Shown: one piece after another, positions 1-64,000 of the stretch
Layout of the letters: each line of letters starts with the position of its first letter
Position numbering within the stretch: the first letter of the stretch is position 1
Assembly (NCBI GenBank): GCA_016190245.1
Contig: JACPQY010000071.1
Location: 62,001-126,000, forward strand
DNA length: 64,000 nucleotides
Source: Nitrospirota bacterium
Lineage (GTDB): Bacteria; JACPQY01
Direction: 5' to 3'
Notes under the pieces: generated by a model
Told to the model about the DNA's origin: nothing
Database searches by the model: none
The model's input: the letters and a program-made list of their open reading frames with translations, nothing else
Position numbers and translations under genes: made by a program

Positions 1-886
1 AGTCGTAGTAGCGCGGGGCGATCGTGAACTGGACCATGTCCTCCGGCACGGCGGCTTTGATGATCGCATCCGCGTAGCTCCGGCGCACGGACGCCGTGTA
101 GGAAAACCTCCCTGCCGGTCCCTCGATCAGCGCGCCGCCGTCATACAGGTCGGCGTCCACGTATCCGTGCGTGCCGGTCTCGTCCCCGAGCCGCGACCGG
201 ATATCCACGATGCCCCCCATCTCATGCCCGTAGCGGACGGAGTAGACGCCTGGGTAGAAACGAAGGTCACGGATGAGGTCGGAGTTGTACGTGCTGGTCA
301 GCCCGCCGAAGTGGAACAGGAGCGGGATCTCGTGGCCGTCCAGGTAGACGCCTGTGTCTTCGAGGGCGGAACCGCGAACGATCAGGCCGCCGCCCGAAAA
401 TGGAGTGCGGGCCACGCCGGGCATGTCCTGGACGACCTTCAGAGCGTCTCCGCCGGAACCCGCGGCCTTGGTGATCTGCTCCGGGGTGATCGTCCTCTTG
501 GCGGTTTCCCTCGGCACGGCCTCGGCCTCTACGAGGACTTCGAGCGCCGACACCACGCGGGGCTCCAGGTAGAACGGTTCGGCCCGCCCCGTGGGCCAGA
601 CCTCGACGCGCCGCTCGAGCGTCGCGTAGCCCGGCGCCAAAACCTTCAGGGTGAGCGGGAGGGCGGCCCGGGTCGCGAGCTTGAAGCGGCCCTGGTCGTC
701 CGTGAGCGCGGACTCGGAGGTCTCTACGATCACCACCGTGGCTCCCGATACGGGCCTGCGTTTGCCCTTCTCGAGGACAACGCCTTCGATCCGTGCGTCA
801 TCCGCGGTCCGCTCCGCCCCGTGTTCGGCCGGCTGCGGCCCCGACAGAACGAGCCAGAGGGCCATGAGGGCTGTGACTGCGTTCAT
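1..886 (-). CDS. TonB-dependent outer-membrane receptor (C-terminus beyond window)
   Basis: Reading the minus strand from the ATG at 886 gives 295 codons with no stop up to the window edge. Residues 1-20 look like a signal peptide. Residues ~32-110 resemble a carboxypeptidase-regulatory-like beta-sandwich (KGKRRPVSGATV, then LTDDQGRFKL). Residues ~133-232 form a TonB plug (GDALKVVQDMPGVAR, GGLIVRGS, YLDGHEIP, RYGHEMGGIVDIRSR), after which barrel strands begin (ASVRRSYADAIIK). Such receptors take up siderophores, cobalamin, glycans or other large substrates across the outer membrane using TonB energy. The substrate cannot be told from this part, and no TonB box is obvious. The start lacks a clear ribosome site; an in-frame ATG seven codons later is possible. 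Confidence 0.85.
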   Translation of the reverse strand, partial: MNAVTALMALWLVLSGPQPAEHGAERTADDARIEGVVLEKGKRRPVSGATVVIVETSESALTDDQGRFKLATRAALPLTLKVLAPGYATLERRVEVWPTGRAEPFYLEPRVVSALEVLVEAEAVPRETAKRTITPEQITKAAGSGGDALKVVQDMPGVARTPFSGGGLIVRGSALEDTGVYLDGHEIPLLFHFGGLTSTYNSDLIRDLRFYPGVYSVRYGHEMGGIVDIRSRLGDETGTHGYVDADLYDGGALIEGPAGRFSYTASVRRSYADAIIKAAVPEDMVQFTIAPRYYD

Positions 887-1023
887 CGTGCGGCGCGGAT
901 ACTATCAGGGAACTCCTTCTCGCACCATGACGGCGCGCGCACCGTGCCTATTTCTTAGGCAGTCGGCCCTCCCCTCTTGCCACGGGCCTGCGGCCAAGTG
1001 ACCGGGGAAAAGATGTTCACAGG

Positions 1024-1046
1024 TTATCCCCAGGTCCTGTGGACAA
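1024..1046. other. Pair of facing DnaA-box-like 9-mers in intergenic region
   Basis: The intergenic stretch 887-1169 holds no gene. It contains TTATCCCCA at 1024-1032 and TGTGGACAA at 1038-1046 (TTGTCCACA on the other strand). Each differs by one base from the DnaA box TTATCCACA. Two near-matches do not make an origin, and no AT-rich unwinding region or dnaA/dnaN gene is nearby, so this is noted only as a possible DnaA-binding spot. Confidence 0.25.
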
Positions 1047-1169
1047 ACTTTGGGTGCACAAACGCTGCAGGCACATGCTTGAGGGATCGCCTACCCTTGC
1101 CCACAACCCGCACGCTCTCTTGACCGCCTGGCCAGCCAGAAGCGACCAGCCCGGACGTGCGCACGCGCC

Positions 1170-1934
1170 TCAGAGAGCGATCTCTTCCCCCTGGCCCATG
1201 ACATGGAGAGAGCGCACCTGCAGGTCTGTGAGTTCTTTCTGCATCCTTTTCAGGTGGGGCGATTTGATGTGGGTGATCAGGTACTTTACGTCGCCGCGCG
1301 CAAGTTTCTCAATCTCTTTCCCCGCCATGGCCGGCGTGAGGTGACCGCTGACCCGCGCAAGCTCTTTGAGCTCGTTCGGGAAGGAGGATTCGATCAGCAC
1401 GGCCCGCAAGTCTTTGGCCTTTGCCAAACCGGTCCACACGTTCCCGAGCGGGCCCGTGTCGCCCGTGAAGAAGAGAGACGACTCGCCATCGGAGACCAGG
1501 TAGCCCACGGCGGGAACGGTGTGATTGACCTCGAACGCCGTCACCGTCAGCTTGCCGAAGCGCGTCGGCTCTTCCGGCAGGATCGGGTGCAGCATGAGCA
1601 CGGGTTTGTGGATGTTAGGGATGAGCGTGAAATCCGGCCAGATGGAATTGTTCAGGAGGTGCGCCTTGATCTCGTTGAGAACTTGGGGAATGCCGACCAC
1701 CAGCAATGGCTTCTTTCGCCGCCCGATGAGGTTGTCCGCCAAGAGCGAGAGGTCCCGAATGTGATCCAGGTGCGGATGCGTAACAAAGACATAGTCAATC
1801 TGCTTCTGCTGATCGAGGGAGAGAACCGAGGTGACGGTCCCCGCGTCCAATAGGGCCATCCGGTTGAGCAGGTAGCCCGTGAGGCGATACCCGGGTAGTT
1901 CCGAGCCGTAGCAGCCGAGAGCACGGATCTCCAT
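1170..1934 (-). CDS. Metallo-beta-lactamase-fold phosphodiesterase, class II cAMP PDE-like
   Basis: The protein is about 254 residues with the metal-binding motif THPHLDH followed by IRDLS, which resembles the class II cyclic-nucleotide phosphodiesterase signature H-x-H-L-D-H. Later metal ligands are visible in VNHTVPAVGY, FFTGDTG and GHLTP. The ATG at 1934 was chosen because it starts the fold (MEIRALGCYGSELPG); the open frame runs further upstream into the cyclase gene. It lies 5 nt downstream of the adenylate cyclase on the same strand, so the pair probably forms a make-and-degrade cAMP operon. Cyclic-nucleotide hydrolysis is inferred from motif and context; other MBL hydrolases share the fold. 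Confidence 0.75.
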   Translation of the reverse strand: MEIRALGCYGSELPGYRLTGYLLNRMALLDAGTVTSVLSLDQQKQIDYVFVTHPHLDHIRDLSLLADNLIGRRKKPLLVVGIPQVLNEIKAHLLNNSIWPDFTLIPNIHKPVLMLHPILPEEPTRFGKLTVTAFEVNHTVPAVGYLVSDGESSLFFTGDTGPLGNVWTGLAKAKDLRAVLIESSFPNELKELARVSGHLTPAMAGKEIEKLARGDVKYLITHIKSPHLKRMQKELTDLQVRSLHVMGQGEEIAL

Positions 1935-1939
1935 GGGCG

Positions 1940-4183
1940 CTACTTGTGTGTGAAGACGTAGACGCCGTCCCAGCCTTCGGGCGGCGGGCTCTGCTTGAGC
2001 TCGTGTGCGCGCTCGATGTAGATGGACGAGCACCTGTCATCGGGCTTCATCTTCAGAACGTTGTTGAACGCCTCGATCGCCCGGTCGAACTCGCGCTTGC
2101 GGTACAGGTTGAGGCCCTTGTTGAACTCTTCGATATACCCGAGCTTGGCCGGGTCGGCCCCGTCCTTGCGCGCCACAAGCTCATAGATCTTGATCGGTTC
2201 CTTTTTTCCCTTCACGCGCGCGAAATCGAGCTCCCGGGTGATGTACTTGCCGTCCACCCGGGCCTGGGTGAACTCGCTGATGATGATGTGGGTGCCGTAC
2301 TCCTTGTTCGTCCCCTCCAGCCGCGAGCCGAGGTTCACCGCATCGCCCATGACGGTGTAATTGAACCGGGTGTTCGATCCCATGTTTCCCACACTCATGG
2401 GCCCCGAATTGAGTCCGATGCCGATGTCCAGTCGTGGGAAGCCCTCGGCCTCGAGCTGCGGCTGCATCTCCACGAGCTTGGACATCATCTCGAGGGCCGT
2501 ATCACAGGCCTTCTCCGCGTGATCGGGATAGTGGATGGGAGCGCCGAAGAAGGCCATGATCGCATCGCCCATGTACTTGTCGAGCGTGCCCTGGTGTTTG
2601 AAGACGAGGTCCGTCATGGGCGAGAGATAGGTGTTGAGCAGTTTCACGAGCGACTCAGGCGTGAGCTTCTCGGAGATCGTCGTGAAGCTTCGGACGTCGG
2701 AAAAGAGCACGGTCATTTCGATGCGCTCCCCGCCTAGCTTGAGCATGTCGGGGTTCTCCGTGACCTGGGCCACCACGGCCGGATCGAGATAGGATTGGAA
2801 CGCCCCTTTGATTTTCTTCTTCTCGCGCTCCTCGCTGACGTACCGATAGACGGTCACGCCGAGGAAGACGATCGCCATCGAGCCCATGGGATAGGCCATT
2901 GAGATCCAGACGCCCTGGCGCACAAAGACTTGGAGGTTGACGAAGTAGTACGCCAGACCGATCACGAACAAACCCAGGAAGCCCCACACGGCGGAGACGC
3001 GCTGGAGGATGTTTCCGAGCACGAGCCCCGTGAACACGATCACACCCATGTCCATCAGCCGGTACCAGCGCGGGCGGCGGACGTAGTCGTTGTGCAGGAT
3101 ATTAGAGATGACCGTCGCGTGCACCTCGGTGCCGGGAAACTTTTCGTCCAGCGGGGTGACGCGCAGGTCCCACAGGCCCTGCGCGGTCGCGCCGATCAGC
3201 ACGGCCGCTCCCTCGAACTTCTTGCGATCCACCCGGCCGGCCACCACGTCGGCAAGGCCGATGTGCTCGAACGTCCGCCCCCGCCCGACGTAGTTGAGGA
3301 GCATCCTTCCGTTGGCGTCCACCGGGATCGTCCGAAGCTTTTCGAGGGTTCCTTTCTTGAAGAGATGGACGTACTTGATGCCCTGCGAGTCGAGCTCGAC
3401 CCCGAGCGAGGCGTCCAGCACCACAGCGGCGAGCTGAAGACCCAGGGCGGGGTAGTATTCGTCCTGCGCGCGAACGACGAGGGGGTACCACCGCAGGGTG
3501 CCGTCCTGGGGGTCGTTGTCCATGTTGAAATGGCCGAAGTAGTTTGCGTTCTTCGAGAACATGTCCAGGTTTGGGATCACGCTCAATGCTTCCGGGCCGG
3601 CGTCCAGGGGGGAATCGGGCTGGCGGGTCACGGTCTGGATCTGCGCCGGGGACATGATCTCGAGCTGTTGCCGAAGCACCTCGGGATCATCCCGCGCTTC
3701 GAAATCGAAGACGTACCCCAGCACCACGTTCTTTTGGTGTTTCAGCGTCTCCGCCAGGGCCAGATCGCGATCCGCCTCGCGCACCTTCTGGACGAGGATG
3801 GGATTGCCGCTGAAATACGGCATGAACTCCTCCAGAATCTTGAACGAGGAGTCGCGCTCCGCGAAGATGGCGTCGATCCCGATCACCTTGGACCCCAGCT
3901 CGTTAAGTTTCTCGATGACCTGCCCCATCCGGTTGCGCGGCCAGGGCCACCGGCCCAACTCCTCCAGGGCCTTCTCGTCGATCGTGGCGAGCACGGCCTC
4001 GTTGCCGACGTCGATCTTCTTGCGCTGGGCCAGACGAGCGTCGTACGTCAGCAACTCCAACCTCTCGAGGAACGGCACTTGCAAGACGTAGGCGACCAGG
4101 ATGAGAAGGGTGATGATGAAACTGACCCGGAAGCCCGTGAGCTTGAGGATACGGGCCTTGAAAAACTCGGTCAGTTTCTCCAC
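1940..4183 (-). CDS. CHASE2-domain class III adenylate cyclase
   Basis: This is a 747-residue membrane protein. After an N-terminal transmembrane segment (~17-36) comes an extracytoplasmic CHASE2 sensor (~40-330; YDARLAQRKK, GRWPWPRNRMG, GIDAIFAERD). Three membrane helices follow (~365-450), then a class III nucleotidyl cyclase catalytic domain (~490-665) with both metal-binding Asp motifs (VLFSDVRSFT and KYMGDAIMAFFGAP). The C-terminal ~70 residues look TPR-like (GLNLYRKREFDRAIEAFNN). This is the common CHASE2-TM-cyclase layout that makes cAMP in response to an unknown external signal. It is transcribed together with the MBL-fold phosphodiesterase gene just downstream. Confidence 0.9.
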   Translation of the reverse strand: MEKLTEFFKARILKLTGFRVSFIITLLILVAYVLQVPFLERLELLTYDARLAQRKKIDVGNEAVLATIDEKALEELGRWPWPRNRMGQVIEKLNELGSKVIGIDAIFAERDSSFKILEEFMPYFSGNPILVQKVREADRDLALAETLKHQKNVVLGYVFDFEARDDPEVLRQQLEIMSPAQIQTVTRQPDSPLDAGPEALSVIPNLDMFSKNANYFGHFNMDNDPQDGTLRWYPLVVRAQDEYYPALGLQLAAVVLDASLGVELDSQGIKYVHLFKKGTLEKLRTIPVDANGRMLLNYVGRGRTFEHIGLADVVAGRVDRKKFEGAAVLIGATAQGLWDLRVTPLDEKFPGTEVHATVISNILHNDYVRRPRWYRLMDMGVIVFTGLVLGNILQRVSAVWGFLGLFVIGLAYYFVNLQVFVRQGVWISMAYPMGSMAIVFLGVTVYRYVSEEREKKKIKGAFQSYLDPAVVAQVTENPDMLKLGGERIEMTVLFSDVRSFTTISEKLTPESLVKLLNTYLSPMTDLVFKHQGTLDKYMGDAIMAFFGAPIHYPDHAEKACDTALEMMSKLVEMQPQLEAEGFPRLDIGIGLNSGPMSVGNMGSNTRFNYTVMGDAVNLGSRLEGTNKEYGTHIIISEFTQARVDGKYITRELDFARVKGKKEPIKIYELVARKDGADPAKLGYIEEFNKGLNLYRKREFDRAIEAFNNVLKMKPDDRCSSIYIERAHELKQSPPPEGWDGVYVFTHK

Positions 4184-4282
4184 TCCGGCGGATTCTAGCC
4201 CCGATCAAGCCTCAACGCCACCGCGAACGAGGGTCACGAATTACCGGTAGACACCCTGCGGACGCGAGGCGATAATCGGGCC

Positions 4283-5020
4283 ATGATCTTGTCCCTGCCG
4301 CGCCTGGGCCTCTACACGCTGCTGATCCTTGCCTCGGTCGGCGCCGGCCTGGGGGTGTTGCGGCTCGGCGTGACCCCCCGGCTCATGCCCGGCACTCTGA
4401 GTCTGAGCGCGGGCATTTTTTTGGGGCTCACCTTCTTCTACATCGCGCCGGAGGCCTTTCAGGCAGCCGGTGGAGAGGCGGGTCTCTACTTTCTCTCCGG
4501 CTTCTTTCTGATCTACGCCTTGGAGCGATACGTGATGGTCCACCCATGCGAGGGCCCCGACTGCGAGACCCACGCGCTGGGGTACCCCGCCTTCGTGGGC
4601 CTTTCGCTCCACTCTTTCGCGGACGGCATCGCCCTGGGCACCAGCATGATGCTGCCTTCCGGGGGCCTGGGATTCGCCGTCTTCCTCGGCATCCTCGCCC
4701 ACAAGGCTCCCCAGGCCTTTTCGTTGACCACGCTCCTCCTGCGCGAACGCTTCACGTGGCCCAAGATCGTGCTGGTGAACCTCGTCCTCGTCTCCATGAT
4801 CCCCGTGGGGGCGCTGGCGGCGCATGCCCAGACTTCCCTAGGTGGCTCGCACGTGTTGATGGCCCTCCTGGCCTTCTCCGGGGGCGTCTTCCTCCACATC
4901 GCCCTCTCGGACCTGATCCCGGAGATCCACAAGGCCCAGGGGCGCCGTGCGTTCAACCTCCTGTTCGTCCTGGCCGGGATGAGCGGGATGGGGGGCCTGC
5001 GTCTCGTTGCCGGACATTGA
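4283..5020 (+). CDS. ZIP family divalent metal transporter
   Basis: A 245-residue integral membrane protein with about eight hydrophobic helices. It has the ZIP metal-site motifs in helices IV and V: LHSFADGIALG and HKAPQAFSL. It probably imports Zn2+, Fe2+ or Mn2+ across the inner membrane. The short His-rich loop of many ZIPs is replaced by a segment with two cysteines (HPCEGPDCETH) that may bind metal. The gene is divergent from the cyclase, with a 99-nt gap, and its last 14 nt overlap thiE, so the two are probably co-transcribed. Confidence 0.85.
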   Translation: MILSLPRLGLYTLLILASVGAGLGVLRLGVTPRLMPGTLSLSAGIFLGLTFFYIAPEAFQAAGGEAGLYFLSGFFLIYALERYVMVHPCEGPDCETHALGYPAFVGLSLHSFADGIALGTSMMLPSGGLGFAVFLGILAHKAPQAFSLTTLLLRERFTWPKIVLVNLVLVSMIPVGALAAHAQTSLGGSHVLMALLAFSGGVFLHIALSDLIPEIHKAQGRRAFNLLFVLAGMSGMGGLRLVAGH

Positions 5021-5672
5021 ACATCCCGCCGTCGGCGGCAACCCTCCCCTGAGGGGCTTCTATGCCATCGTTGACAACTACCCTGATCCCTCCCTGTCCC
5101 ACGAGGCGATCGCCTCGGCATTCGTGGCTGCGGGGTGCAGGATCCTCCAACTGCGGCTGAAGAACCGTCCGTCCGAAGAAGTGACCGCCGCCGCGCGCAC
5201 CCTGCGTGCGCTGATCCCTCGGGATCGCGTCTTCATCGTGAATGACTCGGTCCAAGCAGCGCTGGCGGCCGAGGCCGACGGCGTGCATCTGGGGCAGGAC
5301 GACCTCCCCGTGGAAGAGGCGAGGCGGATCCTGGGCCCGCGCCGTCTCATCGGCCTCTCCACGCACAACCTGGATCAGGTTCGGCGCGCGAACGATCGCC
5401 CGGTGGACTACATCGGATTCGGCCCGATCTTTCCCACGCGCAGCAAGCCGAATCCCGATCCGCCCACGGGTGCGGACACCCTGCGCGAAGCCGTGGCGCT
5501 CTCCGCGCATCCCATCGTCGCCCTGGGCGGCATCACGATGGAAAACCTTGAGGCGGTTCTTCAGGCCGGCCCGGCGATGGTGGCCTCGATCGCGGGCGTG
5601 GTCGGCCCCGGCCTCGATCCCGCCACCGAGGCCGCCCGCTGGGTCCATGGTATTCCGAGGACCGTATACTGA
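5007..5672 (+). CDS. thiE: Thiamine-phosphate synthase
   Basis: A 221-residue TIM-barrel protein that joins HMP pyrophosphate and thiazole phosphate to make thiamine phosphate. Typical motifs are present: YAIVD, LQLRLKN, FIVND, ADGVHLGQDDLP, GLSTHN, YIGFGPIFPT, ALGGI and AGPAMVASI. It overlaps the ZIP gene by 14 nt. Its last codons and stop lie inside the left arm of an inverted-repeat element (arm 5664-5677), so the present C-terminus RTVY is partly repeat-encoded. Confidence 0.93.
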   Translation: MPDIEHPAVGGNPPLRGFYAIVDNYPDPSLSHEAIASAFVAAGCRILQLRLKNRPSEEVTAAARTLRALIPRDRVFIVNDSVQAALAAEADGVHLGQDDLPVEEARRILGPRRLIGLSTHNLDQVRRANDRPVDYIGFGPIFPTRSKPNPDPPTGADTLREAVALSAHPIVALGGITMENLEAVLQAGPAMVASIAGVVGPGLDPATEAARWVHGIPRTVY

Positions 5673-5747
5673 TTTCCCTCGCTTTCGGCACGAGGTGGCC
5701 CCTCGCGGGTAGCTCGGGCCTCCCTGCGAAGGTGGAAATCAGCATAC
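5664..5747. repeat. Inverted-repeat element, degenerate relative of the 7332-7467 element
   Basis: The arms GTATACTGATTTCC (5664-5677) and GGAAATCAGCATAC (5734-5747) are inverted copies. They match the inner arms of the 7332-7467 element (GCATACTAATTTCC) at 12 of 14 positions. The stretch up to 5898 holds no gene. It carries a GGCC-hairpin and the motif CTGTCCCCGG at 5858-5867, the complement of the GGGGACAG core seen in the 7.4-kb copy. This looks like REP or MITE debris. Confidence 0.6.
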
Positions 5748-5898
5748 TACGTCGAAAATGCCCGGCCCACCGCAACATCTTCAACATCTTGTAGACTGGT
5801 AGGGGTCTGCCACAAGACCATTTTCATCGTTCGAGGGTGGCCATTCGGCCATGACGACTGTCCCCGGAATACGGAATACACAGAGATTCGGGGCCGTC

Positions 5899-7317
5899 TT
5901 ATCTTCTGGAATCGCGGGTCGTGCCGACGGGGAGAAAATCGCCCGTTTGGACCTTTCCGGCCTCCTTGCCGCTGATCTTGAGTCCCGCGGACCCGTCGCA
6001 CTGGGTCCCACCGTCGAACGCCACGTCCACCGAGAGCGAGGGCGTGGTCAAGGTCAGAGTTCCGGACAGGGGTTCCCCCTTGCATGAATCCGGGTTCGCC
6101 GCCACCGATTCGGCTTTGAAGGAGAACTTTCCCTTCAAGGACGTGTCCCCCTCGCCCCTCTCATCGTGGGAGCGGCGTGCCCGAAGAAGCCGGGGGTATC
6201 GGTAGGCAGGAACCATGGACTTTGTGGAGGAATCGATCCCGTAGGCTTCCTCCATGATTCTCTGGAGTTCCTTGGACGGGCCCTCCAAGCAGGTTTCCAT
6301 CCCGCTGTCGCCGAGACGGCCTGTAGCATCCAGTGTCAAGACGGGACCATCTCGACCTATCCATCCGGTGATCTGGTTCAAAACAGATCCAGTGGAGGGT
6401 GATCCGTCGGTCGCCTGGCCCTCGCACTCTTGCGAATAGTGCGCGCTGAACGTGAACTGCTCCGGTTTGGAGGCGACCTTCTGAGCCATCAGTGTCTTGA
6501 GTTCGACGGTTCCCCCCCCACTTTTCCCATCCGCATCATAGGTCAGTCCAAGGCCCACGTTGAGCCGGCCTTCGACCTCACCCGAAAAATCGAGACTATC
6601 TTCGATCCGCCCCCGGGCCTTCCACTTCACTTCGCCGTCAACGGTGAAGGAGTTTGTCATCCTTATCGACTTGGGTGGGGTCTTCGTCGATGCCATCGAC
6701 TGTCCCCCCGAGGAAAAGGTGCGGTCGAAGGCAATGTTGAAGCTCCGGTAGGTCACTCGAGCATCCACGTTTCCGCCGGCCTCGTCGAGTGTGCCCTCCA
6801 CGACGGATTCTCCGTGCACCGTGAAGCCGTTTCCGCTTCTGTCTCGCCCCTCGCAATCCCCTTTCACCAAGTTCTTGAACGTGTTGCCGGAGGAACTGCA
6901 CTCCACGATCGGGCAGGTAAGGGCACTCTTCGCGAGAGCGGCTTGCAAGTCCGTGCAGTTCTCGGCAATCGTTTTCTCCGCCTCCGCATCGAGGTCTTCG
7001 CCGGCAGGGGATTCGTCCTCCATCAGCAGGTCGGTGAACTCCATTCCCAGGAAGGCCATCTCCATCATCTCGTTCTGCCCGAACGATGCTTCTCCGGGAT
7101 CCAGGAGGGTCGAGAATCCCCCCTGGTCTCCGAGGGCGGCCAGGGCAGCCTTGGCTTTCTCTGAAGTGGAGAGATCTGCATCCGGCATTCCATCCAACTT
7201 CGACGCCACAGCCTGCTCTCCGTCAAGGGTGCCGGTGTCAGCGGGACAGCCCGCGATGAACGACGTGGCGACAAGGAACGCCCCCCGGAGAATTCTCGCT
7301 CGCATGCTGGGAATCAT
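5899..7317 (-). CDS. Large orphan lipoprotein of unknown function
   Basis: 472 residues (468 if the second ATG at 7305 is used). The signal peptide ends in lipobox FIAGC, so it is probably lipid-anchored. The mature part is rich in Asp, Glu, Ser and Gly, with several cysteines (NCTDLQAALAKSALTCPIVEC; CEGQ; DSCKGEP) and repeated beta-type stretches (GEVKWKARGR, GEVEGRLNVGLG, SGTLTLTTPSLSVDVAFDGG). I recognise no family. It is flanked on both sides by inverted-repeat elements of one family, which suggests an accessory gene. The last eight residues run into repeat-like sequence. Confidence 0.6.
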   Translation of the reverse strand: MIPSMRARILRGAFLVATSFIAGCPADTGTLDGEQAVASKLDGMPDADLSTSEKAKAALAALGDQGGFSTLLDPGEASFGQNEMMEMAFLGMEFTDLLMEDESPAGEDLDAEAEKTIAENCTDLQAALAKSALTCPIVECSSSGNTFKNLVKGDCEGRDRSGNGFTVHGESVVEGTLDEAGGNVDARVTYRSFNIAFDRTFSSGGQSMASTKTPPKSIRMTNSFTVDGEVKWKARGRIEDSLDFSGEVEGRLNVGLGLTYDADGKSGGGTVELKTLMAQKVASKPEQFTFSAHYSQECEGQATDGSPSTGSVLNQITGWIGRDGPVLTLDATGRLGDSGMETCLEGPSKELQRIMEEAYGIDSSTKSMVPAYRYPRLLRARRSHDERGEGDTSLKGKFSFKAESVAANPDSCKGEPLSGTLTLTTPSLSVDVAFDGGTQCDGSAGLKISGKEAGKVQTGDFLPVGTTRDSRR

Positions 7318-7331
7318 ACCCGCTCACCGAA

Positions 7332-7467
7332 CTAGGGCAACACTTTTCCGCGTTTTCAGGGGACAGCATACTAATTTCCGCCCTGACACAGAAGGCCGGA
7401 CGGCCAAGCGTGCCCTCCTCCTTCCGGAAACGAAGAAAATGAGTATGCTGTCCCCGGAATAACACTA
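7332..7467. mobile_element. CTAG-bounded inverted-repeat element (REP/MITE-like), copy C
   Basis: A 136-bp stretch that begins and ends with CTAG. The inner inverted arms are GGGGACAGCATACT (7359-7372) and AGTATGCTGTCCCC (7442-7455). It encodes no protein. The GGGGACAG core resembles REP sequences mobilised by REP-associated Y1 transposases, though none is encoded here. The left end is 14 nt upstream of the 5899-7317 lipoprotein start. Confidence 0.6.
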
Positions 7468-7533
7468 GTCCGCACTCGCGCTGCTTCGGCTCACCTTCCT
7501 TGGCTCGCCCGGTGGCGCGAGTACTGGATCTTC

Positions 7534-8808
7534 CTAGTCCGCCTGTTTCCTCAGGAAGGTCGGGATGTCGTATTCGCTCTCGACCTCGAAGGGGAAGCTC
7601 TGGTGGACAGTCACGCCGCCGTAGCCGCTGGCCGCCCTTCCCGCGTTCGGCGCCGGTCGGGCCGGCGCAGGGGGAGCCTCCTTCTCCACCGGCTCTGTGT
7701 GCTCCCGCTCCTTGCGTCTCAGCCACGTGGGGCGCTCGTAGTTGAGCGCATCCCTGGGGCCGGCCGGCGTCGCGTGGGCGTGGGCCTCCTCTCTCCGGCT
7801 CGCGCCGAAGCCCGTGGCGATGACGGTGACGCGGATGTACCCCTTGAACTTCTTGTTCTTGTTGTACACCGCGCCCCAGATAAGGTGGGCCTGTTCCCCT
7901 GCCTGCTGGCGGATGTACTCCATGGCCGCCTTGACCTCGTTGAGCGTCATCGCGTCGGACGTGAAGTTCACAAGGATGGCCTTGGCACCCTGGATCGAGA
8001 CGTCCTCCAGAAGCGGGCTTGAGATGGCGAACTCGGCCGCCTCGCGGGCGCGGTTGTCGCCCTGGGCCTGTCCGATCCCCATCATGGCCATGCCCATCTC
8101 GTGCATGACGCTTTTCACGTCCGCGAAGTCCCGGTTGACCAGCCCCGGAAGGGTGATGATGTCCGAGATGCCCCGCACGGCGTTGATCAGCACATCGTCC
8201 GCCCGCTGAAACGCCTCTCGCAGGTCCCGGTCGCCCGCGACTGCGAGAAGCCGCTGGTTGGGGATGACGATGATCGTGTCCGTGTAGTTGCGCATCTCGG
8301 CCAAGCCCGCTTCCGCGTGCTTGAGGCGTTTGGGCCCTTCATCGTTGAACGGGCGGGTCACCACGCCGACGGTCAGGATCCCCATCTCTTTGGCAACGGA
8401 CGCGACGACAGGCGCCGCGCCCGTGCCCGTGCCGCCTCCCATGCCGGCGGTCACGAACACCATGTCCGCACCTTCCAGCACCTTGCGGATTTCCTCCCGG
8501 CTCTCCTGAGCCGCGGTGCGGCCCCGCTCCGGATCTCCGCCCGCGCCCAGGCCGCGCGTGGAGGTCGGGCCGAGCTGAATCTTCTTGTGGGCCGACGTCC
8601 GCTTCTCGAGGTGTTGCGCGTCCGTGTTGGCCGCGATCAACTCCACGCCCCGGACCCGTGAGCGGGACATGTTCTTCACGGCGTTGCAGCCGCAGCCGCC
8701 CACGCCCACCACCTTGATTCGCGCGGCGAACCCTTCCTCTTCAGCGATCTTGAACATCGCCTCCTTGGTTTCCGTGGTCTCCGCGGGCCGATCCTGTTGC
8801 TCGTCCAT
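7534..8808 (-). CDS. ftsZ: Cell division GTPase FtsZ
   Basis: 424 residues. FtsZ polymerises at mid-cell and scaffolds the divisome. Seen are the nucleotide-binding loops VGVGGCGCNAV, AANTDAQ, the tubulin signature GGGTGTGAAP, and the T7 synergy region. The C-terminal conserved peptide DIPTFLRKQAD, which binds FtsA, follows a Pro/Ala-rich linker. The ATG at 8808 is fixed by a strong AAAGGAGG upstream; the frame stays open far beyond it but without FtsZ-like sequence. It is last in the dcw cluster and separated from ftsA by 419 nt, so it may also have its own promoter. Confidence 0.97.
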   Translation of the reverse strand: MDEQQDRPAETTETKEAMFKIAEEEGFAARIKVVGVGGCGCNAVKNMSRSRVRGVELIAANTDAQHLEKRTSAHKKIQLGPTSTRGLGAGGDPERGRTAAQESREEIRKVLEGADMVFVTAGMGGGTGTGAAPVVASVAKEMGILTVGVVTRPFNDEGPKRLKHAEAGLAEMRNYTDTIIVIPNQRLLAVAGDRDLREAFQRADDVLINAVRGISDIITLPGLVNRDFADVKSVMHEMGMAMMGIGQAQGDNRAREAAEFAISSPLLEDVSIQGAKAILVNFTSDAMTLNEVKAAMEYIRQQAGEQAHLIWGAVYNKNKKFKGYIRVTVIATGFGASRREEAHAHATPAGPRDALNYERPTWLRRKEREHTEPVEKEAPPAPARPAPNAGRAASGYGGVTVHQSFPFEVESEYDIPTFLRKQAD

Positions 8809-9227
8809 TGAAGGCCTCCTTTCCCGATTGTCGGAGGGTTCGGCCCGGGCCGGTTCTTCGCCGGCCGGCGGGCCTGCTCCGCTTTCTTGGCGCATGGCGG
8901 CCGCGGTCGTGCCCGCGGCCCCTCCCGTGTTTGGCCCTCCTGGATGCAACTGAGTCGGGCCCTGCCCCAGGGCCCCTGCTGCTGATTTCTCGGATATCGC
9001 GTCCTGTGGACCGCCCACCACTGGGGGCCCGTCCACTCCCACTTCTTCCCCTTCCCCCGGCGGATGGACGCATGAGAATGCGTCCCTACATTCCTCATCG
9101 TCTGGGGCGGAATAATCTCTTTCCGCCAACGATGCCGTCACGCCCGATGATCCAAACAGATCCTGCTGCTGCGGTCCCGATCCGCCTTCCCCGCCATCCT
9201 GGCCGCGGCGGATTTCGGCCTCCTGCC
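8809..9227. other. ftsA-ftsZ intergenic region with small hairpin
   Basis: This 419-nt gap is unusual in an otherwise overlapping operon. No gene is convincing. It holds a perfect 8-bp hairpin (GGACGCAT gaga ATGCGTCC, 9066-9085) next to CTACATTCC, similar in style to the short symmetric hairpins of the 45.2-kb fold-back element. A ribosome site for ftsZ (AAAGGAGG) lies at its end. It may carry a dedicated ftsZ promoter, but no clear -35/-10 pair stands out. Confidence 0.4.
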
Positions 9228-10460
9228 TCAAAAGTAGTCGCGGATCCCCTTGTACCATTCGCGCATCCTTGCCTTGACCTTCTCGAAAATCTCCTCGTCG
9301 CGGATTCGGAACTGGTTCCTCTTGTTGGACTTGCCGCCCATCAGCACCAGACCCACACCGGTCGCGTACTTCGGGTGTTTCACCGCATCCGAAAGGCCGC
9401 CCACCCCTTGCGGGACGCCGCGGCGCGCAGGCATGTTGAAGACCTTCTCCGCCAACTCCACGCAGCCGTCGAGCAGCGCCCCCCCCCCGGTGACGGAGAT
9501 GCCGGCCGTCATCGTCTCGAGGTAGCCCGCTTTCTCCAAGTCCCGGTATGCCAACTCCAGGATCTCTTCCATCCTGAGCTCGATGATCTCGGTGAGGAAT
9601 TTGCGGCTCTCCTGACGAGACTTCCGGCCACCCACGCCGGGCACTTCGAACTGTTCGTCCTTGGTCACCATCGTGGTGAGGCCGCACCCGAACTTCTCCT
9701 TAATCTTCTCCGCCTCGTGCATCGGCGTGCGCAGGCCCACGACGATGTCGTTGGTGACGTGGTCTCCGCCGAGGCTCAGCACGCTCGTGTACTTGAGGGT
9801 CCCGTCCGAAAACACGGCCATGTCGGTCGTCCCCCCCCCGATGTCCAGCAGGCCCACGCCCATATCCTTCTCGTCCTGTGTCAGCGTCGCCTCCGAGCTG
9901 CCGAGTTGCTGAAGGATGATGTCCGCCACATCCAGCCCGGCCTTGTTCGCGCAGCGGATGATATTCTGGGCGGACGCCACGGCCGCCGTGATGATGTGAA
10001 CGCGCGATTCGAGGCGGACGCCGGACATCCCGACCGGGTCTTTGATCCCGCCTTGCCCATCCAGGATGAACTCCTGCGGGAGGATGTGGATGACCTCCTG
10101 ATCCATCGGGATGGCCACGGCCTTAGCGGCCTCGATGACCCGCTCCACGTCCTGCGGTTTGACCTCGCGGTCCTTGATGGCGATCACACCCGTGGAGTTG
10201 AAACTGCGGATGTGTCCGCCGGCAATCCCGATATACACCGTGTTGATTTCGCAGCCCGCCATGAACTCGGCCTCGGCCACGGCCTTCTTGATGGACTCAA
10301 CGGTGCTGTCGATGTTCACCACCACGCCTCTGCGGAGTCCGCGCGAGGGGTGGTCACCCACGCCGATCACGTCCGTGCCCGTCTCGGCGGCCTCGCCCAC
10401 CACCACGCAGATCTTGGTGGTGCCGATGTCCAGGCCGACGACGATTTCGCCTTGAGGCAC
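9228..10460 (-). CDS. ftsA: Cell division protein FtsA
   Basis: 410 residues with an actin-type ATPase fold. FtsA tethers FtsZ to the membrane and recruits later divisome proteins. Motifs: GLDIGTTKICVVVGE (phosphate 1), LLDIGGGTTDMAVF (phosphate 2), SVTGGGALLDG (adenosine). The 1C insertion is typical of FtsA rather than MreB. The end, KVKARMREWYKGIRDYF, is an amphipathic membrane-targeting helix. It starts 2 nt after ftsQ. Confidence 0.96.
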   Translation of the reverse strand: MPQGEIVVGLDIGTTKICVVVGEAAETGTDVIGVGDHPSRGLRRGVVVNIDSTVESIKKAVAEAEFMAGCEINTVYIGIAGGHIRSFNSTGVIAIKDREVKPQDVERVIEAAKAVAIPMDQEVIHILPQEFILDGQGGIKDPVGMSGVRLESRVHIITAAVASAQNIIRCANKAGLDVADIILQQLGSSEATLTQDEKDMGVGLLDIGGGTTDMAVFSDGTLKYTSVLSLGGDHVTNDIVVGLRTPMHEAEKIKEKFGCGLTTMVTKDEQFEVPGVGGRKSRQESRKFLTEIIELRMEEILELAYRDLEKAGYLETMTAGISVTGGGALLDGCVELAEKVFNMPARRGVPQGVGGLSDAVKHPKYATGVGLVLMGGKSNKRNQFRIRDEEIFEKVKARMREWYKGIRDYF

Positions 10461-10462
10461 GC

Positions 10463-11281
10463 CTACCGCTCTCCCGTGGAAATCATGGTTGAGCCGACCT
10501 GCGGCTGCGCGCGTCGCCGCGCCATCACTCGGCGGCCCGACAGGATCGTGAGCTCATCGTAGGCATCCAGCCCGCGGGCCCTGCGGGCCTGATACAACGC
10601 CTCGAAGGTGTCGAAGGCTTCGCGGGCGCCTTCCAAGGGGAATCGGATCGCGTTTGAAGAGCCGACGAACGAAATCTCTCGTGTTCCCACGTGGATTTCC
10701 CTCGGCTCTCCCGGCTCGACGCCGACGGTCTCGCGGTAGCGTTCCAGCAGGAGCCCCACCTCGGGCCAGGCCTCGCCGCTCACGCGATCCCCCGCTCCCA
10801 CGGACACGCCGTACACGAACGGTCCCGCCGGGTTCTCCATCTTGCCCAGCACATCACCCCCGCGATCCACGGCCACCCACTCAGCCCGATGCGGGACAAA
10901 AGCGAAGGGTTGGGCTCGGGTTACAACGATCCGGAGCGTACTTGGCCACACCTTCCATATGCGCACGTTCGCAATCCATCGCTGCGCCTCAAGCTTTCTT
11001 ACCACATCCTGTAGATTAAGCAAAAGCATATTCTCCCCGCCCCTGAGACCGCCCCAGGCCATGACTTGGACGGGGGAGAACCCCGGGTGACCCTCCAAGG
11101 CGACTTGGCGGAGGACGAACACCTGTCCGGCGAGGACGGTGAGGATCCCCGCCACGAAGGCGCCAAGCACGAGGGGTCCGATGTGCGGGAGGCGGCTGAC
11201 GCCGCCGAGCAGACCACTGAAGGCCTCGAGCCAGCGCGCGGGGTGGAGCGAACCTCGGCGCCGTTTGCGATTGGCTTTCAT
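10463..11281 (-). CDS. ftsQ: Cell division protein FtsQ
   Basis: About 272 residues. A basic N-terminus (MKANRKRRRG) precedes one membrane helix (IGPLVLGAFVAGILTVLAG). A POTRA domain follows (VFVLRQVALEGHPGFSPVQV ... NLQDVVRKLEAQRWIANVRI), then the beta domain (TLRIVVTRAQPFAFV; WVAVDRGGDVL). It bridges FtsA/FtsZ to the FtsB/FtsL complex. The ATG at 11281 fits the usual basic N-terminus; an in-frame ATG at 11305 is the alternative. The 168-nt gap to ddl upstream holds no recognisable gene. Confidence 0.9.
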   Translation of the reverse strand: MKANRKRRRGSLHPARWLEAFSGLLGGVSRLPHIGPLVLGAFVAGILTVLAGQVFVLRQVALEGHPGFSPVQVMAWGGLRGGENMLLLNLQDVVRKLEAQRWIANVRIWKVWPSTLRIVVTRAQPFAFVPHRAEWVAVDRGGDVLGKMENPAGPFVYGVSVGAGDRVSGEAWPEVGLLLERYRETVGVEPGEPREIHVGTREISFVGSSNAIRFPLEGAREAFDTFEALYQARRARGLDAYDELTILSGRRVMARRRAQPQVGSTMISTGER

Positions 11282-11449
11282 GGGCGCGCGTGCCCCCGGC
11301 AGCACTGCGGAGCCGCCTGCGCGTCCAACCCCATGGATGTCCGGCGCGAGAGGCCCGCAGGCTCAAAGCCCCTTGCCAGCGAGGGCATGGGGCCATGTGT
11401 GGATGCTCGTCGGCTCCGCGGACCAGTTCCGCCCGAGATGCCGGCCATT

Positions 11450-12385
11450 TCACTGCACCTTCAAGGAGGCCGACTGGAGGATCAATCGGGCCAGGCCCCG
11501 GTACGAAATCCCCGCGCGCTCGGCAATCTTGGGAAGCCAGCTCGTGGGCGTGAGCCCTGGCAGGGTGTTGATCTCGAGGATGAAGGGCCGTCCGTCCTCC
11601 GTCACGCGCAGGTCCACGCGACTGTAGTAGCTCGCTCCAACCGCGCGGTGCGCGGCCCAGCCGACCTCCAGCGCTCTCTGGAGCACACGGCCGGACAACC
11701 GTGGCGGCACGTGGAACTCCTCCTCACCCGGCGTGTACTTCGTGTGGAACGTCGCAAACGGACCTCGCTGCACCACCTCGACCGCGCCGATCGGGATGTC
11801 GCTCACAATCCCCACTGACACCTCGCGGCCGGGGACGAACTTCTCGACGAGGACCGTGGATCCGTAGGCAAACGCGTCGCGGAGCGCCTCGTGCGCCTGC
11901 GGCCGCGAATTCGCCACCCCCACGCCCAGGCTGGAGCCTTCGGCGTTCGGCTTCACCACCCAGGGGTAGGCGAAGGGCGGATCCGCAGGCGGGACTCCCC
12001 GGGAGGTGCCGTTGAGATAGAACCACCTCGGCGTCGGCAGGCCGGCCTTCTCGAAGAGGAGCCGCGAGCGCATCTTGTTCATGCCGAGGGCGCTGGCAAG
12101 AACGCCCGAGCCCGTGTACGGGATCCGCTCGTATTCGAGCAGGGCCTGTACTGTGCCGTCCTCGCCGAACTTGCCGTGGAGCGCGAGGAAGGCGACGTCG
12201 ATCCGCTTCGCTCTCAGCTCGCGGACCAGGTCATCGGTGTCCACAATGCGGACCACCTTGAAGCCTTCCGTCTCCAAGGCATCCGCAACCGCGCGGCCGG
12301 TGCGAAGCGAGATCTCCCGCTCCGCGCTCCGACCGCCCATGATGACTCCAACTCGTTTCCCCCAAAACTTATGATGGCTTCCCAC
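11450..12385 (-). CDS. ddl: D-alanine--D-alanine ligase
   Basis: 311 residues, ATP-grasp family; it makes the D-Ala-D-Ala dipeptide that MurF adds to the peptidoglycan precursor. Motifs: GGRSAEREISLRTG, FLALHGKFGEDGTVQ, PYTGSGVLASALGMNK, VVKPNAEGSSLGV, and the metal-binding end FILEINTLPGLTPTSWLPK. It overlaps murB by 17 nt, consistent with translational coupling. Confidence 0.96.
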   Translation of the reverse strand: MGSHHKFWGKRVGVIMGGRSAEREISLRTGRAVADALETEGFKVVRIVDTDDLVRELRAKRIDVAFLALHGKFGEDGTVQALLEYERIPYTGSGVLASALGMNKMRSRLLFEKAGLPTPRWFYLNGTSRGVPPADPPFAYPWVVKPNAEGSSLGVGVANSRPQAHEALRDAFAYGSTVLVEKFVPGREVSVGIVSDIPIGAVEVVQRGPFATFHTKYTPGEEEFHVPPRLSGRVLQRALEVGWAAHRAVGASYYSRVDLRVTEDGRPFILEINTLPGLTPTSWLPKIAERAGISYRGLARLILQSASLKVQ

Positions 12386-13337
12386 TGTTCAGTTCCTCCA
12401 TGAATGCTGCGAGTTCGGGCCGTTCGGGGCGGCCCACGATTTGGACCTCCGGTTCGAGGAGGACCCCGAATTGCTTGTTCACTTCCGTGCGAACAAGCCG
12501 AATCAGCGCGAGGACATCGTCGCCGCTCGCGCCGGATTCATTGACGATGAAATTTGCGTGATCGGGGGAGACCACCGCCCCCCCCACGCGCGCGCCCTTC
12601 AGGCCGGCGGCCTCGATGAGACGGCCGGCAAAATCGCCCGTCGGGTTCTTGAAGATGGACCCCGCGCTGGGCGTGCCCTTCGGCTCCCTCTTGCGCCGCC
12701 GCTCGACGAGCGTCCGGATGGCCTCGCGGACCTCCGCCGGATCCCCGGGACGGAGCGCAAAGGTGGCGGCCAGGACGACGGTGCCCGCGGCCAGACCGGA
12801 TCGGCGATAGCGAAACTCGATCTGCGCCCGGGCGCGCTTCTCGACGCGGCCCGTGCCGTTCACCAGTTCGATCTCCTCCAGCACGTCCTTCACCTCGCCC
12901 CCGTGCGCCCCGGCGTTCATGAACACGGCGCCGCCCACGGAGCCCGGCGTGCCCGTCAGGAACTCCATCCCCGCCAGCCCTTCCTTCGCGCAGAAGTTGA
13001 GAAGGGTCATGATCGCCACGCCGCTCTCGGCGCAGACGCGGTTTCCTTCCAACCTCCGCAGCCCGAGCAGACCCTGCGTCAGATCCACTACGAGCCCTTC
13101 CAGTCCACCGGAGAGCACGAGGAGATTCGATCCCCTGCCCTTCACCACGTAGGGGATGCGATGAACGCGGGCGAGGTCCAGCAGCGCACGCACTTCATCA
13201 ATCGAGCGCGGGGAGGCGAAGGCCTCGACCGGCCCGCCCACGCGCAACGTGGTGTAGCGCGCCATGGGGACGCGAAACTCGATACGATCCCCGAGGAGAC
13301 GGCTCATGGCCTCTTGCGCGGACGTTTCAAGCGGCAT
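12369..13337 (-). CDS. murB: UDP-N-acetylenolpyruvoylglucosamine reductase
   Basis: 322 residues; a FAD enzyme that reduces UDP-GlcNAc-enolpyruvate to UDP-MurNAc. FAD-binding PCMH motifs: YTTLRVGGPVEAFASP, VVKGRGSNLLV, GLAGMEFLTGTPGSVGGAVFMNAGAHGGE. The catalytic region is KREPKGTPSAGSIFKNP with RLIEAAGLKG after it. The YRRSG loop is present and the long type I insert is absent, so it looks like type II MurB. It overlaps murC by 11 nt. Confidence 0.96.
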   Translation of the reverse strand: MPLETSAQEAMSRLLGDRIEFRVPMARYTTLRVGGPVEAFASPRSIDEVRALLDLARVHRIPYVVKGRGSNLLVLSGGLEGLVVDLTQGLLGLRRLEGNRVCAESGVAIMTLLNFCAKEGLAGMEFLTGTPGSVGGAVFMNAGAHGGEVKDVLEEIELVNGTGRVEKRARAQIEFRYRRSGLAAGTVVLAATFALRPGDPAEVREAIRTLVERRRKREPKGTPSAGSIFKNPTGDFAGRLIEAAGLKGARVGGAVVSPDHANFIVNESGASGDDVLALIRLVRTEVNKQFGVLLEPEVQIVGRPERPELAAFMEELNSGKPS

Positions 13338-14733
13338 GGGCTTCTTTCCCGCCTTCCTGCAGCCGCCGGAGGATTTCCTCCGCCGCCTGCCAGATGTCGC
13401 CGGCGCCGAGGGTCAGAACCAAGTCCCCCGGCTTGAGTGCTTGGAGGATCTCAGAGACGAGCGGACCCCGGCCGGACACGTAGCGCGCCTTCGCGCCGCC
13501 CGCGGCGTTCATGGCGTCCACCAACTGCGACGCGTGCAGATTCTCGATCGCCGGCTCACCGGCAGCATAGATGTCCGTCACGAAGAGGCGGTCGCAATCC
13601 TCGAAACAGGCCACAAACTCGTCGAAGAGGTCCTGCGTGCGGCTGTACCGGTGGGGCTGGAAGGCGACGACGATCCGCCGATCGGGAAAGCCGTCCCTCG
13701 CGGCGCGCAGCGTGGCGCGGATCTCCTGGGGGTGGTGGCCGTAGTCGTCCACGATCATCACCTCGCCGGCAACCCCCTTCACCTCGAATCGGCGGTGCAC
13801 GCCGGGGAACGTCCGCATCGCCCCGGCCACGGCCTCCGGCGCCACGCCCAACTCCATGGCGGCCCCGAGACTCGCCAGCGCATTCAGGACGTTGTGGCGG
13901 CCGTGGATCGGAAGCTGGATTTCCGCGAGAACCTGCTTGCCGGAGCACGCCTTGAACCGGGCGCCCGAACCGGTGAAAGTCAGGTCCCTAGCCCAGAGGT
14001 CCCCCTTGGGGCGGCAGCCGTAGGTGAGCACCCTTCGTTGGATGCGACCTCGCAGGCGTCGCAGCGCAGGGTTTTCGGCGCAGATCACGCACAACCCGAA
14101 GAACGGCACCTTGTTCATGAATTCGAGAAAGGCTGTTTGGAGCCGCTTCATCGTGCCGTAGTGGTTCATGTGCTCCCGATCAACATTCGTGACGATGGCG
14201 ATCGTCGGGGAAAGCTTGAGGAACGATCCGTCGCTTTCGTCCGCTTCGGCGACGACGAATGGGCCCTGGCCGAGCTTCGCGCCCCCCCCCCAGGAGAGGA
14301 AGCGGCCGCCGATCACCACCGTTGGATCCAGCCCGGCTTGTGAGAGCACGTGGGCGAGGAGTGAGGTGGTGGTGGTCTTCCCGTGGGCGCCGGCCACCAG
14401 CACGCCGTACTTCATCCGCATCACCTCGGCCAGCATTTCCGCCCTCGGGATCACGGGGATCCCGCGGCGCGCCGCCTCGGCCACCTCGGGGTTCTCGGGC
14501 CGCACCGCGGATGAATACACGACCACGTCCACGTCCTTGATGTTTTCCGCCTGGTGCCCGACCGAGACGGCCGCCCCGAGTTTTTCCAGTCGCTCCGTCA
14601 CGGAGGTCCATTTGGCGTCCGATCCGCTCACGGTGTAGCCGAGGTTCATCAGGACTTCGGCAATGCCGCTCATGCCGCTGCCGCCGATCCCGATCATGTG
14701 GACTTTCTTGACCCGCGGATACGTGGGGCTCAT
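13327..14733 (-). CDS. murC: UDP-N-acetylmuramate--L-alanine ligase
   Basis: 468 residues; it adds L-Ala to UDP-MurNAc. Motifs: HMIGIGGSGMSGIAEVL (N-terminal Rossmann), GAHGKTTTTSLLAH (ATP loop), EADESDGSFL, NVDREHMNHYGT, and VDDYGHHPQEI with VAFQPHRYSRTQDL in the C-terminal domain. It overlaps murG by 4 nt (ATGA type). Confidence 0.97.
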   Translation of the reverse strand: MSPTYPRVKKVHMIGIGGSGMSGIAEVLMNLGYTVSGSDAKWTSVTERLEKLGAAVSVGHQAENIKDVDVVVYSSAVRPENPEVAEAARRGIPVIPRAEMLAEVMRMKYGVLVAGAHGKTTTTSLLAHVLSQAGLDPTVVIGGRFLSWGGGAKLGQGPFVVAEADESDGSFLKLSPTIAIVTNVDREHMNHYGTMKRLQTAFLEFMNKVPFFGLCVICAENPALRRLRGRIQRRVLTYGCRPKGDLWARDLTFTGSGARFKACSGKQVLAEIQLPIHGRHNVLNALASLGAAMELGVAPEAVAGAMRTFPGVHRRFEVKGVAGEVMIVDDYGHHPQEIRATLRAARDGFPDRRIVVAFQPHRYSRTQDLFDEFVACFEDCDRLFVTDIYAAGEPAIENLHASQLVDAMNAAGGAKARYVSGRGPLVSEILQALKPGDLVLTLGAGDIWQAAEEILRRLQEGGKEAHAA

Positions 14734-15839
14734 GCCGTCCCCCCCCCCGCGATCCGTTCAAGCTCTTCGCAAACGCGAGCCGCGGCGTCGGGCTGCGAGA
14801 GCCGTTGAGCTTTCCGCCCCATTTCGCGCGTCTTGTCCGGGCTCGCGATCAACCCGTGGATCAGGCTCGCCAGCCGATTCGACTGAATCTCCTCCTGGCG
14901 GAAGACAAACGCGGCGCCCTCGGCCTGAAACGCCATCGCGTTCGCATATTGGTGATCCTTCACGGCGAAGGGGTACGGCACGAGGACCGCCCCGCGCCCC
15001 ACGGCTGCCAGCTCGGCGAGCGAGGACGCGCCCGCCCGCGAGACGACCAAGTCCGCGCGCCGCAGGACCCGATGGACGTCGTGGAAGAACGGCCGGACCT
15101 CGGCGCGAAAGCCCCCGCGGCGGTATGCTTCATCCACCCACGGGTGATCCCCCTCGCCGGTCTGATGCGCGAATCTCAGGCGGTCCCTCACGGATTCCAA
15201 GGCGGACAGCGTGTCCACGACGAGCCGATTCAGGAAATAGGCGCCCTGACTTCCGCCGAGGACGAGCACGTTGAATCCCGCGTGATCCTCCTCGGCCGAT
15301 GACGAGAAGAACTGGCTGCGAACCGGGAGACCCGTCCACACCGCCTTGCCCGAAGGAAACTGATCCGTCGAGCGCTCGGCCGACACGAGGACGCGCTGAA
15401 CCACTCGGGCCAGCACGAGGTTGGCGCGCCCGGCAATCGCGTTCTGCTCGTGCAGCGCGGAGGGAATCCCCGCCACCCGGGCCGCCAGGAGGGCCGGCAC
15501 CTGGGTGTAGCCCCCCATCCCGAGCACGGCATCCGGCGCAAATGACCTCAACACGCCACGCGCCTCGCTGAGTCCACGCACCATCCGGATGAGGCCGCGA
15601 ACACGACCGCCCCACCCGGAGCCGTGAAGGGCGCCGGACGAAATGACGGCGTGCCGGTGGCCCAGTCGCTCCAGGGTGGACTGAAAGACCCGGTCACCGA
15701 CGCCGACAAAGAGCAGCTCACGGCCGGACGACGACTCGTGCGCGCTCCCAGGACGTCTTCCCAGGAAGTGCTCCGCGATGGCCAGGGCCGGGAACAGATG
15801 CCCGCCCGTGCCCCCGCACGCGATCAGCAGCCGTTTCAT
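14730..15839 (-). CDS. murG: Undecaprenyldiphospho-muramoylpentapeptide beta-N-acetylglucosaminyltransferase
   Basis: 369 residues, GT-B fold; it transfers GlcNAc to lipid I to form lipid II on the inner membrane face. Motifs: ACGGTGGHLFPALA (G-loop 1), GMGGYTQVPALLAA, SALHEQNAIAGRANLVLA, LGGSQGAYFLNRLV, SRAGASSLAEL, PYPFAVKDHQYANA. The ATG at 15839 gives the standard N-terminus MKRLLIACGGTGGH. The first 122 nt overlap the 3' end of ftsW in another frame, which is much longer than the other junctions here. Confidence 0.96.
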   Translation of the reverse strand: MKRLLIACGGTGGHLFPALAIAEHFLGRRPGSAHESSSGRELLFVGVGDRVFQSTLERLGHRHAVISSGALHGSGWGGRVRGLIRMVRGLSEARGVLRSFAPDAVLGMGGYTQVPALLAARVAGIPSALHEQNAIAGRANLVLARVVQRVLVSAERSTDQFPSGKAVWTGLPVRSQFFSSSAEEDHAGFNVLVLGGSQGAYFLNRLVVDTLSALESVRDRLRFAHQTGEGDHPWVDEAYRRGGFRAEVRPFFHDVHRVLRRADLVVSRAGASSLAELAAVGRGAVLVPYPFAVKDHQYANAMAFQAEGAAFVFRQEEIQSNRLASLIHGLIASPDKTREMGRKAQRLSQPDAAARVCEELERIAGGGTA

Positions 15840-16947
15840 TCAACCTCTTTCGTATGCTTAGGAGAATGCCCACTGCGGTCAAGTGGAACCACAGCGAGGA
15901 GCCGCCGTGGCTCAGGAACGGAAGCGGCATCCCCTTGGTCGGAAGCAGTCCGACAGACACGCCCGCGTTCAGGCACGCCTGAAAAGCGATCAGGAGCGTC
16001 ACACCAATCGCCAGGAACGATCCGAACGGATCCGGCGCGCGCAGGCTGATCTCCGCGCCGCGAACGAGAAGGATCACGAAGAGCGTCAGGATTATCGCCA
16101 CCCCCACGAAACCGAGTTCCTCGCCCACGACCGACAGCAGGAAGTCCGTGTGCGCCTCCGGAAGAAAGAACAGCTTCTGGCGCCCCGAGCCGAGTCCGAC
16201 GCCAGTGGCACCCCCCGAGATGAAAGACAGGAGCGATTGAACGAGTTGGAACCCGCCGGTGTCATACGAGTCCCAGGGGTTGAGAAAGGCGGTGATCCGG
16301 CGCAGGCGATAGGGATACTTGACGACCATGAGCACCGCGAGCGGCACCGCGGCCGCCACGCTGAACAAGACGTAGCGCACGCGCATGCCCGCCACAAAGA
16401 GCATCAGGAGCAACAGCCCCATGATCGTCATCCCCATGCCGAAGTCCGGCTCCACCATCACCAATCCCGTTACGGCTGCGCCCACCAAGAGGTAAGGGAA
16501 AACGCCCCGCATGAAGCTACGCACGGCCTCCCCTTTTCGTTCCAGCGAGGCCGCCAGATATAGGACGAGGCTGAACTTGGCGAGCTCGGACGGCTGGAAA
16601 CTGAGCCCGGCGAGGCGCAACCACCGCCGACTGCCGCCGACCTCGGTGCCAAGGCCCGTCATCACCAGCCCCAGCAGGACGAGGCTGACGAGCAGCATCG
16701 GCCCCGCCGCGCGAATCCAGACGCGGTAGTGAATGCGGGACGCTCCAAAAAGCCAGATCAACCCCCACGCCAACCAGATGACCCGCCGCTTGAGAAAATA
16801 GGCCGGATCGTCGAACCGCTTCATGGCGTAGAAGTAGCTCGAGCTGTACACCATGAAGGTGCCCAGCACACAGAGGGCCAGAACCGACAGGAGCAGAACC
16901 CAGTCCAGCCGGCCGGGGACCGCGTCGTGACGCTTGAGGCTCAGCAC
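15718..16947 (-). CDS. ftsW: Septal peptidoglycan glycosyltransferase FtsW (SEDS)
   Basis: 409 residues with about ten membrane helices; it polymerises lipid II at the septum together with FtsI. SEDS motifs: VYSSSYFYAMKRFDDPAYF, LSFQPSELAKFSLVLYLA, EPDFGMGMTIM, GGFQLVQSLLSF, LPEAHTDFLLSVVGEELGFVG, NAGVSVGLLPTKGMPLPFLS, HGGSSLWFHL. The family usually ends shortly after LSIRKR. Here the frame continues ~40 more Arg/Gly/Pro-rich residues into murG, a tail that probably reflects the overlap rather than function. Confidence 0.95.
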   Translation of the reverse strand: MLSLKRHDAVPGRLDWVLLLSVLALCVLGTFMVYSSSYFYAMKRFDDPAYFLKRRVIWLAWGLIWLFGASRIHYRVWIRAAGPMLLVSLVLLGLVMTGLGTEVGGSRRWLRLAGLSFQPSELAKFSLVLYLAASLERKGEAVRSFMRGVFPYLLVGAAVTGLVMVEPDFGMGMTIMGLLLLMLFVAGMRVRYVLFSVAAAVPLAVLMVVKYPYRLRRITAFLNPWDSYDTGGFQLVQSLLSFISGGATGVGLGSGRQKLFFLPEAHTDFLLSVVGEELGFVGVAIILTLFVILLVRGAEISLRAPDPFGSFLAIGVTLLIAFQACLNAGVSVGLLPTKGMPLPFLSHGGSSLWFHLTAVGILLSIRKRLNETAADRVRGHGRASVPGPGHRGALPGKTSWERARVVVRP

Positions 16948-18437
16948 ATACGGGCCTCATGTTCCCCCTTGTGAATAGCGCCGAATCTACCTCCACCGAT
17001 CGCCGCCCTCGGCCGCGCCTTCCCCGCGCGGCGGGCGGTCTTCCCCTGTGACCGGCCACGGCGCGCGGCCAGCCTGGCCGCCGCCTGCCGGAACTTTTCC
17101 CCTCGATGGGCGTAACTTTCAAACATGTCGAAGCTCGCGCACCCGGGCGAGAGCAGGATGACGTCTCCCGGACGCGACGCGCGCCACGCCTGCCGCACCG
17201 CGCCTTCCATGCTCGATGCGATCGACGTGGGGATCCAGCCCTTGATGCTGTTGTAGATCCTCTCCCGAGCCTGACCGATGAGGACGGCGTGCCGCACCTT
17301 CCGATACCGGGAGGTGAGTTGACCGAAATCGCCGCCCTTGTCCAGCCCGCCCAGAATGAGCACGGTGCGGCCGGGCACGGAATCGAGGGCGCGGGCAACG
17401 GCGGCCACGTTGGTCGCCTTCGAGTCGTCCACGAACCGCACGCCATCGACGCGCCCGATCTCCTCGAGCCGGTGGGGCAGCCCTCGGAACGACTTCAGCG
17501 CCTTGCGCACTGCGGGCGCAGGGCATCCGGCCAACCGAGCCGCCGTGGCGGCCGCCAGGATGTTCTCCAGGTTTTGAGTTTCGTTGATGCGCAGGTTCGC
17601 CAGCGGAAAAGCTTCGCGTTTCCGTCCATCCGCGAACAGAGCCCCGCGGCCGCCGCCCCAGGCCCCGCGCACCTGCCGCCGGGTCCGGCTGAAACCATAC
17701 ACGCGCGCCCGGCTCTCCGCCGCCCACGATCTCAGAACCGGATCGTCCGCATTGACCACCAGCACGTCCTCACGCCTCTGCGCGCGGAAGAGGTTTCTCT
17801 TGGCCTCCAGATACTCGGCAAAGTCCTTGTGGCGGTCCAGATGGTTGTCCGAAACGTTCAGGACCACACCGATGCTTGGGCGGAAGGTCTCCACTGCCTC
17901 GCCTTGGAAACTGCTCAGCTCGCACACAATCCGGTCCCACTTTCCGCCGACTGCCTCGATCAACGGTTGCCCGAGGTTCCCCCCCACGAACGTGCGGTAG
18001 CCGGCCCTCTTGAGCATGCACCCGAGGAGGACGACGGTCGTGCTCTTCCCGTTCGTTCCTGTCACGCCGATGAGGGGTGCGTCGAGGAAGCGGTATGCCA
18101 ACTCCACCTCGCCCCAGATCGGAACGCGGCCGCGGACGGTCTCCAGAGCCGGGTGATGCACGCTCACGCCGGGACTGATGATGATAAGGTCGGCGCCCTC
18201 GAACGCGTCCGGGGTGAGAGGCCCGAGCCGTACTTCCATCCCCCGGCGCGCCAGGGGCTGCACCTGCGCCCGCATCCGTGCGTCCGTGCGCTCATCCAGA
18301 CCGCTGACAGCGGCACCGCGCTTGAGGAGGAAACGGGCCACCGACTGACCCGTCACCGCCAGTCCGACCACGCACACCTTTCGCCCGGTCAAGTCCGGCG
18401 GGTGCGCCCGGGATCCGTTGGTGCCGTTGCCGCTCAT
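16941..18437 (-). CDS. murD: UDP-N-acetylmuramoylalanine--D-glutamate ligase
   Basis: 498 residues; it adds D-Glu to UDP-MurNAc-L-Ala. Motifs: KVCVVGLAVTGQSVARFL, ISPGVSVHHP, GVTGTNGKSTTVVLLGCML, ELSSFQGEAVE, LNVSDNHLDRHKDFAEYL, LPHRLEEIGRVDGVRFVDDS, KATNVAAVARAL, LILGGLDKGGDF, LSPGCASFDMFESYAHRG. The C-terminal ~45 residues are a basic Ala/Gly/Arg-rich extension beyond the usual end. It overlaps ftsW by 7 nt and mraY by 4 nt. Confidence 0.96.
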   Translation of the reverse strand: MSGNGTNGSRAHPPDLTGRKVCVVGLAVTGQSVARFLLKRGAAVSGLDERTDARMRAQVQPLARRGMEVRLGPLTPDAFEGADLIIISPGVSVHHPALETVRGRVPIWGEVELAYRFLDAPLIGVTGTNGKSTTVVLLGCMLKRAGYRTFVGGNLGQPLIEAVGGKWDRIVCELSSFQGEAVETFRPSIGVVLNVSDNHLDRHKDFAEYLEAKRNLFRAQRREDVLVVNADDPVLRSWAAESRARVYGFSRTRRQVRGAWGGGRGALFADGRKREAFPLANLRINETQNLENILAAATAARLAGCPAPAVRKALKSFRGLPHRLEEIGRVDGVRFVDDSKATNVAAVARALDSVPGRTVLILGGLDKGGDFGQLTSRYRKVRHAVLIGQARERIYNSIKGWIPTSIASSMEGAVRQAWRASRPGDVILLSPGCASFDMFESYAHRGEKFRQAAARLAARRGRSQGKTARRAGKARPRAAIGGGRFGAIHKGEHEARMC

Positions 18438-19510
18438 CGCGTCTTAAGGGTGCTCATCGCGAAAACCGCCAAGAGAATGGAAATGATCCAGAAGCGGACC
18501 ACGATTTTCGGCTCGCTCCACCCCTTGAGCTCCAGGTGGTGGTGGAACGGCGCCATCTTGAAAATTCGTTTTCGGCGAAGGCGGTAGGAGCCCACCTGGA
18601 GAATGACCGAAAGGGTTTCGGCCACGAAGATGCCACCCACGATGGGAAGCAGCAACTCCTGTTTGCTGATCACGGCCACCGTGCCGAGCGCACCTCCCAA
18701 GGCCAACGAGCCGACATCTCCCATGAAGATCTGCGCCGGGTAGCTGTTGTACCACAGAAAGGCAAAGCTCGCGCCGAGGAGCGCCCCGCAGAAGACGGCC
18801 ACCTCGCCTCCACCCCGCACGAACCGGATCTGGAGATAGTCCGCGATCCCGCTGTGCCCGGCCACGTACGCGAACACGCCGTACGTCAGCGCGGCCACCA
18901 GAATCGGCCCGAGCGCCAGGCCGTCCAAGCCGTCCGTCAGGTTCACCGCATTGGCCGAGCCGACGATCACAAACACCATCAGGGGGATGTACCACGCGCC
19001 GATGTCGGGGTGGACCCTCTTGAAGAACGGGATCCAAAGCTCGGTCGAGAAGTCCGGGACCTGCAGCACGAGGCTTGCCGCCGCGGTCGCCACCACGCAT
19101 TGAAGGAGAAACTTCTGCCGCGCCGAGAGCCCCTTGCCCCCCCCCCGGCGGAGCTTGAGCCAATCGTCGAGAAAGCCCACCAGTCCCATCCCAACCAGCA
19201 CAAGCAACAGGATCCAGACGTACGCGTTCTTCACGTTGGCCCAGAGGACCACCGAAAGCGTCGCCGTGAGCAGGATGAGCGCCCCGCCCATCGTCGGCGT
19301 GCCGGCCTTGGCCTGGTGAGATTCGGGGCCGTCGGACCGGATCGTCTGACCCACGCGCAGGGCGGAGAGTTTCCGGATGAGATAGGGACCGACCACGAAG
19401 CCCAGCACCAGCGCGGTCATGAACGCCCAGAACGATCTGAACGTGATGTACTTGAAGACGTTGAAGACGGTATGGAAGTCGTGGAACGGGTACAGCAGAT
19501 AGTAGAGCAT
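18434..19510 (-). CDS. mraY: Phospho-N-acetylmuramoyl-pentapeptide transferase
   Basis: About 358 residues with ten membrane helices; it makes lipid I by transferring phospho-MurNAc-pentapeptide to undecaprenyl phosphate. Motifs: HQAKAGTPTMGGALILL, GFLDDWLKL, ANAVNLTDGLDGLA, SFAFLWYNSYPAQIFMGDVG, MAPFHHHLELKGWSEPKIV. The ATG at 19510 (MLYYLLYPFHDFHTVFNVFK) matches the family N-terminus; upstream sequence in the open frame does not. It starts 8 nt after murF ends. Confidence 0.96.
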   Translation of the reverse strand: MLYYLLYPFHDFHTVFNVFKYITFRSFWAFMTALVLGFVVGPYLIRKLSALRVGQTIRSDGPESHQAKAGTPTMGGALILLTATLSVVLWANVKNAYVWILLLVLVGMGLVGFLDDWLKLRRGGGKGLSARQKFLLQCVVATAAASLVLQVPDFSTELWIPFFKRVHPDIGAWYIPLMVFVIVGSANAVNLTDGLDGLALGPILVAALTYGVFAYVAGHSGIADYLQIRFVRGGGEVAVFCGALLGASFAFLWYNSYPAQIFMGDVGSLALGGALGTVAVISKQELLLPIVGGIFVAETLSVILQVGSYRLRRKRIFKMAPFHHHLELKGWSEPKIVVRFWIISILLAVFAMSTLKTR

Positions 19511-19518
19511 CGCCAGCC

Positions 19519-21105
19519 TCAGCCCTTGGGCCCACCACGGAATCCCTCCGTTTGGAGCAGCGCCTGGACAATCCGCTCCATCGCCATCGCGCGCGATCCC
19601 TTGACCAGCAATGTGGCGCCCGGCTCTAGGATCCGGCGCAGGACGGCGACGGCCTCGTCCGTGTCCCGGCACACCACGACCCGATTGGGAGAAAGGCGGC
19701 CTTCCTTGGCCCCCTCAGCAACCCGCGGGGCCAGTTGTCCAACAGCCAGGATCCAACTGTACCCCAGGGCCGCTGCCTCGCGACCGACGGCGGTGTGCCA
19801 CCGGTCTGCAGCCATCCCTAGCTCGAGCATGTCTCCCAAACAACACACGGCGGGTTCACCGCCCAATTCCTCCCGCGCGAAGCGGAGCGCCGCCACCATT
19901 GAGGTGGGGTTGGCGTTGTAGGTGTCGTCCACAATCGTCCACGCGCCCCGCCAGACGTTCAGCCGACCCCCGATGGGAGCGAAGGCCCGCACCGCCTCGA
20001 TGGCCGTGGCGAGATCGCAACCCGTCGTCCCCGCCGCGGCGACGGCCGCCAGGGCGTTGAGCAGCACCGGCCGCGACCCGCCCGGGATCGCCATCTCGTC
20101 GCGTTCGCGACCCACACGAACATCCGCCCGCAGAATGCCGTCCGCGTCCCGCCGAATCCCCTGCGCCGAAACATCGGCAGCGGGATCCATCCCATAGGTC
20201 ACCACCCGCCCGTCGAAGGACCCGAGACACTCCGTGAGGAGCGGGTGCCCGTGCGGCACCACCGCGGTGCCCTTCTCGTTCATCTGAGCAAACAATCGTC
20301 CTTTCTCCGCTGCCACACCGGATTCGCTCTCCAGCCCTTGCAGATGAGCCGGGGAAAGATCGGTGATGACGCCGACGTCCGGTCGCGCCACGGCCGCCAG
20401 CCGATCCATCTCGCCCTTCTCGCTGATCCCCAGTTCGAGAACCCACGCGTCCTCCCGGCCGGTGAATCCGAGAATACATCGCGGCAGGCCGATGCGGTTG
20501 TTGAAGTTCCCCTGCGTGCGGCCCACCGCGAGCCTCCGCCCAAGGATGAGGCCCAGGAGTTCCTTCGTGGTCGTCTTTCCGTTGCTGCCCGTGATTCCGA
20601 AGACAGGCCCTTTGAACCGGCCCCGCGCAAACGCCGCCAAGGCACCCAGGGCATCGAGAGGGTCGGCCGCTTCAAGCATGACGGCGGCGCATACGCTGTC
20701 TCCCCGGCCCGCCAGGAATCCCGCCGCGAAGCCGGGCCGCACCACAGCTCCCGCCGCGCCCGCCGCGATGGCTGCGGAGACGTAATCGTGACCGTCAAAC
20801 CGCGGGCCGCCGAGCGCAAAGAAGAGAGCGCCCTTTGACACCTCGCGGGAATCGGTGCACACGCCCGTGAAAACTGACTCCTCGGAGCCGCCGCAGAGGC
20901 GACCCCCCGTCGCCCGGGCCAGTTCCCGTGCGGTGAACCTCAGGCCCCCCTCTTGTCGGGACGTCGGGTCCGGCGTCACGTCGCTCTCCGAGGCCCCGCC
21001 GCGACCTCGAAAACCCGCCCCACGACCAGTCCCCCGCCCGCCCGCGAGGCGCACGGCCGGGGCAAGCTCCGCCGCATGGTCAACCCCGCCGTCAAAGGCT
21101 CGCAT
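19519..21105 (-). CDS. murF: UDP-MurNAc-tripeptide--D-alanyl-D-alanine ligase
   Basis: It adds D-Ala-D-Ala to the UDP-MurNAc tripeptide. Motifs: FTARELARATGGRL, TDSREVSKGALFFAL, GITGSNGKTTTKELLGLIL, TQGNFNNRIGLP, ELGISEKGEMDRLA, LSPAHLQGLES, VDDTYNANPTSMVAAL, CLGDMLELG, LVKGSRAMAMERIV. The ATG at 21105 overlaps murE by 14 nt but adds ~55 Gly/Arg-rich residues before the core. A GTG at 20979 with GGAG six bases upstream may be the true start, giving a family-typical length. Confidence 0.93.
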   Translation of the reverse strand: MRAFDGGVDHAAELAPAVRLAGGRGTGRGAGFRGRGGASESDVTPDPTSRQEGGLRFTARELARATGGRLCGGSEESVFTGVCTDSREVSKGALFFALGGPRFDGHDYVSAAIAAGAAGAVVRPGFAAGFLAGRGDSVCAAVMLEAADPLDALGALAAFARGRFKGPVFGITGSNGKTTTKELLGLILGRRLAVGRTQGNFNNRIGLPRCILGFTGREDAWVLELGISEKGEMDRLAAVARPDVGVITDLSPAHLQGLESESGVAAEKGRLFAQMNEKGTAVVPHGHPLLTECLGSFDGRVVTYGMDPAADVSAQGIRRDADGILRADVRVGRERDEMAIPGGSRPVLLNALAAVAAAGTTGCDLATAIEAVRAFAPIGGRLNVWRGAWTIVDDTYNANPTSMVAALRFAREELGGEPAVCCLGDMLELGMAADRWHTAVGREAAALGYSWILAVGQLAPRVAEGAKEGRLSPNRVVVCRDTDEAVAVLRRILEPGATLLVKGSRAMAMERIVQALLQTEGFRGGPKG

Positions 21106-22573
21106 GGGCCCTGAGCACCTCCTTGGCGACGGCCACATCGCTGAAAGACATCCTTTTCTCTCCCATGATCTGATAGTCCTCGTGCCCCTTCCCCGCCAAC
21201 AGCACGGCGTCGCCGGCCCGGCAGCCGCGCACGGCCTCCACGAGGGCCTGTCGGCGATCCGCGATCGCAATCACCTCGATTCGGCAGTCCTGGCCGATAC
21301 CCTTGCGGATTTCATCGATGATCTTCAGCGGGTCCTCCGACCTCGCGTTGTCCGACGTCAGCACGAGCCGGTCGGAAAGGAGGGACGCGATGCGCCCCAT
21401 CAGTGGACGTTTCAATCGGTCGCGATCTCCACCACATCCGAACACGCAGGTCACCTGCCCGGGCGTCACCGACTGGGCGACGAGGAGCGCATGCCGGAGG
21501 GCCTCGGGTGTGTGCGCGTAGTCCACCCACACCGTGCGGTCGCGATGCTCCACGCGCTCCATTCGGCCCGGCACGAGGCGCAGGCGCGCCACGCCCTTCC
21601 GGATTTCTTCCTTGCCCACGCCGAGCACGCACGCCGTCGCCACGGCGGCAAGGATATTATACACGTTGTGCCGACCCACAAGGGGGGAGTGAACTTCGAG
21701 CGGCCCGAGCGGCGTCCCAAGCAGAAGTTCAAGCCCTGCCCCCTCGCTGCGCGCCTGGCGCACGTGGACGTCGCCCACCTCCCAACCGTAGCCCGTCACG
21801 GGGGTGCTGACCTCCGCGGCGATCTCCCGGCCCAGTGGCGTGTCGGTGTTGAGGACCGCCGTCTTCCGCTTCTTCCGGCTCGAAGGGAGAACTTCGGTGA
21901 AGAACCGCTTCTTGGCCAGGCCGTAGGAGCGCAAGTCGGAGTGATAGTCGAGGTGGTCCTGGGTGAGGTTCGTGAATACGGCCGCGTCGAAATCCAGGCC
22001 GTCCACCCGACGCTGGTCCAGCGCGTGAGAGGAAACTTCCATGACGGCGTCGCGCGCGCCCGCCTCGGCAAACTCCGAGAGCAAGCGCTGGAGATCCACG
22101 ATCCCGGGTGTCGTGTTCCGCGCCGGCACAACCTTGCGCCGGACCCTGTAGTTCACGGTGCCGATCACGCCCGCCGGCCGGCCCGCAGTTTCGAGGATGC
22201 TCTCCACGAGATACGTGAACGTCGTCTTCCCGTTCGTTCCGGTCACGCCAACAAGCGCCAGTCGAGAGGAAGGATCACCGAAAAATATCCGGGCCGCCTG
22301 GTGGAGCGCAGCTTGCGTATCAGGCACCCGAATCCAGGGCATCCCGTTCGAGAACGCCCCCTCCGGCGGACGCTCAACGACACACGCCGCTGCGCCGGCG
22401 AGTTGCGCCTGCGACAGAAACGCGTGCCCGTCGGCCTTCGCGCCCTTCACGGCGAAAAAGGCCGCGCCACGGCGGACCTCCCTCGAATCGCCCGTGATCC
22501 GCGTCACGTCCAATCCCTTGTGGCCGTTCCACTCGACGTCCGGCAAGCCCTTGAGAATCGTGCCCAGCCTCAT
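21092..22573 (-). CDS. murE: UDP-MurNAc-dipeptide--2,6-diaminopimelate ligase
   Basis: 493 residues; it adds the third residue of the stem peptide. Motifs: ITGDSREVRRGAAFFAVKG, GVTGTNGKTTFTYLVES, NTTPG, EVSSHALDQRRVDGLDFD, AVFTNLTQDHLDYH, WVDYAHTPEALRHAL, FGCGGDRDRLKRPLMG. The substrate-selecting loop reads DNARSEDP. The Arg matches meso-diaminopimelate enzymes (DNPR) rather than lysine enzymes, with Pro replaced by Ala. It overlaps ftsI by 4 nt. Confidence 0.96.
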   Translation of the reverse strand: MRLGTILKGLPDVEWNGHKGLDVTRITGDSREVRRGAAFFAVKGAKADGHAFLSQAQLAGAAACVVERPPEGAFSNGMPWIRVPDTQAALHQAARIFFGDPSSRLALVGVTGTNGKTTFTYLVESILETAGRPAGVIGTVNYRVRRKVVPARNTTPGIVDLQRLLSEFAEAGARDAVMEVSSHALDQRRVDGLDFDAAVFTNLTQDHLDYHSDLRSYGLAKKRFFTEVLPSSRKKRKTAVLNTDTPLGREIAAEVSTPVTGYGWEVGDVHVRQARSEGAGLELLLGTPLGPLEVHSPLVGRHNVYNILAAVATACVLGVGKEEIRKGVARLRLVPGRMERVEHRDRTVWVDYAHTPEALRHALLVAQSVTPGQVTCVFGCGGDRDRLKRPLMGRIASLLSDRLVLTSDNARSEDPLKIIDEIRKGIGQDCRIEVIAIADRRQALVEAVRGCRAGDAVLLAGKGHEDYQIMGEKRMSFSDVAVAKEVLRAHASL

Positions 22574-24291
22574 GACAGCCGCACCCCCGGCATCTCCGGA
22601 TAGGCGCCGAGGTAGGGCAGCAGCTCGCTCATGATGTCCCTGAACAATGGCGCCGCCACAACCCCTCCGTAGATGCTCTTCTGCGGCTCGTCCAGCATGA
22701 CGAGCACGACCGCCCGCGGCGCGTCCACGGGGCCGAAGCCCACGAACGAGGCGACGTAGTCATCTTTCGAATACAGACCCGTCTCGGGGTCGAACTTCTG
22801 GGCCGTTCCGGTCTTGCCGGCGAGCCGATAGCCCTCCAGCACGGCCATGCGCCCGGTGCCCTCCGGCGTGATCACGGTCTCGAGGATGCGGTTGACTCGC
22901 GCGATCAGCTCGGCGGGAAGCACCCGGCGCGGCGCGGGGAACTCGATCTCGCGCAGGAGCCTGTCGCGGCCGTCGGTCACTCTCTTGCCCACGTGCGGCT
23001 GCACCGAGAGTCCGCCGTTGGCGAACACGGCGAATGCCGCCACCATCTGGATCGGAGTGACGGCGAGGCCCTGCCCGTAGGAAATGTTCGCCAGATCCAC
23101 CGGCGTCCACGATCGGTAGCTCGATACCAGGCCACGGATCTCGCCGGGGAGATCAATTCCCGTCCGCTCGCCGAGTCCGAACTTGTGTATGAACTCGTAC
23201 AGGGTCTTCGCCCCAACCTTGAGGCCGATCTTCGCGGCGCAGATGTTGCTCGAGAGCTGGAACACCTGCGGGAAAGACAGTTCGCCGTACTTCTTGAAGT
23301 CGTGGATCACGCGGTCGTAGAACTTGTACTCGCCGTTCTCGCAGAAGAGGCGCGCCCGCTCGTTGAACGTGCCCGTCTCGAGCGCGGCGGTGAGAAGCAC
23401 CGCCTTGAGGGTGGAGCCGGGATCGAGGGCATCCGTGATCGGGTGGTTCTTCCACCGCTCCGCGGGGAGTTGGCGGAAGGCGTTGGGATCGAACGCGGGC
23501 TGGACGGACCACGCCAGGATCTCGCCCGTCGCGGGATCCATCGCCATCGCCCACCCCCGGCGCGCACCCGAGGACTTGATCCCCTCGTTGAGCTTCTGGT
23601 CCAGCAGGCTCTGGACGTTGAGATCGATCGAGAGCACCAACCCCTCCCCCTCGCTCTCGTAGGCGTCGGAGACGTGGTCGTAGATCACGTTGCCCACGCC
23701 ATCGCGCGTGATGACGAGGGTGGAGGGCTTGCCGCGGAGCATGGCGTCGTACGAAAGCTCGATCCCCTCGAGCCCGACCCCATCGAGCCCGACGAAGCCG
23801 AGGGCCTGCGAGGCCATGGAGCCCTGGGGATAGAATCGCTTGTACTCACTGACGACGGCCACGCCTTCGATCGGATGGGCATCGAGGGCGTCGCGCACCG
23901 AGGGCGGCACTTGGCGGGCAATCCAGACGAAGCTTTTTTCCTTTCGGAGTTCGCGCAGGACCTCGGCGGGGGATTGCCCCACGAGGGGCGCCAGAAACCG
24001 CGCCGTCCCCACCTTGTCCACCACCTTGCGGGGATGGGCGGAGACCGAGACCATCCGGCGGCTGAGCGCGAGGAGCGTGCCGTTGCGGTCCAGGATTTTT
24101 CCGCGCCGCGGGGCGAGCTCGATCACGTCCCCCTGCTGGCGGCGAACGCGGTCCACCAGCCCCGTATCCGTCAGGAAGGCGAGCGTGAACGCGCGGCCGG
24201 CCACCACGACGAAGCAGGCCGCCACAATCGCCGTCACCAGACGAAGCCGGCGGCGCACGCTCTCGGCCATGGAGGTGGACCAGCCTGTCAT
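22570..24291 (-). CDS. ftsI: Septal peptidoglycan transpeptidase (class B PBP3, FtsI)
   Basis: 573 residues; it cross-links septal peptidoglycan in partnership with FtsW. One N-terminal membrane helix (~14-34) is followed by the pedestal domain (RGKILDRNGTLLALS) and the transpeptidase domain. The transpeptidase has the active-site tetrad DPGSTLKAV (SxxK), SSN in LSSNICAAKIG, and KTG in LAGKTGTAQKF. No C-terminal PASTA domain is visible. It overlaps ftsL by 4 nt. Confidence 0.96.
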   Translation of the reverse strand: MTGWSTSMAESVRRRLRLVTAIVAACFVVVAGRAFTLAFLTDTGLVDRVRRQQGDVIELAPRRGKILDRNGTLLALSRRMVSVSAHPRKVVDKVGTARFLAPLVGQSPAEVLRELRKEKSFVWIARQVPPSVRDALDAHPIEGVAVVSEYKRFYPQGSMASQALGFVGLDGVGLEGIELSYDAMLRGKPSTLVITRDGVGNVIYDHVSDAYESEGEGLVLSIDLNVQSLLDQKLNEGIKSSGARRGWAMAMDPATGEILAWSVQPAFDPNAFRQLPAERWKNHPITDALDPGSTLKAVLLTAALETGTFNERARLFCENGEYKFYDRVIHDFKKYGELSFPQVFQLSSNICAAKIGLKVGAKTLYEFIHKFGLGERTGIDLPGEIRGLVSSYRSWTPVDLANISYGQGLAVTPIQMVAAFAVFANGGLSVQPHVGKRVTDGRDRLLREIEFPAPRRVLPAELIARVNRILETVITPEGTGRMAVLEGYRLAGKTGTAQKFDPETGLYSKDDYVASFVGFGPVDAPRAVVLVMLDEPQKSIYGGVVAAPLFRDIMSELLPYLGAYPEMPGVRLS

Positions 24292-24560
24292 TTCGGGGGC
24301 GGGACTTCGACGATCACGCGCTGCGACGGCGCGAGGGGAACCAGCCCGAGGCGCTCCTCCGCAACCTGCCGGAGGCGCTGGGGTGAGGTCAAAGAAGTGT
24401 GTTCCAGTTTGAGCCGGGCATTCATCTCCTGTGCACGATCGAGCGATTCGAGCGTGCGGCTGATGTCGTAGCCGATGTCATAGGTCTGGAGCCGACACCA
24501 GACGTAGCCCAGCAGGAGAAGGGCGTTCACGAGAATCAGGCCGGCGAGCCGCGTCCTCAC
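24288..24560 (-). CDS. ftsL: Cell division protein FtsL
   Basis: 90 residues: a short cytoplasmic end, one membrane helix (LAGLILVNALLLLGYVWC) and a periplasmic coiled coil (ISRTLESLDRAQEMNARLKL), ending in RLRQVAEERLGLVPLAPSQRV. Size, topology and its place between rsmH and ftsI identify it, because FtsL sequences are poorly conserved. It forms the FtsQLB complex that activates FtsWI. Confidence 0.88.
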   Translation of the reverse strand: MRTRLAGLILVNALLLLGYVWCRLQTYDIGYDISRTLESLDRAQEMNARLKLEHTSLTSPQRLRQVAEERLGLVPLAPSQRVIVEVPPPK

Positions 24561-25462
24561 GCCCGGGCCTCCAGTGCGCGCAACTTGGCGCTGCGTGAGC
24601 GCGGGTTCTCCCGGCGCTCTCTCACGGTCGGCGTCAGCGGCTTCTTGAGGACGGCGGCGAAGCGCGACCCCTCGGCCTTGGCGAGATCGCGGAAGAAATA
24701 CTTGACGCGCCGATCTTCACCGGAGTGGTAGGTGAGCACCACAAGCCGGCCGCGAGCCCGGAGCAAGTTTGCCGCCTCTTGGAGCCCGGCGTCGAGCGCC
24801 GCCGCCTCGTCGTTCACGCTCATGCGAAGGGCCATGAACGCGCGCGTGGCCGGGTGCAGCCGCCCCCGACGCCCGCCCAGCGCGGACGCGATGCAATCGG
24901 ACAGTTCGGTCGTCGTCCGGAAGGGGCGTTTGGAACCCGCCTCGACGATCCGCCGCGCGACGCGACGAGCACCCCGAACGTCAGCGTTCTCCCTGAACAG
25001 TCGCTCCAGTTCTTCGACCGAAGCGCCCGCCACCAGATCGGCCGCGGTCGGCGAGGCGGCGCGATCCATCCGCATGTCCAGCGGGCCCTCACGCTGGAAA
25101 CTGAAGCCGCGCTCCGGATCCATGAGTTGGCGCGTGCTCACGCCGAGGTCCAGCAGGATCCCATCCGCGCTCGGCTCCGACCCGCCGAAGCACGCGGCCT
25201 GGCGCACCACCGCGCGCAGTCGCCGAAAATTCCCCTGCACCGCCTCGAACCTCGTTCCAAACCGGCGGAGGCGCTCCCGGGCCGTCTCGATCGCGTCGTT
25301 ATCGGCATCCACGCCGACCACGACGCCATCCGGAGATGAGGCCTCGAGGATCGCCTCCGAGTGTCCGCCGTCGCCCAGCGTCCCATCGACGAAAACCTTG
25401 CTCGCCGATACCCCGAGACACCGAACGACCTCGTCCACCATGACCGGTTTGTGCTCCCACAC
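24557..25462 (-). CDS. rsmH: 16S rRNA (cytosine-1402-N4)-methyltransferase
   Basis: About 301 residues; it methylates C1402 in the ribosomal P site using SAM. Motifs: HKPVMVDEVV, FVDGTLGDGGHSEAIL, VGVDADNDAI, DGILLDLGVSTRQLMDPERG, FSFQREGPLDMRMD, LMALRMSVNDE-type region (FMALRMSVNDEAAAL), LTYHSGEDRRVKYFFRD. The family start x-x-HKPV points to the GTG at 25462, which lies just after mraZ ends; the open frame reaches 25537 without family similarity. It overlaps ftsL by 4 nt. Confidence 0.94.
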   Translation of the reverse strand: MWEHKPVMVDEVVRCLGVSASKVFVDGTLGDGGHSEAILEASSPDGVVVGVDADNDAIETARERLRRFGTRFEAVQGNFRRLRAVVRQAACFGGSEPSADGILLDLGVSTRQLMDPERGFSFQREGPLDMRMDRAASPTAADLVAGASVEELERLFRENADVRGARRVARRIVEAGSKRPFRTTTELSDCIASALGGRRGRLHPATRAFMALRMSVNDEAAALDAGLQEAANLLRARGRLVVLTYHSGEDRRVKYFFRDLAKAEGSRFAAVLKKPLTPTVRERRENPRSRSAKLRALEARA

Positions 25463-25478
25463 CTGACCCGTCAAACAA

Positions 25479-25901
25479 CTACCCTTGCGCTTCGCCCTGA
25501 GCGGCGGATTCGATCCGCCCTCGGTCCCAGATGGCAAAGTGGCTGACCATGCCCACGATCACGACATCGCTCGTGAGTCCCGCCCGGTCCCTCAGGTCTT
25601 TCGACACGAGAATGCGTCCGAGCCGGTCCACCTCGCACTCCTGCGCGTGGAAGTTGTGGCGCATGATCACGCGAGAGGCCTCCGCATCTCCGAGCGGGGC
25701 CTGTCGCATTCGCTCGTCCATGCGGTCCTCCTTGTCTTCCCAGACGGCCAGCGGGTAGGCCTCGATGCACGCGCCGTTGCACGTGAGAAAAAGCTTCTCA
25801 CTGCCGTGACCGTCAGAGAGGACAGCCCTGAACTTCGCAGGGATACTGAGCCTCCCTTTGGAGTCGATCGCGTGCGTGAAGCTTCCCCTGAACCGTCCCA
25901 T
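25479..25901 (-). CDS. mraZ: Transcriptional regulator MraZ
   Basis: About 140 residues with two AbrB-like swapped-hairpin halves: MGRFRGSFTHAIDSKGRLSI / PAKFRAVL and HNFHAQECEVDRLGRILVSK / DLRDRAGL. MraZ binds repeats in its own promoter and tunes the dcw operon. The ATG at 25901 gives the standard N-terminus; nine extra codons from a GTG at 25928 are possible. It is the first gene of the cluster, downstream of a strong promoter. One GGTGGGA, a MraZ-type half-site, lies just upstream of the -35 box. Confidence 0.93.
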   Translation of the reverse strand: MGRFRGSFTHAIDSKGRLSIPAKFRAVLSDGHGSEKLFLTCNGACIEAYPLAVWEDKEDRMDERMRQAPLGDAEASRVIMRHNFHAQECEVDRLGRILVSKDLRDRAGLTSDVVIVGMVSHFAIWDRGRIESAAQGEAQG

Positions 25902-25948
25902 TTGTGAGGCGAGTGCCTGCCATGGCACTTAATACCACTAGATGGGTA

Positions 25949-25977
25949 AGTATACAACTCCATGCCTTTCTTGTCAA
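25949..25977 (-). promoter_or_regulatory. Sigma70-type promoter of the dcw operon
   Basis: On the minus strand the -35 is TTGACA (25977-25972), then a 17-bp spacer, then the -10 TATACT (25954-25949). The -35 matches the consensus fully and the -10 at five of six positions. Transcription would start near 25942, leaving a 5' leader of about 40 nt before the mraZ ATG at 25901. Confidence 0.85.
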
Positions 25978-26280
25978 GTTTTTTCCCACCTACAAAGAAG
26001 TCGTGGCCACTCAATGGTGCGTCTAACGCATCCCGACGCCACCGCCCGAGCGTGTTTAGGAACCTCCGGGGCCTGAACTGCGTGGTTTCCAGGTCTTGGG
26101 TGCACCAGGCGTTCCCGTCCAGCTTACTTTGAGAAACCCCTCGAATATTCCTCGAAGTTCCGGGGCGAGGGATCCTGCGATCCCTCAGCCGCCGACACGC
26201 ATGTCATCGGAGGTTCGCGCCGGCTCCGAGGCTGATCGCTGATGGCTGAGCGCCGAACGCCTACGAGTGTTCGCTTTCCT
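25978..26280. other. Intergenic region between T4SS operon and dcw promoter
   Basis: About 300 nt without a gene. A perfect hairpin GAGGGATC ctgc GATCCCTC lies at 26167-26186, downstream of the minus-strand T4SS operon. It has no following T-run, so it is at best a weak or Rho-assisted stop. The motif GGTGGGAAAAAAC just upstream of the dcw -35 could bind MraZ. Confidence 0.4.
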
Positions 26281-26976
26281 TCAGCGCAGGGAGGCAAGCC
26301 CCGAGCTCTCCCGACTCCCCTGGAGTAGCCCGCCATGACCGCCCTTCATCTCTTCCGCAGGCGGTGAGGCCGGCGCTTCGATGGCGGAGGTCTCGAACAC
26401 AAGAAAGGCCACGGCAAAGTCCGCCAACTCTCCTTGGGGGTCGTGGAAACCGGCCGGCCCGAGCCACCGGGCCGTCACGTGGATCGCCACGAGGCCCGGT
26501 TCGCGGAACCAGCCCGGCTCGACCTCGGCGAACCCGCCATGACTTTCCAAGCCCTCGGCGAAACCTACGAATTTCTCCCCCGCGTACCGGCGCAGGCGCC
26601 TTCGTTCGATGTCCGGCCGGAACGGCACCCCGCGCGTCTCGCTGATTTCCTCCCGCGTGTATCCCTCGGGTGCTCGATTCAAGTACATCCCCTCGATCAG
26701 GCGAAGGATGGGCTCCCGGGCCTCGGTCACCTCGGGCGGCACCGCAGTGAACGGCTCGGCGTGGACCAGGTAGGGATCCCCCATGAATTGAACCAGCAAC
26801 CGCTCCTCGCCCAGCATCAACACGACGTCGTTCGGGGGAATCGGGATCACGAAAGGGCGGGGCTTCGCGGTTTCGGCGGGCCGGGGGCAGAGGGCGACGC
26901 AACCCGCGAGGAGACAGGCCACAAGGGAGGCGAACAAAAGGCGGCGCGCGGTGAGCCGCACTGCTTTCCTGTTCAC
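26281..26976 (-). CDS. Lipoprotein of unknown function, end of T4SS operon
   Basis: 231 residues with a basic N-terminus (MNRKAVRLTARRLLF) and lipobox LLAGC. The mature part is proline-rich (KPRPFVIPIPPND) and then mixed alpha/beta, with no family I can name. It lies 31 nt downstream of the TraV-like gene on the same strand, so it may be an extra outer-membrane-anchored part of the same envelope complex. That role is inferred from context only. Confidence 0.55.
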   Translation of the reverse strand: MNRKAVRLTARRLLFASLVACLLAGCVALCPRPAETAKPRPFVIPIPPNDVVLMLGEERLLVQFMGDPYLVHAEPFTAVPPEVTEAREPILRLIEGMYLNRAPEGYTREEISETRGVPFRPDIERRRLRRYAGEKFVGFAEGLESHGGFAEVEPGWFREPGLVAIHVTARWLGPAGFHDPQGELADFAVAFLVFETSAIEAPASPPAEEMKGGHGGLLQGSRESSGLASLR

Positions 26977-27007
26977 TCTCCTCCCCTCGCCCTTTGCCCT
27001 TTCCCGT

Positions 27008-27463
27008 TCACTTTCCCTCCGGCGGCTTGGACTCGGGATGCAGGGGCAGGAGCGTTTCGACTGCGGAGGGTTGTGCGTCTCCGGGCATCAGCTCGATCTC
27101 CGGGTTCCAGTCCCAGTCGCGGACGACCACGGTGAGCCAGTGGCCGTGCACGAAGATGCGGCGGTCTATCCGGTGGGAGGGGATCCATACGAGGATCGTT
27201 CGCGGGGGCATCATGATCGGCACGACCGGTTCTTCGTAGCCGAGCGGCTGCTGCACCTCGAAATTCTCCTTCAGAGGCTCGACCACCTCCTTCGCGCCCT
27301 CTCCCAAGGCCTCCGCGTAGATCTGAGCCGTGGACTTACCCTTCATCGGGCCGCCGCAGGCCGGGAGCGAGAACAAGGAACAGAGAACGGTGAACAGCAA
27401 GGCGGGGAGCCGGGGAACCAGGGAGCCTGAGAGCCGGACGATGGCGTGCCGAAACCCGCTCAT
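27008..27463 (-). CDS. TraV-like T4SS outer-membrane lipoprotein
   Basis: 151 residues with a lipobox-like signal (LFSLPACGG). The conserved stretch MPPRTILVWIPSHRIDR then GHWLTVVVRDWDW resembles the TraV core, where a Pro-Arg-x-x-x-x-x-Trp-Ile segment leads into a (V)VxxxxW strand. In F-type systems TraV is the VirB7-like lipoprotein that anchors TraK and TraB at the outer membrane. It overlaps the TraK-like gene by 4 nt, the usual K/B/V neighbourhood. Family assignment rests on short motifs, lipobox and position. Confidence 0.6.
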   Translation of the reverse strand: MSGFRHAIVRLSGSLVPRLPALLFTVLCSLFSLPACGGPMKGKSTAQIYAEALGEGAKEVVEPLKENFEVQQPLGYEEPVVPIMMPPRTILVWIPSHRIDRRIFVHGHWLTVVVRDWDWNPEIELMPGDAQPSAVETLLPLHPESKPPEGK

Positions 27464-28440
27464 GGAGAGGTCTTCCTACCCGAGGTGTTTCCGGCGGCGC
27501 CGCGGTCGTCCCAGAGGCCGGTCCGCGAACCACCCGTGAAGGCCGCACGGTTCACCACGACGTACGCTTTCGTGCGCTTGGGGTAACCCTTGAACGCCTC
27601 CACCGAGTCGGCCGGTTCGTGCGGCGCGAGGCGCTGATCCGTGATCGTCGCGCCCCGCAGGCCCTTCACGCGGAGCTGCTGGGGATCGAGCCGAATCGCC
27701 TCGTTCGAGACGTTCTCCACGTCCACCACAAGCCCCAGCATCTCGACCCCTTCGTAGACCCTGGCCAGTCGCCACTGGGTGAGTTTGACCTCCTCGAGGA
27801 ACAGCTCCCCCCCCGCGTCATGGATCTGGTAGCCGGGGACCGGCTTCTCCTCCGTCATCGCCACGATGAGCCGGATCACCTGCGGCGTGGGACCGACATA
27901 CATAGGGCCGGGGGCCTCCTCCGGAGCGGCCACGCTGATCTCCACGCTGTCATCCTGACGGTCCGGTGGCTCCACCTGCTGGATCTCGAAGACATACGTC
28001 CGACCGGCCTCGTCCTTCCCATAGAGGTTCATTGTGGGGAGGGGCTGGCGGGGATAGAGGTATGCGCGCTCCTCCACCTCTTGGACCGTCATCGCCTCTT
28101 CACTGGGGTGGGTGAGGTAGACGAGGGGTGCCGGGAAAACGATCTCGGTCAACTGGCCGAGAGCCGTCTTGATGATGATCACCTGCTTGCCGCCGGGGAG
28201 CCAAGGCACGGCTCGGATCGCCCAAGCCTCGGAGCCGCCGAGAACGGCGGCCACAAGGGCGCTGAGCAGAAAAACAGTGAACCGTGAGCGGAGATTGGGT
28301 TTCAGCAAGCGATCACCCCCACTCGCACCCTCCCCCGTCGAGGGGGAGGGGAAAAGAGGGCGAGGCGCGCTCTTTCTTGTCCCTTCCCCCCTTGAGGGGG
28401 AAGGTGAGGATGGGGGGTGCTGAACGGTTGCGTGTTTCAT
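27460..28440 (-). CDS. TraK-like (VirB9-type) T4SS secretin-like protein
   Basis: 326 residues from the ATG at 28440, which overlaps the traB stop (ATGA). A signal peptide (TVFLLSALVAAVLGGSEAWA) is followed by beta-rich sequence typical of TraK (VPWLPGGKQVIIIKTALG, QLTEIVFPAPL, VYVFEIQQVE-like strands, MLGLVVDVENVSNEAIRLDP, AYVVV). TraK forms the outer-membrane ring with TraV and TraB. Residues ~10-42 are encoded by a dispersed GC-rich repeat (SPSPSRGEG, PSPSTGEG), so the signal peptide starts only near residue 46. A TTG at 28308 may be the working start. Confidence 0.68.
   Translation of the reverse strand: MKHATVQHPPSSPSPSRGEGTRKSAPRPLFPSPSTGEGASGGDRLLKPNLRSRFTVFLLSALVAAVLGGSEAWAIRAVPWLPGGKQVIIIKTALGQLTEIVFPAPLVYLTHPSEEAMTVQEVEERAYLYPRQPLPTMNLYGKDEAGRTYVFEIQQVEPPDRQDDSVEISVAAPEEAPGPMYVGPTPQVIRLIVAMTEEKPVPGYQIHDAGGELFLEEVKLTQWRLARVYEGVEMLGLVVDVENVSNEAIRLDPQQLRVKGLRGATITDQRLAPHEPADSVEAFKGYPKRTKAYVVVNRAAFTGGSRTGLWDDRGAAGNTSGRKTSP
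28315..28425. repeat. Dispersed GC-rich inverted repeat inside traK-like 5' end
   Basis: It is built from CACCCTCCCCCGTCGAGGG / GAGGGGAAAAGAGGG and a second half CCCTTCCCCCCTTGAGGGGG / AAGGTGAGGATGGGGGG. This is a common CCTCACCCT...GGTGAGG-type dispersed repeat. It stays in frame with the traK-like gene and translates as Ser/Pro/Gly-rich sequence. Confidence 0.55.
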
Positions 28441-29663
28441 TGAACCTCCTCTCGAAACAGATTGGCGATTTCCGGAATATCAATCCCTTCCTCGGTCACC
28501 AGCGTCCCATCAATCCCACCGGGGATGTCCACCGTGGGCAGGAGCCGGGCGGCTTCCTCGCGCATGAACTTCGCGATGTCCGCCATGGCCTGGGACAGGG
28601 CGGAGGTCGAGGCATGTGTGAGAGCATCCCCCGTGACGATTTGCCTTTCCGTACCGTCCGCCGCCACCACCCGCGTCACTTCCTGCACCGAAAAGGCCTG
28701 GCCCAGCCCCGCCGCAAAGCCCGCGATGAAACTTGCGCCCAGCCTCCGGCCGCGGCGGTCGGTCACCTTGCCCGCGATCCCCAGACCGCCGTCAGGCCCG
28801 GTGACGAACGCCGTGAGCTCCCGGTCCAACGTCCGGCCGCCCGGGAAGACGCAACTGAACAGCCGCGCCGTGATCCTGACCCTCTCGGAAGAAAGATCTC
28901 CATCGGCCCTTCCGAGAACGGTGCAACCCTTCATCGGGATCGAGTAGGCGTTGGGGGAGACCCAGTTGTCCATCACGACCATCGCAACCGGGAATGTGGT
29001 ACTCCCGCTCGTGCCGGAGGGATACGCCGAGACCCCGTTGAGCGTGCGCACGCGCACGAGGCTGCCGGGGGGCAGGTAGTAGGGAGACGCGACCACCCCC
29101 CGTGTACCCCGCCCCGCTTCCGCCCTGGGCTTTTCCTGCTTCTTGGGCACCACGATCTTGGGCGGAGGCAGGGGTTCCACTTCCGCCTTCTTGGCCCCCG
29201 CCATGCCTCCCCCCGCCCGAATCGCGTCGAGCTGGTCCTGGACGTTCTTGCCGACCGCTTGAACCGACAAACGCAGTTCTTCCAGCTTGGTTGCCGTCCC
29301 CCCGCGCTCCTCCTGTTCCTCCTTACGGGCGTTCTCCATCTCCGCGCGCCAGAGGCGCAACTCCCTCTGCCCCTGCTTGAGTTCCTCAAGTTCCATGTTG
29401 ATCCGTTGACGCACCACCGACTCGTCCACGTGCCCGAAATCGATCGCACCCCCGCGGGGCCTGGCCTGGGGAACCATCTCGCCCATCGGACGGGATGTGC
29501 CGGCCTGTCGCATGGGGGTGAAGCCGGCCTCTTCATCTTCGCTTCTCAGGACGACCCAGCCGATCCCCACCATGAGCACGACCGCGCCGACGCCCAGCGC
29601 CATGTAGGCCTTTCGCCCTTCGAGCCCGTACCGCTCCAGCCAAGCCTTCAATCGTTCACCCAC
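28437..29663 (-). CDS. TraB-like (VirB10-type) T4SS core protein
   Basis: 408 residues. A cytoplasmic N-terminus and one membrane helix (MALGVGAVVLMVGIGWVVL) are followed by a Pro-rich and coiled-coil periplasmic arm (~70-140). The conserved beta-barrel domain comes next: YYLPPGSLVRVRTLNGVSAY, MKGCTVLGRADGDLSSERV, ARLFSCVFPGGR, AFVTGPDGGLGIAGKV, DRRGRRLGASFIAGF. This is the TraB pattern of F-type systems; TraB spans both membranes and links the inner complex to TraK/TraV. Start is GTG at 29663 with GGAGGTG nine bases upstream. It is the firmest assignment in this operon. Confidence 0.88.
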   Translation of the reverse strand: MGERLKAWLERYGLEGRKAYMALGVGAVVLMVGIGWVVLRSEDEEAGFTPMRQAGTSRPMGEMVPQARPRGGAIDFGHVDESVVRQRINMELEELKQGQRELRLWRAEMENARKEEQEERGGTATKLEELRLSVQAVGKNVQDQLDAIRAGGGMAGAKKAEVEPLPPPKIVVPKKQEKPRAEAGRGTRGVVASPYYLPPGSLVRVRTLNGVSAYPSGTSGSTTFPVAMVVMDNWVSPNAYSIPMKGCTVLGRADGDLSSERVRITARLFSCVFPGGRTLDRELTAFVTGPDGGLGIAGKVTDRRGRRLGASFIAGFAAGLGQAFSVQEVTRVVAADGTERQIVTGDALTHASTSALSQAMADIAKFMREEAARLLPTVDIPGGIDGTLVTEEGIDIPEIANLFREEVQ

Positions 29664-29702
29664 TGCGCTTCACCTCCATTCCACCCTGACTCCTCTTTCC
29701 CA

Positions 29703-30875
29703 TCACCATCCCAGTGCCTCGCGGACCTTCGCCCCCACCGGCAAGAGCACCTTCCACACGAGCAATGCCGCCAGGGCGCCGCCCAGCACGATCGTGATTC
29801 CCGCCTCGACGTACAGGTAGCGGTTGTGCATGCCGAGGTACGGGCCCAGGTGCGTGCCCGTTCGGAACACCGATTCCTGGATGATGTGCAAGAGGTCCGA
29901 ATCCGAGAAGGCCGCCGGGGGGTGGGCTGCTGCGTAGCGATCGACGAGATGCAAGACATAGAGCGGGAAGACGGCCAACTGGAAGAGCCACAGTGCGGCC
30001 AGGGAATACAGCACGTTCGTCACGCCACCGGGCAGGAAGACCAGCATGAAATGGAGGGGAACCGCATAGATCCAAACCTTGACGAGCCAGCCCATGACCG
30101 TGCCCCAGAATTCCGCGTCGGCAACCCGCAAGCACCATTCGCAGAGACCGGTTTCGGGTGGGGCCGCCTGCACCGAGGCCGCGGCCGTGGTCACCCCGTC
30201 AGAGGCCCGTTGCGATGCGACCTCGTAGAGCGCCCGCCGGCCGGCGAAAAAAACGGCGTTGTTGGACTGCGTTCCCTTCCAGGCGTCAAGATCCGCCTGG
30301 GCGGCCAGATACAGGCTGAGACAGGTCTTCATCTCCGTGCCCACAGGCGCATGGGCGGCGGCGAGTGCGATGGCGGCCTGGCCCCAGTCTCCGTTCCGGA
30401 TGGCTGTCTTGACCGTGGTGGGAAAACATTCGTAGCGGAGGAAGGTGTCGAGCGATTCCTCCGTGTCGAAATCCAGGCGGGCCGAAGTGTCCAGATCCGC
30501 CGAGCGACGGAACGGAAGGACCTGCGCGGAATCGTAGAACCCAGTGACCGCGGCATCGTCCACAAGTTTGATGATCCCGTGCGAAACCGAATTCGTGAAT
30601 TTCACCGCACCCGAGATGAGAAGCGATGCACGATCCTTGCTCTCCGTGCCCGGCTGTGGCGCGACCAGCGCCAGCGCAAGGAGCCCCACGAGGAGGTGGC
30701 TCAAGGCGCGGGACCACCCCGCCGTGCCGAAACTCAGAGCCAGCCGAACGAGGAGCGTCGCCGCGCCCGCCCCGGCAATAAGCGGCGCCCAGGGCTGCAT
30801 CTGCGTCAGCACCGTGCCGACCTCGATGAGACCATCGCTCACCAAGTCCGCTTCCGTGGCAGTCAGGTGGAACAT
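29703..30875 (-). CDS. Polytopic inner-membrane protein, TraG-N/VirB6-like
   Basis: 390 residues. Two to three helices lie near the N-terminus (MQPWAPLIAGAGAATLLVRL; ALSHLLVGLLALALVA). A ~110-residue periplasmic part with cysteines (YECFP, TCLSL, CEWC) follows, then at least three C-terminal helices (VWIYAVPLHFMLVFLPG; LYSLAALWLFQLAVFPLYVL; GITIVLGGALAALLVWKVLL). The topology and the LWLFQLAVFPLY segment recall the N-terminal domain of TraG or VirB6/TrbL channel proteins. Similarity is topological, so the name is tentative. It lies between the TraB-like gene and an orphan secreted protein on the same strand. Confidence 0.5.
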   Translation of the reverse strand: MFHLTATEADLVSDGLIEVGTVLTQMQPWAPLIAGAGAATLLVRLALSFGTAGWSRALSHLLVGLLALALVAPQPGTESKDRASLLISGAVKFTNSVSHGIIKLVDDAAVTGFYDSAQVLPFRRSADLDTSARLDFDTEESLDTFLRYECFPTTVKTAIRNGDWGQAAIALAAAHAPVGTEMKTCLSLYLAAQADLDAWKGTQSNNAVFFAGRRALYEVASQRASDGVTTAAASVQAAPPETGLCEWCLRVADAEFWGTVMGWLVKVWIYAVPLHFMLVFLPGGVTNVLYSLAALWLFQLAVFPLYVLHLVDRYAAAHPPAAFSDSDLLHIIQESVFRTGTHLGPYLGMHNRYLYVEAGITIVLGGALAALLVWKVLLPVGAKVREALGW

Positions 30876-30909
30876 CTTGCCGTATCCGTTCAGCGCCCTC
30901 GATATGAAT

Positions 30910-30980
30910 CCTCACCCTTTCCCTCTCCTTTCCAAGGAGAGGGGACTCCCTCTCCCTGAAAGGGAGAGGGAGGGGTGAGG
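30910..30980. repeat. Dispersed fold-back repeat between T4SS genes
   Basis: The outer arms CCTCACCC and GGGTGAGG enclose two inner hairpins, CTCTCCTTTCC/aAGGAGAG and CCCTCTCCCT/AAGGGAGAGGG. It sits in the 139-nt gap between two genes of the T4SS operon. It could act as an mRNA-processing or attenuation structure, but its composition is that of a common dispersed repeat, related to the one at 28315-28425. Confidence 0.6.
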
Positions 30981-31014
30981 GTTTTCCCAATGGGCCTCAA
31001 CGCATACATCTTGC

Positions 31015-32133
31015 CTACCTCCGATCGCCCCAGTGGGACACGAGGCTCGCGAGCACGAACCGCCCGAAATCGCTCTCCTCGCGTGCGATCTGTTCGTCGA
31101 GCTTGCGAAAGTATTCCGCGTCGCCCAGCCGGATCCGAATCCGTTCCCGCAGGTCTTCGAGCTGCTCGATCAGCGCCTCTTTCTCGCGCGGCGGCACGCC
31201 GATCTGCGAGGCCGCGGAACTCAGGAGAGCCGCCGCAAGGCGAGCTTCCTGGTGCCAAGCCAGGGTGGCCAGCGCCTTTTTGTACCCCGCACATTCGGTC
31301 GTCTTCGGGTAGGCCTTGGCGTAATGCTCGGGCTCGATTTGGAAGGCCAAGCTGCTCAGGTCGGTGTCCGTCCACGTAATCTGAGTGGGGATGGTGGACT
31401 TGTCACAATCCACGCCCAGCGCAAGCTCGATGACCGAAGTCTGGAGAGATGAAATGCGCGTGGCTGATTCCGGCGGATCGACCCGCTCGAAGCCCCAAGA
31501 CGTGTACTTCATGTCCCGCGCGTAGCCGCGCACGAGCGCCGGCCCGCCCTGGTCGAAGTACTTGTCGATCAGGAAAACATCCTTGTCCCAGGCGGGGGAG
31601 TAGTCGGAAACGAACTTGGCTTGATCCGTCTTCAGCTCGTTGAGGCAGTCTTGGCGGCCGTTGGGCGAATTGGCGTTCTGGTGAATACATTGTTGCAACG
31701 CCGTGTAGACGTCCGGGTCAACCGACATCCACACCGTGTCGCCGCCGCCGTAGAGGCTCTGACTCTGGGCCTGGTAGTCGCGCTGGAACATCTCCGTGGC
31801 GTCCACCAAGGCGCTGGCGGCCGCCTGCTCTCCTTTGTGAGCGCCGTAGAGGCTGTTGTACGTCTGGGTTAGGGCGACTTGGTTCAAGAGCTGGGACAGA
31901 CGCGAGTCCGCGTTCGTCGCGTAGTCGGTGAGAGTCAGAGCCACCATGACTTTGAACGGGCTGTCGGCGGCTGGGGCCTTGACCCAGCCGCTCGGGACCT
32001 CCACCGGCGGCAATCTGTCCAAGATGGACGGCATTTCGACTTGGGATTGCGCCATGGATGCCATGAGCACGACGGCCGGCATCGCCAACCCCAGCCACCG
32101 GCTATTCCACACTCGTACCCGCCGTGTTCGCAT
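31015..32133 (-). CDS. Secreted protein of unknown function in T4SS operon
   Basis: About 372 residues. The ATG at 32133 starts a basic stretch (MRTRRVRVWNSR) and a signal peptide (WLGLAMPAVVLMASMAQSQ). The mature protein is helical and contains Gln/Asn-rich segments (RLSQLLNQVALTQTYNSLYG; FQRDYQAQSQSLYGGGD) and three or four cysteines (CIHQN, DCLNE, DCDKS, ECAGYKK). The C-terminal ~90 residues are a charged helix (REKEALIEQLEDLRERIRIR). Its place between the TraU- and TraG-N-like genes suggests a periplasmic T4SS component, perhaps VirB5-like. I could not match it to TraH, TraF, TraW or TrbC. Confidence 0.55.
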   Translation of the reverse strand: MRTRRVRVWNSRWLGLAMPAVVLMASMAQSQVEMPSILDRLPPVEVPSGWVKAPAADSPFKVMVALTLTDYATNADSRLSQLLNQVALTQTYNSLYGAHKGEQAAASALVDATEMFQRDYQAQSQSLYGGGDTVWMSVDPDVYTALQQCIHQNANSPNGRQDCLNELKTDQAKFVSDYSPAWDKDVFLIDKYFDQGGPALVRGYARDMKYTSWGFERVDPPESATRISSLQTSVIELALGVDCDKSTIPTQITWTDTDLSSLAFQIEPEHYAKAYPKTTECAGYKKALATLAWHQEARLAAALLSSAASQIGVPPREKEALIEQLEDLRERIRIRLGDAEYFRKLDEQIAREESDFGRFVLASLVSHWGDRR

Positions 32134-32201
32134 CGCGCGATCCGTGAACACCCCTTGCTTGCCGTCTTGCCGCTCACTGTTCACTGCTTGCTTTGTCGGC
32201 T

Positions 32202-35200
32202 TCACCGACACTCCTCCGGCGGCGGCTCGCCGCGCCCCTCCGCGAGGCGGCGCTGCAGCTCGCACCGTGACTTGATGAACTCGGGATCGTTGCGGGTGTC
32301 TTTCTTCAGGCTCTCGCGCAACCGCCGTGTCGGCGAATCCAATTCGTCGTCCTGGATCTCCCGCTGCGTCAGCCCCGTCGCCGGATGGGGCTTGTCGAGA
32401 TCCTTGCTCTCGAACGGGCGGACCGAGTCCCGGCTGCGTTTGAACTCCCCCGCCGCTGCGTCCTCGATGTTTTGATCCGTTTCGCCCTCCTTCCGGGACG
32501 GGTTCAGCGTCTCCCGAACCGCCCGGCCGAACGCCTCTTCCTGCGACATCCCCGCATAGGCGCCCGAGGCAATCTTCCGCGCCGCCGCCAGCATCAGGTT
32601 GGGTTGACTCTGAAGCTTGGCAAACATGCCGATGGAAGCGATCACGCGGGCGAGGGTGATCTCGTTGGGATCGTCGTCCTGCACACCCTTCCCGCCGAAC
32701 AATCCATCCGTCTGCTTGGCCATTTCCCCTCCGCCCGGGCCCCCCAGGACGCCGAGCGACTGCGCCAACTCCATAAGCCGGTCGAACAGGTCGGCCAGCT
32801 TCGTCCCGAGATCTTCGATCTGCCCGGCCACCGTGTTCAGGGGACTCCGGAGCGGCGCCATCACGGGGCCGAGCGAGGCCGAGGTCAGCGTGACCTGTGG
32901 CAGCGATTCAAGTTGCGTCGCCAGCTTCCCCGCCGCACGGCCGAACTCGATGGCGGGCGCGTGGCCTTTCGCCCCAAGCGTGCGCCCCTCGGACTCCACC
33001 GCGCGCAGGTCGGCCGCAATCGTCGCAATCTGCGCCGTGGGCAGGATCTGGAACGACGACTCGATCTGCCGCGCGTAGGCGTCGGGAATGTCCCGAATGT
33101 GGTCGGCCAAGTCCTTGGCTAGGGGTTGAAGGTTGTTCCGGATGCGGTCCACGGCCTGCTGGACGCGCGTTTCGAGGCTCGCCGAGTTGGCGGCCAGTTC
33201 GTCCGAGAAGGCTTGGAGCTCGGACGAGAATGTGGCGAGCGCAATGATCCCCTCGAACACCTCCTCCTTGCCCGCGGAGTCCAGGTTTGCCATCAACTTG
33301 AAAAACCGCTTGGCCGAGCGCATGACGCCCTTGCCGCTCGACTGGAGCTGGTTCAACTCCTTGTCCGGGAAGCCCACATCTTTCAACTGATCGACGAACT
33401 GCTTGAGTTCCGTCTCCACGTGCTTGCCCAGATCGGTCAGGAAATCCGCGCTCCCCATCCGGGCCACCGCCTTGCGGACATCGCCCACGTGGGAGAAATT
33501 GAGGGCGCGGAGATCTTGCTGAAGCTTCTCCACGGCCCGAGCAAAAGCCTGCGCGTCCGATGCGGGCAGGGTCGTCTGCTCGCGGGCGGAGCGGAGCATC
33601 GTCTCGAGGTCGCGCGTGTGGCGCAGGGTCTCGATCGTGCCCAGAACGTCCTGCACCCGCTTGAGGTCGGGATGGTTGGGCGTGGGAACTTGCACGAACG
33701 CGCCCGCCAGATCGGAGAAGTTGCGAGGCGGGTTCTTGATGAGCTTGACGCCCGTGCAGGCGAGGTCGAGTCCCGCCCTGACGTCGGCCAGGAGTTGGGC
33801 CTTCTGGTGTATGTAGGCCACGGAGGGCAATTGGGGCTTGGATGGCGTGCCCTTGCCGTGGTGGATCTCTCGAATAGTGGAATGGACGGCCTCCTTGCCG
33901 CACGCGTCGGGCAGCGCACTCCTGAGCGGCTCATCCTCCAAGAAGCTCTTGACCTCGTTGCGCGCCTGAGTCATGGCGCTGACCGTGCCCGCGATCGCCT
34001 TCACATCCGAGAGCCCCTTCCCGCAGGCCTCGAACGACCCGAGCGTCGCGATCGTATCGAGCGCCTTGTAGCCCGTGTCCAGCGCGCACTCGGCGGTGTA
34101 CACGTACCCCGCCGCCTCGGGAATCTCCAGGGCTATGGCCACAGCCTGAATCGCCCCGTTCACAAGCGCGCCGCTGAACTGGTCCTTCGCCAAGGTCATC
34201 GCCTCTGACAACGCTTCCTGAAGCTCCTGGATGGTCTTGGCCAACGCCTTGATGCGCTCGACCAGATTGAAGATCTGACGGACGGCGGTCTGGATCTTCT
34301 CGATGAAGTCGAGCACATCCTGGGCAATGTCGGCCACCTGCTTCGCCCGGAGCGCGGCCTCCGTGGCGCCACCCGAAAAAACCGACCCCGCTAGTGCAAT
34401 CCCCTCCTCCAAGCCCCGGGCGACGATATCCACCGTGGCTTGCATGGTTTCCCCTGCGAGGCAGTCCTTCTGCTCCTTCCAGATGAGGAACGCAAAATGG
34501 TCCGTGCCGGCGGGCGCCTGGGGCTCGTCTTTCCAGTCGGTCGGCCGCCACCCGATGAGCCTGGGACGACCCCACCTCTCCGGGTAGACCATCTGGATGG
34601 CCAAGTTGCGGGTGAACTGAACGTCGCCGGGCTTGGAGAGCGCGAAGGAATAGGGCGGGCGGTTCTCCCAAGCCTTCGACAGCTCTTGCTTGTGCGCGGC
34701 AATCTGATCATCAGTTGGTGCAAGCATTTCAGCGGCTTTCTGTAGGATGGAATCCAGATCGATCGCCTTGACCTCGTGATCGGCCAGATCTAGGAGATCC
34801 TCGTCGGCGTCCTCGCCGAGCTGCTCGAGCTGCTCGTCGGTCATCCCAAATCCCCCCTGCGGAGGCTGCGTCGAAAGAATCGCCTTCAATCGGTCCCCCG
34901 CCGTTGTCCCCGGAACGGCATCGAAAGCGAAGATGTCCTCGGCATCACTCCCACGGCACAAGCTCCCCAGCCCCCCGCGCGTGGCATAGAAAGCCGCGCG
35001 CAACGCGGCGATCTCGGCCGCCACGATGGGATTGGAGTGGACCACGTGGCCCGAGATCGCATTCATCGGCCCGATCGACAGCCACTGGTCCCGCAAGGGA
35101 GCGTCTTTCTCGGCTTCCCCCGACTTGAGCCCCTCCCAGATCCGATAGGTCTTCGCCAACTCCTCCTCCGTCGGTGGCCAAGGGACTCCGAACCGCCACC

Positions 35201-35915
35201 GCAAGGGATCGAGCTCCGAAAAATAGCACGGCTTGACCTTCACCTCCGCCATCATCGCCGTGGCCCACTGCTCCGGATGGGCGGCATTCTCGAAAATGGG
35301 GTCATAGGGGTTGAACTCGAACTGGAAAACGTGGGCCTCGTAGTAGCTGCCGCGGCGGCTCGGCCCGCCCTCGGCCCCGGCCATGCGCTTCAACACCTCG
35401 CGCCGGAGGTTGGCGGGCACAACCTCCTCGTTCCGGGTGGCGGCATCGAAGAGGGGCACAATGAGCCATTCGTCCATCTTCTTGAAGAGGCATCCGACGA
35501 ACTGATCGACAAAGGGCAGGAGGGCCGACTGCCCTTGCCGGGGCACCAGTTCCACAAAGTAGACAGGGCGCTGGATGTAAATCTTGGGGAAGACGAGCTT
35601 GCAACTGCCACCATCACGCCTCAGCCGGGCCTCGAAACCCCTACCGGCCGGGTCAAATGCCGCCTTGAGCTCCGCCTCGAGAGCCCCACGCAGGGTCCCG
35701 ATCAGGATGGCCGCGAACTCCCCGATGTCCTGCGGGTTGGGCCATGACAGCGAGCACCCCTCGTATTCCGCCGTCGTATCCTTGAGCGGGTTGGGCGGCT
35801 TGCGGGGCGGACCGGGCCCCCCGGCAATCGCGCCTGCGGTTTCCGGCGACGCCGCCAGAGAGACCAAGACGGCTATCGCGGCGAGCCAATTGCTCCCGCG
35901 CGCCTGAACACCCAT
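32202..35915 (-). CDS. Giant TraU-like T4SS periplasmic protein with coiled-coil extension
   Basis: 1237 residues with a signal peptide (WLAAIAVLVSLAASPETAGA). Residues ~50-490 follow the TraU pattern: early cysteines (C54, C105, C142), FPKIYIQRPVYFVELV, CYFSELDPLRWR, VVHSNPIVAAEIAALRAAFY, then AIQMVYPERWGRPR and HFAFLIWKEQKDC near 441-485. TraU is a ~330-residue periplasmic mating-pair or pore protein of F-type systems. The remaining ~750 residues are mostly long helices with coiled-coil character (EKIQTAVRQIFNLVERIKAL; VQQAVDRIRNNLQPLAKDL) and few cysteines. I know of no such TraU extension. The ATG overlaps the stop of the upstream lipoprotein gene. Confidence 0.65.
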   Translation of the reverse strand: MGVQARGSNWLAAIAVLVSLAASPETAGAIAGGPGPPRKPPNPLKDTTAEYEGCSLSWPNPQDIGEFAAILIGTLRGALEAELKAAFDPAGRGFEARLRRDGGSCKLVFPKIYIQRPVYFVELVPRQGQSALLPFVDQFVGCLFKKMDEWLIVPLFDAATRNEEVVPANLRREVLKRMAGAEGGPSRRGSYYEAHVFQFEFNPYDPIFENAAHPEQWATAMMAEVKVKPCYFSELDPLRWRFGVPWPPTEEELAKTYRIWEGLKSGEAEKDAPLRDQWLSIGPMNAISGHVVHSNPIVAAEIAALRAAFYATRGGLGSLCRGSDAEDIFAFDAVPGTTAGDRLKAILSTQPPQGGFGMTDEQLEQLGEDADEDLLDLADHEVKAIDLDSILQKAAEMLAPTDDQIAAHKQELSKAWENRPPYSFALSKPGDVQFTRNLAIQMVYPERWGRPRLIGWRPTDWKDEPQAPAGTDHFAFLIWKEQKDCLAGETMQATVDIVARGLEEGIALAGSVFSGGATEAALRAKQVADIAQDVLDFIEKIQTAVRQIFNLVERIKALAKTIQELQEALSEAMTLAKDQFSGALVNGAIQAVAIALEIPEAAGYVYTAECALDTGYKALDTIATLGSFEACGKGLSDVKAIAGTVSAMTQARNEVKSFLEDEPLRSALPDACGKEAVHSTIREIHHGKGTPSKPQLPSVAYIHQKAQLLADVRAGLDLACTGVKLIKNPPRNFSDLAGAFVQVPTPNHPDLKRVQDVLGTIETLRHTRDLETMLRSAREQTTLPASDAQAFARAVEKLQQDLRALNFSHVGDVRKAVARMGSADFLTDLGKHVETELKQFVDQLKDVGFPDKELNQLQSSGKGVMRSAKRFFKLMANLDSAGKEEVFEGIIALATFSSELQAFSDELAANSASLETRVQQAVDRIRNNLQPLAKDLADHIRDIPDAYARQIESSFQILPTAQIATIAADLRAVESEGRTLGAKGHAPAIEFGRAAGKLATQLESLPQVTLTSASLGPVMAPLRSPLNTVAGQIEDLGTKLADLFDRLMELAQSLGVLGGPGGGEMAKQTDGLFGGKGVQDDDPNEITLARVIASIGMFAKLQSQPNLMLAAARKIASGAYAGMSQEEAFGRAVRETLNPSRKEGETDQNIEDAAAGEFKRSRDSVRPFESKDLDKPHPATGLTQREIQDDELDSPTRRLRESLKKDTRNDPEFIKSRCELQRRLAEGRGEPPPEECR

Positions 35916-36529
35916 CAGAGGTCAACCTCCTCGAACTCGCCCGCACACTGGAACGAGCCTTCGATGGTTTTCACCTCGCCAATGTCACCGGCCTTTTCGG
36001 GCGTGCAGCTCGATGTGCATGTGCACTGAAACGTGCCCGACCGCTCGTCTTGGCCAATCGTCAGACTGCACTGCAGCGATGTCTCGAACGCACGCATGCC
36101 TAGTGCCCAATTGGCGCCTCCCGGGTATGTGCCTGGTCCGGCGTACTCATAAGGTGTCAACAAGATTACCCCCAGGAGACCGCGCTGAGATCCATCACTC
36201 GCGTAGAACCCGTAGCTTTTCGCCGTTATGCCTGAGTCGAGCTCACAAGCCCCTCCTGCCTCGAGTCCTCGGTCCCCCGGCGCTCGAAAATGGTTCTTGT
36301 CATACCGAAACACCTTCCCCTTGACGTCGGCCGCCCCGTCCGTCACCGTGATCGTGACCGAGCCGCCGTAGGCAACCTTCCTAGTCGGCTTCCTGTTCGA
36401 TCCACCATCCTGAACCGCGGAATCGCCCTTGTCGTCCCCGCCACAGCCCGCCAGGCTGCCGGTTAGTAGCAAGACCGTGAGCAGCCAGACGGTGATGCGG
36501 GACGAGAAATGGATCAGGACAATGTTCAT
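35915..36529 (-). CDS. Lipoprotein of unknown function
   Basis: 204 residues with signal peptide and lipobox SLAGC. The mature part begins with a Gly/Asp/Lys-rich linker, then beta-rich sequence (GGSVTITVTDGAADVKGKVF) with an Ig-like look, and cysteines at GACELDSG, LQCSLTIG, QCTCTSSCTP and FQCAGE. The signal region is nearly identical in DNA to that of the next gene upstream, while the mature parts differ. A good ribosome site (AGGAGG) precedes the ATG. It is probably the second gene of the T4SS-containing operon. Confidence 0.6.
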   Translation of the reverse strand: MNIVLIHFSSRITVWLLTVLLLTGSLAGCGGDDKGDSAVQDGGSNRKPTRKVAYGGSVTITVTDGAADVKGKVFRYDKNHFRAPGDRGLEAGGACELDSGITAKSYGFYASDGSQRGLLGVILLTPYEYAGPGTYPGGANWALGMRAFETSLQCSLTIGQDERSGTFQCTCTSSCTPEKAGDIGEVKTIEGSFQCAGEFEEVDL

Positions 36530-36550
36530 GCTATGCCTCCTGTTCTCTCT

Positions 36551-37057
36551 CTAGAATTCCACGTCGCATTCGCGCGAGACCTTGCGCGTCAAAGCCTGCT
36601 CCTTCGTGGATGCCTCCTTGCATGGCTCACTCAGGCTCTTCAGCTCCGAGAGCATGATGATCTCTTCCGGATCTTCCTCCACATACCTGCACAGCGAGGA
36701 CGACTCCCTCGCCTCCAAGTCGGCGGCACACGTTTCCAAGGCCGCCCGGTATTCCTTCGTATCCGGCCAGTCGGTGTAGTCGCTTTCGCACGAGTCGCCG
36801 AGGGTGGAGGCGACATCCTCTGAAACCGAGTCCACATACGAGGTACAGGCTCCGACACGATCCGAATCAAATTCGTCCTCGAAAAAATCCTTTTCGCACG
36901 CCAGCAGCGCCCGACAGGACACCTCATTGAATCGCCTCTCCCCAGCCGAAATTGATGCATCGTCGCCCCCGCAGCCCGCCAGTCCGCCGGTGAGCAGCAC
37001 GGCCGTCAGCAGCCAGACGGTGAGGCGGGATGAGTGATACGTGATGCGAACGTTCAT
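36551..37057 (-). CDS. Small cysteine-rich lipoprotein of unknown function
   Basis: About 168 residues from the ATG at 37057 (MNVRITYHSSRLTVWLLTAV), preceded by AGGAGG. The lipobox is GLAGC. The mature part holds regularly spaced cysteines (VSCRALLACEKDF, GACTSYVD, DSCESDY, ETCAADLE, SLCRYVEE, EPCKEAS, RECDVEF), typical of disulfide-rich secreted proteins. It shares its signal peptide and upstream sequence with the following lipoprotein gene and is probably the first gene of the operon. Confidence 0.6.
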   Translation of the reverse strand: MNVRITYHSSRLTVWLLTAVLLTGGLAGCGGDDASISAGERRFNEVSCRALLACEKDFFEDEFDSDRVGACTSYVDSVSEDVASTLGDSCESDYTDWPDTKEYRAALETCAADLEARESSSLCRYVEEDPEEIIMLSELKSLSEPCKEASTKEQALTRKVSRECDVEF

Positions 37058-37628
37058 GCTGTGCCTCCTCATCTTGAGATGCATACCATAACATCACTTA
37101 TGCCTATGTCCATCTTTGAAACGTGGGCCGTTGCCGGTTCGCCGGCGTCTGCTGCACCCTAGCCCAAGCGGGTCAGCACCAGCAGCCAGACGCGGGATCC
37201 CCGGCCCCCCACAGGGTCGCTTACCTTGCCCCATCCCCTCCCTCACGGTCACGTCAAAGTCATGCGAGACCACACTTCCCGTCGTTCCCGCCCCGCATGA
37301 AGCTGCGGGGTAAACTCCAGCGGGAACCCGGAATTCTCTGGATGCCGGATCAAGTCCGGCATGACGCAGGCGGCTGCCCCGTACCCCGATACGGGGTGGG
37401 AATGACGGAATCCAAGACCTTCCGGCCCGCCTTTTCAAACTCTTGCGCACGACTCTGCCGCTCTTCTGCCTCCCCCTTGGACCCTTTTCATGGTTCATGG
37501 TCTTGTGCCTCCATTAAGTATTAGACTCCTGAGGCACGCGTTTTGTTCCAAAACCGTCCCGAAAATCCGTCCGCGACACAGCGAGTCCCCATTCCGCCAT
37601 CCCAAACACGCCGTTTTGGCGCGGAATG
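37058..37628. repeat. Gene-free stretch with a dispersed inverted repeat
   Basis: About 570 nt without a supported gene. An element at 37281-37406 is bounded by GTCGTTCCC and GGGAATGAC and contains hairpins CCCCGCATGAAGCTGCGGGG and CCGGATCAAGTCCGG. The phrase CTGGATGCCGGATCAAGTC is a widespread dispersed-repeat sequence in proteobacteria. The rest shows no clear features. The promoter of the T4SS operon should lie in 37058-37130 but no strong -35/-10 pair stands out. Confidence 0.55.
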
Positions 37629-37912
37629 GCCTCGCGCGCGGAGCGGTGCATCGTCTCGAAGTCGCGCGTACCGCTCGAAACTTCGCCTCACCTTCCTGGT
37701 CCGCCGCGGCAGACTGGCTCGGCCAGTACTCGCAGTACTGGGCCTTCCTGGCCGTGTTCCGCAGCGTCTCGATCGTGCCCAGAACGTCCTGCACCCGCTT
37801 GAGGTCGGGATGGTTGGGCGTGGGAACTTGCACGAACGCGCCGGCCAGATCGGCGAAGTTGCGAGGCGGGTTCTTGATGAGCTTGACCCCCGTGCAGGCG
37901 AGGTCGAGCGCG
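37629..37912 (-). pseudogene. Broken partial copy of the TraU-like gene
   Basis: Positions 37629-37667 and 37759-37912 are near-identical to 33579-33770, codons ~715-779 of the TraU-like gene, including ACTGVKLIKNPPRNF and VQVPTPNHPDLKRVQ. The copy is interrupted by ~90 bp of unrelated sequence (37668-37758) containing the hairpin CCAGTACT cgc AGTACTGG. It has no start, signal peptide or other parent sequence, so it is a gene fragment, not a functional paralog. Confidence 0.8.
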
Positions 37913-37965
37913 TCGCCGGCCTTCTCCGGACGGGACGTCAATGCGTATCAGCGACAGTAGGTCGA

Positions 37966-38210
37966 GGTCGTCTCCGAAAACGTCTGCGCCGGCGTGGTCG
38001 CTACCAAGTGGACTTCTTCTGCCCTGACCGGCGGATGGTGATCGAGGCGGATGGGGATGTGCATGCCTCCCCGGACCGCATTCGGAGGGACGAGAGGCGG
38101 GAGGAGTATCTCAGGGGTTTGGGGATCGTGATCGTCCACTACACCAACGATGAGATTCTCCAGAATCTTGAGAGGGTGATCGAAGATCTGTGGAGCCGGT
38201 TGCAGGGCCT
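37966..38210 (+). pseudogene. Truncated DUF559 (Vsr-like endonuclease-fold) gene
   Basis: Reading the plus strand gives RYQVDFFCPDRRMVIEADGD, then DRIRRDERREEYLRGLGI and VIVHYTNDEILQNLERVIED. This is the core of DUF559 proteins (VDF-C-x-x-x-x-x-V-E-x-D-G ... D-x-x-R-x-x-x-L ... G). The N-terminal quarter, including the usual start, is missing or replaced by the TraU-like fragment, and the sequence then runs into repeats. It is probably a remnant of a DUF559 gene, which often travel as small accessory genes. Confidence 0.65.
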
Positions 38211-38481
38211 CTCTACCTCCCGCCAACCCCTCCTCACAAAGGAGGGGGGTCTGAACTCTCCCCGAAAGAATCCCATTAACTCCAGGACGGACCAAGTGGA
38301 GTTACCGTAGTTTTGCGGCACCCCCTCCGCACCCCTTGCCAAGGACGGGATGGGGCCATGCAATGCCGTGCTTGATCGCGGGCCATCCTGGCCTGCTTTC
38401 TTCTCACGGCACCAGGACTCCTTGCCCATGTGTCGCAGCGCCAAGGATGGCGCAGCATGGACCATGGCCTTCCCCCGCCAC

Positions 38482-38526
38482 GCCCCGTGCATGGTCCCGA
38501 ACCGTGTTCGGGACTGCATACGGGGC
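38482..38526. repeat. Long perfect-stem hairpin in gene-poor region
   Basis: GCCCCGTGCA and GTCCCGAAC (38482-38502) pair with GTTCGGGAC and TGCATACGGGGC (38506-38526) around a CGT loop. It lies in the stretch 38211-38603, which otherwise holds no gene. It could end transcription from the left, but there is no T-run; it looks like another dispersed repeat. Confidence 0.5.
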
Positions 38527-38603
38527 ATGGGGGGAGGGTTGGCTGGGGGCGAAATGCCCCGCCACGTAAGAGGGAGATTCAGTAAGTTCCAGCCGAGCCC
38601 CAG

Positions 38604-38631
38604 TTGACTGTGGGCAGAAAACTGGGATAAT
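38604..38631 (+). promoter_or_regulatory. Sigma70-type promoter of the yceD-rpmF-plsX-fab operon
   Basis: The -35 is TTGACT (38604-38609), the spacer 16 bp, and the -10 GATAAT (38626-38631). Transcription would start near 38638, ~70 nt before the DUF177 start codon. No other promoter of this quality is visible upstream of the operon. Confidence 0.75.
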
Positions 38632-38708
38632 CGGCGCCGCGTTGCTTGGCCGCAGGGGGGTGGTATGGGCCCCCCGCCCCGGGCGGGTCGTCCCGGCAAA
38701 TCACCACA

Positions 38709-39254
38709 ATGAAAATCAAGGTGGACAGGATTCCGGAGGAAGGCATGTCGGTGGAAATCGAGAAGGACGTGACGTGGCTCAAAGAGCACCAAGACACGAC
38801 CGTGCTGAACGGCGTTCGATTCCTCTCGCCTCTGGCCTCGAAGGTCTTCCTTCAGCGCCGCGGCCGGGACGTCCTCGTTCGCGGCAACCTTGCGGTGAAC
38901 ATCAGGGCCACCTGCGTGCGCTGTCTGGACGAATTCCCCAGCCGTCTCAGCGCGAAATTCGACCTCCTGTGCGTGCCCCGTGGCGCCACACAGATCACGG
39001 AGGAGGACGACGAGCCGCCTCGCGGAGGACGGTCACACGACACGGAACTCAGGTCGGATGACCCGGGGGTCGAGACCTACTCGGGCGGCCAACTGGATCT
39101 CGACCCGATCCTCGACGAGCACCTGAACTTGGCCGTCCCCATGCGGTTTCTCTGCCGGGAAGATTGCTCCGGGCTCTGCCCGCGATGCGGTGCGAGCCTC
39201 AACACCGGCGCGTGCCCCTGCCGCACCGGCGTCCGGAACACGGCCGCCGTCTGA
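38709..39254 (+). CDS. YceD/DUF177 family protein
   Basis: 181 residues from ATG 38709 (MKIKVDRIPEEG). The family signature is present: RGNLAVNIRATCVRCLDEF in the middle, and DLDPILDEHLNLAVPMR, then FLCREDCSGLCPRCGASLNT at the end, giving a Cys4 metal-binding knuckle. It lies directly upstream of rpmF as in most bacteria. YceD-type proteins are linked to 23S rRNA or L32 accumulation; the exact role is unsettled. The ATG was chosen because it gives the family N-terminus; upstream sequence is repeat-like. Confidence 0.9.
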   Translation: MKIKVDRIPEEGMSVEIEKDVTWLKEHQDTTVLNGVRFLSPLASKVFLQRRGRDVLVRGNLAVNIRATCVRCLDEFPSRLSAKFDLLCVPRGATQITEEDDEPPRGGRSHDTELRSDDPGVETYSGGQLDLDPILDEHLNLAVPMRFLCREDCSGLCPRCGASLNTGACPCRTGVRNTAAV

Positions 39255-39278
39255 GCAACAAACGAACCGAGGTTACCG

Positions 39279-39458
39279 ATGCCAAATCCAAAAAAGAAAC
39301 ATTCCTACTCGCGAACGCACAAGAAACGGAACCACCAACACCCCGCGAGGTGGGGGCGCTCGCGATGTCCGAACTGCGGGAACATCAAGGTCCCGCATCT
39401 CGTCTGCCCCACCTGCGGGACCTACCGGGACCGGGAAGTCATTCCCGTCGAGTCCTGA
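39279..39458 (+). CDS. rpmF: 50S ribosomal protein L32
   Basis: 59 residues beginning [18 protein letters not shown], with the L32 zinc ribbon [17 protein letters not shown] and end REVIPVES. The pattern P-x-P-K-(K)-(K)-x-S and CxxC-x9-CxxC identify it. It sits 24 nt after the DUF177 gene and 60 nt before plsX, the conserved order. Confidence 0.93.
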
Positions 39459-39518
39459 TCCCTCGTCGGCCGAATTCGTGGCCGGTGGATTGACCCACAT
39501 GATGACCGCTCTGGTCCG

Positions 39519-40541
39519 ATGAGCCACGCGACGCTCCCCGTAGCGTTGGATGCGATGGGCGGCGATCACGCCCCCGGCGCGGTGGTCGAGGGGGCCGTTC
39601 AGGCGGCCCGGGATCTGAAGATCCCCGTGCTCCTCGTCGGCCGAAAACCGGAGATCGAGGCCGAGTTGCGACGGCACGGTGCGGAGGAGAGCCTGCTGCG
39701 CATCGAGCACGCGCCGGACATCATCGCAATGGACGAAAGCCCGGCCCGCGCCATCCGTCGGAAAGAATCCTCCATCGGGATCGGCCTCGATCGCGTCCGC
39801 GATGGGAAAGCCTGCGCCTTCGTGAGCGCCGGGAATTCGGGCGCCGTCATGGCGTGCGCCCTCTTCGTCCTGCGTCGAATCGCCGACATCGAGCGGCCTG
39901 CGATCGCGATCACCGTCCCCACATCCAACTCGAACTGCCTTCTGATCGACGCCGGCGCCAACGTGGATTGCAAGCCACAGCATCTGCGGGATTTCGCGAT
40001 CATGGGTGCGACCTATGTCCATGCATTGGACGGCACGTCGGCCCCATCCGTGGGTCTCCTCGCCAACGGCGAGGAGGAAAGCAAAGGCAACGATCTGACC
40101 CAGAAGACGCACGAACTGCTCAAGGCCACGCACCTGAAGTACGCGGGCTACGTGGAGGGTCGGGATCTCTACCGCGGAAAGACCGACGTGGTGGTGTGCG
40201 ACGGGTTCGTCGGGAACGCGGTTCTCAAGGCCAGCGAGGGGTTGGCAGAGATGATTTTCAAGGCGGTCAAGGAGGAGCTCACCAAGTCCATGCTGCGCAA
40301 GGCGCTCGCGGCGCTTCCGGCCGTCTTCCTTCGCACTCTCTTCAAGAGGCTGGACTACGCCGAGTATGGCGGGGCGCCGCTCCTGGGTGTGAAGGGCGTG
40401 ACCATCATCGCGCATGGCGCGTCCAACGCCAAGGCGATCCGGAACGCAGTGAAGACCGCGTGGGAACTCCACCGCAAGGGCCTCATGACGCAGATGGAGC
40501 GGGCCCTCCACACCGCCGCGCCTCATGCTCCGCGGGCGTAG
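39519..40541 (+). CDS. plsX: Phosphate acyltransferase PlsX
   Basis: 340 residues; it converts acyl-ACP to acyl-phosphate for glycerolipid synthesis and links the fab pathway to phospholipids. Motifs: VALDAMGGDHAPGAVVEGA, SSIGIGLDRVRDGKACAFVS, AGNSGAVMACALF, LLIDAGANVDCKPQHL, LANGEEESKGNDL, VVVCDGFVGNAVLKASEG, GAPLLGVKGVTIIAHG. It is probably co-transcribed with rpmF. Confidence 0.96.
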   Translation: MSHATLPVALDAMGGDHAPGAVVEGAVQAARDLKIPVLLVGRKPEIEAELRRHGAEESLLRIEHAPDIIAMDESPARAIRRKESSIGIGLDRVRDGKACAFVSAGNSGAVMACALFVLRRIADIERPAIAITVPTSNSNCLLIDAGANVDCKPQHLRDFAIMGATYVHALDGTSAPSVGLLANGEEESKGNDLTQKTHELLKATHLKYAGYVEGRDLYRGKTDVVVCDGFVGNAVLKASEGLAEMIFKAVKEELTKSMLRKALAALPAVFLRTLFKRLDYAEYGGAPLLGVKGVTIIAHGASNAKAIRNAVKTAWELHRKGLMTQMERALHTAAPHAPRA

Positions 40542-40570
40542 CGGCCTGCAGGGCAAGTCGTGACCGGGTC

Positions 40571-40698
40571 TCCGGGAATGAGATTGCTTCGCCGGCCCGC
40601 TTCGCCATCGCTCGCGGCTCCGGCTCGCCATGACAAAGGGGGGGTGTCATGGCGAAGGAGTCCCCGCCACCCGGCGGGGACGACTGAAGCAATCCCGG
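40571..40698. repeat. Dispersed fold-back repeat (GATTGCTTC/GAAGCAATC type)
   Basis: The outer arms GATTGCTTC (40582-40590) and GAAGCAATC (40686-40694) are extended by GGGA and CCCGG. An inner hairpin, GCCATGACA/TGTCATGGC, lies around 40628-40655, and CCCGCCACCCGGCGGGG follows. This repeat type is dispersed in many genomes. It separates plsX from fabH together with the adjacent CTAG element. Confidence 0.6.
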
Positions 40699-40720
40699 CC
40701 AGACCCCGTTCTGCCGAGCA

Positions 40721-40863
40721 CTAGTACCATGTTGACTAATTCTTGGAACAGATCGGTGCCTCCAACATGGTACTTTCGGAACGATGTTTGCTTCCGCAAA
40801 CATCGTTCCGATGGTCCCGCGTCGGTGACAATCCGCTCCAAGAATTCCTCAACGCGGGACTAG
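40721..40863. mobile_element. CTAG-bounded inverted-repeat element (MITE-like), copy A
   Basis: A 143-bp non-coding element beginning CTAGTACCATGTTGA and ending TCAACGCGGGACTAG. The two ends are imperfect inverted repeats over ~30 bp (both contain AATTCTTGGA when read inward). Inside is a perfect 15-bp hairpin, CGGAACGATGTTTGC ttcc plus its complement. The right end is only 5 nt from the fabH ATG. It shares both ends with copy B at 61208-61371. Confidence 0.75.
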
Positions 40864-40868
40864 CCACG

Positions 40869-41840
40869 ATGGGCACGGTCATCGTCGGATTGGGCGCCGG
40901 GCTGCCGGAGCGGGTGATGACCAACCGCGACCTCGAGCACCAAGTGGAGACCAGCCACGAATGGATCGTCGAGCGGACGGGCATAGAGGAACGCCGACTC
41001 TCCGCGCCGGGTGATTCGGCCTCCGTTCTCGGCACGGCCGCGGCCCGCCGAGCCCTGGCCCAAGCCGGCCTCGCCCCCGAGGCCGTGGACGGAATCATCG
41101 TCGCCACCACCACGCCGGATCAGTTCACCCCCAGCACGGCCTGCCTCGTGCAACGAAATCTCGGCGCGGCGCGCGCGTTCGCCTTCGACATCTCCGCGGC
41201 TTGTACGGGATTTCTCTACGCCCTCACCGTCGCCGATGGACTCCTCCTCGCCGGACGGGCGAAGACCTGCCTCGTGCTCGGCGTTGACCTCCTGACACGC
41301 GCCCTCGATTGGGGCGACCGCTCCACCTGCATTCTCTTCGGAGACGGCGCGGGCGCCGCGGTCGTGAGCCGAAGCGACTCCGATCGCGGACTCCTCTCCG
41401 CCCAGCTCTTTGCCGACGGCTCCGGATATTCCATGATCGAAATCCCGGGCGGAGCGTTCCCCGCCCAGGCCGACGGCACCCCCGCCGCCCCCCGCCTCAT
41501 CCGCATGAAAGGGAAGGAAGTTTTCCGTTGGGCCGTGCAGGTCACCGAACGGGCCGTGCGCAAAGAGCTTGAGGCACACGCTCTGCGTCCCCAGGACGTC
41601 CGCGCACTCGTGTTGCATCAGGCCAACATCCGGATCGTCCGCGCCGTTCAAGAGCGGCTCGGCTTCTCCGATGCGCAGACCTTCGTGAACGTGCAGAAGT
41701 ATGGCAACACTTCCGCCGCCTCCATCCCGATCGCCCTCGAGGAGGCACGGAGAACCCTCCCGCTGCAACCGGGGGACTTGGTCGTCATGGCGGCCATGGG
41801 CGCCGGCCTCACGTGGGGCACGGCCACGATGCGATGGTAG
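40869..41840 (+). CDS. fabH: 3-oxoacyl-ACP synthase III
   Basis: 323 residues; it condenses acetyl-CoA (or another starter) with malonyl-ACP to begin fatty acid synthesis. The catalytic triad is visible: Cys in FDISAACTGFLYAL, His in LHQANIRIV, Asn in KYGNTSAASIP. The N-terminal GLGAGLPERVMTNRDLE and SHEWIVERTGIEERR are also typical. The ATG at 40869 follows directly after an inverted-repeat element; the longer open frame into the element is not FabH-like. Confidence 0.96.
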   Translation: MGTVIVGLGAGLPERVMTNRDLEHQVETSHEWIVERTGIEERRLSAPGDSASVLGTAAARRALAQAGLAPEAVDGIIVATTTPDQFTPSTACLVQRNLGAARAFAFDISAACTGFLYALTVADGLLLAGRAKTCLVLGVDLLTRALDWGDRSTCILFGDGAGAAVVSRSDSDRGLLSAQLFADGSGYSMIEIPGGAFPAQADGTPAAPRLIRMKGKEVFRWAVQVTERAVRKELEAHALRPQDVRALVLHQANIRIVRAVQERLGFSDAQTFVNVQKYGNTSAASIPIALEEARRTLPLQPGDLVVMAAMGAGLTWGTATMRW

Positions 41841-41850
41841 CCGGCTTTGG

Positions 41851-41873
41851 AATCTGAAATCCAAGATCTCAGA
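41851..41873 (+). repeat. AATCTGAAATC-type short repeat, copy upstream of fabD
   Basis: AATCTGAAATCCAAGATCT followed by CAGA lies in the 44-nt gap between fabH and fabD. The same vocabulary (AGATCTCAAAT, AATCTGAAATCT, CAGA) recurs twice within the 5' end of fabG at 42861-42939, marking a small AT-rich repeat family in a GC-rich operon. Confidence 0.5.
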
Positions 41874-41884
41874 CGGGTGGCGGG

Positions 41885-42841
41885 GTGACCGCCGCCTTCC
41901 TCTTCCCCGGCCAGGGGAGCCAGTACGTGGGCATGGGCAAGGCCCTCGCCGAGGCTGAGCCGGAGGCTCGCGAGGTTTTCAGCGAAGCGGACAGGGTACT
42001 CGATGCCCCCCTCACCCGCCTGATGTTCGCGGGGCCCGAGGCGGAGTTGACGCTCACGCACAACGCCCAACCGGCCATCCTGACCGTGAGCGTGGCCGCG
42101 GCCCGAATTCTGGCGAAGCGTGGCGCGCCCCGACCGGCCTTTTGTGCCGGCCACAGCCTCGGCGAGTATTCGGCGCTGGTCTTTGCGGGAGCGATGTCTC
42201 TCCCAGATGCCCTCCGCGCTGTGCGCCAGCGCGGCCGCCTCATGCAGGAGGCGGTGCCCCAGGGGCGCGGTGCCATGGCGGCCGTCCTCGGCCTCGAACG
42301 GGCCGCGGTGGACGAGGTCTGTGCCGATGTCGCTCGCCGCGTCGGCCTCGTGGCCGCGGCCAACTACAACGGCGCCGGTCAGATCGTCATCTCGGGCGAA
42401 GCGCCTGCCGTGCGCGAGGCCGGCGAAGCCCTCAAGGCTCGCGGGGCCAAACGTGTTCTGCCCCTGGCCGTTAGCGCGCCCTTCCATTGCCCCCTCATGC
42501 AGCCGGCGGCCGACCGCATGCGCCCCGTTCTCGACGCCATCGCGGTCCGCCGTCCGGAGGTGCCGCTCGTCTGCAACGTCACCGGCCGGCCGTACGAGGC
42601 GCAGGACGACGCCGCATTCGCTGCCGAGGCCCGCGCAAAGCTGACTCAACAAATCGTTTCCCCTGTGCTATGGGAAGAGACCATGGAAACGATGAGACAC
42701 CACGCCGTCAGCGTCTTCGTGGAGGTCGGCCCCGGCAACGTCCTCTCGGGGCTCGCCCGTCGCGCCGTGCCCGGGGCGCGGTGCGTGGCCACGGAGGCTC
42801 CGCCGACGTTCGACAAGGCCCTGGAGGCATTGCGTGGCTGA
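41885..42841 (+). CDS. fabD: Malonyl-CoA:ACP transacylase
   Basis: 318 residues from GTG 41885; it loads malonyl groups onto ACP. Motifs: FLFPGQGSQYVGMGKAL, the nucleophile GHSLGEYSAL, QRGRLMQEAVPQGRGAMAA, SAPFHCPLM (active-site His), FVEVGPGNVLSGLARR. It overlaps fabG by 8 nt. Confidence 0.96.
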   Translation: MTAAFLFPGQGSQYVGMGKALAEAEPEAREVFSEADRVLDAPLTRLMFAGPEAELTLTHNAQPAILTVSVAAARILAKRGAPRPAFCAGHSLGEYSALVFAGAMSLPDALRAVRQRGRLMQEAVPQGRGAMAAVLGLERAAVDEVCADVARRVGLVAAANYNGAGQIVISGEAPAVREAGEALKARGAKRVLPLAVSAPFHCPLMQPAADRMRPVLDAIAVRRPEVPLVCNVTGRPYEAQDDAAFAAEARAKLTQQIVSPVLWEETMETMRHHAVSVFVEVGPGNVLSGLARRAVPGARCVATEAPPTFDKALEALRG

Positions 42842-43694
42842 AACCTCACCCCCCCCGAGAAAGATCTCAAATTTGAAATTTGAAATTTCAGAGGAGCCCC
42901 TTCCAAGAATCTCCAATCTCAAATCTGAAATCTCAGAGGAGCGCCCCGCGCGCGAGCTCGAGGGCCGCGTCGCCCTCGTCACGGGCGCCAGCCGCGGCAT
43001 AGGCCGCGAGACGGCCCTCGCGCTGGGTTTACGCGGCGCGCGCGTTGCGATAACATACCGCGAGAAACGTGATGCCGCTGAAAACGTCCTCCAAGATCTG
43101 AAAAGCCGCGCTGTAGAGGCCATGGCCCTCCAGTTCGACGTGGCGGACACGGCCGGCGCGAAGTCCGCCTGCGAGCGCATCGAGGAGGCCTGGTCGGCCC
43201 TCGACATCCTGGTCAACAACGCCGGCGTCACGCGCGACAACCTGTTCATCCGTATGAGCGACGAGGAGTGGGACGACGTGATCCGCACCAACCTGCGCGG
43301 CGCCTTCGCCCTTTCGCGGGCCGTCGCGCGGGGCATGATGAAACGCCGCCGCGGGCGCATCATCAACATCGCCTCCGTCTCCGGGCTCCTCGGCAACGTC
43401 GGCCAGGCCAACTACGCGGCGTCCAAGATGGGCCTCATCGGCCTGACCAGGTCGCTCGCCCGCGAGCTGGCCGGGCGGGGGATCACGGTGAACGCCGTGG
43501 CCCCGGGATTCATCGAGACCGACATGACCGCCCGCCTCCCCGAGCGGGCCCGTACCGAACTCCTCCAACAAATTCCCCTCGGGCGGTTCGGCCGCGCTGA
43601 AGAAGTGGCCGAAACCGTCTGTTTCCTCGCTTCAGAAAAGGCCGCCTATATCACCGGACAGGTGGTCTCGGTGAACGGTGGCCTGCATATGTGA
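42834..43694 (+). CDS. fabG: 3-oxoacyl-ACP reductase with repeat-encoded N-terminal extension
   Basis: 286 residues; it reduces 3-oxoacyl-ACP with NADPH. SDR motifs: ALVTGASRGIGRET, NNAGVTRDN, IINIASVSG, YAASKMG (Tyr-Lys), GFIETDMT, and the end YITGQVVSVNGGLHM. The core usually starts at LEGRVALVTG. Here ~40 residues precede it, containing two copies of ISNLK(F/S)EISEE encoded by an AT-rich DNA repeat. No later ATG or GTG exists in frame before the core (one TTG at codon 14), so at least part of the extension is probably translated. The GTG start overlaps the fabD stop. Confidence 0.94.
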   Translation: MAETSPPPRKISNLKFEISEEPLPRISNLKSEISEERPARELEGRVALVTGASRGIGRETALALGLRGARVAITYREKRDAAENVLQDLKSRAVEAMALQFDVADTAGAKSACERIEEAWSALDILVNNAGVTRDNLFIRMSDEEWDDVIRTNLRGAFALSRAVARGMMKRRRGRIINIASVSGLLGNVGQANYAASKMGLIGLTRSLARELAGRGITVNAVAPGFIETDMTARLPERARTELLQQIPLGRFGRAEEVAETVCFLASEKAAYITGQVVSVNGGLHM

Positions 43695-43712
43695 GCAAAA
43701 GGAAGGTGAGCC

Positions 43713-43955
43713 ATGGCAGCGAATACCGAACAACGCGTGCGCGAAATCATCGCGGAACAACTCGGGATGGACGTGGATGAGGTGAAGCTGGACGGCTCCA
43801 TCGTGGACGATCTCGGAGCCGACTCTCTCGACATCGTGGAGATGATGATGGCCCTCGAAGAGGAATTCGGCATCGAGATTCCGGAGGACCAGGCAGAGAA
43901 GATCCAGACGGTCAAAGACGCCATCGGCTACATCAAGGAGCACCAGTCCCAATAG
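43713..43955 (+). CDS. acpP: Acyl carrier protein
   Basis: 80 residues, acidic and helical, with the phosphopantetheine serine in [18 protein letters not shown]. It carries growing acyl chains for all fab enzymes. A GGAAGGTGAG ribosome site precedes ATG 43713. Near its 3' end AAGGAG (43935-43940) could serve as the ribosome site for fabF. Confidence 0.97.
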
Positions 43956-45214
43956 CCCCCCGGCCCCTCCCCCCCCCCCGGCGCGTCGTCGCCACCGGGC
44001 TGGGGGTCATCTCCCCCCTCGGGATCGGCGTCGAGAAGAACTGGAACGCCCTGATGGCCGGCGCCTCCGGCATCGGCCCCATCACCCACTTCGATACCGC
44101 CAAGTTCGACGCGCGGATCGCGGGCGAGGTGCGCGATTTCTCCCCGGAGAACTACATGGAGAAGAAGGAGACGCGCCGCATGGAGCGCTTCGCACATTTC
44201 GCCGTCGCCTCGGCCCGGATAGCCTTGGAGGACGGCGCCTACACCATCCCGCCGGAGGAGGCCGCCCGTGTGGGCGTGGTGATCGGCGTCGGGATGGGCG
44301 GACTGCCGGCCATCGAGCGGACGCGCGATACGCTCGTGCAGCAAGGGCCTTCCCGCGTCACGCCCTTCTTCATCCCCCTCGTCATTCCGAACATGGCCGC
44401 GGGTCACGTCTCCATCCAGTTCGGGGCGAAGGGCCCCAACTTGTGCACGACTACGGCCTGCGCGGCCGGGGCCCATGCCATCGGCGAGGCCTCGCGCCTC
44501 ATCCAACAGGACCACGTGGACGTCATTCTCGCGGGCGGCGCCGAAGCGACGGTGAGCCCCCTGGCCGTGGCGGGCTTCGACTCAATGAAGGCCCTCAGCC
44601 GCCGGAACGGCGAGCCGCAGAAAGCCAGCCGCCCGTTCGAACGCGACCGCGACGGTTTCGTTCTCGCCGAAGGCGGGGCGGTCCTTCTCCTCGAAGAACT
44701 GGAGCATGCCCGGAGGCGCGGGGCGAGGATCTACGCCGAGCTCATCGGCTATGGCCTCAATGGGGACGCGCATCACATCACGACGCCTGCGCCCAACGGC
44801 GAGGGCGCGGCGCGATGCATGCGCCTCACGCTGGACGATGCCGGGATCGCGCCGGTGCAGGTGGACTACATCAACGCCCACGGCACTTCGACAAAGTACA
44901 ACGATGCGAACGAGACGGCGGCGATCAAGACGGTCTTCGGACCGCACGCATCATCCGTCGCGATCAGCTCCACCAAATCCATGACCGGCCATCTCTTGGG
45001 CGCCGCCGGGGCGGTGGAGGCCGTCTACTCCATCCTCACGATTGTGAGGGGCACGATCCCGCCCACGGTGAACTACGAGAACCCCGACCCCGAGTGCGAT
45101 CTGGACTACGTCCCCAACACCCCACGGCAGAAGGATGTTCGCTGCGTGCTCTCCAACTCCTTCGGCTTCGGCGGCACCAACGCGTGCCTGCTCTTCAAGG
45201 CCTTCGAGGACTGA
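43952..45214 (+). CDS. fabF: 3-oxoacyl-ACP synthase II, likely ATA start
   Basis: It elongates acyl-ACP. Catalytic Cys in [14 protein letters not shown] and two His in [12 protein letters not shown] and [16 protein letters not shown]; the end is [14 protein letters not shown]. The conserved N-terminus [17 protein letters not shown] is encoded from 43979, but no ATG, GTG or TTG precedes it in frame. The first ATG (44054) would delete the first strand and helix. An in-frame ATA at 43952 overlaps the acpP stop (ATAG) and has AAGGAG 11 bases upstream, giving [13 protein letters not shown]. An 11-C run at 43969-43979 also leaves room for an assembly error. Confidence 0.92.
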
Positions 45215-45217
45215 GAA

Positions 45218-45316
45218 CCTATCCGAAAACCCCCGCACTCGTAGGGGAGCATCTTCAGATGCTCCCTCCTCATGGGCGGGTCTGAAGACCCGCCCCTACA
45301 GGGGCTCTCGGATAGG
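45218..45316. repeat. Fold-back element with two symmetric hairpins
   Basis: The outer arms CCTATCCGA (45218-45226) and TCGGATAGG (45308-45316) enclose two perfect hairpins: GGGAGCATCT tc AGATGCTCCC (45245-45266) and GGGCGGGTCT ga AGACCCGCCC (45274-45295). It starts 3 nt after the fabF stop and could act as its terminator. Its form is that of a MITE-like dispersed element. Confidence 0.7.
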
Positions 45317-45393
45317 CTGTAAGAGCGGCGAACCTCGGGCTGCTCCGCGCCGACGTTGCCAAGCCGGCTCGCGGGCGATAGAATACAGCAGGG

Positions 45394-46203
45394 ATGAGCA
45401 AACCGATTCTGAGGGTGCGGATCACGACGATGCGGAGCAAGACTGCGGCTCTTCCGGCCCTTTTTGACACCGGATCTTTCTTCTCCATCATCCGGGAAAA
45501 CCAGCTGCCCACAGGAACGCCCATCCTGCCGTATCCTGAGCGCCGGGCGTTGCGCACGGCGGGCCGACGGGGACAACTCAGGGTGACCGGGGTCACCGAA
45601 CTTGTCGTTGACATCGGGAGAAGACGAGTGCAGACGTCGGTGCTGGTCTCCCCCGATCTCGGGCGCGAGTTCCTGATCGGAGCGGGAACGATGCAGATGT
45701 GGGACATCTCGGTACGCAACCGAAACGGGTCCACCAAGGTCGTCGTCGGCCGCGACGTTCGGAATCCCGAGATCACCGAGGTCGCGGCACTCCAAGAGGG
45801 TCAGCATGGGACCCCGAGTGATCCGACGCCTTCGCAGACCTCCGCTCCGGCCCCGATCCGCCCGCTCCTTTCGGTCACCGAGAAGGCCGCCCGGAGAATC
45901 CTCGACCTGTGCAAGCGGCAGGCGCCAACCGATGGGGCCAACGCCTACGGCATACGCCTCAAGGTGATCGGCGGCGGCTGCAACGGGATGCAGTACAAGA
46001 TGAACCCCGACACTCAGGCGCGGCCCGGCGACCGCGTGTTCGACGCCCCGCTCGGGCTCAAAGTCTTCGTGGATCTCAAGAGCCTGATCTACCTCAAGGG
46101 AACCGAGATCGACCTGAATGCCAACCCGCTCGCCGGAACCTTCGAGTTCAAGAACCCCAACGTCAAGAGCACCTGCGGCTGCGGCCTCTCCTTCTCGACC
46201 TGA
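45394..46203 (+). CDS. Retropepsin-like aspartic protease fused to IscA/ErpA-type Fe-S carrier
   Basis: 269 residues. Residues ~5-115 are a clan AA aspartic protease domain: the active site is ALFDTGSFFSII (DTG at 25-27), then strands LVVDIGRRRVQTSVLVS and REFLIGAGTMQMWDIS. A Pro/Thr/Ser linker (~131-158) leads to an A-type carrier domain (~159-269) with all three cluster cysteines: GGGCNGMQY (C196) and STCGCG (C261, C263). The linker has no in-frame start codon, so one polypeptide is made. A-type carriers hand Fe-S clusters to target enzymes. A protease domain attached to one is new to me; it might process a partner or bind iron-sulfur-damaged protein. Confidence 0.85.
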   Translation: MSKPILRVRITTMRSKTAALPALFDTGSFFSIIRENQLPTGTPILPYPERRALRTAGRRGQLRVTGVTELVVDIGRRRVQTSVLVSPDLGREFLIGAGTMQMWDISVRNRNGSTKVVVGRDVRNPEITEVAALQEGQHGTPSDPTPSQTSAPAPIRPLLSVTEKAARRILDLCKRQAPTDGANAYGIRLKVIGGGCNGMQYKMNPDTQARPGDRVFDAPLGLKVFVDLKSLIYLKGTEIDLNANPLAGTFEFKNPNVKSTCGCGLSFST

Positions 46204-46224
46204 GCCTGGCCGCCACCGTCGCGT

Positions 46225-47271
46225 ATGAAACCGGCTTCGGGCGCGGGGAGGACCCTCCACTGCACCGTCTTCCCGCCTTCATCTGCCGCCACCCTCCTGA
46301 ATCGCGAAACGCGCCTGCTCCGTGCCCTCGATGAGGGCTCCGTCGAGCGCGCCGCGTGGTGCCTCTTTTCGACTTTCGACTCTGAATCCATCGCCCTGGG
46401 ACGCTACGAGCATCCTGCCTCTGCTATAAAGACCGATCTCTGTCGCGAGCGAGAGGTACCGGTGGTCCGCCGCCCCACCGGCGGAATCCCCGTTCGGTTC
46501 GGTCCAGGCACGCTGCACGTGGCCCTTCTCCTACCCCACGCCTCCGTCTGGCTCGACACTCCCCCGCCCAAGATTCTCAACCGATATTCCCGCGGCCTCC
46601 TCGCCGCGCTTCAGGGGCTCGGCTTGGACGCCGCCTACACCGGCCGGGAGTTCCTTTCCGCGAACGGCTCGCACGTGGGCTACCTCTCGTTCGAGATCGC
46701 ACAGGGCGGCGCCGTGCTGGTGGAAATCGTGCTCGGCCTCGAAGCCCCCTGGACCGTGGCTGACGATCTCATCGCCCACCCCGCCCCCGCGGGCTTCGCG
46801 ACCGGCGGCAAACCCAGCCGGTCCCTCCAAGATCTTCTCAGCCGCACCGTCACGACCGAGGAAATGATCCAACACGTCCTGGACGGCCTCCGGCGCCGCT
46901 ACGGAATCGAGCCGTCGCCAGCCGACCCTCTCCCCCTGCTTTCACCAAGCCGGAACGAAACCCCGATCGAGGACGAGCCCCTCGACGGCTTCCGCCATGC
47001 CCGCCTCCCCGTCAGCATCGGCTTCGTCGAAGCCTTCGTCGAGCTTCGTGAGCGGACCCTCACGCGCGCACACTTTCGGGGGGACTTCCTCGCGGACTCG
47101 CCGGGCATCGGTGAGCTCGAAGCTCGTCTCGCGGGCGCACCCTGCACCGCCGAAACGATCGAAGCCTCCATGCGCTCCGTGTACGATGGCGCGCGTCACG
47201 TCCTCCTCGGCGCCCGCCCCGACGACCTCGCTCGCGTCCTCGGCGCCGCGACCGGGGCTATGCCATCTTGA
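46225..47271 (+). CDS. Lipoate--protein ligase A-like protein, atypical active site
   Basis: 348 residues. The N-terminal ~230 follow the BPL/LplA fold: FSTFDSESIALGRYEHP, VPVVRRPTGGIPVRFGPG, TLHVALLLP. In LplA the RRxSGGGAVYHD loop is followed by a catalytic Lys in GxKIxGSA; here that place reads SANGSHVGYLSFEIAQGG, with no Lys. A C-terminal domain (~235-348) includes SIGFVEAFVELRERTLTRAHFRGDFLAD, like the LplA accessory domain. It lies 21 nt after the protease-IscA fusion, probably in one operon. Activity is uncertain; it may bind or transfer lipoate or octanoate differently or be inactive. Confidence 0.7.
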   Translation: MKPASGAGRTLHCTVFPPSSAATLLNRETRLLRALDEGSVERAAWCLFSTFDSESIALGRYEHPASAIKTDLCREREVPVVRRPTGGIPVRFGPGTLHVALLLPHASVWLDTPPPKILNRYSRGLLAALQGLGLDAAYTGREFLSANGSHVGYLSFEIAQGGAVLVEIVLGLEAPWTVADDLIAHPAPAGFATGGKPSRSLQDLLSRTVTTEEMIQHVLDGLRRRYGIEPSPADPLPLLSPSRNETPIEDEPLDGFRHARLPVSIGFVEAFVELRERTLTRAHFRGDFLADSPGIGELEARLAGAPCTAETIEASMRSVYDGARHVLLGARPDDLARVLGAATGAMPS

Positions 47272-47420
47272 CCCGCACGTGCGCGATGCCGTTGGCGATC
47301 AAGCCCCTGGGTCTCGACCCTGCAGAAGGGCCGCGGCTCCTTGACCCAGTGCAGACTGCGTTAGGGAAGGACGGGGCTCACCTCGGCTGAGTGATGCCGC
47401 GCGCGGGTGAGACGGCGCGA

Positions 47421-48167
47421 TCAGCTCTTAGCGGGCTTGGCCTTCACGTGAAGGCCGCATTCCTTCAGGTCGGGTCGCTCCCACCACCACCGGCCCGCAC
47501 GCTCGTCCTCTCCAGGCTGAACGGCGCGCGTGCAGGGCGCGCATCCGATCGAGGGGTACCCGCGGTCGTGCAGGGCATTGTAGGGGATCTTGTTCGACTT
47601 GATGTGGTCCCAGACCTCGTCGCGTGTCCACCGGATAATGGGGTTGACTTTCACGATGCCGCCGTGATCCGCGTCGAATTCCACCGCGGCCACGTCGCCC
47701 CGCGTCACGGACTGCTCGCGGCGCAGCCCCGTGATCCACCCGCGCAAGCTGCCCAGCGCCCGGCCCAACGGCTCGACTTTGCGGATGCCGCAGCACATCT
47801 TGCGCGCCTCGATGCTGTGATAAAAAAGGTTGAGGCCGTGCTCGCGCACCATGTTCTCCACGGCGCCTGAGTTGGGGAAGTACACCTCGATCGGGATCCG
47901 GTATCGCTCGCGGATCCACTCCATCACATCGTAGGTCTCCTGGTGGAGCCGGCCCGTGTCCAGCGTGAATACGCGCGGCTTCTCGACCACCTTTGCCATG
48001 AGATCGATCACCACCACGTCCTCCGCGCCAAAGCTGGAGGCCAGCGCGATCTGCGGGTGATAGCGGTCGAGCGTCCATCGGAGGATCTCGAGGGCGGATT
48101 TCGAATCGAATTCCCGTCCGAGTTGGCGAACCTCTTCGGCGGAAAGCTTCGCCTGGGGATTAATCAT
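47421..48167 (-). CDS. cysH: Phosphoadenylyl-/adenylyl-sulfate reductase
   Basis: 248 residues; it reduces APS (or PAPS) to sulfite with thioredoxin in assimilatory sulfur metabolism. Motifs: ALASSFGAEDVVVIDL, VFTLDTGRLHQETYD, RKMCCGIRKVEPL, GWITGLRREQS, GYPSIGCAPCTRAV and the catalytic end ECGLH. The Cys-Cys plus CAPC pairs are the four ligands of a 4Fe-4S cluster, which points to APS as substrate. It overlaps usp by 8 nt and follows bioD-usp on the same strand. Confidence 0.92.
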   Translation of the reverse strand: MINPQAKLSAEEVRQLGREFDSKSALEILRWTLDRYHPQIALASSFGAEDVVVIDLMAKVVEKPRVFTLDTGRLHQETYDVMEWIRERYRIPIEVYFPNSGAVENMVREHGLNLFYHSIEARKMCCGIRKVEPLGRALGSLRGWITGLRREQSVTRGDVAAVEFDADHGGIVKVNPIIRWTRDEVWDHIKSNKIPYNALHDRGYPSIGCAPCTRAVQPGEDERAGRWWWERPDLKECGLHVKAKPAKS

Positions 48168-48624
48168 AGACCACCCTTATAGGACACGGGGCCTTCTCTT
48201 GCAAGTCCGCCTCCGCGCAGCCAAAGAGAATCCGCCCGAGCGCCGAGCGCCGCACGCCTTTGACGACGACAAGGCTCGCTTTCTCGGTCTTGGCCAGGCG
48301 GTTGACGGTCCCCACGAATTCACCGGATTCCACGAGCGTCCTGCACGCCACCTCCTCCTGCTTCGCCTTCTTCTGAAGCTCGTCGAGGATCTGGTAGCCC
48401 TTCTGGCGATACTCCTTCACAAGAGCAGCCTCGAGCTGGCGGCCCGGTTTTTCGCCCACGATCCCGGAATCGCCAAGACGGTTGAAGGCGTTGCTGAGGA
48501 CGTCCGTTTCCAGGATGAACGCCGCCAAGAGAGGCTGCTGAGACGACTTGGCCTCCTCGATCGCGGCATCCAGGACCTTTGTGGATTGCCGCGAGAGGCT
48601 GAGGGCGACGAGAATGGGCTCCAT
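48160..48624 (-). CDS. Universal stress protein family
   Basis: 154 residues with a UspA-type alpha/beta fold: MEPILVALSLSRQSTKVLDAA at the start, ASLVVVKGVRRSALGRILFG (the GxxGxxxxG/S-type nucleotide loop), and CPIRVVY at the end. The loop is close to ATP-binding members, but the first Gly spacing is altered. It lies between bioD (8 nt) and cysH (8-nt overlap) in a likely operon. The function of this member is not evident. Confidence 0.75.
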   Translation of the reverse strand: MEPILVALSLSRQSTKVLDAAIEEAKSSQQPLLAAFILETDVLSNAFNRLGDSGIVGEKPGRQLEAALVKEYRQKGYQILDELQKKAKQEEVACRTLVESGEFVGTVNRLAKTEKASLVVVKGVRRSALGRILFGCAEADLQEKAPCPIRVVYD

Positions 48625-48632
48625 TCACCCTA

Positions 48633-49364
48633 TTATAGCGAATGGAGGATGCGCGGGACATCGACGGGGAAGCGCCGCGGAGACACCCATGGCCTCCCCG
48701 CCGGACGCCGCTGATGTGGCACCACACCCAAGAGGGGCACGCCGGCGAGGCGGCGGAGGGCGTCAGGGTTTGTCCTCCCCGCGAGGCCGGCGCGACCGTC
48801 GGTATCGTTGAGGATGACACCATGGACTCTCAGCCCGGCGCTACGGGCGACAGAGAGCGTGAGCAGGGTCTGGTTGAGCGTGCCGAGCCCGAGCCGGGCC
48901 ACGACAACGAGCCCCACGTCCAAGCGTCCTGTCAGATCGGCATACGACGCGCTCGCGGTGAGCGGAACGAGGAGACCGCCGGCGGTTTCGATCAGGGTGA
49001 CGTCATGCTCCCGGATGAGTCGTCTCGCCAGACCGAGGATCCTGCGAGGATCAACCCTGCGCCCCTCCCGCCCTGCCGCGACCCACGGCGCCAACGGAGC
49101 CCGGAACACGTACGGGCAGATCGCCTCGATCGGAGCCGCGCACCCCGAGGCAGACCGGAGGCACGCGACATCCGAAGCGCGCCGCCGGTCCCCGTTCGCA
49201 ACGCCCGTCTCCACCGGTTTCATCACTCCCACCCGAAGGCCCAGAACCTTCAGACGCTCGGCGAGGGCACAGGCTACGAACGTCTTCCCCACACCCGTGT
49301 CCGTGCCGGTGATCATCAGGGCGCGGCCTCGCACGGGGGGTGAGAAACGAAGGCGCTTGTCCAT
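48633..49364 (-). CDS. bioD: Dethiobiotin synthetase
   Basis: 243 residues; an ATP-dependent carboxylase that closes the ureido ring to form dethiobiotin. Motifs: MITGTDTGVGKTFVACALAE (P-loop), VMKPVETG, LIETAGGLLVPLT, VVARLGLGTLNQTLLTL, GVILND. The common EGAGG loop reads ETAGG. No other biotin gene is nearby. It starts 82 nt from the divergent gene at 49447. Confidence 0.9.
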   Translation of the reverse strand: MDKRLRFSPPVRGRALMITGTDTGVGKTFVACALAERLKVLGLRVGVMKPVETGVANGDRRRASDVACLRSASGCAAPIEAICPYVFRAPLAPWVAAGREGRRVDPRRILGLARRLIREHDVTLIETAGGLLVPLTASASYADLTGRLDVGLVVVARLGLGTLNQTLLTLSVARSAGLRVHGVILNDTDGRAGLAGRTNPDALRRLAGVPLLGVVPHQRRPAGRPWVSPRRFPVDVPRILHSL

Positions 49365-49446
49365 GGTGGGGGGTGGCGCCTACAATAGCCCCGAGCATGA
49401 AGATGGCAAGTCGGCAGACGACCGACGGCAAGCTGCAGAATGACAC

Positions 49447-50439
49447 ATGAACAGAGCTGACGCCGTTCGCACCAAGAACGAGCTCTGGAGCCGGCTCACC
49501 GCCAAGGATCTCGATCCGAAAACTCAGTCGCTGGTGAAGCGGGCACTGGTGGGTGTCGGCGTTGAACCGACCTCCCCAAACGAAGGCGCCATCCTCGTGT
49601 GGCTGGGCACGGACGACCCCGCCGCCAAGGCGCTGTGCGAGAAGTTCCTCGGCGGCGCCGCCAAACCGAAATACCTCGTGGCGACCGTCCCCACGATCCC
49701 CGCGCCCATCCCCGCCGGCGGTAAGCGCAGCGCGAAACGCTACCACCAACGTCTGCCCATCTTCCCGGGGGTCGCCGTGGGACACCCGGCGGGCCGGACG
49801 GCCACGCTCGGTTGCATCGTCACCCGCGGAACGGACATTTTCGTCCTGACGAGCGCCACCGGGGCGGTCCCGAAGGGGGCGGCGCCGGACGCCGGGATTC
49901 CCCTCTGCCAGCCCGGTCATATGGAGGGCTGCCACACGGCCGATGCCATCGCCACGCTCGTGCAGTGGGATGTCCTCGATCCCCTCAAGCTCAACGCCAG
50001 CGACGCGGCCCTCGCCCAAATCATCCCCAAGGCCAAACGCCTCATCCGCGACACGATCGACGAACAAATCCCGTTCAACACGATCGGCGAGGCCCGCACG
50101 GACACCCCCTTGCAGAAATACGGCCGCACCACCGGGTGGACGATCGGGAAACTGGTGGACGCGAGTTTCACGGGCATCATCGTGGCCGAGGGGCAGCCGT
50201 TCCCGTTCTGTGACCTGCTCGTGGTCCAAGGCTACAACGAGCGAAAGAAGCCCGTGGATTTCGTGCAGGGCGGGGACGCGGGCGCCGCCCTCATCCACCT
50301 CGATGGTGGCCGAGCCACGCTGGTCGGCCTGATCGTGGCCTCGATGGCCGGTGGCTACGCGCTCGCCACGCCCATCTCCACCGTTTTCCAGAAGTACGCT
50401 CTGACCCTCGCGCATCTGCCGCCGCCCAGCGCAACGTAG
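49447..50439 (+). CDS. Trypsin-fold pseudoprotease (Nal1-like)
   Basis: 330 residues. From ~115 on it follows trypsin-like proteases of the Nal1-type group: TLGCIVTRGTDIFVLTSATG, LNASDAALA, LQKYGRTTGWTIGKL, VQGGDAGAALIHL, TLVGLIVASMAGGYALATPI. Active relatives have SNNHV, VDAA and GDSGS at the catalytic positions. Here the His site reads TSATG (Ala), the Asp site is kept (NASDAALA), and the Ser site reads GDAGA (Ala). So two of three catalytic residues are gone and proteolysis is unlikely. There is no signal peptide. The N-terminal ~110 residues are of unknown type. It may bind peptides or act as a scaffold. Confidence 0.7.
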   Translation: MNRADAVRTKNELWSRLTAKDLDPKTQSLVKRALVGVGVEPTSPNEGAILVWLGTDDPAAKALCEKFLGGAAKPKYLVATVPTIPAPIPAGGKRSAKRYHQRLPIFPGVAVGHPAGRTATLGCIVTRGTDIFVLTSATGAVPKGAAPDAGIPLCQPGHMEGCHTADAIATLVQWDVLDPLKLNASDAALAQIIPKAKRLIRDTIDEQIPFNTIGEARTDTPLQKYGRTTGWTIGKLVDASFTGIIVAEGQPFPFCDLLVVQGYNERKKPVDFVQGGDAGAALIHLDGGRATLVGLIVASMAGGYALATPISTVFQKYALTLAHLPPPSAT

Positions 50440-50512
50440 CGGCCGGGAGCTCCGCCAAGCGGTCACGAACGGTTGATCCCGTCGTCCGGCTCGGTGCGCT
50501 CGGCGGCCTCGT

Positions 50513-51244
50513 CTAGCGCGTTTCGGTCTGCTCGTGGGGGACGGCCCGATCGATCGCTTTCCGAGCGGTCCGCGTCACGATCACCACGACGGCCGCGGTC
50601 GCGAGCAGGCCCCCCGCGAACAGAACCGTCCTCGCCGTGCCGCCGCTCGCCCCCCCCCCGGCGGCCAGGCCCGCGAGGTTCCTCGCCGCCGCTCCCAGGT
50701 AGACGTACAGGATCGTCCCCGGCAGCATGCCCATCCACGAGGCCAACACGTAGTCCCTGAAACGCACCGCGGTGATGCCGTAGGCATAGTTTAGGAGGTT
50801 GAAAGGAAACACCGGCGAGAGGCGCGTGAGGAACACGATCTTGAACCCTTCCCGGCGGACGGCGCGATCGATCGCCCCGAACCGCGCCAGATGAGCGACC
50901 TTCCTCTCGACCCACTCCCGCGCAAGGGTCCGGCCAACCCAAAACGCCGCCGAAGCCCCCAGCGTGCTGCCCACCGAGACCGCCACCACGCCCACGGCCA
51001 CCCCGAACACGGCCCCTGCCCCGAGCGTGAGGATGGAACCAGGGAGAAGGAGCACACAAGCCGGTATCCAGATCGCCGCAAGGGCGAGCGGCCCGAGGGC
51101 GCCCAACTCCTCCACCCCGGCCAAGGCCCGAGTCAGAAGATCCCGTACGGGAAGCAAGACTCCAAGCAGGGCCACGCCGGCCAGCGCCGACACGCCGACG
51201 ATCAGCTTCACCCGGCCCGACCTCGCTGGGTCCGACTCGCTCAT
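50513..51244 (-). CDS. TVP38/TMEM64 family (DedA-like) inner-membrane protein
   Basis: About 243 residues from ATG 51244, with six hydrophobic segments. The family core GAGAVFGVAVGVVAVSVGSTLGA-type region, FWVGRTLAREWVERKV and the signature FLTRLSPVFPFNLLNYAYGI, then LPGTILYVYLGAA, identify it. These proteins are implicated in lipid (undecaprenyl phosphate or phospholipid) handling in the membrane. It is convergent with the pseudoprotease gene and downstream of the cyclase-PilZ gene, 49 nt away. Confidence 0.82.
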   Translation of the reverse strand: MSESDPARSGRVKLIVGVSALAGVALLGVLLPVRDLLTRALAGVEELGALGPLALAAIWIPACVLLLPGSILTLGAGAVFGVAVGVVAVSVGSTLGASAAFWVGRTLAREWVERKVAHLARFGAIDRAVRREGFKIVFLTRLSPVFPFNLLNYAYGITAVRFRDYVLASWMGMLPGTILYVYLGAAARNLAGLAAGGGASGGTARTVLFAGGLLATAAVVVIVTRTARKAIDRAVPHEQTETR

Positions 51245-51293
51245 GGTCTCGATGAGTGATCCCGGAGATCGAATCGTGACGTCCGAGGCTGCG

Positions 51294-52427
51294 TCACACC
51301 TTGTCGAACCCTTGGTCGCGCGCACGGCCCTCGTCCACTGTGTACACGAAACGCAAGATGCGGTCGCGGTCGTGTTCGGACAGTTCCAAGAACCGCACGC
51401 GATGGAGGTAACGATGGCTCTCCTCAAGTGGATCCAACTCCTGGTGACCCAGAACCGCGGCGCTCACCGAGATCACCTCTCCTGAATCTCCGGGCAGGCA
51501 CAGTTCGAGAATGATCCGATCGCCGGCAGGGATCACCTGGGTCGTGAGGATCGCCGCTCCTCCCGCACTGAGGTTGACCACGCTGTCCTCGGGAAACATG
51601 CCCGCCGACTCGGCGCGGTGCCAGAGGGCCCGCACCGACGTCTCCACTCGGAGGCTGGTGCGGCGTTCGAGCCCCCCACTGGGGTTTCGCTTGCGCACAC
51701 CCAGCAATTGGTACACCCCCTCCTGCTCACCAAACCCTTTCAGCACGGTCGGCCGCCACCGCACGGCCTCCACGAGGTCCCGAAGTTGAAGGTAGGTTGA
51801 CTCATGCAGCAGGATCTGGCCCGCCGGGGCCATCGCCTGGAGACGGCACGCGAGGTTCACGATGCTTCCGAGGACGCTGTAGTTGGCCCGAGATCTCGCA
51901 CCGAGACCGCCGGCGACCAGCATGCCGGTGGACAGGCCCATCCCCATCTCAAGCGTGGGCTGATCCTGCTCCCTCCGGCTGAGGTTGTGCCGGCGCAGCG
52001 CCTGCTGGATCGAGACCGCAGCTCGGATCGCCCGTTCCGGATCATCGGGATGGGTCTCGGGTGCACCCCAGTACGCAAGGAAACTGTCTCCCGCAAACCT
52101 GTCCACGTGCGCCCCATCCGAATGAAGAATCTGCACGGCAAACTCGAAGTACCCGTTGAGCATGGCCAGCACGTCCTCCGGCCGCATGATGTCGGCGAGG
52201 GTCGTGAAGCTGCGGAAGTCGGCCGAGAGGACCGTTGAGTTCCGCCTCTCGCCCGTCAAGAGGCTCCCAGCGGGCAGCCCTTGCACACGAAGCCGCACGG
52301 CGGGCCCGAGGGCCTGGGAAAGATGCCCGCGCAGTCTCGCTATGCGCGGCCCGAACCAGAAAAACACCAGAATGCCGCCTACAACCGCCCCACACAGCGT
52401 CGCAGCCAGAACCCAAATCAGTTCCAC
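51294..52427 (-). CDS. Membrane-anchored class III cyclase fused to a PilZ domain
   Basis: 377 residues. One N-terminal helix (MELIWVLAATLCGAVVGGIL) precedes a class III cyclase domain (~60-240) with FRSFTTLADIMRPEDVLAML, DRFAGDSFLAYWGAPETHPD (second metal Asp kept), and SRANYSVLGSIVNLACRLQA. The first metal motif reads LSADFRSFT, also intact. A C-terminal PilZ domain (~255-365) has RRTSLRVETSVRALW and VVNLSAGGAAILT (RxxxR and D/NxSxxG). PilZ usually binds cyclic-di-GMP, which would couple c-di-GMP sensing to cAMP/cGMP synthesis. That coupling is inferred from the fusion. Confidence 0.82.
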   Translation of the reverse strand: MELIWVLAATLCGAVVGGILVFFWFGPRIARLRGHLSQALGPAVRLRVQGLPAGSLLTGERRNSTVLSADFRSFTTLADIMRPEDVLAMLNGYFEFAVQILHSDGAHVDRFAGDSFLAYWGAPETHPDDPERAIRAAVSIQQALRRHNLSRREQDQPTLEMGMGLSTGMLVAGGLGARSRANYSVLGSIVNLACRLQAMAPAGQILLHESTYLQLRDLVEAVRWRPTVLKGFGEQEGVYQLLGVRKRNPSGGLERRTSLRVETSVRALWHRAESAGMFPEDSVVNLSAGGAAILTTQVIPAGDRIILELCLPGDSGEVISVSAAVLGHQELDPLEESHRYLHRVRFLELSEHDRDRILRFVYTVDEGRARDQGFDKV

Positions 52428-52538
52428 ACGAGTGCTCTTCTATTCATACGACACGCCGACCCGATTGACCACCTCTTGGCCGGCTGCATGGAACGGTACG
52501 CGGGGGGTGGGATGACGTGTGGCGCGCATTGTGGTACC

Positions 52539-53204
52539 ATGCGAGTCATCATTCACGTGAGACTGCGGCGTTCGTTCCATCCCTTGCTGACAGCCGTGCT
52601 CCTGGCTGGAGCACTCCCCCTCGCCTCGTGCTCCGACACGGACGAAAGCGAAACCTACACATTCCCGGCGCGGATCGGCGGGGCGGACGCGCATCACTTC
52701 CTCGTCGGCGGCTCCGAGGTCGAGGGTCAATCCCTTCTCGTTACCGAGGTGGGATGGCGACAGATGTATGACGCGATCCTGGCGCTGGACGCCGAGCCGG
52801 GCGACAACATCCAGCCCGGGAGCGACGGGAATTGGCAAGAGGCGCTCAGTGAGGGGAGCGCGTTGGACCTCTCGCTCACGTGGGAGGAGAACGGGACCAC
52901 CCGTACGATGACGCTCGACGAGTTTCTAGGCGTGTCTTCCGGCAGCACGGGGGCCGCCCTCCGCTTCACGGGGAACGACAAGGTCGGCCGCTCGGAGAAC
53001 CCCGGCCATCGGCTCTGCCTGGTGAGTTGCCCCTATGGTGTCGCGAGCAACGGCGACCTGCCGTTCTCCGCAGCGGAACGAGAGAGCTTTCGCGCGGCCG
53101 CTTCCGCACCCCCCGCCGGCGCCGCTGTCCAAATGACGGCCGGTGTACGCGCCGGCGTGCGTGGGGGCGTCCGAGGGGGAGTGAGAGCGGCACCGACACG
53201 GTGA
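52539..53204 (+). CDS. YdjY-domain-like lipoprotein
   Basis: 221 residues from ATG 52539, with signal peptide and lipobox PLASC. The mature part recalls YdjY: HHFLVGGSEVEGQSLLVTEV, YDAILALDAEPGDNI, LDLSLTWEENGTTRTMTLDE, and LCLVSCPYGVASNGD with two cysteines. The C-terminal ~25 residues are repeated Gly-Val-Arg (GVRAGVRGGVRGGVR). YdjY domains are of unknown function. It is divergent from the cyclase-PilZ gene, with 111 nt between. Confidence 0.6.
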   Translation: MRVIIHVRLRRSFHPLLTAVLLAGALPLASCSDTDESETYTFPARIGGADAHHFLVGGSEVEGQSLLVTEVGWRQMYDAILALDAEPGDNIQPGSDGNWQEALSEGSALDLSLTWEENGTTRTMTLDEFLGVSSGSTGAALRFTGNDKVGRSENPGHRLCLVSCPYGVASNGDLPFSAAERESFRAAASAPPAGAAVQMTAGVRAGVRGGVRGGVRAAPTR

Positions 53205-53226
53205 CACCCAAGCCGGACCCTTCCGC

Positions 53227-53811
53227 CTACGGGACGTAGTCCGGCTCGTTCCCTCGCTTCCACTTGATACTGCATCCCATGCTCGGTTTCTGATCGGGCG
53301 ATACCGGCCTGGCCGCCAGCACCGCATCGAGAGCGGCCCTCAGATCGCGCCCGGTGACGGGCCTTTCGTTCCCGGGGCGACTGTCGTCAATTTGGCCCCG
53401 GTAGACGAGCTTTCGCTCCTTGTCGAAGAGGAAGAAGTCCGGAGTGCACGCCGCCCCATACGCCTTGGCAACGGCCTGCGTCTCGTCGAACAGGTAGGGG
53501 AAAGTGTATCCGGCCGATTGAATCTCTTTCTTCATGTTGGCCGGGCTGTCCTCGGGATAGCTTTCCGCGTCGTTCGAGTTGATTCCGACCATCCCCACCC
53601 CCTTCGCGCCGTACTCCCTGCCCAGTCGGGCCAACTCCTGCCTCACGTGCTTCACGTAGGGACAGTGGTTGCAGATGAACATGACCAGGAGGGCCGGCGC
53701 GGAACGATAGTCCTCCAAGGAGACGATCTTCCCTCCGGGATCGGGGAGCGAAAACTCCGGCGGTTTCGATCCCAGCGCCAATCTCATCGTGGACCGCGTC
53801 TCAGCCATCAC
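53227..53811 (-). CDS. Thioredoxin-fold (AhpC/TSA-type) protein
   Basis: 194 residues: PPEFSLPDPGGKIVSLEDY, then the active-site strand LLVMFICNHCPYVKHVRQEL with a CxxC motif, GVGMVGINSNDAESYPEDS, and CTPDFFLFDKERKLVYRGQI. This set is typical of the redoxin subgroup whose CNHCPYV motif follows beta-1. It lacks a signal peptide. It probably acts as a thiol oxidoreductase or peroxide-linked redoxin in the cytoplasm. Its gene ends 22 nt from the convergent lipoprotein and lies 51 nt downstream of the radical SAM gene. Confidence 0.85.
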   Translation of the reverse strand: MMAETRSTMRLALGSKPPEFSLPDPGGKIVSLEDYRSAPALLVMFICNHCPYVKHVRQELARLGREYGAKGVGMVGINSNDAESYPEDSPANMKKEIQSAGYTFPYLFDETQAVAKAYGAACTPDFFLFDKERKLVYRGQIDDSRPGNERPVTGRDLRAALDAVLAARPVSPDQKPSMGCSIKWKRGNEPDYVP

Positions 53812-53862
53812 GCCACCTCCTCCCCACCTCTATGTCCCCCCTCGACCCGCCGGGTCCGACAC

Positions 53863-55926
53863 TCAGCCGCCGGCCGCCAACTCCAGTGCGAACATCTCAT
53901 CCAGTCGCTGCATCAGGCCCCGGTACTCCGCCCAGCCTGCCAAGCGAACATCGCGGGGGAACATCTTGATGCGCTGCTTGAGCTGCCCCAGCTTCTCGGC
54001 GCGCTCGACCTTGAACTCGGTCCAGGCTTGGCCGACGCCGCCCACCGATTCGCGCAGAGACGCCCACCGCGTCCGCAGATCCTCTTCCGTGGACCGGATG
54101 GACTCGCGCAGGCGCGCCAATCCGTGCTCGATCACATCCGCCCGCAAGGAGGTTTCGAGACGCCCCGAGAAGGCCGCGATCTCTCCCTTACCTTCGGCTC
54201 GATAGTAGGCGGGTAAGGCCCGGACCTGCTTCGAGGCCTCTTTCAGCGCCGCACGTCGATCACGGTACAAGGCCCTAAGCTTTATCCCCAGCGACCGAAG
54301 ATCTTCTCCGATGCCTGCTTTCGCCTCCGCCAGTCTGAGGGCCAACGCTCCCTCGGCTCCCCGGAGGTGATCCTTCAGTCTTGATAGCCCCAGCGCCCCC
54401 TGCGTGATCAACCGGAAGTGATACCCCATCACGCCGAGCCGGACGGCCTCGGCGAATCGGCGAGGATGCCGCCAGAGGCTCCACAGGGTGAACTTCAGGA
54501 ATTCGGTGCGGCTCGTGTCCGTGAGAATCCGCCGAAGGGCCCGGAACAACGTCCTCACCTCCGCTCCGCGCGTCGCGCGCACGAACCAGGGGTTCGGCCC
54601 CAGCCGATCCAGGAGCGTCCGGCAACGGTGGTAGTAGTTCCTCAGCGTCCGATCGTAAATCGTCGCAAGGATCCGTTTGTAGCCCTCGGACAGCTTGGCC
54701 GTCGCCATCCGGGGCACAAAATTGGGTTCGAACGAGTGGGTATTGTTGCCATCCGAATCGCAAAGAAGCCGGCCCTCGCGCTTCATTCGCTCGTAGAGCT
54801 CGGTCCCTCGTAAGGCGGTCAGGATGCCCACCATCGCCATGGGGATTCCCGCCTGCTGGATGAACCGAATCTGGCGCTCGAAGATGTCCTCCGCATCGCT
54901 ATCGAATCCCACGATGAAGCCCGCCGTCACCTCGAGGCCGTGTTTTTGGATCTTTTCCACGCTACCCAGAAGATCTTCCCGAAGGTTCTGCGACTTCTTG
55001 GTTTCCTTCAGACCCTCCAGCGACGGCGTTTCGATGCCCAGGAAGACCATATTGAACCCCGCGTCTCTCATCTGATCCAAAAGGTCTTCGTGATGGGCCA
55101 GGTTCACCGAGGCCTCCGTGAAGAAACGGAAGGGAAACCCCCGCTCGCGTTGCCAGGTTTCCAGGTGAGGCAGGAGGTTTTTGACAAGACGGACATTCCC
55201 GATGAAATTGTCGTCCACGATGAACATCGCGCCACGCCATCCGAGCTCGTAAAGGGCGTCCAGTTCCCTCAGGAGCTGCCCGTGCTCTTTCACCCTCGGC
55301 CGACGGCCGTAGATCTGCCAGATGTCGCAGAACTCGCACATGAACGGACACCCGCGCGAGTACTGGACACACATCGTGCCGTACGCTTCCATCCTGAGCA
55401 GGTCGAAACGAGGCAGGGGAACCGTGCAAACCTCAGGCATGGACGAAGCGCGGTACGAGGCCCGTGCGCGGCCCTGCTCGAAATCCGAAAGAAACTCCCC
55501 GAGAACATTCTCCGCCTCGCCCAGAACCAGGTGCGTCACCCCTTCCATTTCTCCCGTGTCGTGGGAGGTCGTCGGGTGCGGCCCCCCCGCCACCACGGGT
55601 ACGCCGGCCGCCTTTGCCCTCTCCACCACCTCCTGGAACGACCGGTTCTGAACGACCATGGTCGAGGTGAAGACGACATCGGCCCACGCGAGGTGCTCGT
55701 CGGTGAGCGCCTCGATATTCATGTCCACCAGCTTGAGGCGGTACTGGCTCGGGAGCATGGCCGCCACCGTGATCAGCCCGAGCGGAGGCATGCTGGCCTT
55801 GCGCCCGATTATCGGCATGGCATGTCCGAAATTCCAATAGGTATCTTTGGGATACTCGGGATAGACCAGAAGCACATTTCGCGCCCGGTCCTGGGCGCCG
55901 TCGCCTGTCGTTTCGATATTTCTCAT
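53863..55926 (-). CDS. B12-binding radical SAM protein with DUF4070-type and coiled-coil C-terminus
   Basis: 687 residues. The N-terminal B12-binding-like domain (~15-160; VLLVYPEYPKDTYWNFG, MPPLGLITVAAMLP, VVAGGPHPTTSHDTGE) is followed by a radical SAM domain with the 4Fe-4S motif RGCPFMCEFCDI, then VDDNFIGNVRLVKNLL. A DUF4070-type region (PNFVPRMATAKLSEGYKRIL) comes next. The last ~190 residues are charged helices with coiled-coil character, beyond the usual end of the family. Such enzymes perform radical methylations or rearrangements; the substrate is unknown. The DxHxxG corrinoid motif is not obvious. It is the last gene of a TetR-OYE-ADC-like cassette. Confidence 0.85.
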   Translation of the reverse strand: MRNIETTGDGAQDRARNVLLVYPEYPKDTYWNFGHAMPIIGRKASMPPLGLITVAAMLPSQYRLKLVDMNIEALTDEHLAWADVVFTSTMVVQNRSFQEVVERAKAAGVPVVAGGPHPTTSHDTGEMEGVTHLVLGEAENVLGEFLSDFEQGRARASYRASSMPEVCTVPLPRFDLLRMEAYGTMCVQYSRGCPFMCEFCDIWQIYGRRPRVKEHGQLLRELDALYELGWRGAMFIVDDNFIGNVRLVKNLLPHLETWQRERGFPFRFFTEASVNLAHHEDLLDQMRDAGFNMVFLGIETPSLEGLKETKKSQNLREDLLGSVEKIQKHGLEVTAGFIVGFDSDAEDIFERQIRFIQQAGIPMAMVGILTALRGTELYERMKREGRLLCDSDGNNTHSFEPNFVPRMATAKLSEGYKRILATIYDRTLRNYYHRCRTLLDRLGPNPWFVRATRGAEVRTLFRALRRILTDTSRTEFLKFTLWSLWRHPRRFAEAVRLGVMGYHFRLITQGALGLSRLKDHLRGAEGALALRLAEAKAGIGEDLRSLGIKLRALYRDRRAALKEASKQVRALPAYYRAEGKGEIAAFSGRLETSLRADVIEHGLARLRESIRSTEEDLRTRWASLRESVGGVGQAWTEFKVERAEKLGQLKQRIKMFPRDVRLAGWAEYRGLMQRLDEMFALELAAGG

Positions 55927-56026
55927 TGTGGGCTTCCTGCCTCCTCTTTCCCCTACCCCTACCAGACGCGGAGCGATATGGCAACATGGGGGGCTCCGCC
56001 CACGAGACCCGCCCCGCCTGCCCCCG

Positions 56027-56839
56027 CTACATGGCCGCGCGAAGGCGCCGGACCGGTTCGCCCATTGATCCTCTCAGGTCTTTCACGAAGAATGCCGCGA
56101 GGGGTCGCAAAGCCTCCCCCTCGGGAAACAGGCCCGACTCGACATACTCACCCACGTGGCAGTTGCTCACGGTGAGGAACTCCGCGGACGAGCAGGCTAG
56201 TGAATCGAACGACGTCAAGATGACGTGCCGATCGTCGGGGTAGAACGCCGCGACGGGGACGCCTCTCGCCATGGACGTCATAGCCAACTGGACGGCCGAC
56301 TTGCGAAAGGGAAGCACGTGATTGAGGACGTGCCCCCTCGTCGCGCGAACGTCAAGGACGCTTCGCCCCCCCTTGCGCACCCTCGCCAAGATCTCGGACG
56401 ACGTGACCTCAAACACGAAATCATCGGCGAGCTCCTTGGGGTAACCGAAAAGTTCCCGGCCAAGGATTACGGGCGCCATGGAATCCAGGTACAGCTTGAA
56501 GAAGTGAAACGCCTTGCCCCCCTCGAACGAGACGGGAGTGTAGTAGACGACCTCGAGGTAGGGATCCATCGGGCGGCCCCTCCCGCTGCCACCGACAGAA
56601 TAGAACCTGTTCACCTCGACCAAGACCACGTGCCGCCCCAGAACAGACCTTGGGGCGTAGGGAGGCCGAAGCACCTGCGCCACCTGGTCCCGGGAGACTC
56701 GAAACACAAGGAACATGGCGTCGCCGTGGGCCAAGTAGGGGGCCGGATAGTCGGACACGGAGAGACCGAACTCCTGCGAGGTCGGTATTCGGTCCGACGG
56801 ACTGACGCGCGCGGCGCGTGCCTGGGCCACGGGGGTCAT
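56027..56839 (-). CDS. Acetoacetate decarboxylase family protein
   Basis: About 270 residues from ATG 56839, which overlaps the OYE stop (ATGA). The family pattern is visible: LVFRVSRDQVAQVLRPPYAP, VVLVEVNRFY, PYLEVVYYTPVSFEGGKAFH, and LGRELFGYPKELADDFVFEV, where the Lys of the (F/Y)PK motif is the Schiff-base lysine of true decarboxylases. It probably acts on a beta-keto acid or uses the Lys for an aldolase/dehydratase-like reaction, as in recently described relatives. It is transcribed between the OYE and radical SAM genes, so a shared small-molecule pathway is likely. Confidence 0.8.
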   Translation of the reverse strand: MTPVAQARAARVSPSDRIPTSQEFGLSVSDYPAPYLAHGDAMFLVFRVSRDQVAQVLRPPYAPRSVLGRHVVLVEVNRFYSVGGSGRGRPMDPYLEVVYYTPVSFEGGKAFHFFKLYLDSMAPVILGRELFGYPKELADDFVFEVTSSEILARVRKGGRSVLDVRATRGHVLNHVLPFRKSAVQLAMTSMARGVPVAAFYPDDRHVILTSFDSLACSSAEFLTVSNCHVGEYVESGLFPEGEALRPLAAFFVKDLRGSMGEPVRRLRAAM

Positions 56840-58089
56840 GATCGGATCGCTCCGTCCATGGGCGGTTTCACCCCGCTGTAGTCCGCGCCGTAGTAGCAGG
56901 CTGCGGGCTTCCAGCCGGCCAGAGCGATGCACGTGTTGCAGTAGTGGCACCAGCGGATGTCCGTGCGACCCTCCCGAACCTTGTTGGGGAAATCCGGGTC
57001 GGCAATGATCTGCCGCCCCATCGCGATGATATCCCCCTCCCCTTTCTCCAGCACCGAGACCATCACCTCGGGCGTCTGGAACCCACCCATGCAAATGAGC
57101 GGTTGCTTCACCACGGAGCGGATCCGGCGGATGCCGTCCATGTTGAACCCCTCGCGGTACCTGAACCAGGCGTTGAGGAGGGGATTGATCGTCCGTGCCA
57201 CGATCTTGACGGGGGTGGGCAGGTAGCGGCCCAGACCCTCCTTCATGACCACGGGCACCATGGACTCGCCAAGGATCGTTCTGGGATACTCGTACGTCCC
57301 GCTACTAAGCTCGATCGCATCCACCGCCATCCGACCCACCCGCTCTGCGATCTCAGGGAGCGAGCGCAGGGTCACGCCTTTCGGGAGCCCGTCCATGGAG
57401 TTGAGCTTCACCGTGACCAGAAAACCCCCGGCCGTCTTCTCGCGCACCGCCTTGACGATTTCGTCGAGGACCCGGAGGCGATTCTCGAGCGACCCGCCGT
57501 ACTCGTCCGTCCTCTTGTTCGTCCGCCGCGAGATGAACGAGGAAACAAGATAGCCGTGTGCCGCATGGATCTGGACGCCGTCCAGTCCCGCCTCCTGCGC
57601 CCGGCGTGCGGCCTCGCCGAAACTCACGATCACCTCCTTGATCTCGTCTCGGGTCAGTTCCCGCGGCTTGATCAGCGACACGAGGTGACGCACGGGCGAC
57701 GGCCCCACGACTTCGGTCGGGCCCTCATGCCCCACCCCCGGCACGGGGATCATCTGCCTGCCGGGATGCTGGAGCTGCGCCAGAATCAGCGCCCCGTGGC
57801 GATGAACCGTATCGGCCACGCTCCGCCACCCGGGAATCTTGTCGTCCTTGTCCAAGCCCGGCACGTGCGGCCCCATTTTCCCCTTGAGAAGGGTATAGAC
57901 AACCCCCGTGTGGATGAGTCCCACTCCCCCGCGCGCGATCCGGTCATACCAATCCACATACTCTTGCGTGATGAACCCGTCCGCGCTGGCCCTCGTCTCG
58001 CCCGTGGCGGTCTTCGCTAATCGGTTCTTCACCGTCCGCTCGCCGACTCGGAGCGGCTGAAACAACGCTGAGTGATTAGGCTGGTCCAT
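56836..58089 (-). CDS. NADH:flavin oxidoreductase (Old Yellow Enzyme family)
   Basis: About 417 residues from ATG 58089. FMN-binding TIM-barrel motifs: LFQPLRVGERTVKNRLAKTA, LILAQLQHPGRQM, GLDGVQIHAAHGYLVSSFIS, RRTNKRTDEYGGSLENRLR, KLNSMD, IAMGRQIIADPDFPNKVREG. The C-terminal cysteines WCHYCNTCIALAG and AACYY may hold a cluster, as in the 2,4-dienoyl-CoA reductase branch, but the second domain of those enzymes is absent. It starts 25 nt after the TetR gene ends, so TetR-OYE-ADC-rSAM probably form one operon. Confidence 0.88.
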   Translation of the reverse strand: MDQPNHSALFQPLRVGERTVKNRLAKTATGETRASADGFITQEYVDWYDRIARGGVGLIHTGVVYTLLKGKMGPHVPGLDKDDKIPGWRSVADTVHRHGALILAQLQHPGRQMIPVPGVGHEGPTEVVGPSPVRHLVSLIKPRELTRDEIKEVIVSFGEAARRAQEAGLDGVQIHAAHGYLVSSFISRRTNKRTDEYGGSLENRLRVLDEIVKAVREKTAGGFLVTVKLNSMDGLPKGVTLRSLPEIAERVGRMAVDAIELSSGTYEYPRTILGESMVPVVMKEGLGRYLPTPVKIVARTINPLLNAWFRYREGFNMDGIRRIRSVVKQPLICMGGFQTPEVMVSVLEKGEGDIIAMGRQIIADPDFPNKVREGRTDIRWCHYCNTCIALAGWKPAACYYGADYSGVKPPMDGAIRS

Positions 58090-58114
58090 CGTGTCCTGCC
58101 TCCTTTGCCCTCTC

Positions 58115-58810
58115 CTACCCAGGTGCCGTGCCCTTGGGCACTCCACCCGCTCCCACCCACTGGAGAAGCCACTGTTTGAAATCCTCGAATCCCTGCTCCG
58201 CCCTCGCCGGACGCCCCATAATCAGGGCGCTCGTCCACAAGCCGAGCACCATCGCCAGGATCAGGTCAGCCAGTCTTTCGTCCGCCGACTTGGGTCGATT
58301 CGCGCGAGGCCCCATCACAACGCCGATGCCCTCGATGAGCATCCGCCTCAGTTGCTCGTACACCGGCCTGACCCTCTTTCCGATGCGCTTCTTCGTCACG
58401 GACTGCGCCACCAAGTCCAGGACCAGCGGCATGAGTGGCCAGGACGCCCGCATGCGCGACCACAGCCGGTCCAGGGCCCACGCCGCCTGCCCCAGCGAGG
58501 GGCCCGTCGCCGCCGCCGCAGAGAGCACCTCTTCCGAGACCCTCGTGTAGAGTTGACGAACCACCTCGACGAGCAGCTTTTCCTTCGATGAGAAATGGTA
58601 CAAGACGAGTCCCTTCGACACACCCGCAGTCGCCGCCACCTCCTCCATCGAGGTCGTCTGAAATCCGTTTCGATTGAAGCACTCGATCGCCGCGGCAAGG
58701 ATCGCCTGTGTAGAGGCAGCGGTCCGCTCCGCCTGCGTCCGCCCTGCCCTTCCGGCGGCCGCGGCGTCCGCGCGTCGCTCCCCGCCGATTCCGTTCAGAG
58801 GCAATGCCAT
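58115..58810 (-). CDS. TetR family transcriptional regulator
   Basis: 231 residues. The N-terminal helix-turn-helix (ILAAAIECFNRNGFQTTSME, EVAATAGVSKGLVLYHFSSK, EKLLVEVVRQLY) is the TetR pattern; the C-terminal ligand domain is helical and unassigned. It heads the OYE/ADC/radical SAM operon and a palindrome overlaps its start and promoter, so it probably represses its own operon and responds to a substrate of that pathway. A 25-residue Arg/Ala-rich leader precedes the HTH. Confidence 0.88.
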   Translation of the reverse strand: MALPLNGIGGERRADAAAAGRAGRTQAERTAASTQAILAAAIECFNRNGFQTTSMEEVAATAGVSKGLVLYHFSSKEKLLVEVVRQLYTRVSEEVLSAAAATGPSLGQAAWALDRLWSRMRASWPLMPLVLDLVAQSVTKKRIGKRVRPVYEQLRRMLIEGIGVVMGPRANRPKSADERLADLILAMVLGLWTSALIMGRPARAEQGFEDFKQWLLQWVGAGGVPKGTAPG

Positions 58811-58836
58811 ATACTTACTGTCCAGATAGTCAGTAT
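58811..58836. promoter_or_regulatory. Candidate TetR operator palindrome at head of OYE operon
   Basis: A 26-bp imperfect palindrome lies immediately upstream of the TetR start codon. The arms ATACTTACTGTCC and AGATAGTCAGTAT are symmetric in ATACT/AGTAT and ACT/AGT. Size, symmetry and position fit a self-repressing TetR operator. Confidence 0.65.
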
Positions 58837-58955
58837 CTACACACCCTGGGAATCATGTCAAGCCCCCCCCTGGTTCCTGGGTCGGGGATCAGGAAGTCGG
58901 CGGTGCTCCGCGACTGATACTCAGCCGGCCGCCTCCGGAACCTGGGAGACTCGGT

Positions 58956-60932
58956 TCACTCCATCTCGCAGCCGTCCGCCGGATCGTCCGCCTCGTCACG
59001 ACCGAAAACCTGGATGCCGTAGGAGCCCTCCGGCTCGTACGGCGGCTCAGCGTCAGCGGGATCGGCGAGGTCGGGGCTGCACGACATGCTGTAAAGGTAT
59101 CGCTCATGGGCGCCGTCGTAAACGGCGTTGTTGCAGGAAATCGAGCGCACCCGGGCACGATCCACAAGCGTGACGCGGGCGGCAGGCTGCTCCTGGAGAA
59201 TGGCCAGGATGTCGAAGACTCCGAAGAAGAGCTTTCCGCTCCGAAGCGAGTCCAGGAATGCCGCCCCGGAAAACATGAGGCCGTCCTCGTTGACGTACAG
59301 GTTCGAAAGCAGGACTGCATCCCTGGAAATGCTCCCCCGGTAGACATGGGTCAACGTGTGTGTCTCCGCATCGAAACGGAAGACCTGAGGGGTGTTGAGC
59401 TTCCCGCTGCCGGCGCCGATCACCACGTAGTCATGGAGGATGCCTCGTTTCGGATCCGCGGGCACGATGGCCGGCGAGGCCACTGTGCGACCCGTCAGGG
59501 GGAGGCGGGCAAGAAGCCCCCCATTCGGGCCGAAGGCCATGAGATCCGTCGGCGCGTCCGCATCCACGGCGTCGGCCACCCCGGAATAGTCACCGAACGC
59601 TGTGAACACGATTCCGTTGACGGGGTGAATCGTCGGGGAAGCCTCGGACAGCTCCTGGTCCAGCTTCTCCGCCCAGAGAAAACGAAGCTGCCTCGCCGCG
59701 GGGTCCCACGTGGCCGCCGCCATGTATCCGGCTTGGGCCTCCCCCAACTCGAAATTGACGCCGCCGGCCGTGGCGAGCTTCGAGAGGCGACCGTGCGTGA
59801 GCGCCAAGTAAAGGTGGTCGAGCCCGGTCTCCGGGTTCCGCCCCACAGCGATGCTGTTGAGGTTGAGCAGGCTGTCGCGCGTGAGCGCCGCTTCACCCAC
59901 CAACCCGTACCGCGCGTTGATCCCTTCGGAGAACCTGAGATGGTCGAGGATCGCACCGGTGAGGCGGTGCAAAACGAGGATCTCCCCGTTGGCGGTCCCC
60001 ACCACCCAGTTCCCTTCCGATGTCAGGTTTCCACCGCTGGGCGCCACGGACTGAAGTCGCTCCGCATCCGATGTGCGCCAGACGACAACCACGCCACCGC
60101 TCCCGTCGCCCGGCCCCCAGTAGCCCACCGCGGAGCCGGATTCTCCGCTCATGCTAATGACCGGACGATCGGGCATCGGCCCCTCGAGAGCCATCACAAT
60201 CTCGCCGGGCTCCACCGCGGAATGCTTCGCGGAAATGCCGTCCGGCAGAGGGAAGATCTGCCCCGACACGGCGATTTCATTTTCGGTGAAGTAAATCCAT
60301 TCATCGGGAGAACCCTCCAAAGCGGCTGCAACCCCCGGATCAGGTGTTCGCGCCAGGGCTGACCGGAGATCGACCCGGCGGATGCGCCACATCGAGGCGG
60401 TATTCGGCACCCCGTAGGCGGCCAACTGCCCGACGGCCTTCTCCCACAACGGGACCACCCTGCCGTCGCGCACCGTCATGCCGTGGGAGTTGGGCTCGCC
60501 GATGGCGTCGGCCCACGAGTTCCCAAAGATCCTCTCGCCGTTCCGGCCAAGGGTGACACCGGGCATCAGCCGGCGTGTCTCCAACCCTGAGGCCACCTCA
60601 CGGATGCATCGAGGCATGGAATACGGCACGAAGTCGGAAATGCAGCGATCCCGGTGGATCTGGTACCACCTGTTTCCCTCCGGGGCGTAGGTGTCGTGGC
60701 ACCAACCGTTCGGGGCGTCCCATACCGTCGAGGCGATCCCCGTCTGCCCCTCGGTGGATCCCGTTGAACTGCACCCAACCCCCAACAGTAAGGTTATTGA
60801 AAGGGCGGAGGCAGCGGTCCCCGCGGCGCGACGCGCCGCCCACGGCGCGGCCGCGCCATTCCGGGAATCACCCAACCCCGGCGTTTCGACGATGTGAATG
60901 CTCTTTCGACCGATGCTCGATTTATAGTCCAT
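58956..60932 (-). CDS. Large exported lipoprotein, beta-propeller-like, unknown function
   Basis: About 658 residues from ATG 60932. A Cys follows the hydrophobic stretch (SALSITLLLGVGCSSTGSTEG), a lipobox, though the n-region is unusually long (~37 residues). The mature part has repeated beta-strand blocks with SGSAVGYWGPGDGSGGVVVVW, GNWVVGTANGEILVLHRLTG, HPVNGIVFTAFGDYSG and DYVVIGAGSGKLNTPQVFRFD, which looks like a PQQ-type propeller, and a metal-like DADAPTD stretch. I cannot name the family. The promoter-like TTGACA at 60967-60962 leaves little or no leader, so a later start is possible. Confidence 0.6.
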   Translation of the reverse strand: MDYKSSIGRKSIHIVETPGLGDSRNGAAAPWAARRAAGTAASALSITLLLGVGCSSTGSTEGQTGIASTVWDAPNGWCHDTYAPEGNRWYQIHRDRCISDFVPYSMPRCIREVASGLETRRLMPGVTLGRNGERIFGNSWADAIGEPNSHGMTVRDGRVVPLWEKAVGQLAAYGVPNTASMWRIRRVDLRSALARTPDPGVAAALEGSPDEWIYFTENEIAVSGQIFPLPDGISAKHSAVEPGEIVMALEGPMPDRPVISMSGESGSAVGYWGPGDGSGGVVVVWRTSDAERLQSVAPSGGNLTSEGNWVVGTANGEILVLHRLTGAILDHLRFSEGINARYGLVGEAALTRDSLLNLNSIAVGRNPETGLDHLYLALTHGRLSKLATAGGVNFELGEAQAGYMAAATWDPAARQLRFLWAEKLDQELSEASPTIHPVNGIVFTAFGDYSGVADAVDADAPTDLMAFGPNGGLLARLPLTGRTVASPAIVPADPKRGILHDYVVIGAGSGKLNTPQVFRFDAETHTLTHVYRGSISRDAVLLSNLYVNEDGLMFSGAAFLDSLRSGKLFFGVFDILAILQEQPAARVTLVDRARVRSISCNNAVYDGAHERYLYSMSCSPDLADPADAEPPYEPEGSYGIQVFGRDEADDPADGCEME

Positions 60933-60943
60933 AGGTCGAAGAT

Positions 60944-60967
60944 TAGACCCTTGGTCTAGTCTGTCAA
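60944..60967 (-). promoter_or_regulatory. Promoter -35 with NemR-box-like palindrome
   Basis: On the minus strand a perfect -35 TTGACA (60967-60962) is followed by TAGACC-N3-GGTCTA (60958-60944) and then TAATCT (60945-60940), a weak -10 at 16 bp. The palindrome resembles TAGACC-N4-GGTCTA, bound by NemR-type TetR regulators, and sits where a repressor would block the promoter. The spacer here is 3 rather than 4. Confidence 0.5.
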
Positions 60968-61094
60968 GCGATCGCCGGTGAGCGGGTCCGAAATGCAAGG
61001 GGTCTCAATCCCAGGCCCCCCCATCTGCCGCGCAACCACTCTTGCGCGACATCGCACCGGCGGCAATAATGAACACCGCTGTTCAAACCTCACC

Positions 61095-61168
61095 GTCCCC
61101 GTAGCTCAGATGGATAGAGCGGCGGATTCCTAATCCGCAGGCCGTGGGTTCAAATCCCGCCGGGGACA
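61095..61168 (+). tRNA. tRNA-Arg (anticodon CCT)
   Basis: A 74-nt cloverleaf. Acceptor GTCCCCG (61095-61101) pairs with CGGGGAC (61161-61167), discriminator A61168. Anticodon stem GCGGA/TCCGC encloses loop TTCCTAA, giving anticodon CCT for AGG. The T arm is GTGGG TTCAAAT CCCGC. CCA is not encoded. It is the only RNA gene I can support in the window. Confidence 0.95.
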
Positions 61169-61207
61169 TGCCACCCGAGATGCCGAAGGATCGCCAGTAG
61201 CGGAGAA

Positions 61208-61371
61208 CAAGTACCGTGTTGAACAAGTTTTGCAGCAGATCGAAAAATGGACAGTTCTCGTCAACACGGTACCTACGCCCCGCCCCTATTCGGAAATCCG
61301 AACGGAGAGCGGGGCTACCGCACAGCGAGAATGTCGGAAACTATTTCATGAATTCCTCAACGCCGTACTAG
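61208..61371. mobile_element. CTAG-bounded inverted-repeat element (MITE-like), copy B
   Basis: 164 bp, starting CAAGTACCGTGTTGA (cf. CTAGTACCATGTTGA in copy A) and ending AATTCCTCAACGCCGTACTAG-type sequence, the same right end as copy A. Inner hairpins: GTACCGTGTTGA with TCAACACGGTAC, and GCCCCGC with GCGGGGC around TTCGGA aa TCCGAA. It lies 39 nt after tRNA-Arg and ends 2 nt before a TTG, and 14 nt before the GTG, at the start of the sulfatase gene. Confidence 0.72.
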
Positions 61372-61385
61372 GCTTGACTCAACGT

Positions 61386-62798
61386 GTGAGACGATCGCTT
61401 GCCGCGGCAGGCATGGTTGCGGTCACCTTGGCCTGTAACGCGGATCTCTCCGGGAGGCGAGCCGCCCAGCCCAACATCATCCTGATCCTGACCGACGACC
61501 AGGAAGTTGAGAGCCTCGCGTCTATGCGGCGCGTCGGGGAGGAACTGGCACGCGCCGGCACCACCCTCACGCACGCCTTCGTCACCTTCCCGGTCTGCTG
61601 CCCCTCCCGCGCCTCAACCCTTCGCGGCCAGTACGTCCACAACCACCAAGTCCTGGGGAACTCGCCCCCGACCGGGAGTTTCACCCGTTTCGAGGAGCAA
61701 GGGCTCGAAGGCTCCACCGTGGCCGTCTGGCTGAAATCTGCCGGCTATCAAACGGCCTTCTTCGGCAAGTACCTCAATGGATATCCCGGAGACCTCGGCT
61801 CGTCCTACGTGCCCCCCGGATGGACCGATTGGTATGGTTCCCTCGGTCACTACTATGACTATCGCCTGAACGAAAACGGCCGCGTGGTGAAGTACGGCTC
61901 GGAGCCGGAGGACTACGAGACGGACGTGCTGGCGCGCCGGGCGGCCGATTTCATCAAGCTCGCCGCGCCGCTCGGCCCGATATTCATGTACATCGCGCCC
62001 TATGCGCCCCACGCCCCCGCCACGCCCGCGCCCCGCCACGCCTCCCTCTTCCCGGAGGCTGCCGCTCCCCGCCAGCCCTCCTTCAACGAGGAGGACGTAT
62101 CAGACAAGCCCGAGTGGGTGCAGCGCGGGGAACCGCTCGACGCCGACGCGATCGGCTCCATTGACGAGCACTACCGCGATCGCCTCCGATCGGTTCAAGC
62201 GGTGGATGATCTGGTCGGCTCCGTGCTGGACGCACTGCGCTCCGCGGGGCAACTCGACCGAACCTACATCTTCTACACATCCGACAACGGCTTTCACCTC
62301 GGGCAACACCGCCTTCCGCCCGGCAAGCGAACGGCCTACGAGGAAGATATCCGGGTTCCGCTCATTGTGCGGGGGCCCGGCGTGCCCGCCGGACGCGAAC
62401 TGGATCTGCTCGTCAGCAACGTGGACCTCGCCCCGACTTTTTCCGACCTCGGCGGGGCACAGACCCCCTCTTTCGTGGACGGCCGGTCGCTCCTGCCGTT
62501 TCTGACCGGGACCCCGCCTCCGGCGGAAACTTGGCGCAAGCGGCTGCTCGTCGAGCAGTGGATGGAACCGGAAGAGAGCCGGAACCGGGCGCCCGACTTC
62601 GGTCTGCTCCGCACAGAGAACCTCGTCTACGTCGAGTACTCCACCGGCGAACGCGAACTCTATGACCTTGGCGCCGATCCCTTCGAACTCAACAGCGCTC
62701 ATGCCTCAGCCGACCCGACACTCATTCAAGATCTCGGCAAGCGGCTTGCGGCGCTCCGGGCGTGCACCGGCTCCTCGTGCCGGGACGCGGACCGATAA
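61386..62798 (+). CDS. Sulfatase (arylsulfatase/GlcNAc-6-sulfatase type) lipoprotein
   Basis: About 470 residues. From GTG 61386 a short signal (RRSLAAAGMVAVTLAC) leads to a Cys, so it is probably a lipoprotein. Sulfatase motifs: NIILILTDDQ (metal Asp pair), VCCPSRASTLRG, where the first Cys of C-x-P-S-R is the formylglycine precursor, and HNHQVLGN, TAFFGKYLNGYP, FYTSDNGFHLGQHRLPPGKR. It would cleave sulfate esters from glycans at the cell surface, needing a formylglycine-generating enzyme encoded elsewhere. TTG 61374 is an alternative start; upstream codons in the open frame lie inside repeat copy B. Confidence 0.9.
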   Translation: MRRSLAAAGMVAVTLACNADLSGRRAAQPNIILILTDDQEVESLASMRRVGEELARAGTTLTHAFVTFPVCCPSRASTLRGQYVHNHQVLGNSPPTGSFTRFEEQGLEGSTVAVWLKSAGYQTAFFGKYLNGYPGDLGSSYVPPGWTDWYGSLGHYYDYRLNENGRVVKYGSEPEDYETDVLARRAADFIKLAAPLGPIFMYIAPYAPHAPATPAPRHASLFPEAAAPRQPSFNEEDVSDKPEWVQRGEPLDADAIGSIDEHYRDRLRSVQAVDDLVGSVLDALRSAGQLDRTYIFYTSDNGFHLGQHRLPPGKRTAYEEDIRVPLIVRGPGVPAGRELDLLVSNVDLAPTFSDLGGAQTPSFVDGRSLLPFLTGTPPPAETWRKRLLVEQWMEPEESRNRAPDFGLLRTENLVYVEYSTGERELYDLGADPFELNSAHASADPTLIQDLGKRLAALRACTGSSCRDADR

Positions 62799-62958
62799 CC
62801 GGTCCCACCCCTGTCGCAGCGAGACGAGGGAGGGCTGCTTCCAACGACAGCTCCCCCACCGGCGCAAGCCGCGGCACTGTTTGACAACGGCACGGTGTCC
62901 GGTACGATGGCCGACCATAGCGGGCTGTGGTTGGCACCGCCTGACCAGGAGGAGTTCC

Positions 62959-64000
62959 ATGCGCACTGTTCCGGGCCACCGGCTCGCTCTCATCTCGATA
63001 CTTGCCCTTGCCACGGCCCACTGCTCCGATTCCGAAACGCTGACCGGAGCCCCCTGGGACTCCTTCACAGTTCGCATCGTTGCGGACCGCACGCAGGTCG
63101 TCCCCGAGGAACTGAATCCCCTCAACCCTGATGAGGGCGTGTGCTGCTCTCTTTCCGAACCCACGAAGCGGGCTCAGATCTATAGGGTCCATGCAGACGG
63201 CTCCGTGCTTGACTGCCTGACCTGCAATCACTCTGATTCCGCTTTCAATACCAACTATCAGCCCTTCTACACACCCGATGGAGAACGCATCGTCTTCGCC
63301 TCCAGCCGAGACCGCGCGAAGGATGCGAACCCATTCCTCAATTCCTTCGGAGGCGAGATCTACATCATGAACAGCGATGGGAGCGATCCCCAACGCCTCA
63401 CGTTCTACGAAGGGATTGCGCGCGTGCCCCGCGTCAGCCTTGACGGTAAACGCATCTTCTGGTCCCAGGTCACGTCCGACAATCGCTGGCACCTGGTCTT
63501 TGCAGACCTCGTCGAACGCAACGGCCAATTCGGTTTGGGCGACACCTCGGAAGTCCGCATCCTGGGTCGGCCGAACGACCCTCTATCGGATCTTGCACAT
63601 CAGCTCTCCTTCATCGAATGGAAATATCCCTCGCCGATCGGCGACTGGTGGTCCTTTTTCTCAGCCTTTGGATCCTCAATGAACGTGGATACCTACGCCG
63701 TCTCGCCCGGTGCTCGGCTCGCACACCGCCTGACCTCGAACCCCGAGAACGAGGAAACGGGTTCATGGGATCCAACCGGCTTGGGAATGGCGGTTCAATC
63801 CGGTCGGGACTACTATCAGGTTCGACAGCTTGCCCCTCTGCCCCTTCCGACGCTCATCGACTTTGCGTTTGTGGCTTTCGGACTGCTTGTCGGGCAGCAG
63901 GGGGGCGCTGTTCCGTGGGTCTACGATCTCTACTATCTTGACGAAACGGGCGAAAACGGCATGACGAAACTCGTCGATGGAGAACCCGAGCGCCTTTTCA
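62959..64000 (+). CDS. TolB-like beta-propeller lipoprotein (cut by window end)
   Basis: Open from ATG 62959 to the window edge (347 codons), preceded by AGGAGG. The signal peptide ends in lipobox-like TAHCSD. WD40-like (PD40) repeats are visible: QIYRVHADGSVLDCLTCN, QPFYTPDGERIVFASSRDR, EIYIMNSDGSDPQRLTFYEG, VSLDGKRIFWSQ. Several cysteines (CCSL, CLTC) may form disulfides. Propellers of this type bind proteins or sugars at the cell envelope; the partner is unknown. Confidence 0.8.
   Translation, partial: MRTVPGHRLALISILALATAHCSDSETLTGAPWDSFTVRIVADRTQVVPEELNPLNPDEGVCCSLSEPTKRAQIYRVHADGSVLDCLTCNHSDSAFNTNYQPFYTPDGERIVFASSRDRAKDANPFLNSFGGEIYIMNSDGSDPQRLTFYEGIARVPRVSLDGKRIFWSQVTSDNRWHLVFADLVERNGQFGLGDTSEVRILGRPNDPLSDLAHQLSFIEWKYPSPIGDWWSFFSAFGSSMNVDTYAVSPGARLAHRLTSNPENEETGSWDPTGLGMAVQSGRDYYQVRQLAPLPLPTLIDFAFVAFGLLVGQQGGAVPWVYDLYYLDETGENGMTKLVDGEPERLF

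Follow-up and report, generated by a model that had tools for sequence, protein, structure and literature searches.

An F-type-derived envelope operon beside the dcw cluster of a Nitrospirota bacterium: a candidate alternative outlet for a motor encoded elsewhere

The window analysed here is a stretch of 64,000 nucleotides from contig C63 of a Nitrospirota bacterium (genome G000, a draft MAG that is 84.8% complete in 86 contigs), a phylum that is poorly sampled. At 26281-37057, it harbours the envelope part of an F-type type IV secretion system (T4SS), with no ATPase, coupling protein, relaxase or pilin gene adjoining it. The question raised by this locus is what such a set can do in a chromosome, and whether it is maintained or decaying; the original prediction had left the choice between a domesticated trans-envelope channel and a decaying integrative element.

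F-type envelope parts in a chromosomal insert

The nine genes lie contiguously on the reverse strand (Table 1), with spacings from -10 to +139 bp and all frames open, and form the predicted single operon with lipoproteins at both ends. Lipoproteins apart, the order is TraU, secreted protein, membrane protein, TraB, TraK and TraV. As anticipated, the set is chromosomal and neighbours the dcw cluster, mraZ being 380 bp from one border. On the other side, yceD-plsX follows on the same contig after an interval that holds no convincing gene but one relic of the giant gene, seen as direct repeats D1 and D3 and matched in the genome search at C63:99750-99914. The set lies in a 12.8-kb insert between yceD and mraZ, two genes that are 311 bp apart in G001, the near-complete (97%) genome of a sister genus. 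No integrase or relaxase was recognised among the ORFs and profile matches of the insert, the repeat search detected no flanking direct repeats, and no tRNA gene lies at its borders, the sole one being 23 kb off. Profile searches of the operon returned no TraC/VirB4 ATPase, TraL or TraE and, since mraZ/dcw and yceD-plsX enclose the operon on the same contig, no motor is adjacent.

Table 1. Features of the operon and its relic (window positions)
Feature	Position	Strand	Remarks
Lipoprotein with second TraK C-terminal domain, 231 aa	26281..26976	-	Last gene before mraZ; PF23536 0.0012, below cut-off
TraV-like lipoprotein, 151 aa	27008..27463	-	Lipobox LPAC; 45% identical to C79 copy
TraK homologue, up to 326 aa	27460..28440	-	PF23536 1.4e-9; hhalign 98.5% to F-type TraK
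TraB/VirB10 homologue, 408 aa	28437..29663	-	PF03743 E=3e-19; NCBIfam F-type TraB (NF010289) E=9e-21; PDB 7spb E=6.5e-17
TraB C-terminal (outer-membrane) domain	28455..29081	-	78% identical to C79 copy; exchanged tract
Polytopic membrane protein, 390 aa	29703..30875	-	TraG-N/VirB6-like, on topology and position only
Secreted orphan protein, 398 aa	31015..32211	-	Homologues only in paralogous loci C79, C31 and G001 C1
Giant secreted protein, 1237 aa	32202..35915	-	N-terminal TraU domain (about residues 90-500) and long helical extension
Lipoprotein B, 204 aa	35915..36529	-	ORF; lipobox LAGC
Lipoprotein A, 168 aa	36551..37057	-	First operon gene; ATG 37057, alternative 37084; lipobox LAGC
Relic of part of giant gene	37631..37908	.	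39 nt at 92% and 156 nt at 96% to 33579-33770

The TraB assignment was already regarded as solid and the profile matches bear it out: they identify a VirB10-like protein with a C-terminal barrel domain, whose best solved relative is TraB of the F plasmid. TraK, TraV and TraU, which had rested on motifs, are now supported by profiles. TraK matches its family directly; its start at 28440 has an AGGAGG, but a dispersed repeat (sequence 28240-28450) sits between the start codon and the signal peptide, so that the start used is uncertain. TraV gives no direct match to the Pfam TraV family and is supported through its paralogue on contig C79 of the same genome, which is 45% identical over 134 aa and passes PF09676 (23.1 bits for a cut-off of 21; 1.6e-4); the TraV profile also matches Omnitrophota TraV genes (best 4.7e-20). 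The parts list of an outer-membrane core complex (TraV, TraK and TraB) is complete in the window. The lipoprotein next to mraZ aligns to the C-terminal domain of TraK at 68% (hhalign) alone, and at 94.7% when its homologue from contig C31 is added. Lipoproteins A and B share a signal region that is 78% identical in DNA over 115 nt, and a homologue of B (40% over 79 aa) stands directly upstream of a lone giant gene on contig C29.

For the giant protein, a profile built from four giants aligns to F-type TraU (hhalign 95.5%, E=1.5e-8, 232 columns) and to an Omnitrophota TraU-like protein (96.8%), while 12 other Tra profiles used as controls reach at most 0.2%. Pfam TraU applied to the window giant gives 0.018, below its cut-off. 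The profile comparison thus identifies the N-terminal third of the giant as the F-specific TraU. Coiled-coil matches in Pfam (Prominin, MLKL, apolipoprotein etc.) were below cut-off and were set aside as low-complexity helix. Giant homologues are found on C79, C29 and C31 and in G001, with no match among 72,556 plasmids or among viral contigs.

The membrane protein has two N-terminal transmembrane segments, a periplasmic domain of about 190 aa and further transmembrane segments at 263-312 and 353-384. The putative relationship to TraG-N fits its topology and position but finds no echo in the profile comparison (0.2%). The secreted orphan reaches at most 1.5% against 13 Tra profiles, and neither it nor the membrane, TraV or giant proteins of the window match the TraW, TraN, TraF, TraH or TrbC profiles. 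Single-sequence AlphaFold models of the orphan and of the N-terminal part of the giant were uninformative (mean pLDDT 36 and 37, respectively).

A complete paralogous apparatus and an old exchange of TraB sequence

Contig C79 carries a complete paralogous apparatus comprising TraC, pilin-like, TraL, TraE, TraK, TraB, TraV and giant genes, and its TraC is the sole VirB4/TraC found in the assembly. The lack of an ATPase consequently holds for the locus only and not for the genome. The genome search returned no match to PF12696 for the coupling protein (T4CP) and none to PF03432, PF08751 or PF07514 for the relaxase. Partial paralogous sets occur on C31, where the set divergently adjoins mrdA-rodA, and on C29, which has a lone giant with a lipoprotein; G001 has no such set at either the mrdA-rodA or the mraZ/dcw site. 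Secretin-like and T2SSC-like genes flank TraC both in C79 and in G001.

In G001, the orthologous set is divided between the ends of two contigs (C1 and C65), and TraC is on the second. One TraC belongs to the giant-type system and another to a separate conjugation-type system; the only T4CP is in a separate conjugation-type locus, C20, and no relaxase passes its cut-off. While this relative does place an ATPase with the set, the separate T4CP and the lack of a relaxase above cut-off make the system unlike an ordinary ICE.

The phylogenies of the loci differ between genes. In the tree of giant proteins, the C79 and G001 copies form a clade (100/100) and the grouping of window with C79 is rejected (p=3e-6). 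In contrast, the TraB C-terminal domains of window and C79 group together (100/99) and C79 with G001 is rejected (p=0.007), so that TraB sequence was exchanged between the two loci in this lineage. The TraK tree does not resolve the relation of the loci. Between the window and C79, 167 of 213 residues of the TraB C-domain are identical, as against 47 of 165 in the N-terminal part. We considered a recent gene conversion; four-fold sites near saturation rule out "recent", and the exchange is old, judging by its synonymous sites. With dN of 0.147 and dS of 1.16 (dN/dS about 0.13) and equal branch lengths (0.1246 for the window, 0.1240 for C79), the motor-less copy is as constrained as the motor-linked one. 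These substitution patterns indicate that the domain has been under purifying selection since the exchange and that the window set is selectively maintained.

An outlet with a borrowed motor, and the alternatives

The explanation that we prefer, with a probability of about 0.5, is that the window operon provides a chromosomal machine, derived from the F type and apparently non-conjugative, with an alternative outlet at the outer membrane, which the C79 motor serves in trans. TraV, TraK and TraB would build the outer-membrane core complex, and the TraU giant, the orphan protein and the TraG-N-like protein would line the periplasm and the inner membrane beneath it. Motor, pilin, TraL and TraE would most likely be borrowed from the complete C79 locus, so that one motor would serve more than one outlet; the substrate would be a protein or a surface structure rather than conjugative DNA. 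The presence of a full C79 copy together with a motor-less set suggests interchangeable outlets on a shared motor, and we infer that the window set co-assembles with the C79 motor. The N-terminal part of TraB faces the inner-membrane complex, and its divergence between the two copies speaks against a shared motor: it could mean a different motor partner or none.

This divergence and an operon devoid of motor, pilin, TraL and TraE would also fit a stand-alone domesticated envelope structure, in which core complex and giant form a passive conduit, an anchor or a surface organelle without VirB4, possibly connected with cell-wall growth or division. We hold this to be possible but clearly less probable than a borrowed motor. 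Its appeal lies in the lone giant with lipoprotein on C29 and in the location of two sets beside mrdA-rodA and mraZ/dcw, sites that are free of them in G001; this proximity to peptidoglycan genes was, however, noticed post hoc and at two loci, and the set has kept TraU and an inner-membrane TraG-N-like subunit, besides a TraB C-domain that shares its ancestry with the motor-linked copy and has been exchanged with it. It is unlikely that the operon is a decaying remnant of an ICE or of a recent segmental duplication of C79. The local absence of motor, pilin, relaxase and T4CP, the short relic of the giant gene, the insertion between yceD and mraZ and the dispersed repeat in the 5′ end of traK all speak for decay, but the nine frames are open, TraB evolves under constraint with no acceleration, and integrase, relaxase, flanking repeats and border tRNA are all absent; the decaying-element part of the original prediction is thus not supported. 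The giant is intact although its identity to its paralogues is no more than about 22-28%, so it has been retained for long. It is about as improbable, or slightly more so, that the set belongs to a complete second machine, with its motor genes in the 15% of the genome that is not assembled or on a contig that has not been placed. A draft of this completeness could lack a second motor, and in G001 contig ends also interrupt the orthologous system; against this, the operon is bounded within its contig with no motor adjacent, and the more complete G001 has a single TraC for its giant-type system, its other TraC being conjugation-type.

Relation to known secretion systems

With the F-type (MPF_F) T4SS of F and pED208, the window shares homologous TraB, TraK, TraV and TraU, and C79 additionally TraC, TraL, TraE and a pilin-like gene. 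TraV, TraK and TraB alone build the F core complex (PMC8770708), whose solved structure has the same parts list as the window. Unlike F and pED208, the window set has no motor, pilin, TraL, TraE, TraW/N/F/H/TrbC, T4CP or relaxase; its TraU continues into a long fused extension, it includes a secreted orphan and further lipoproteins (one bearing the second TraK C-terminal domain), and its gene order is different.

Conserved chromosomal T4SSs whose envelope subunits have been duplicated, have diverged and lie dispersed in the genome are also known from Rickettsiales, whose vir homologues lie in scattered and duplicated islets, and from Bartonella, where trwL and trwJ-H of the trw system are amplified (PMC2653234). 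These systems are vir- or trw-type, have kept VirD4 and duplicate single genes or small operons, whereas G000 has an F-type ancestor, no T4CP of the tested family and duplicates a whole set of core complex, TraU and TraG-N-like protein. Co-resident incomplete F-like plasmids form working chimeric T4SSs with subunits supplied in trans (PMC10939261); in contrast, both sets of G000 are old parts of the chromosome and give no sign of self-transfer. Such laboratory chimeras suggest that outlet and motor are separable; if they are separable modules in nature, G000 would be a long-lived chromosomal example that makes the question testable.

The scan of 84,980 named genomes for TraB gave no match, and that for TraC gave 44 loci, the nearest being in Omnitrophota. 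A literature search, whose coverage excluded most subscription papers, brought up no account of the Omnitrophota arrangement. These MAG loci (L043-L048) run TraL-E-K-B-V-C with a secretin, and their TraV and TraB are related to those of the window. Their TraU-like protein is single and of about 300 aa, no giant and no motor-less second set were seen in the stretches read, and genes for GspE, GspF and pseudopilins (T2SS/T4P) are attached to the core. Tentatively, the phylum of G000 may run a modular non-conjugative secretion apparatus, with one TraC motor and several chromosomal outlets that have their own TraU-giants beside cell-wall clusters, within a T4SS lineage common with Omnitrophota that joins an F-type core genetically to secretin and T2SS/T4P parts. 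These observations point to an under-described F-type branch in uncultured phyla, with no detectable conjugation genes and coupled to secretins and pilus-assembly genes, which bears on how T4SSs came to serve purposes other than DNA transfer.

Composition of the window operon

The nine-gene operon beside mraZ and the dcw cluster is a second envelope set, kept by selection but lacking a motor, of a chromosomal type IV secretion system (T4SS) that derives from the F type and has no detectable conjugation genes. It is real and not ordinary, and is described here from one draft genome (84.8% complete) and, within the phylum, one other genome, that of a sister genus (G001). The genes originally described are present and lie on one strand, collinear and tightly spaced. 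Family scans were firm for TraB (PF03743, 3e-19; F-type TraB model, 9e-21), whose closest solved-structure relative is the F-plasmid TraB (7spb, 6.5e-17), and above cut-off for TraK (1.4e-9); for the remaining proteins they gave hints only. The TraV assignment is backed via a paralogue on contig C79 of the same genome. The used TraK start is uncertain, since a dispersed repeat separates the ATG from the signal peptide.

Pfam TraU stayed under the cut-off against the giant secreted protein (1237 aa; E=0.018). A profile of four giant homologues matched an F-type TraU profile that was compiled from named loci at 95.5% probability (E=1.5e-8, 232 columns; giant 100-397 aligned to TraU 76-327) and 12 other Tra profiles at 0.2% at most; the giant is therefore TraU with a long extension, which bears out its prediction. 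The membrane protein has the topology expected of a TraG N-terminus (two N-terminal segments, a periplasmic domain, transmembrane segments 263-312 and 353-384), but a profile match to TraG is absent; its Omnitrophota counterpart matched TraG at 84.9% in profile-profile comparison. The last lipoprotein carries a further TraK C-terminal domain (68% by itself, 94.7% when combined with the contig C31 homologue), and the 398-aa secreted protein matched nothing.

Coordinates of the features discussed (L-numbers, DNA stretches; G000, genome under study; the window corresponds to G000:C63:62001-126000)
Feature	Coordinates	Observation
Window operon	window 26281-37057 (-)	nine genes
Promoter of mraZ	window 25949-25977	own sigma-70-like match, TTGACA-17-TATACT, between T4SS operon and dcw cluster
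Start of traK	window 28440	ATG preceded by AGGAGG
Repeat in traK	window 28311-28440	dispersed, palindrome-like, in frame
Relic of giant gene	window 37631-37908	156+39 nt, upstream of operon; only one relic
Repeat in C79 traC	L007 869-956	also in frame, dispersed, palindrome-like
Four-helix proteins, C79	L007:1643-4008	23S rRNA-intervening-sequence type, between TraV, secretin-like and TraC genes; one forms an in-frame fusion with the secretin-like protein
Second C79 giant TraU-like gene	L087:7839-11198 = G000:C79:72838-76197	two lipoprotein genes upstream, 442-aa secreted protein downstream
C31 partial set	G000:C31:55427-60211 (L026)	secreted protein, TraK_C lipoprotein, giant start truncated by contig end; divergent from PBP2/RodA genes (mrdA-rodA), G001 having mreBCD on that side instead
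C29 giant TraU-like gene	G000:C29:125231-129117 (L024)	lone; lipoprotein upstream, other Tra genes absent
G001 lipoprotein array	G001:C65 (L027:114-14821)	large lipoproteins in tandem directly upstream of TraC, several 55-78% mutually identical; one with NHL repeats

Paralogous machinery and conjugation genes

The claim that no ATPase is present holds for the window set itself but not for the genome, which has exactly one convincing VirB4/TraC, on C79. There, a single-strand locus of about 30 kb encodes a VirB2-like pilin (weak, 0.0046), TraL (7.9e-9) and TraE (3.8e-9), followed by a giant TraU, secreted protein, membrane protein, TraK, TraB (56% identical to the window TraB), TraV, a secretin-like protein, TraC and, as a weak match under the cut-off (1.6e-4), a T2SSC-like protein. 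In G001, contig C1 has the same order as far as the secretin-like gene at its end, and contig C65 carries TraC (73% identical to that of C79) and a T2SSC-like protein, so the two probably adjoin. The C65 lipoproteins may be surface parts of the machine or its substrates. The window and C31 partial sets both adjoin cell-wall clusters.

Searches of the genome under study for a coupling protein (PF12696) and for relaxases of three large families found neither, which extends to the genome, for these families, what had been noted for the operon. The sole coupling protein of G001 lies in a separate conjugation-type locus (contig C20) with its own TraC and TraL-like, TraU-like and TraH-like genes.

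Insertion, maintenance and exchange

In G001, yceD and mraZ are divergent and 311 bp apart, and synteny is complete to either side of them; in the window, 12.8 kb lie between the two genes, a gap occupied by the operon. The giant is 22-28% identical to its paralogues, yet all operon frames are open. The TraB C-domains of window and C79 share 167/213 residues (dN 0.147, dS 1.16, ratio about 0.13) on equal branches from their common node (0.1246 and 0.1240); the motor-less copy is thus not relaxed. Neither integrase, relaxase, flanking repeat nor tRNA was found at the borders. These observations speak against the decaying integrative element that had been suggested as one option; relative to G001, the set is an insertion.

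The giant tree pairs C79 with G001 C1 (100/100; window+C79 rejected, p=3e-6), and the TraV tree weakly agrees (window+C79 rejected at p=0.03). The TraB C-domain tree pairs the window copy with that of C79 (100/99; C79+G001 rejected, p=0.007). The TraK tree gave no resolved placement. On the simplest account, the window set is an old paralogue, and an exchange of its TraB C-domain with that of C79 followed the split of the two genera; this argues that both contigs come from one organism and not from a mixed bin. A recent exchange is ruled out because synonymous sites are near saturation.

Candidate roles and known systems

The F core complex is formed by TraV, TraK and TraB alone (PMC8770708), and TraU and the N-terminal part of TraG work together with it (PMC7555446); the window thus codes for an outer-membrane core together with periplasmic parts. 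Within the assembly, C79 is the only source of a motor, a pilin, TraL and TraE, and the window set would most likely draw them from there in trans. Co-resident incomplete F systems build working chimeras (PMC10939261), and duplicated envelope subunits are kept in Rickettsiales and Bartonella (PMC2653234). We therefore favour, at a probability of about 0.5, an alternative outlet using the C79 motor; co-assembly with that motor and the nature of the substrate are inferred. A stand-alone envelope structure ranks behind it and seems rather unlikely, its best arguments being the diverged N-part of TraB and the positions beside dcw (window) and mrdA-rodA (C31).

Among 84,980 named genomes, the closest TraC genes came mostly from Omnitrophota MAGs (28-36%). 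Their loci run TraL-TraE-TraK-TraB-TraV-TraC, then a lipoprotein and a secretin (PF00263, 2e-35); L044 further encodes GspE (1.8e-97), GspF (7.6e-41), pseudopilins and a TraU-like protein, which hhalign matched to TraU at 98.4% and to the giant at 96.8%. In another genome, G002, this content is divided over two loci. In the Omnitrophota contigs (L043-L048, L095, L098), T4SS and T2SS/T4P genes are linked in one locus; C79 and G001 share secretin-like and T2SSC-like genes. The literature searched contained no description of this arrangement, although that does not prove it new; IncI2 plasmids that are conjugative and encode a T4P are known (PMC9045228). A VirB4/TraC relative also occurs in a MAG labelled Thermoplasmata archaeon (L056), possibly on a contaminant contig.

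The window set is not classed as a full F-type member, since tests for the motor and for most F-specific subunits were negative. Its core is homologous to that of F-type systems, and it probably acts as their outer half does.

Follow-up and report, generated by a model that had tools for sequence, protein, structure and literature searches.

A retropepsin-like protease and an A-type iron-sulfur carrier encoded in one open reading frame of a Nitrospirota assembly

We report an open reading frame (ORF) from a Nitrospirota genome in which two intact domains, a small retropepsin-like aspartic protease and an A-type iron-sulfur (Fe-S) carrier, are encoded in a single frame. At the level of the assembled sequence this fused ORF is real. 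It lies in a 64,000-nucleotide stretch of DNA that was analysed as a whole and is referred to here as the window (Table 1). Our preferred interpretation, to which we give a probability of roughly 0.6, is that a member of a dispersed protease family has been joined to a resident carrier and that the product is a tethered two-domain protein. Only one assembly shows the fusion, which is probably a local, lineage-specific event that happened once, not a conserved system. The more interesting part is the protease subfamily, which is expanded in the phylum, represented here by two genomes, and is scattered through MAGs of other phyla.

An earlier note, made from the sequence alone, had described the protease and the A-type carrier as lying in one frame, and on this point Pfam, TIGR00049 and codon usage agree. 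The Pfam family RVP matches residues 2-105 (25.5 bits, cut-off 20.7) and Fe-S_biosyn matches residues 159-264 (54.1 bits, cut-off 26.3), while the fused protein scores 93.1 bits against a cut-off of 58.8 for TIGR00049 (NCBIfam). The frame opening at 45394 has the best codon usage in all 25-codon windows from that position on; with 15-codon windows it ranks second at 45394 and 45784, and the linker scores close to neutral. A frame plot covering the entire stretch left 310 plot windows unassigned and was too noisy for use. Strong relatives of each half occur in other genomes, so the reading frame is more than a chance one. The linker between them was said to contain no internal start, and reading by eye bears this out: no in-frame ATG, GTG or TTG lies between protease and carrier, the first in-frame start codon past the junction being a GTG inside the carrier domain (45964). 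Compared with the defence systems in PADLOC, the fused protein gave no match.

Table 1. Features of the fused gene and its surroundings (window positions)
Feature	Position	Strand	Basis or remark
fabF, last gene of the fab block	44054..45214	+	Pfam ketoacyl-synt; same order in sister genome
Dispersed repeat between fabF and the fused gene	45207..45320	+	25 matches in own genome, the window's included
Promoter-like TTGCCA-17-TAGAAT, 9 nt before start codon	45356..45384	+	Same layout before 12/13 family genes checked
Fused ORF, 269 aa + stop	45394..46203	+	Open frame, Pfam, codon usage
Retropepsin domain, residues 1-130, conserved family tail to ..NPEITEV	45394..45783	+	Pfam RVP, alignment, fold model
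D25-T-G active-site codons	45466..45474	+	D25 and G27 invariant in 15/15 rows
Linker, residues 131-158, Pro/Ala/Thr/Ser/Gln-rich; site of the family's usual stop codon	45784..45867	+	
AAGAGGG then ATG (45806), out of frame; may be what is left of an independent carrier start	45794..45808	+	
A-type Fe-S carrier domain, residues 159-269; Cys 196, 261, 263	45868..46200	+	Pfam, NCBIfam
Lipoate-protein ligase-like gene directly downstream	46225..47271	+	Pfam LplA-B_cat

The motifs singled out in the earlier note, D-T-G in the protease and three cysteines in the carrier, are present and conserved. A 15-row alignment of the protease leaves M1, K3, P4, D25, G27, R34, P39, G96, M100, Q101, W103, N111, G112, D121, P125 and V130 invariant, and the cysteines are likewise invariant in all 15 rows of a carrier alignment that comprises the fused protein and 14 carriers from other genomes. 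A model of residues 1-139 built from 17 sequences (mean pLDDT 85.2, pTM 0.77; residues 128-139 under 50) depicts the monomer as a beta-rich single lobe, and the protease half is accordingly predicted to adopt the single-lobe retropepsin fold. The best 50 rows of a Foldseek search with this model are all retroviral and DDI1 proteases (best E 4.8e-6), human DDI1 superposing with Z 13.9 and rmsd 2.2 over 108 residues. Designed armadillo repeat proteins headed a PDB search with the protease alignment; they have no matched stretch of their own and were set aside as spurious, and the DDI1 row of the same search (E 1.1e-4) was relied on instead.

With DDI1 and the retroviral proteases of clan AA the window's protease thus shares its fold and D-T-G motif, although identity is 12-24% in the rows listed, the protein is bacterial and its partner is an Fe-S carrier. 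DDI1, like the fused protein, is a multidomain protein (PMC6120238). Retropepsins act as homodimers whose Asp dyad sits at the interface, and the DTG motif of RloA proteins, which are dimers, likewise lies there (both from PMC12239564). RimB, RloA and APRc resemble the protease half in being small, bacterial, single-domain retropepsins; their descriptions, in the portions available, set them apart as other proteins and mention no carrier domain. The NCBIfam model TIGR03698 (clan_AA_DTGF) is weakly similar over the second half of the domain, but at 14.8 bits, against a cut-off of 57.35, the protease is not a member.

The carrier half is a whole A-type domain of the group that includes IscA, SufA and ErpA, with a score above the cut-off of the general model. 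It differs from those three proteins proper in its N-terminal protease domain and in falling below their equivalog cut-offs (77 of 150.6 bits for IscA, 81.1 of 136.2 for SufA and 71.5 of 117 for ErpA). The nearest solved relatives are Aquifex aeolicus AQ_1857 and Escherichia coli IscA. The closest carrier overall, 61% identical over residues 141-268, is encoded on contig C12 of a sister genome (G001), the only other genome of the phylum examined.

Members of the retropepsin family are proteins of about 131 residues. Besides the fused gene, the window's genome contains three intact copies (on contigs C10, C6 and C62) and a C-terminal fragment on C83; the sister genome contains ten, one with an internal deletion. 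Identity between the fused copy and the full-length ones in these two genomes is only 46-57%. Three distant retropepsin relatives are also found on contig C79 of the window's genome, two of them close together on the same strand (C79:78847-79776) and the third at C79:47714. Further afield, a profile search of 386 genomes located relatives in six at E 1e-8, and a scan of genome contigs recovered 17 loci in MAGs, a sample that leans to tail-bearing members, one of the two patterns of the scan being the conserved tail. Titles for 9 of these 17 loci name groundwater, and the MAG labels are Verrucomicrobia, Elusimicrobia, Lindowbacteria, Deltaproteobacteria, Hydrogenedentota, Bacteroidetes/Bacteroidia and Planctomycetota. 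Searched alone, the protease half had no match in plasmid or phage records, and none of its 23 pattern matches in viral contigs is a relative; no evidence was found that a mobile element has spread the family. One degenerate copy (G312:C43), in which D-P-A replaces D-T-G, is probably not catalytic.

No constant partner of the family emerged among ten neighbour proteins scanned. In Bacteroidetes MAGs, a DUF5618 gene with weak, sub-threshold HEPN similarity follows the retropepsin by 5 nt at one locus (L070:3998-4782), a Uma2 gene lies near it at another (L063:865-2122), and elsewhere a DUF5678-aspartyl-protease gene is next to it or near. Outside the Bacteroidetes MAGs the neighbours include NHL/fn3 or beta-helix proteins and an IS110 transposase.

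Of 13 family genes that were checked across the two genomes, 12, among them the fused one, have a TAnnnT box 6-9 nt upstream of the start codon and a -35-like hexamer 16-17 nt above the box. The box was found at 30 of 2000 random points in the window, a control that overstates the contrast since the window is GC-rich and the points were unmatched for intergenic sites. Its closeness to the start codon suggests leaderless transcripts.

The C-terminal ends of the family define where the fused gene departs from it. We compared 30 distinct places: ten in the sister genome, four in the window's genome (the window included), two in G030 (copies recovered twice, as L060 and L068, and counted once), 13 further loci and G312:C43. 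Locus L071 was included despite its missing N-terminal part, while the distant L072 and L073 and the C83 fragment were left out. In 28 of the 30 the protein stops within five residues of the conserved tail; all 13 stand-alone copies in the two genomes stop one residue past ..EV. Two more members, G391:C24 and G387:C253, whose ends were left unread, have open frames of 135 and 133 codons, too short for a second domain. The two places that run on are the window and L067, from a Bacteroidetes groundwater MAG. There the frame (L067:4001-4810) continues at the same residue, after ..EITEV. L067 belongs to the same retropepsin family and has the same tail; unlike the window's protein, its C-terminal part is not a carrier, those 139 residues matching no NCBIfam family at E 0.1 and only the Pfam family CpXC below threshold (12.9 against 25.4). 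The gene after the L067 fusion (4845-5450) encodes DUF5678 and another aspartyl protease. Among 295 genomes of the class of L067, itself included, three had a match, and only the place in L067 covers the whole fused protein.

The protease-carrier combination itself was seen nowhere else. Of 60 genomes compared, the window's own among them, 23 gave some match, and the locus of the fused gene alone spans both halves without a stop; the phylum contributed two genomes in all. None of the 192 plasmid records with a match covers 80% of the fused protein, and a genome-contig scan with the whole protein returned 83 pattern matches, none a relative, which is weak evidence of absence. Among the papers listed by literature searches, none describes this fusion.

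The sister genome shows the two halves apart. Its carrier gene comes after a block of genes that matches the one in the window, the eight ORFs compared being 51-91% identical (fabF was named by Pfam; the other fab genes and a NuoB-like gene were named by eye), and is separate from any protease. A NuoB-like gene sits there between fabF and the carrier. In the window's genome the NuoB-like gene is found elsewhere, on C83 (57%), so the protease holds the place that another gene takes in the sister. The earlier note had offered relatives with separate halves as the mark of a sequencing error that joined two genes. Such a relative now exists, and it follows that the fusion is not conserved; as proof of a sequencing error, however, the separation does not serve, and two genomes cannot tell whether the fused or the separate state is the older. 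A misjoined contig is not favoured, since in the sister, too, the genes that flank the protease lie close together, with one gene between them.

Among the rival explanations, the one that survives best, though we consider it unlikely, is that an error of base length in the assembly has fused two genes that in truth are adjacent and overlapping, a protease gene that stops soon past the junction and a carrier gene that opens with the ATG near 45806. Its main attraction is the AAGAGGG element followed by that out-of-frame ATG. In the window genes examined, which offer 31038 positions and 223 out-of-frame ATGs, similar ribosome-site-like sequences precede 21 of those ATGs (the 45806 site itself being counted among the 21), and for a site of the AAGAGGG type with an ATG about 0.04 would be expected by chance in the 84-nt linker. 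The linker is, moreover, the only stretch of the fused ORF whose coding frame is unclear by codon usage, and the sister carrier begins with a Pro-rich extension of similar length, its start having been chosen by eye. It looks as if the carrier may once have had, or may still have, a start of its own in the linker; an old start there would mean that the fusion was made by a change of frame, in nature or in assembly. The frame of the 45806 ATG closes after 53 codons, inside the carrier. Against a length error, the linker DNA has no similarity to the 5' region of the sister's carrier gene (259 of 500 shuffles align as well), and for this reason the element stays a hint of an old carrier start. 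Furthermore, stand-alone copies in the two genomes end in, for example, GTC GAC TGA or GTG GCG TGA, and the fused gene reads GTC GCG GCA at the same place and continues, more than one base from either ending, a change that a length error alone does not explain.

The wider sequence speaks on both sides of this question. Next door, fabF lacks an in-frame ATG, GTG or TTG ahead of 44054, yet it already resembles the sister FabF from 43985 on, past an 11-C run at its 5' end (window 43956-44053), an anomaly that hints at base-level trouble in the sequence. On the other hand, a scan of 20 other window ORFs gave family matches for 18, and in no case was one family divided over two adjacent frames; 18 of the 20 are among the 46 ORFs of the codon-usage analysis, and ten were picked mainly for overlapping neighbours. 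Some of the matches are partial, such as Zip 176-322 of 323 and Mur_ligase 2-50 of 95. Elsewhere in the window (7534-9687), the FtsZ open frame has about 320 codons ahead of its FtsZ domain and shares sequence with the ftsA ORF; its start is probably placed too far upstream.

We think it improbable that the retropepsin releases the carrier by cutting the linker, in the manner of a retroviral polyprotein and perhaps on a signal, although the retropepsin fold, the intact D-T-G, the attachment at the protease C-terminus and the continuation of L067 at the same residue into an unrelated domain would all suit such processing in cis. The linker has no evident cleavage site, the family is otherwise stand-alone, and two fusions with unrelated partners demonstrate no processing. 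Cleavage between the domains is no more than possible; the earlier proposal of regulated cleavage linked to Fe-S delivery or sensing was drawn from adjacency alone. An equally improbable account makes the fusion recent and neutral, with the protease a passenger that is kept only because a second carrier covers the need. The window's genome does encode a second, ordinary carrier on C7, 42% identical, and the fusion's occurrence in a single genome fits this account. Yet the carrier is as close to its sister counterpart as the neighbouring fab genes are to theirs, and key residues are kept in both halves, so the gene does not have the look of decay. Least probable of all, in our estimate, is a bacterial polyprotein in the full sense, with a new retropepsin subfamily that, as a one-gene unit with a promoter at its start, repeatedly captures downstream genes by loss of its stop codon and matures the product in cis, the carrier being freed only by its HIV-like protease.

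In the interpretation that we prefer, a protease member joined to a resident carrier, a small single-gene retropepsin with the promoter-like box before its start would have landed between the fab operon and the resident carrier gene, lost its stop codon and become joined in frame to the carrier. The product would be a tethered two-domain protein, possibly transcribed from the box. Its protease part could pair to build the Asp dyad, given an N-terminus left free by fusion at the C-terminus only, and its carrier part, held on a flexible linker, may keep to its ordinary work of carrying clusters. By this account the fused state would be the derived one.

Should the joined frame prove to be an error, the case is an ordinary one. 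If the fusion is expressed, a cluster carrier has newly acquired a protease domain; because the sister genome retains the unfused state, what the fusion does can be put to a direct test. In addition, the analysis brings to light a small retropepsin subfamily with 4 and 10 copies in the two genomes of this phylum and single, scattered members elsewhere.
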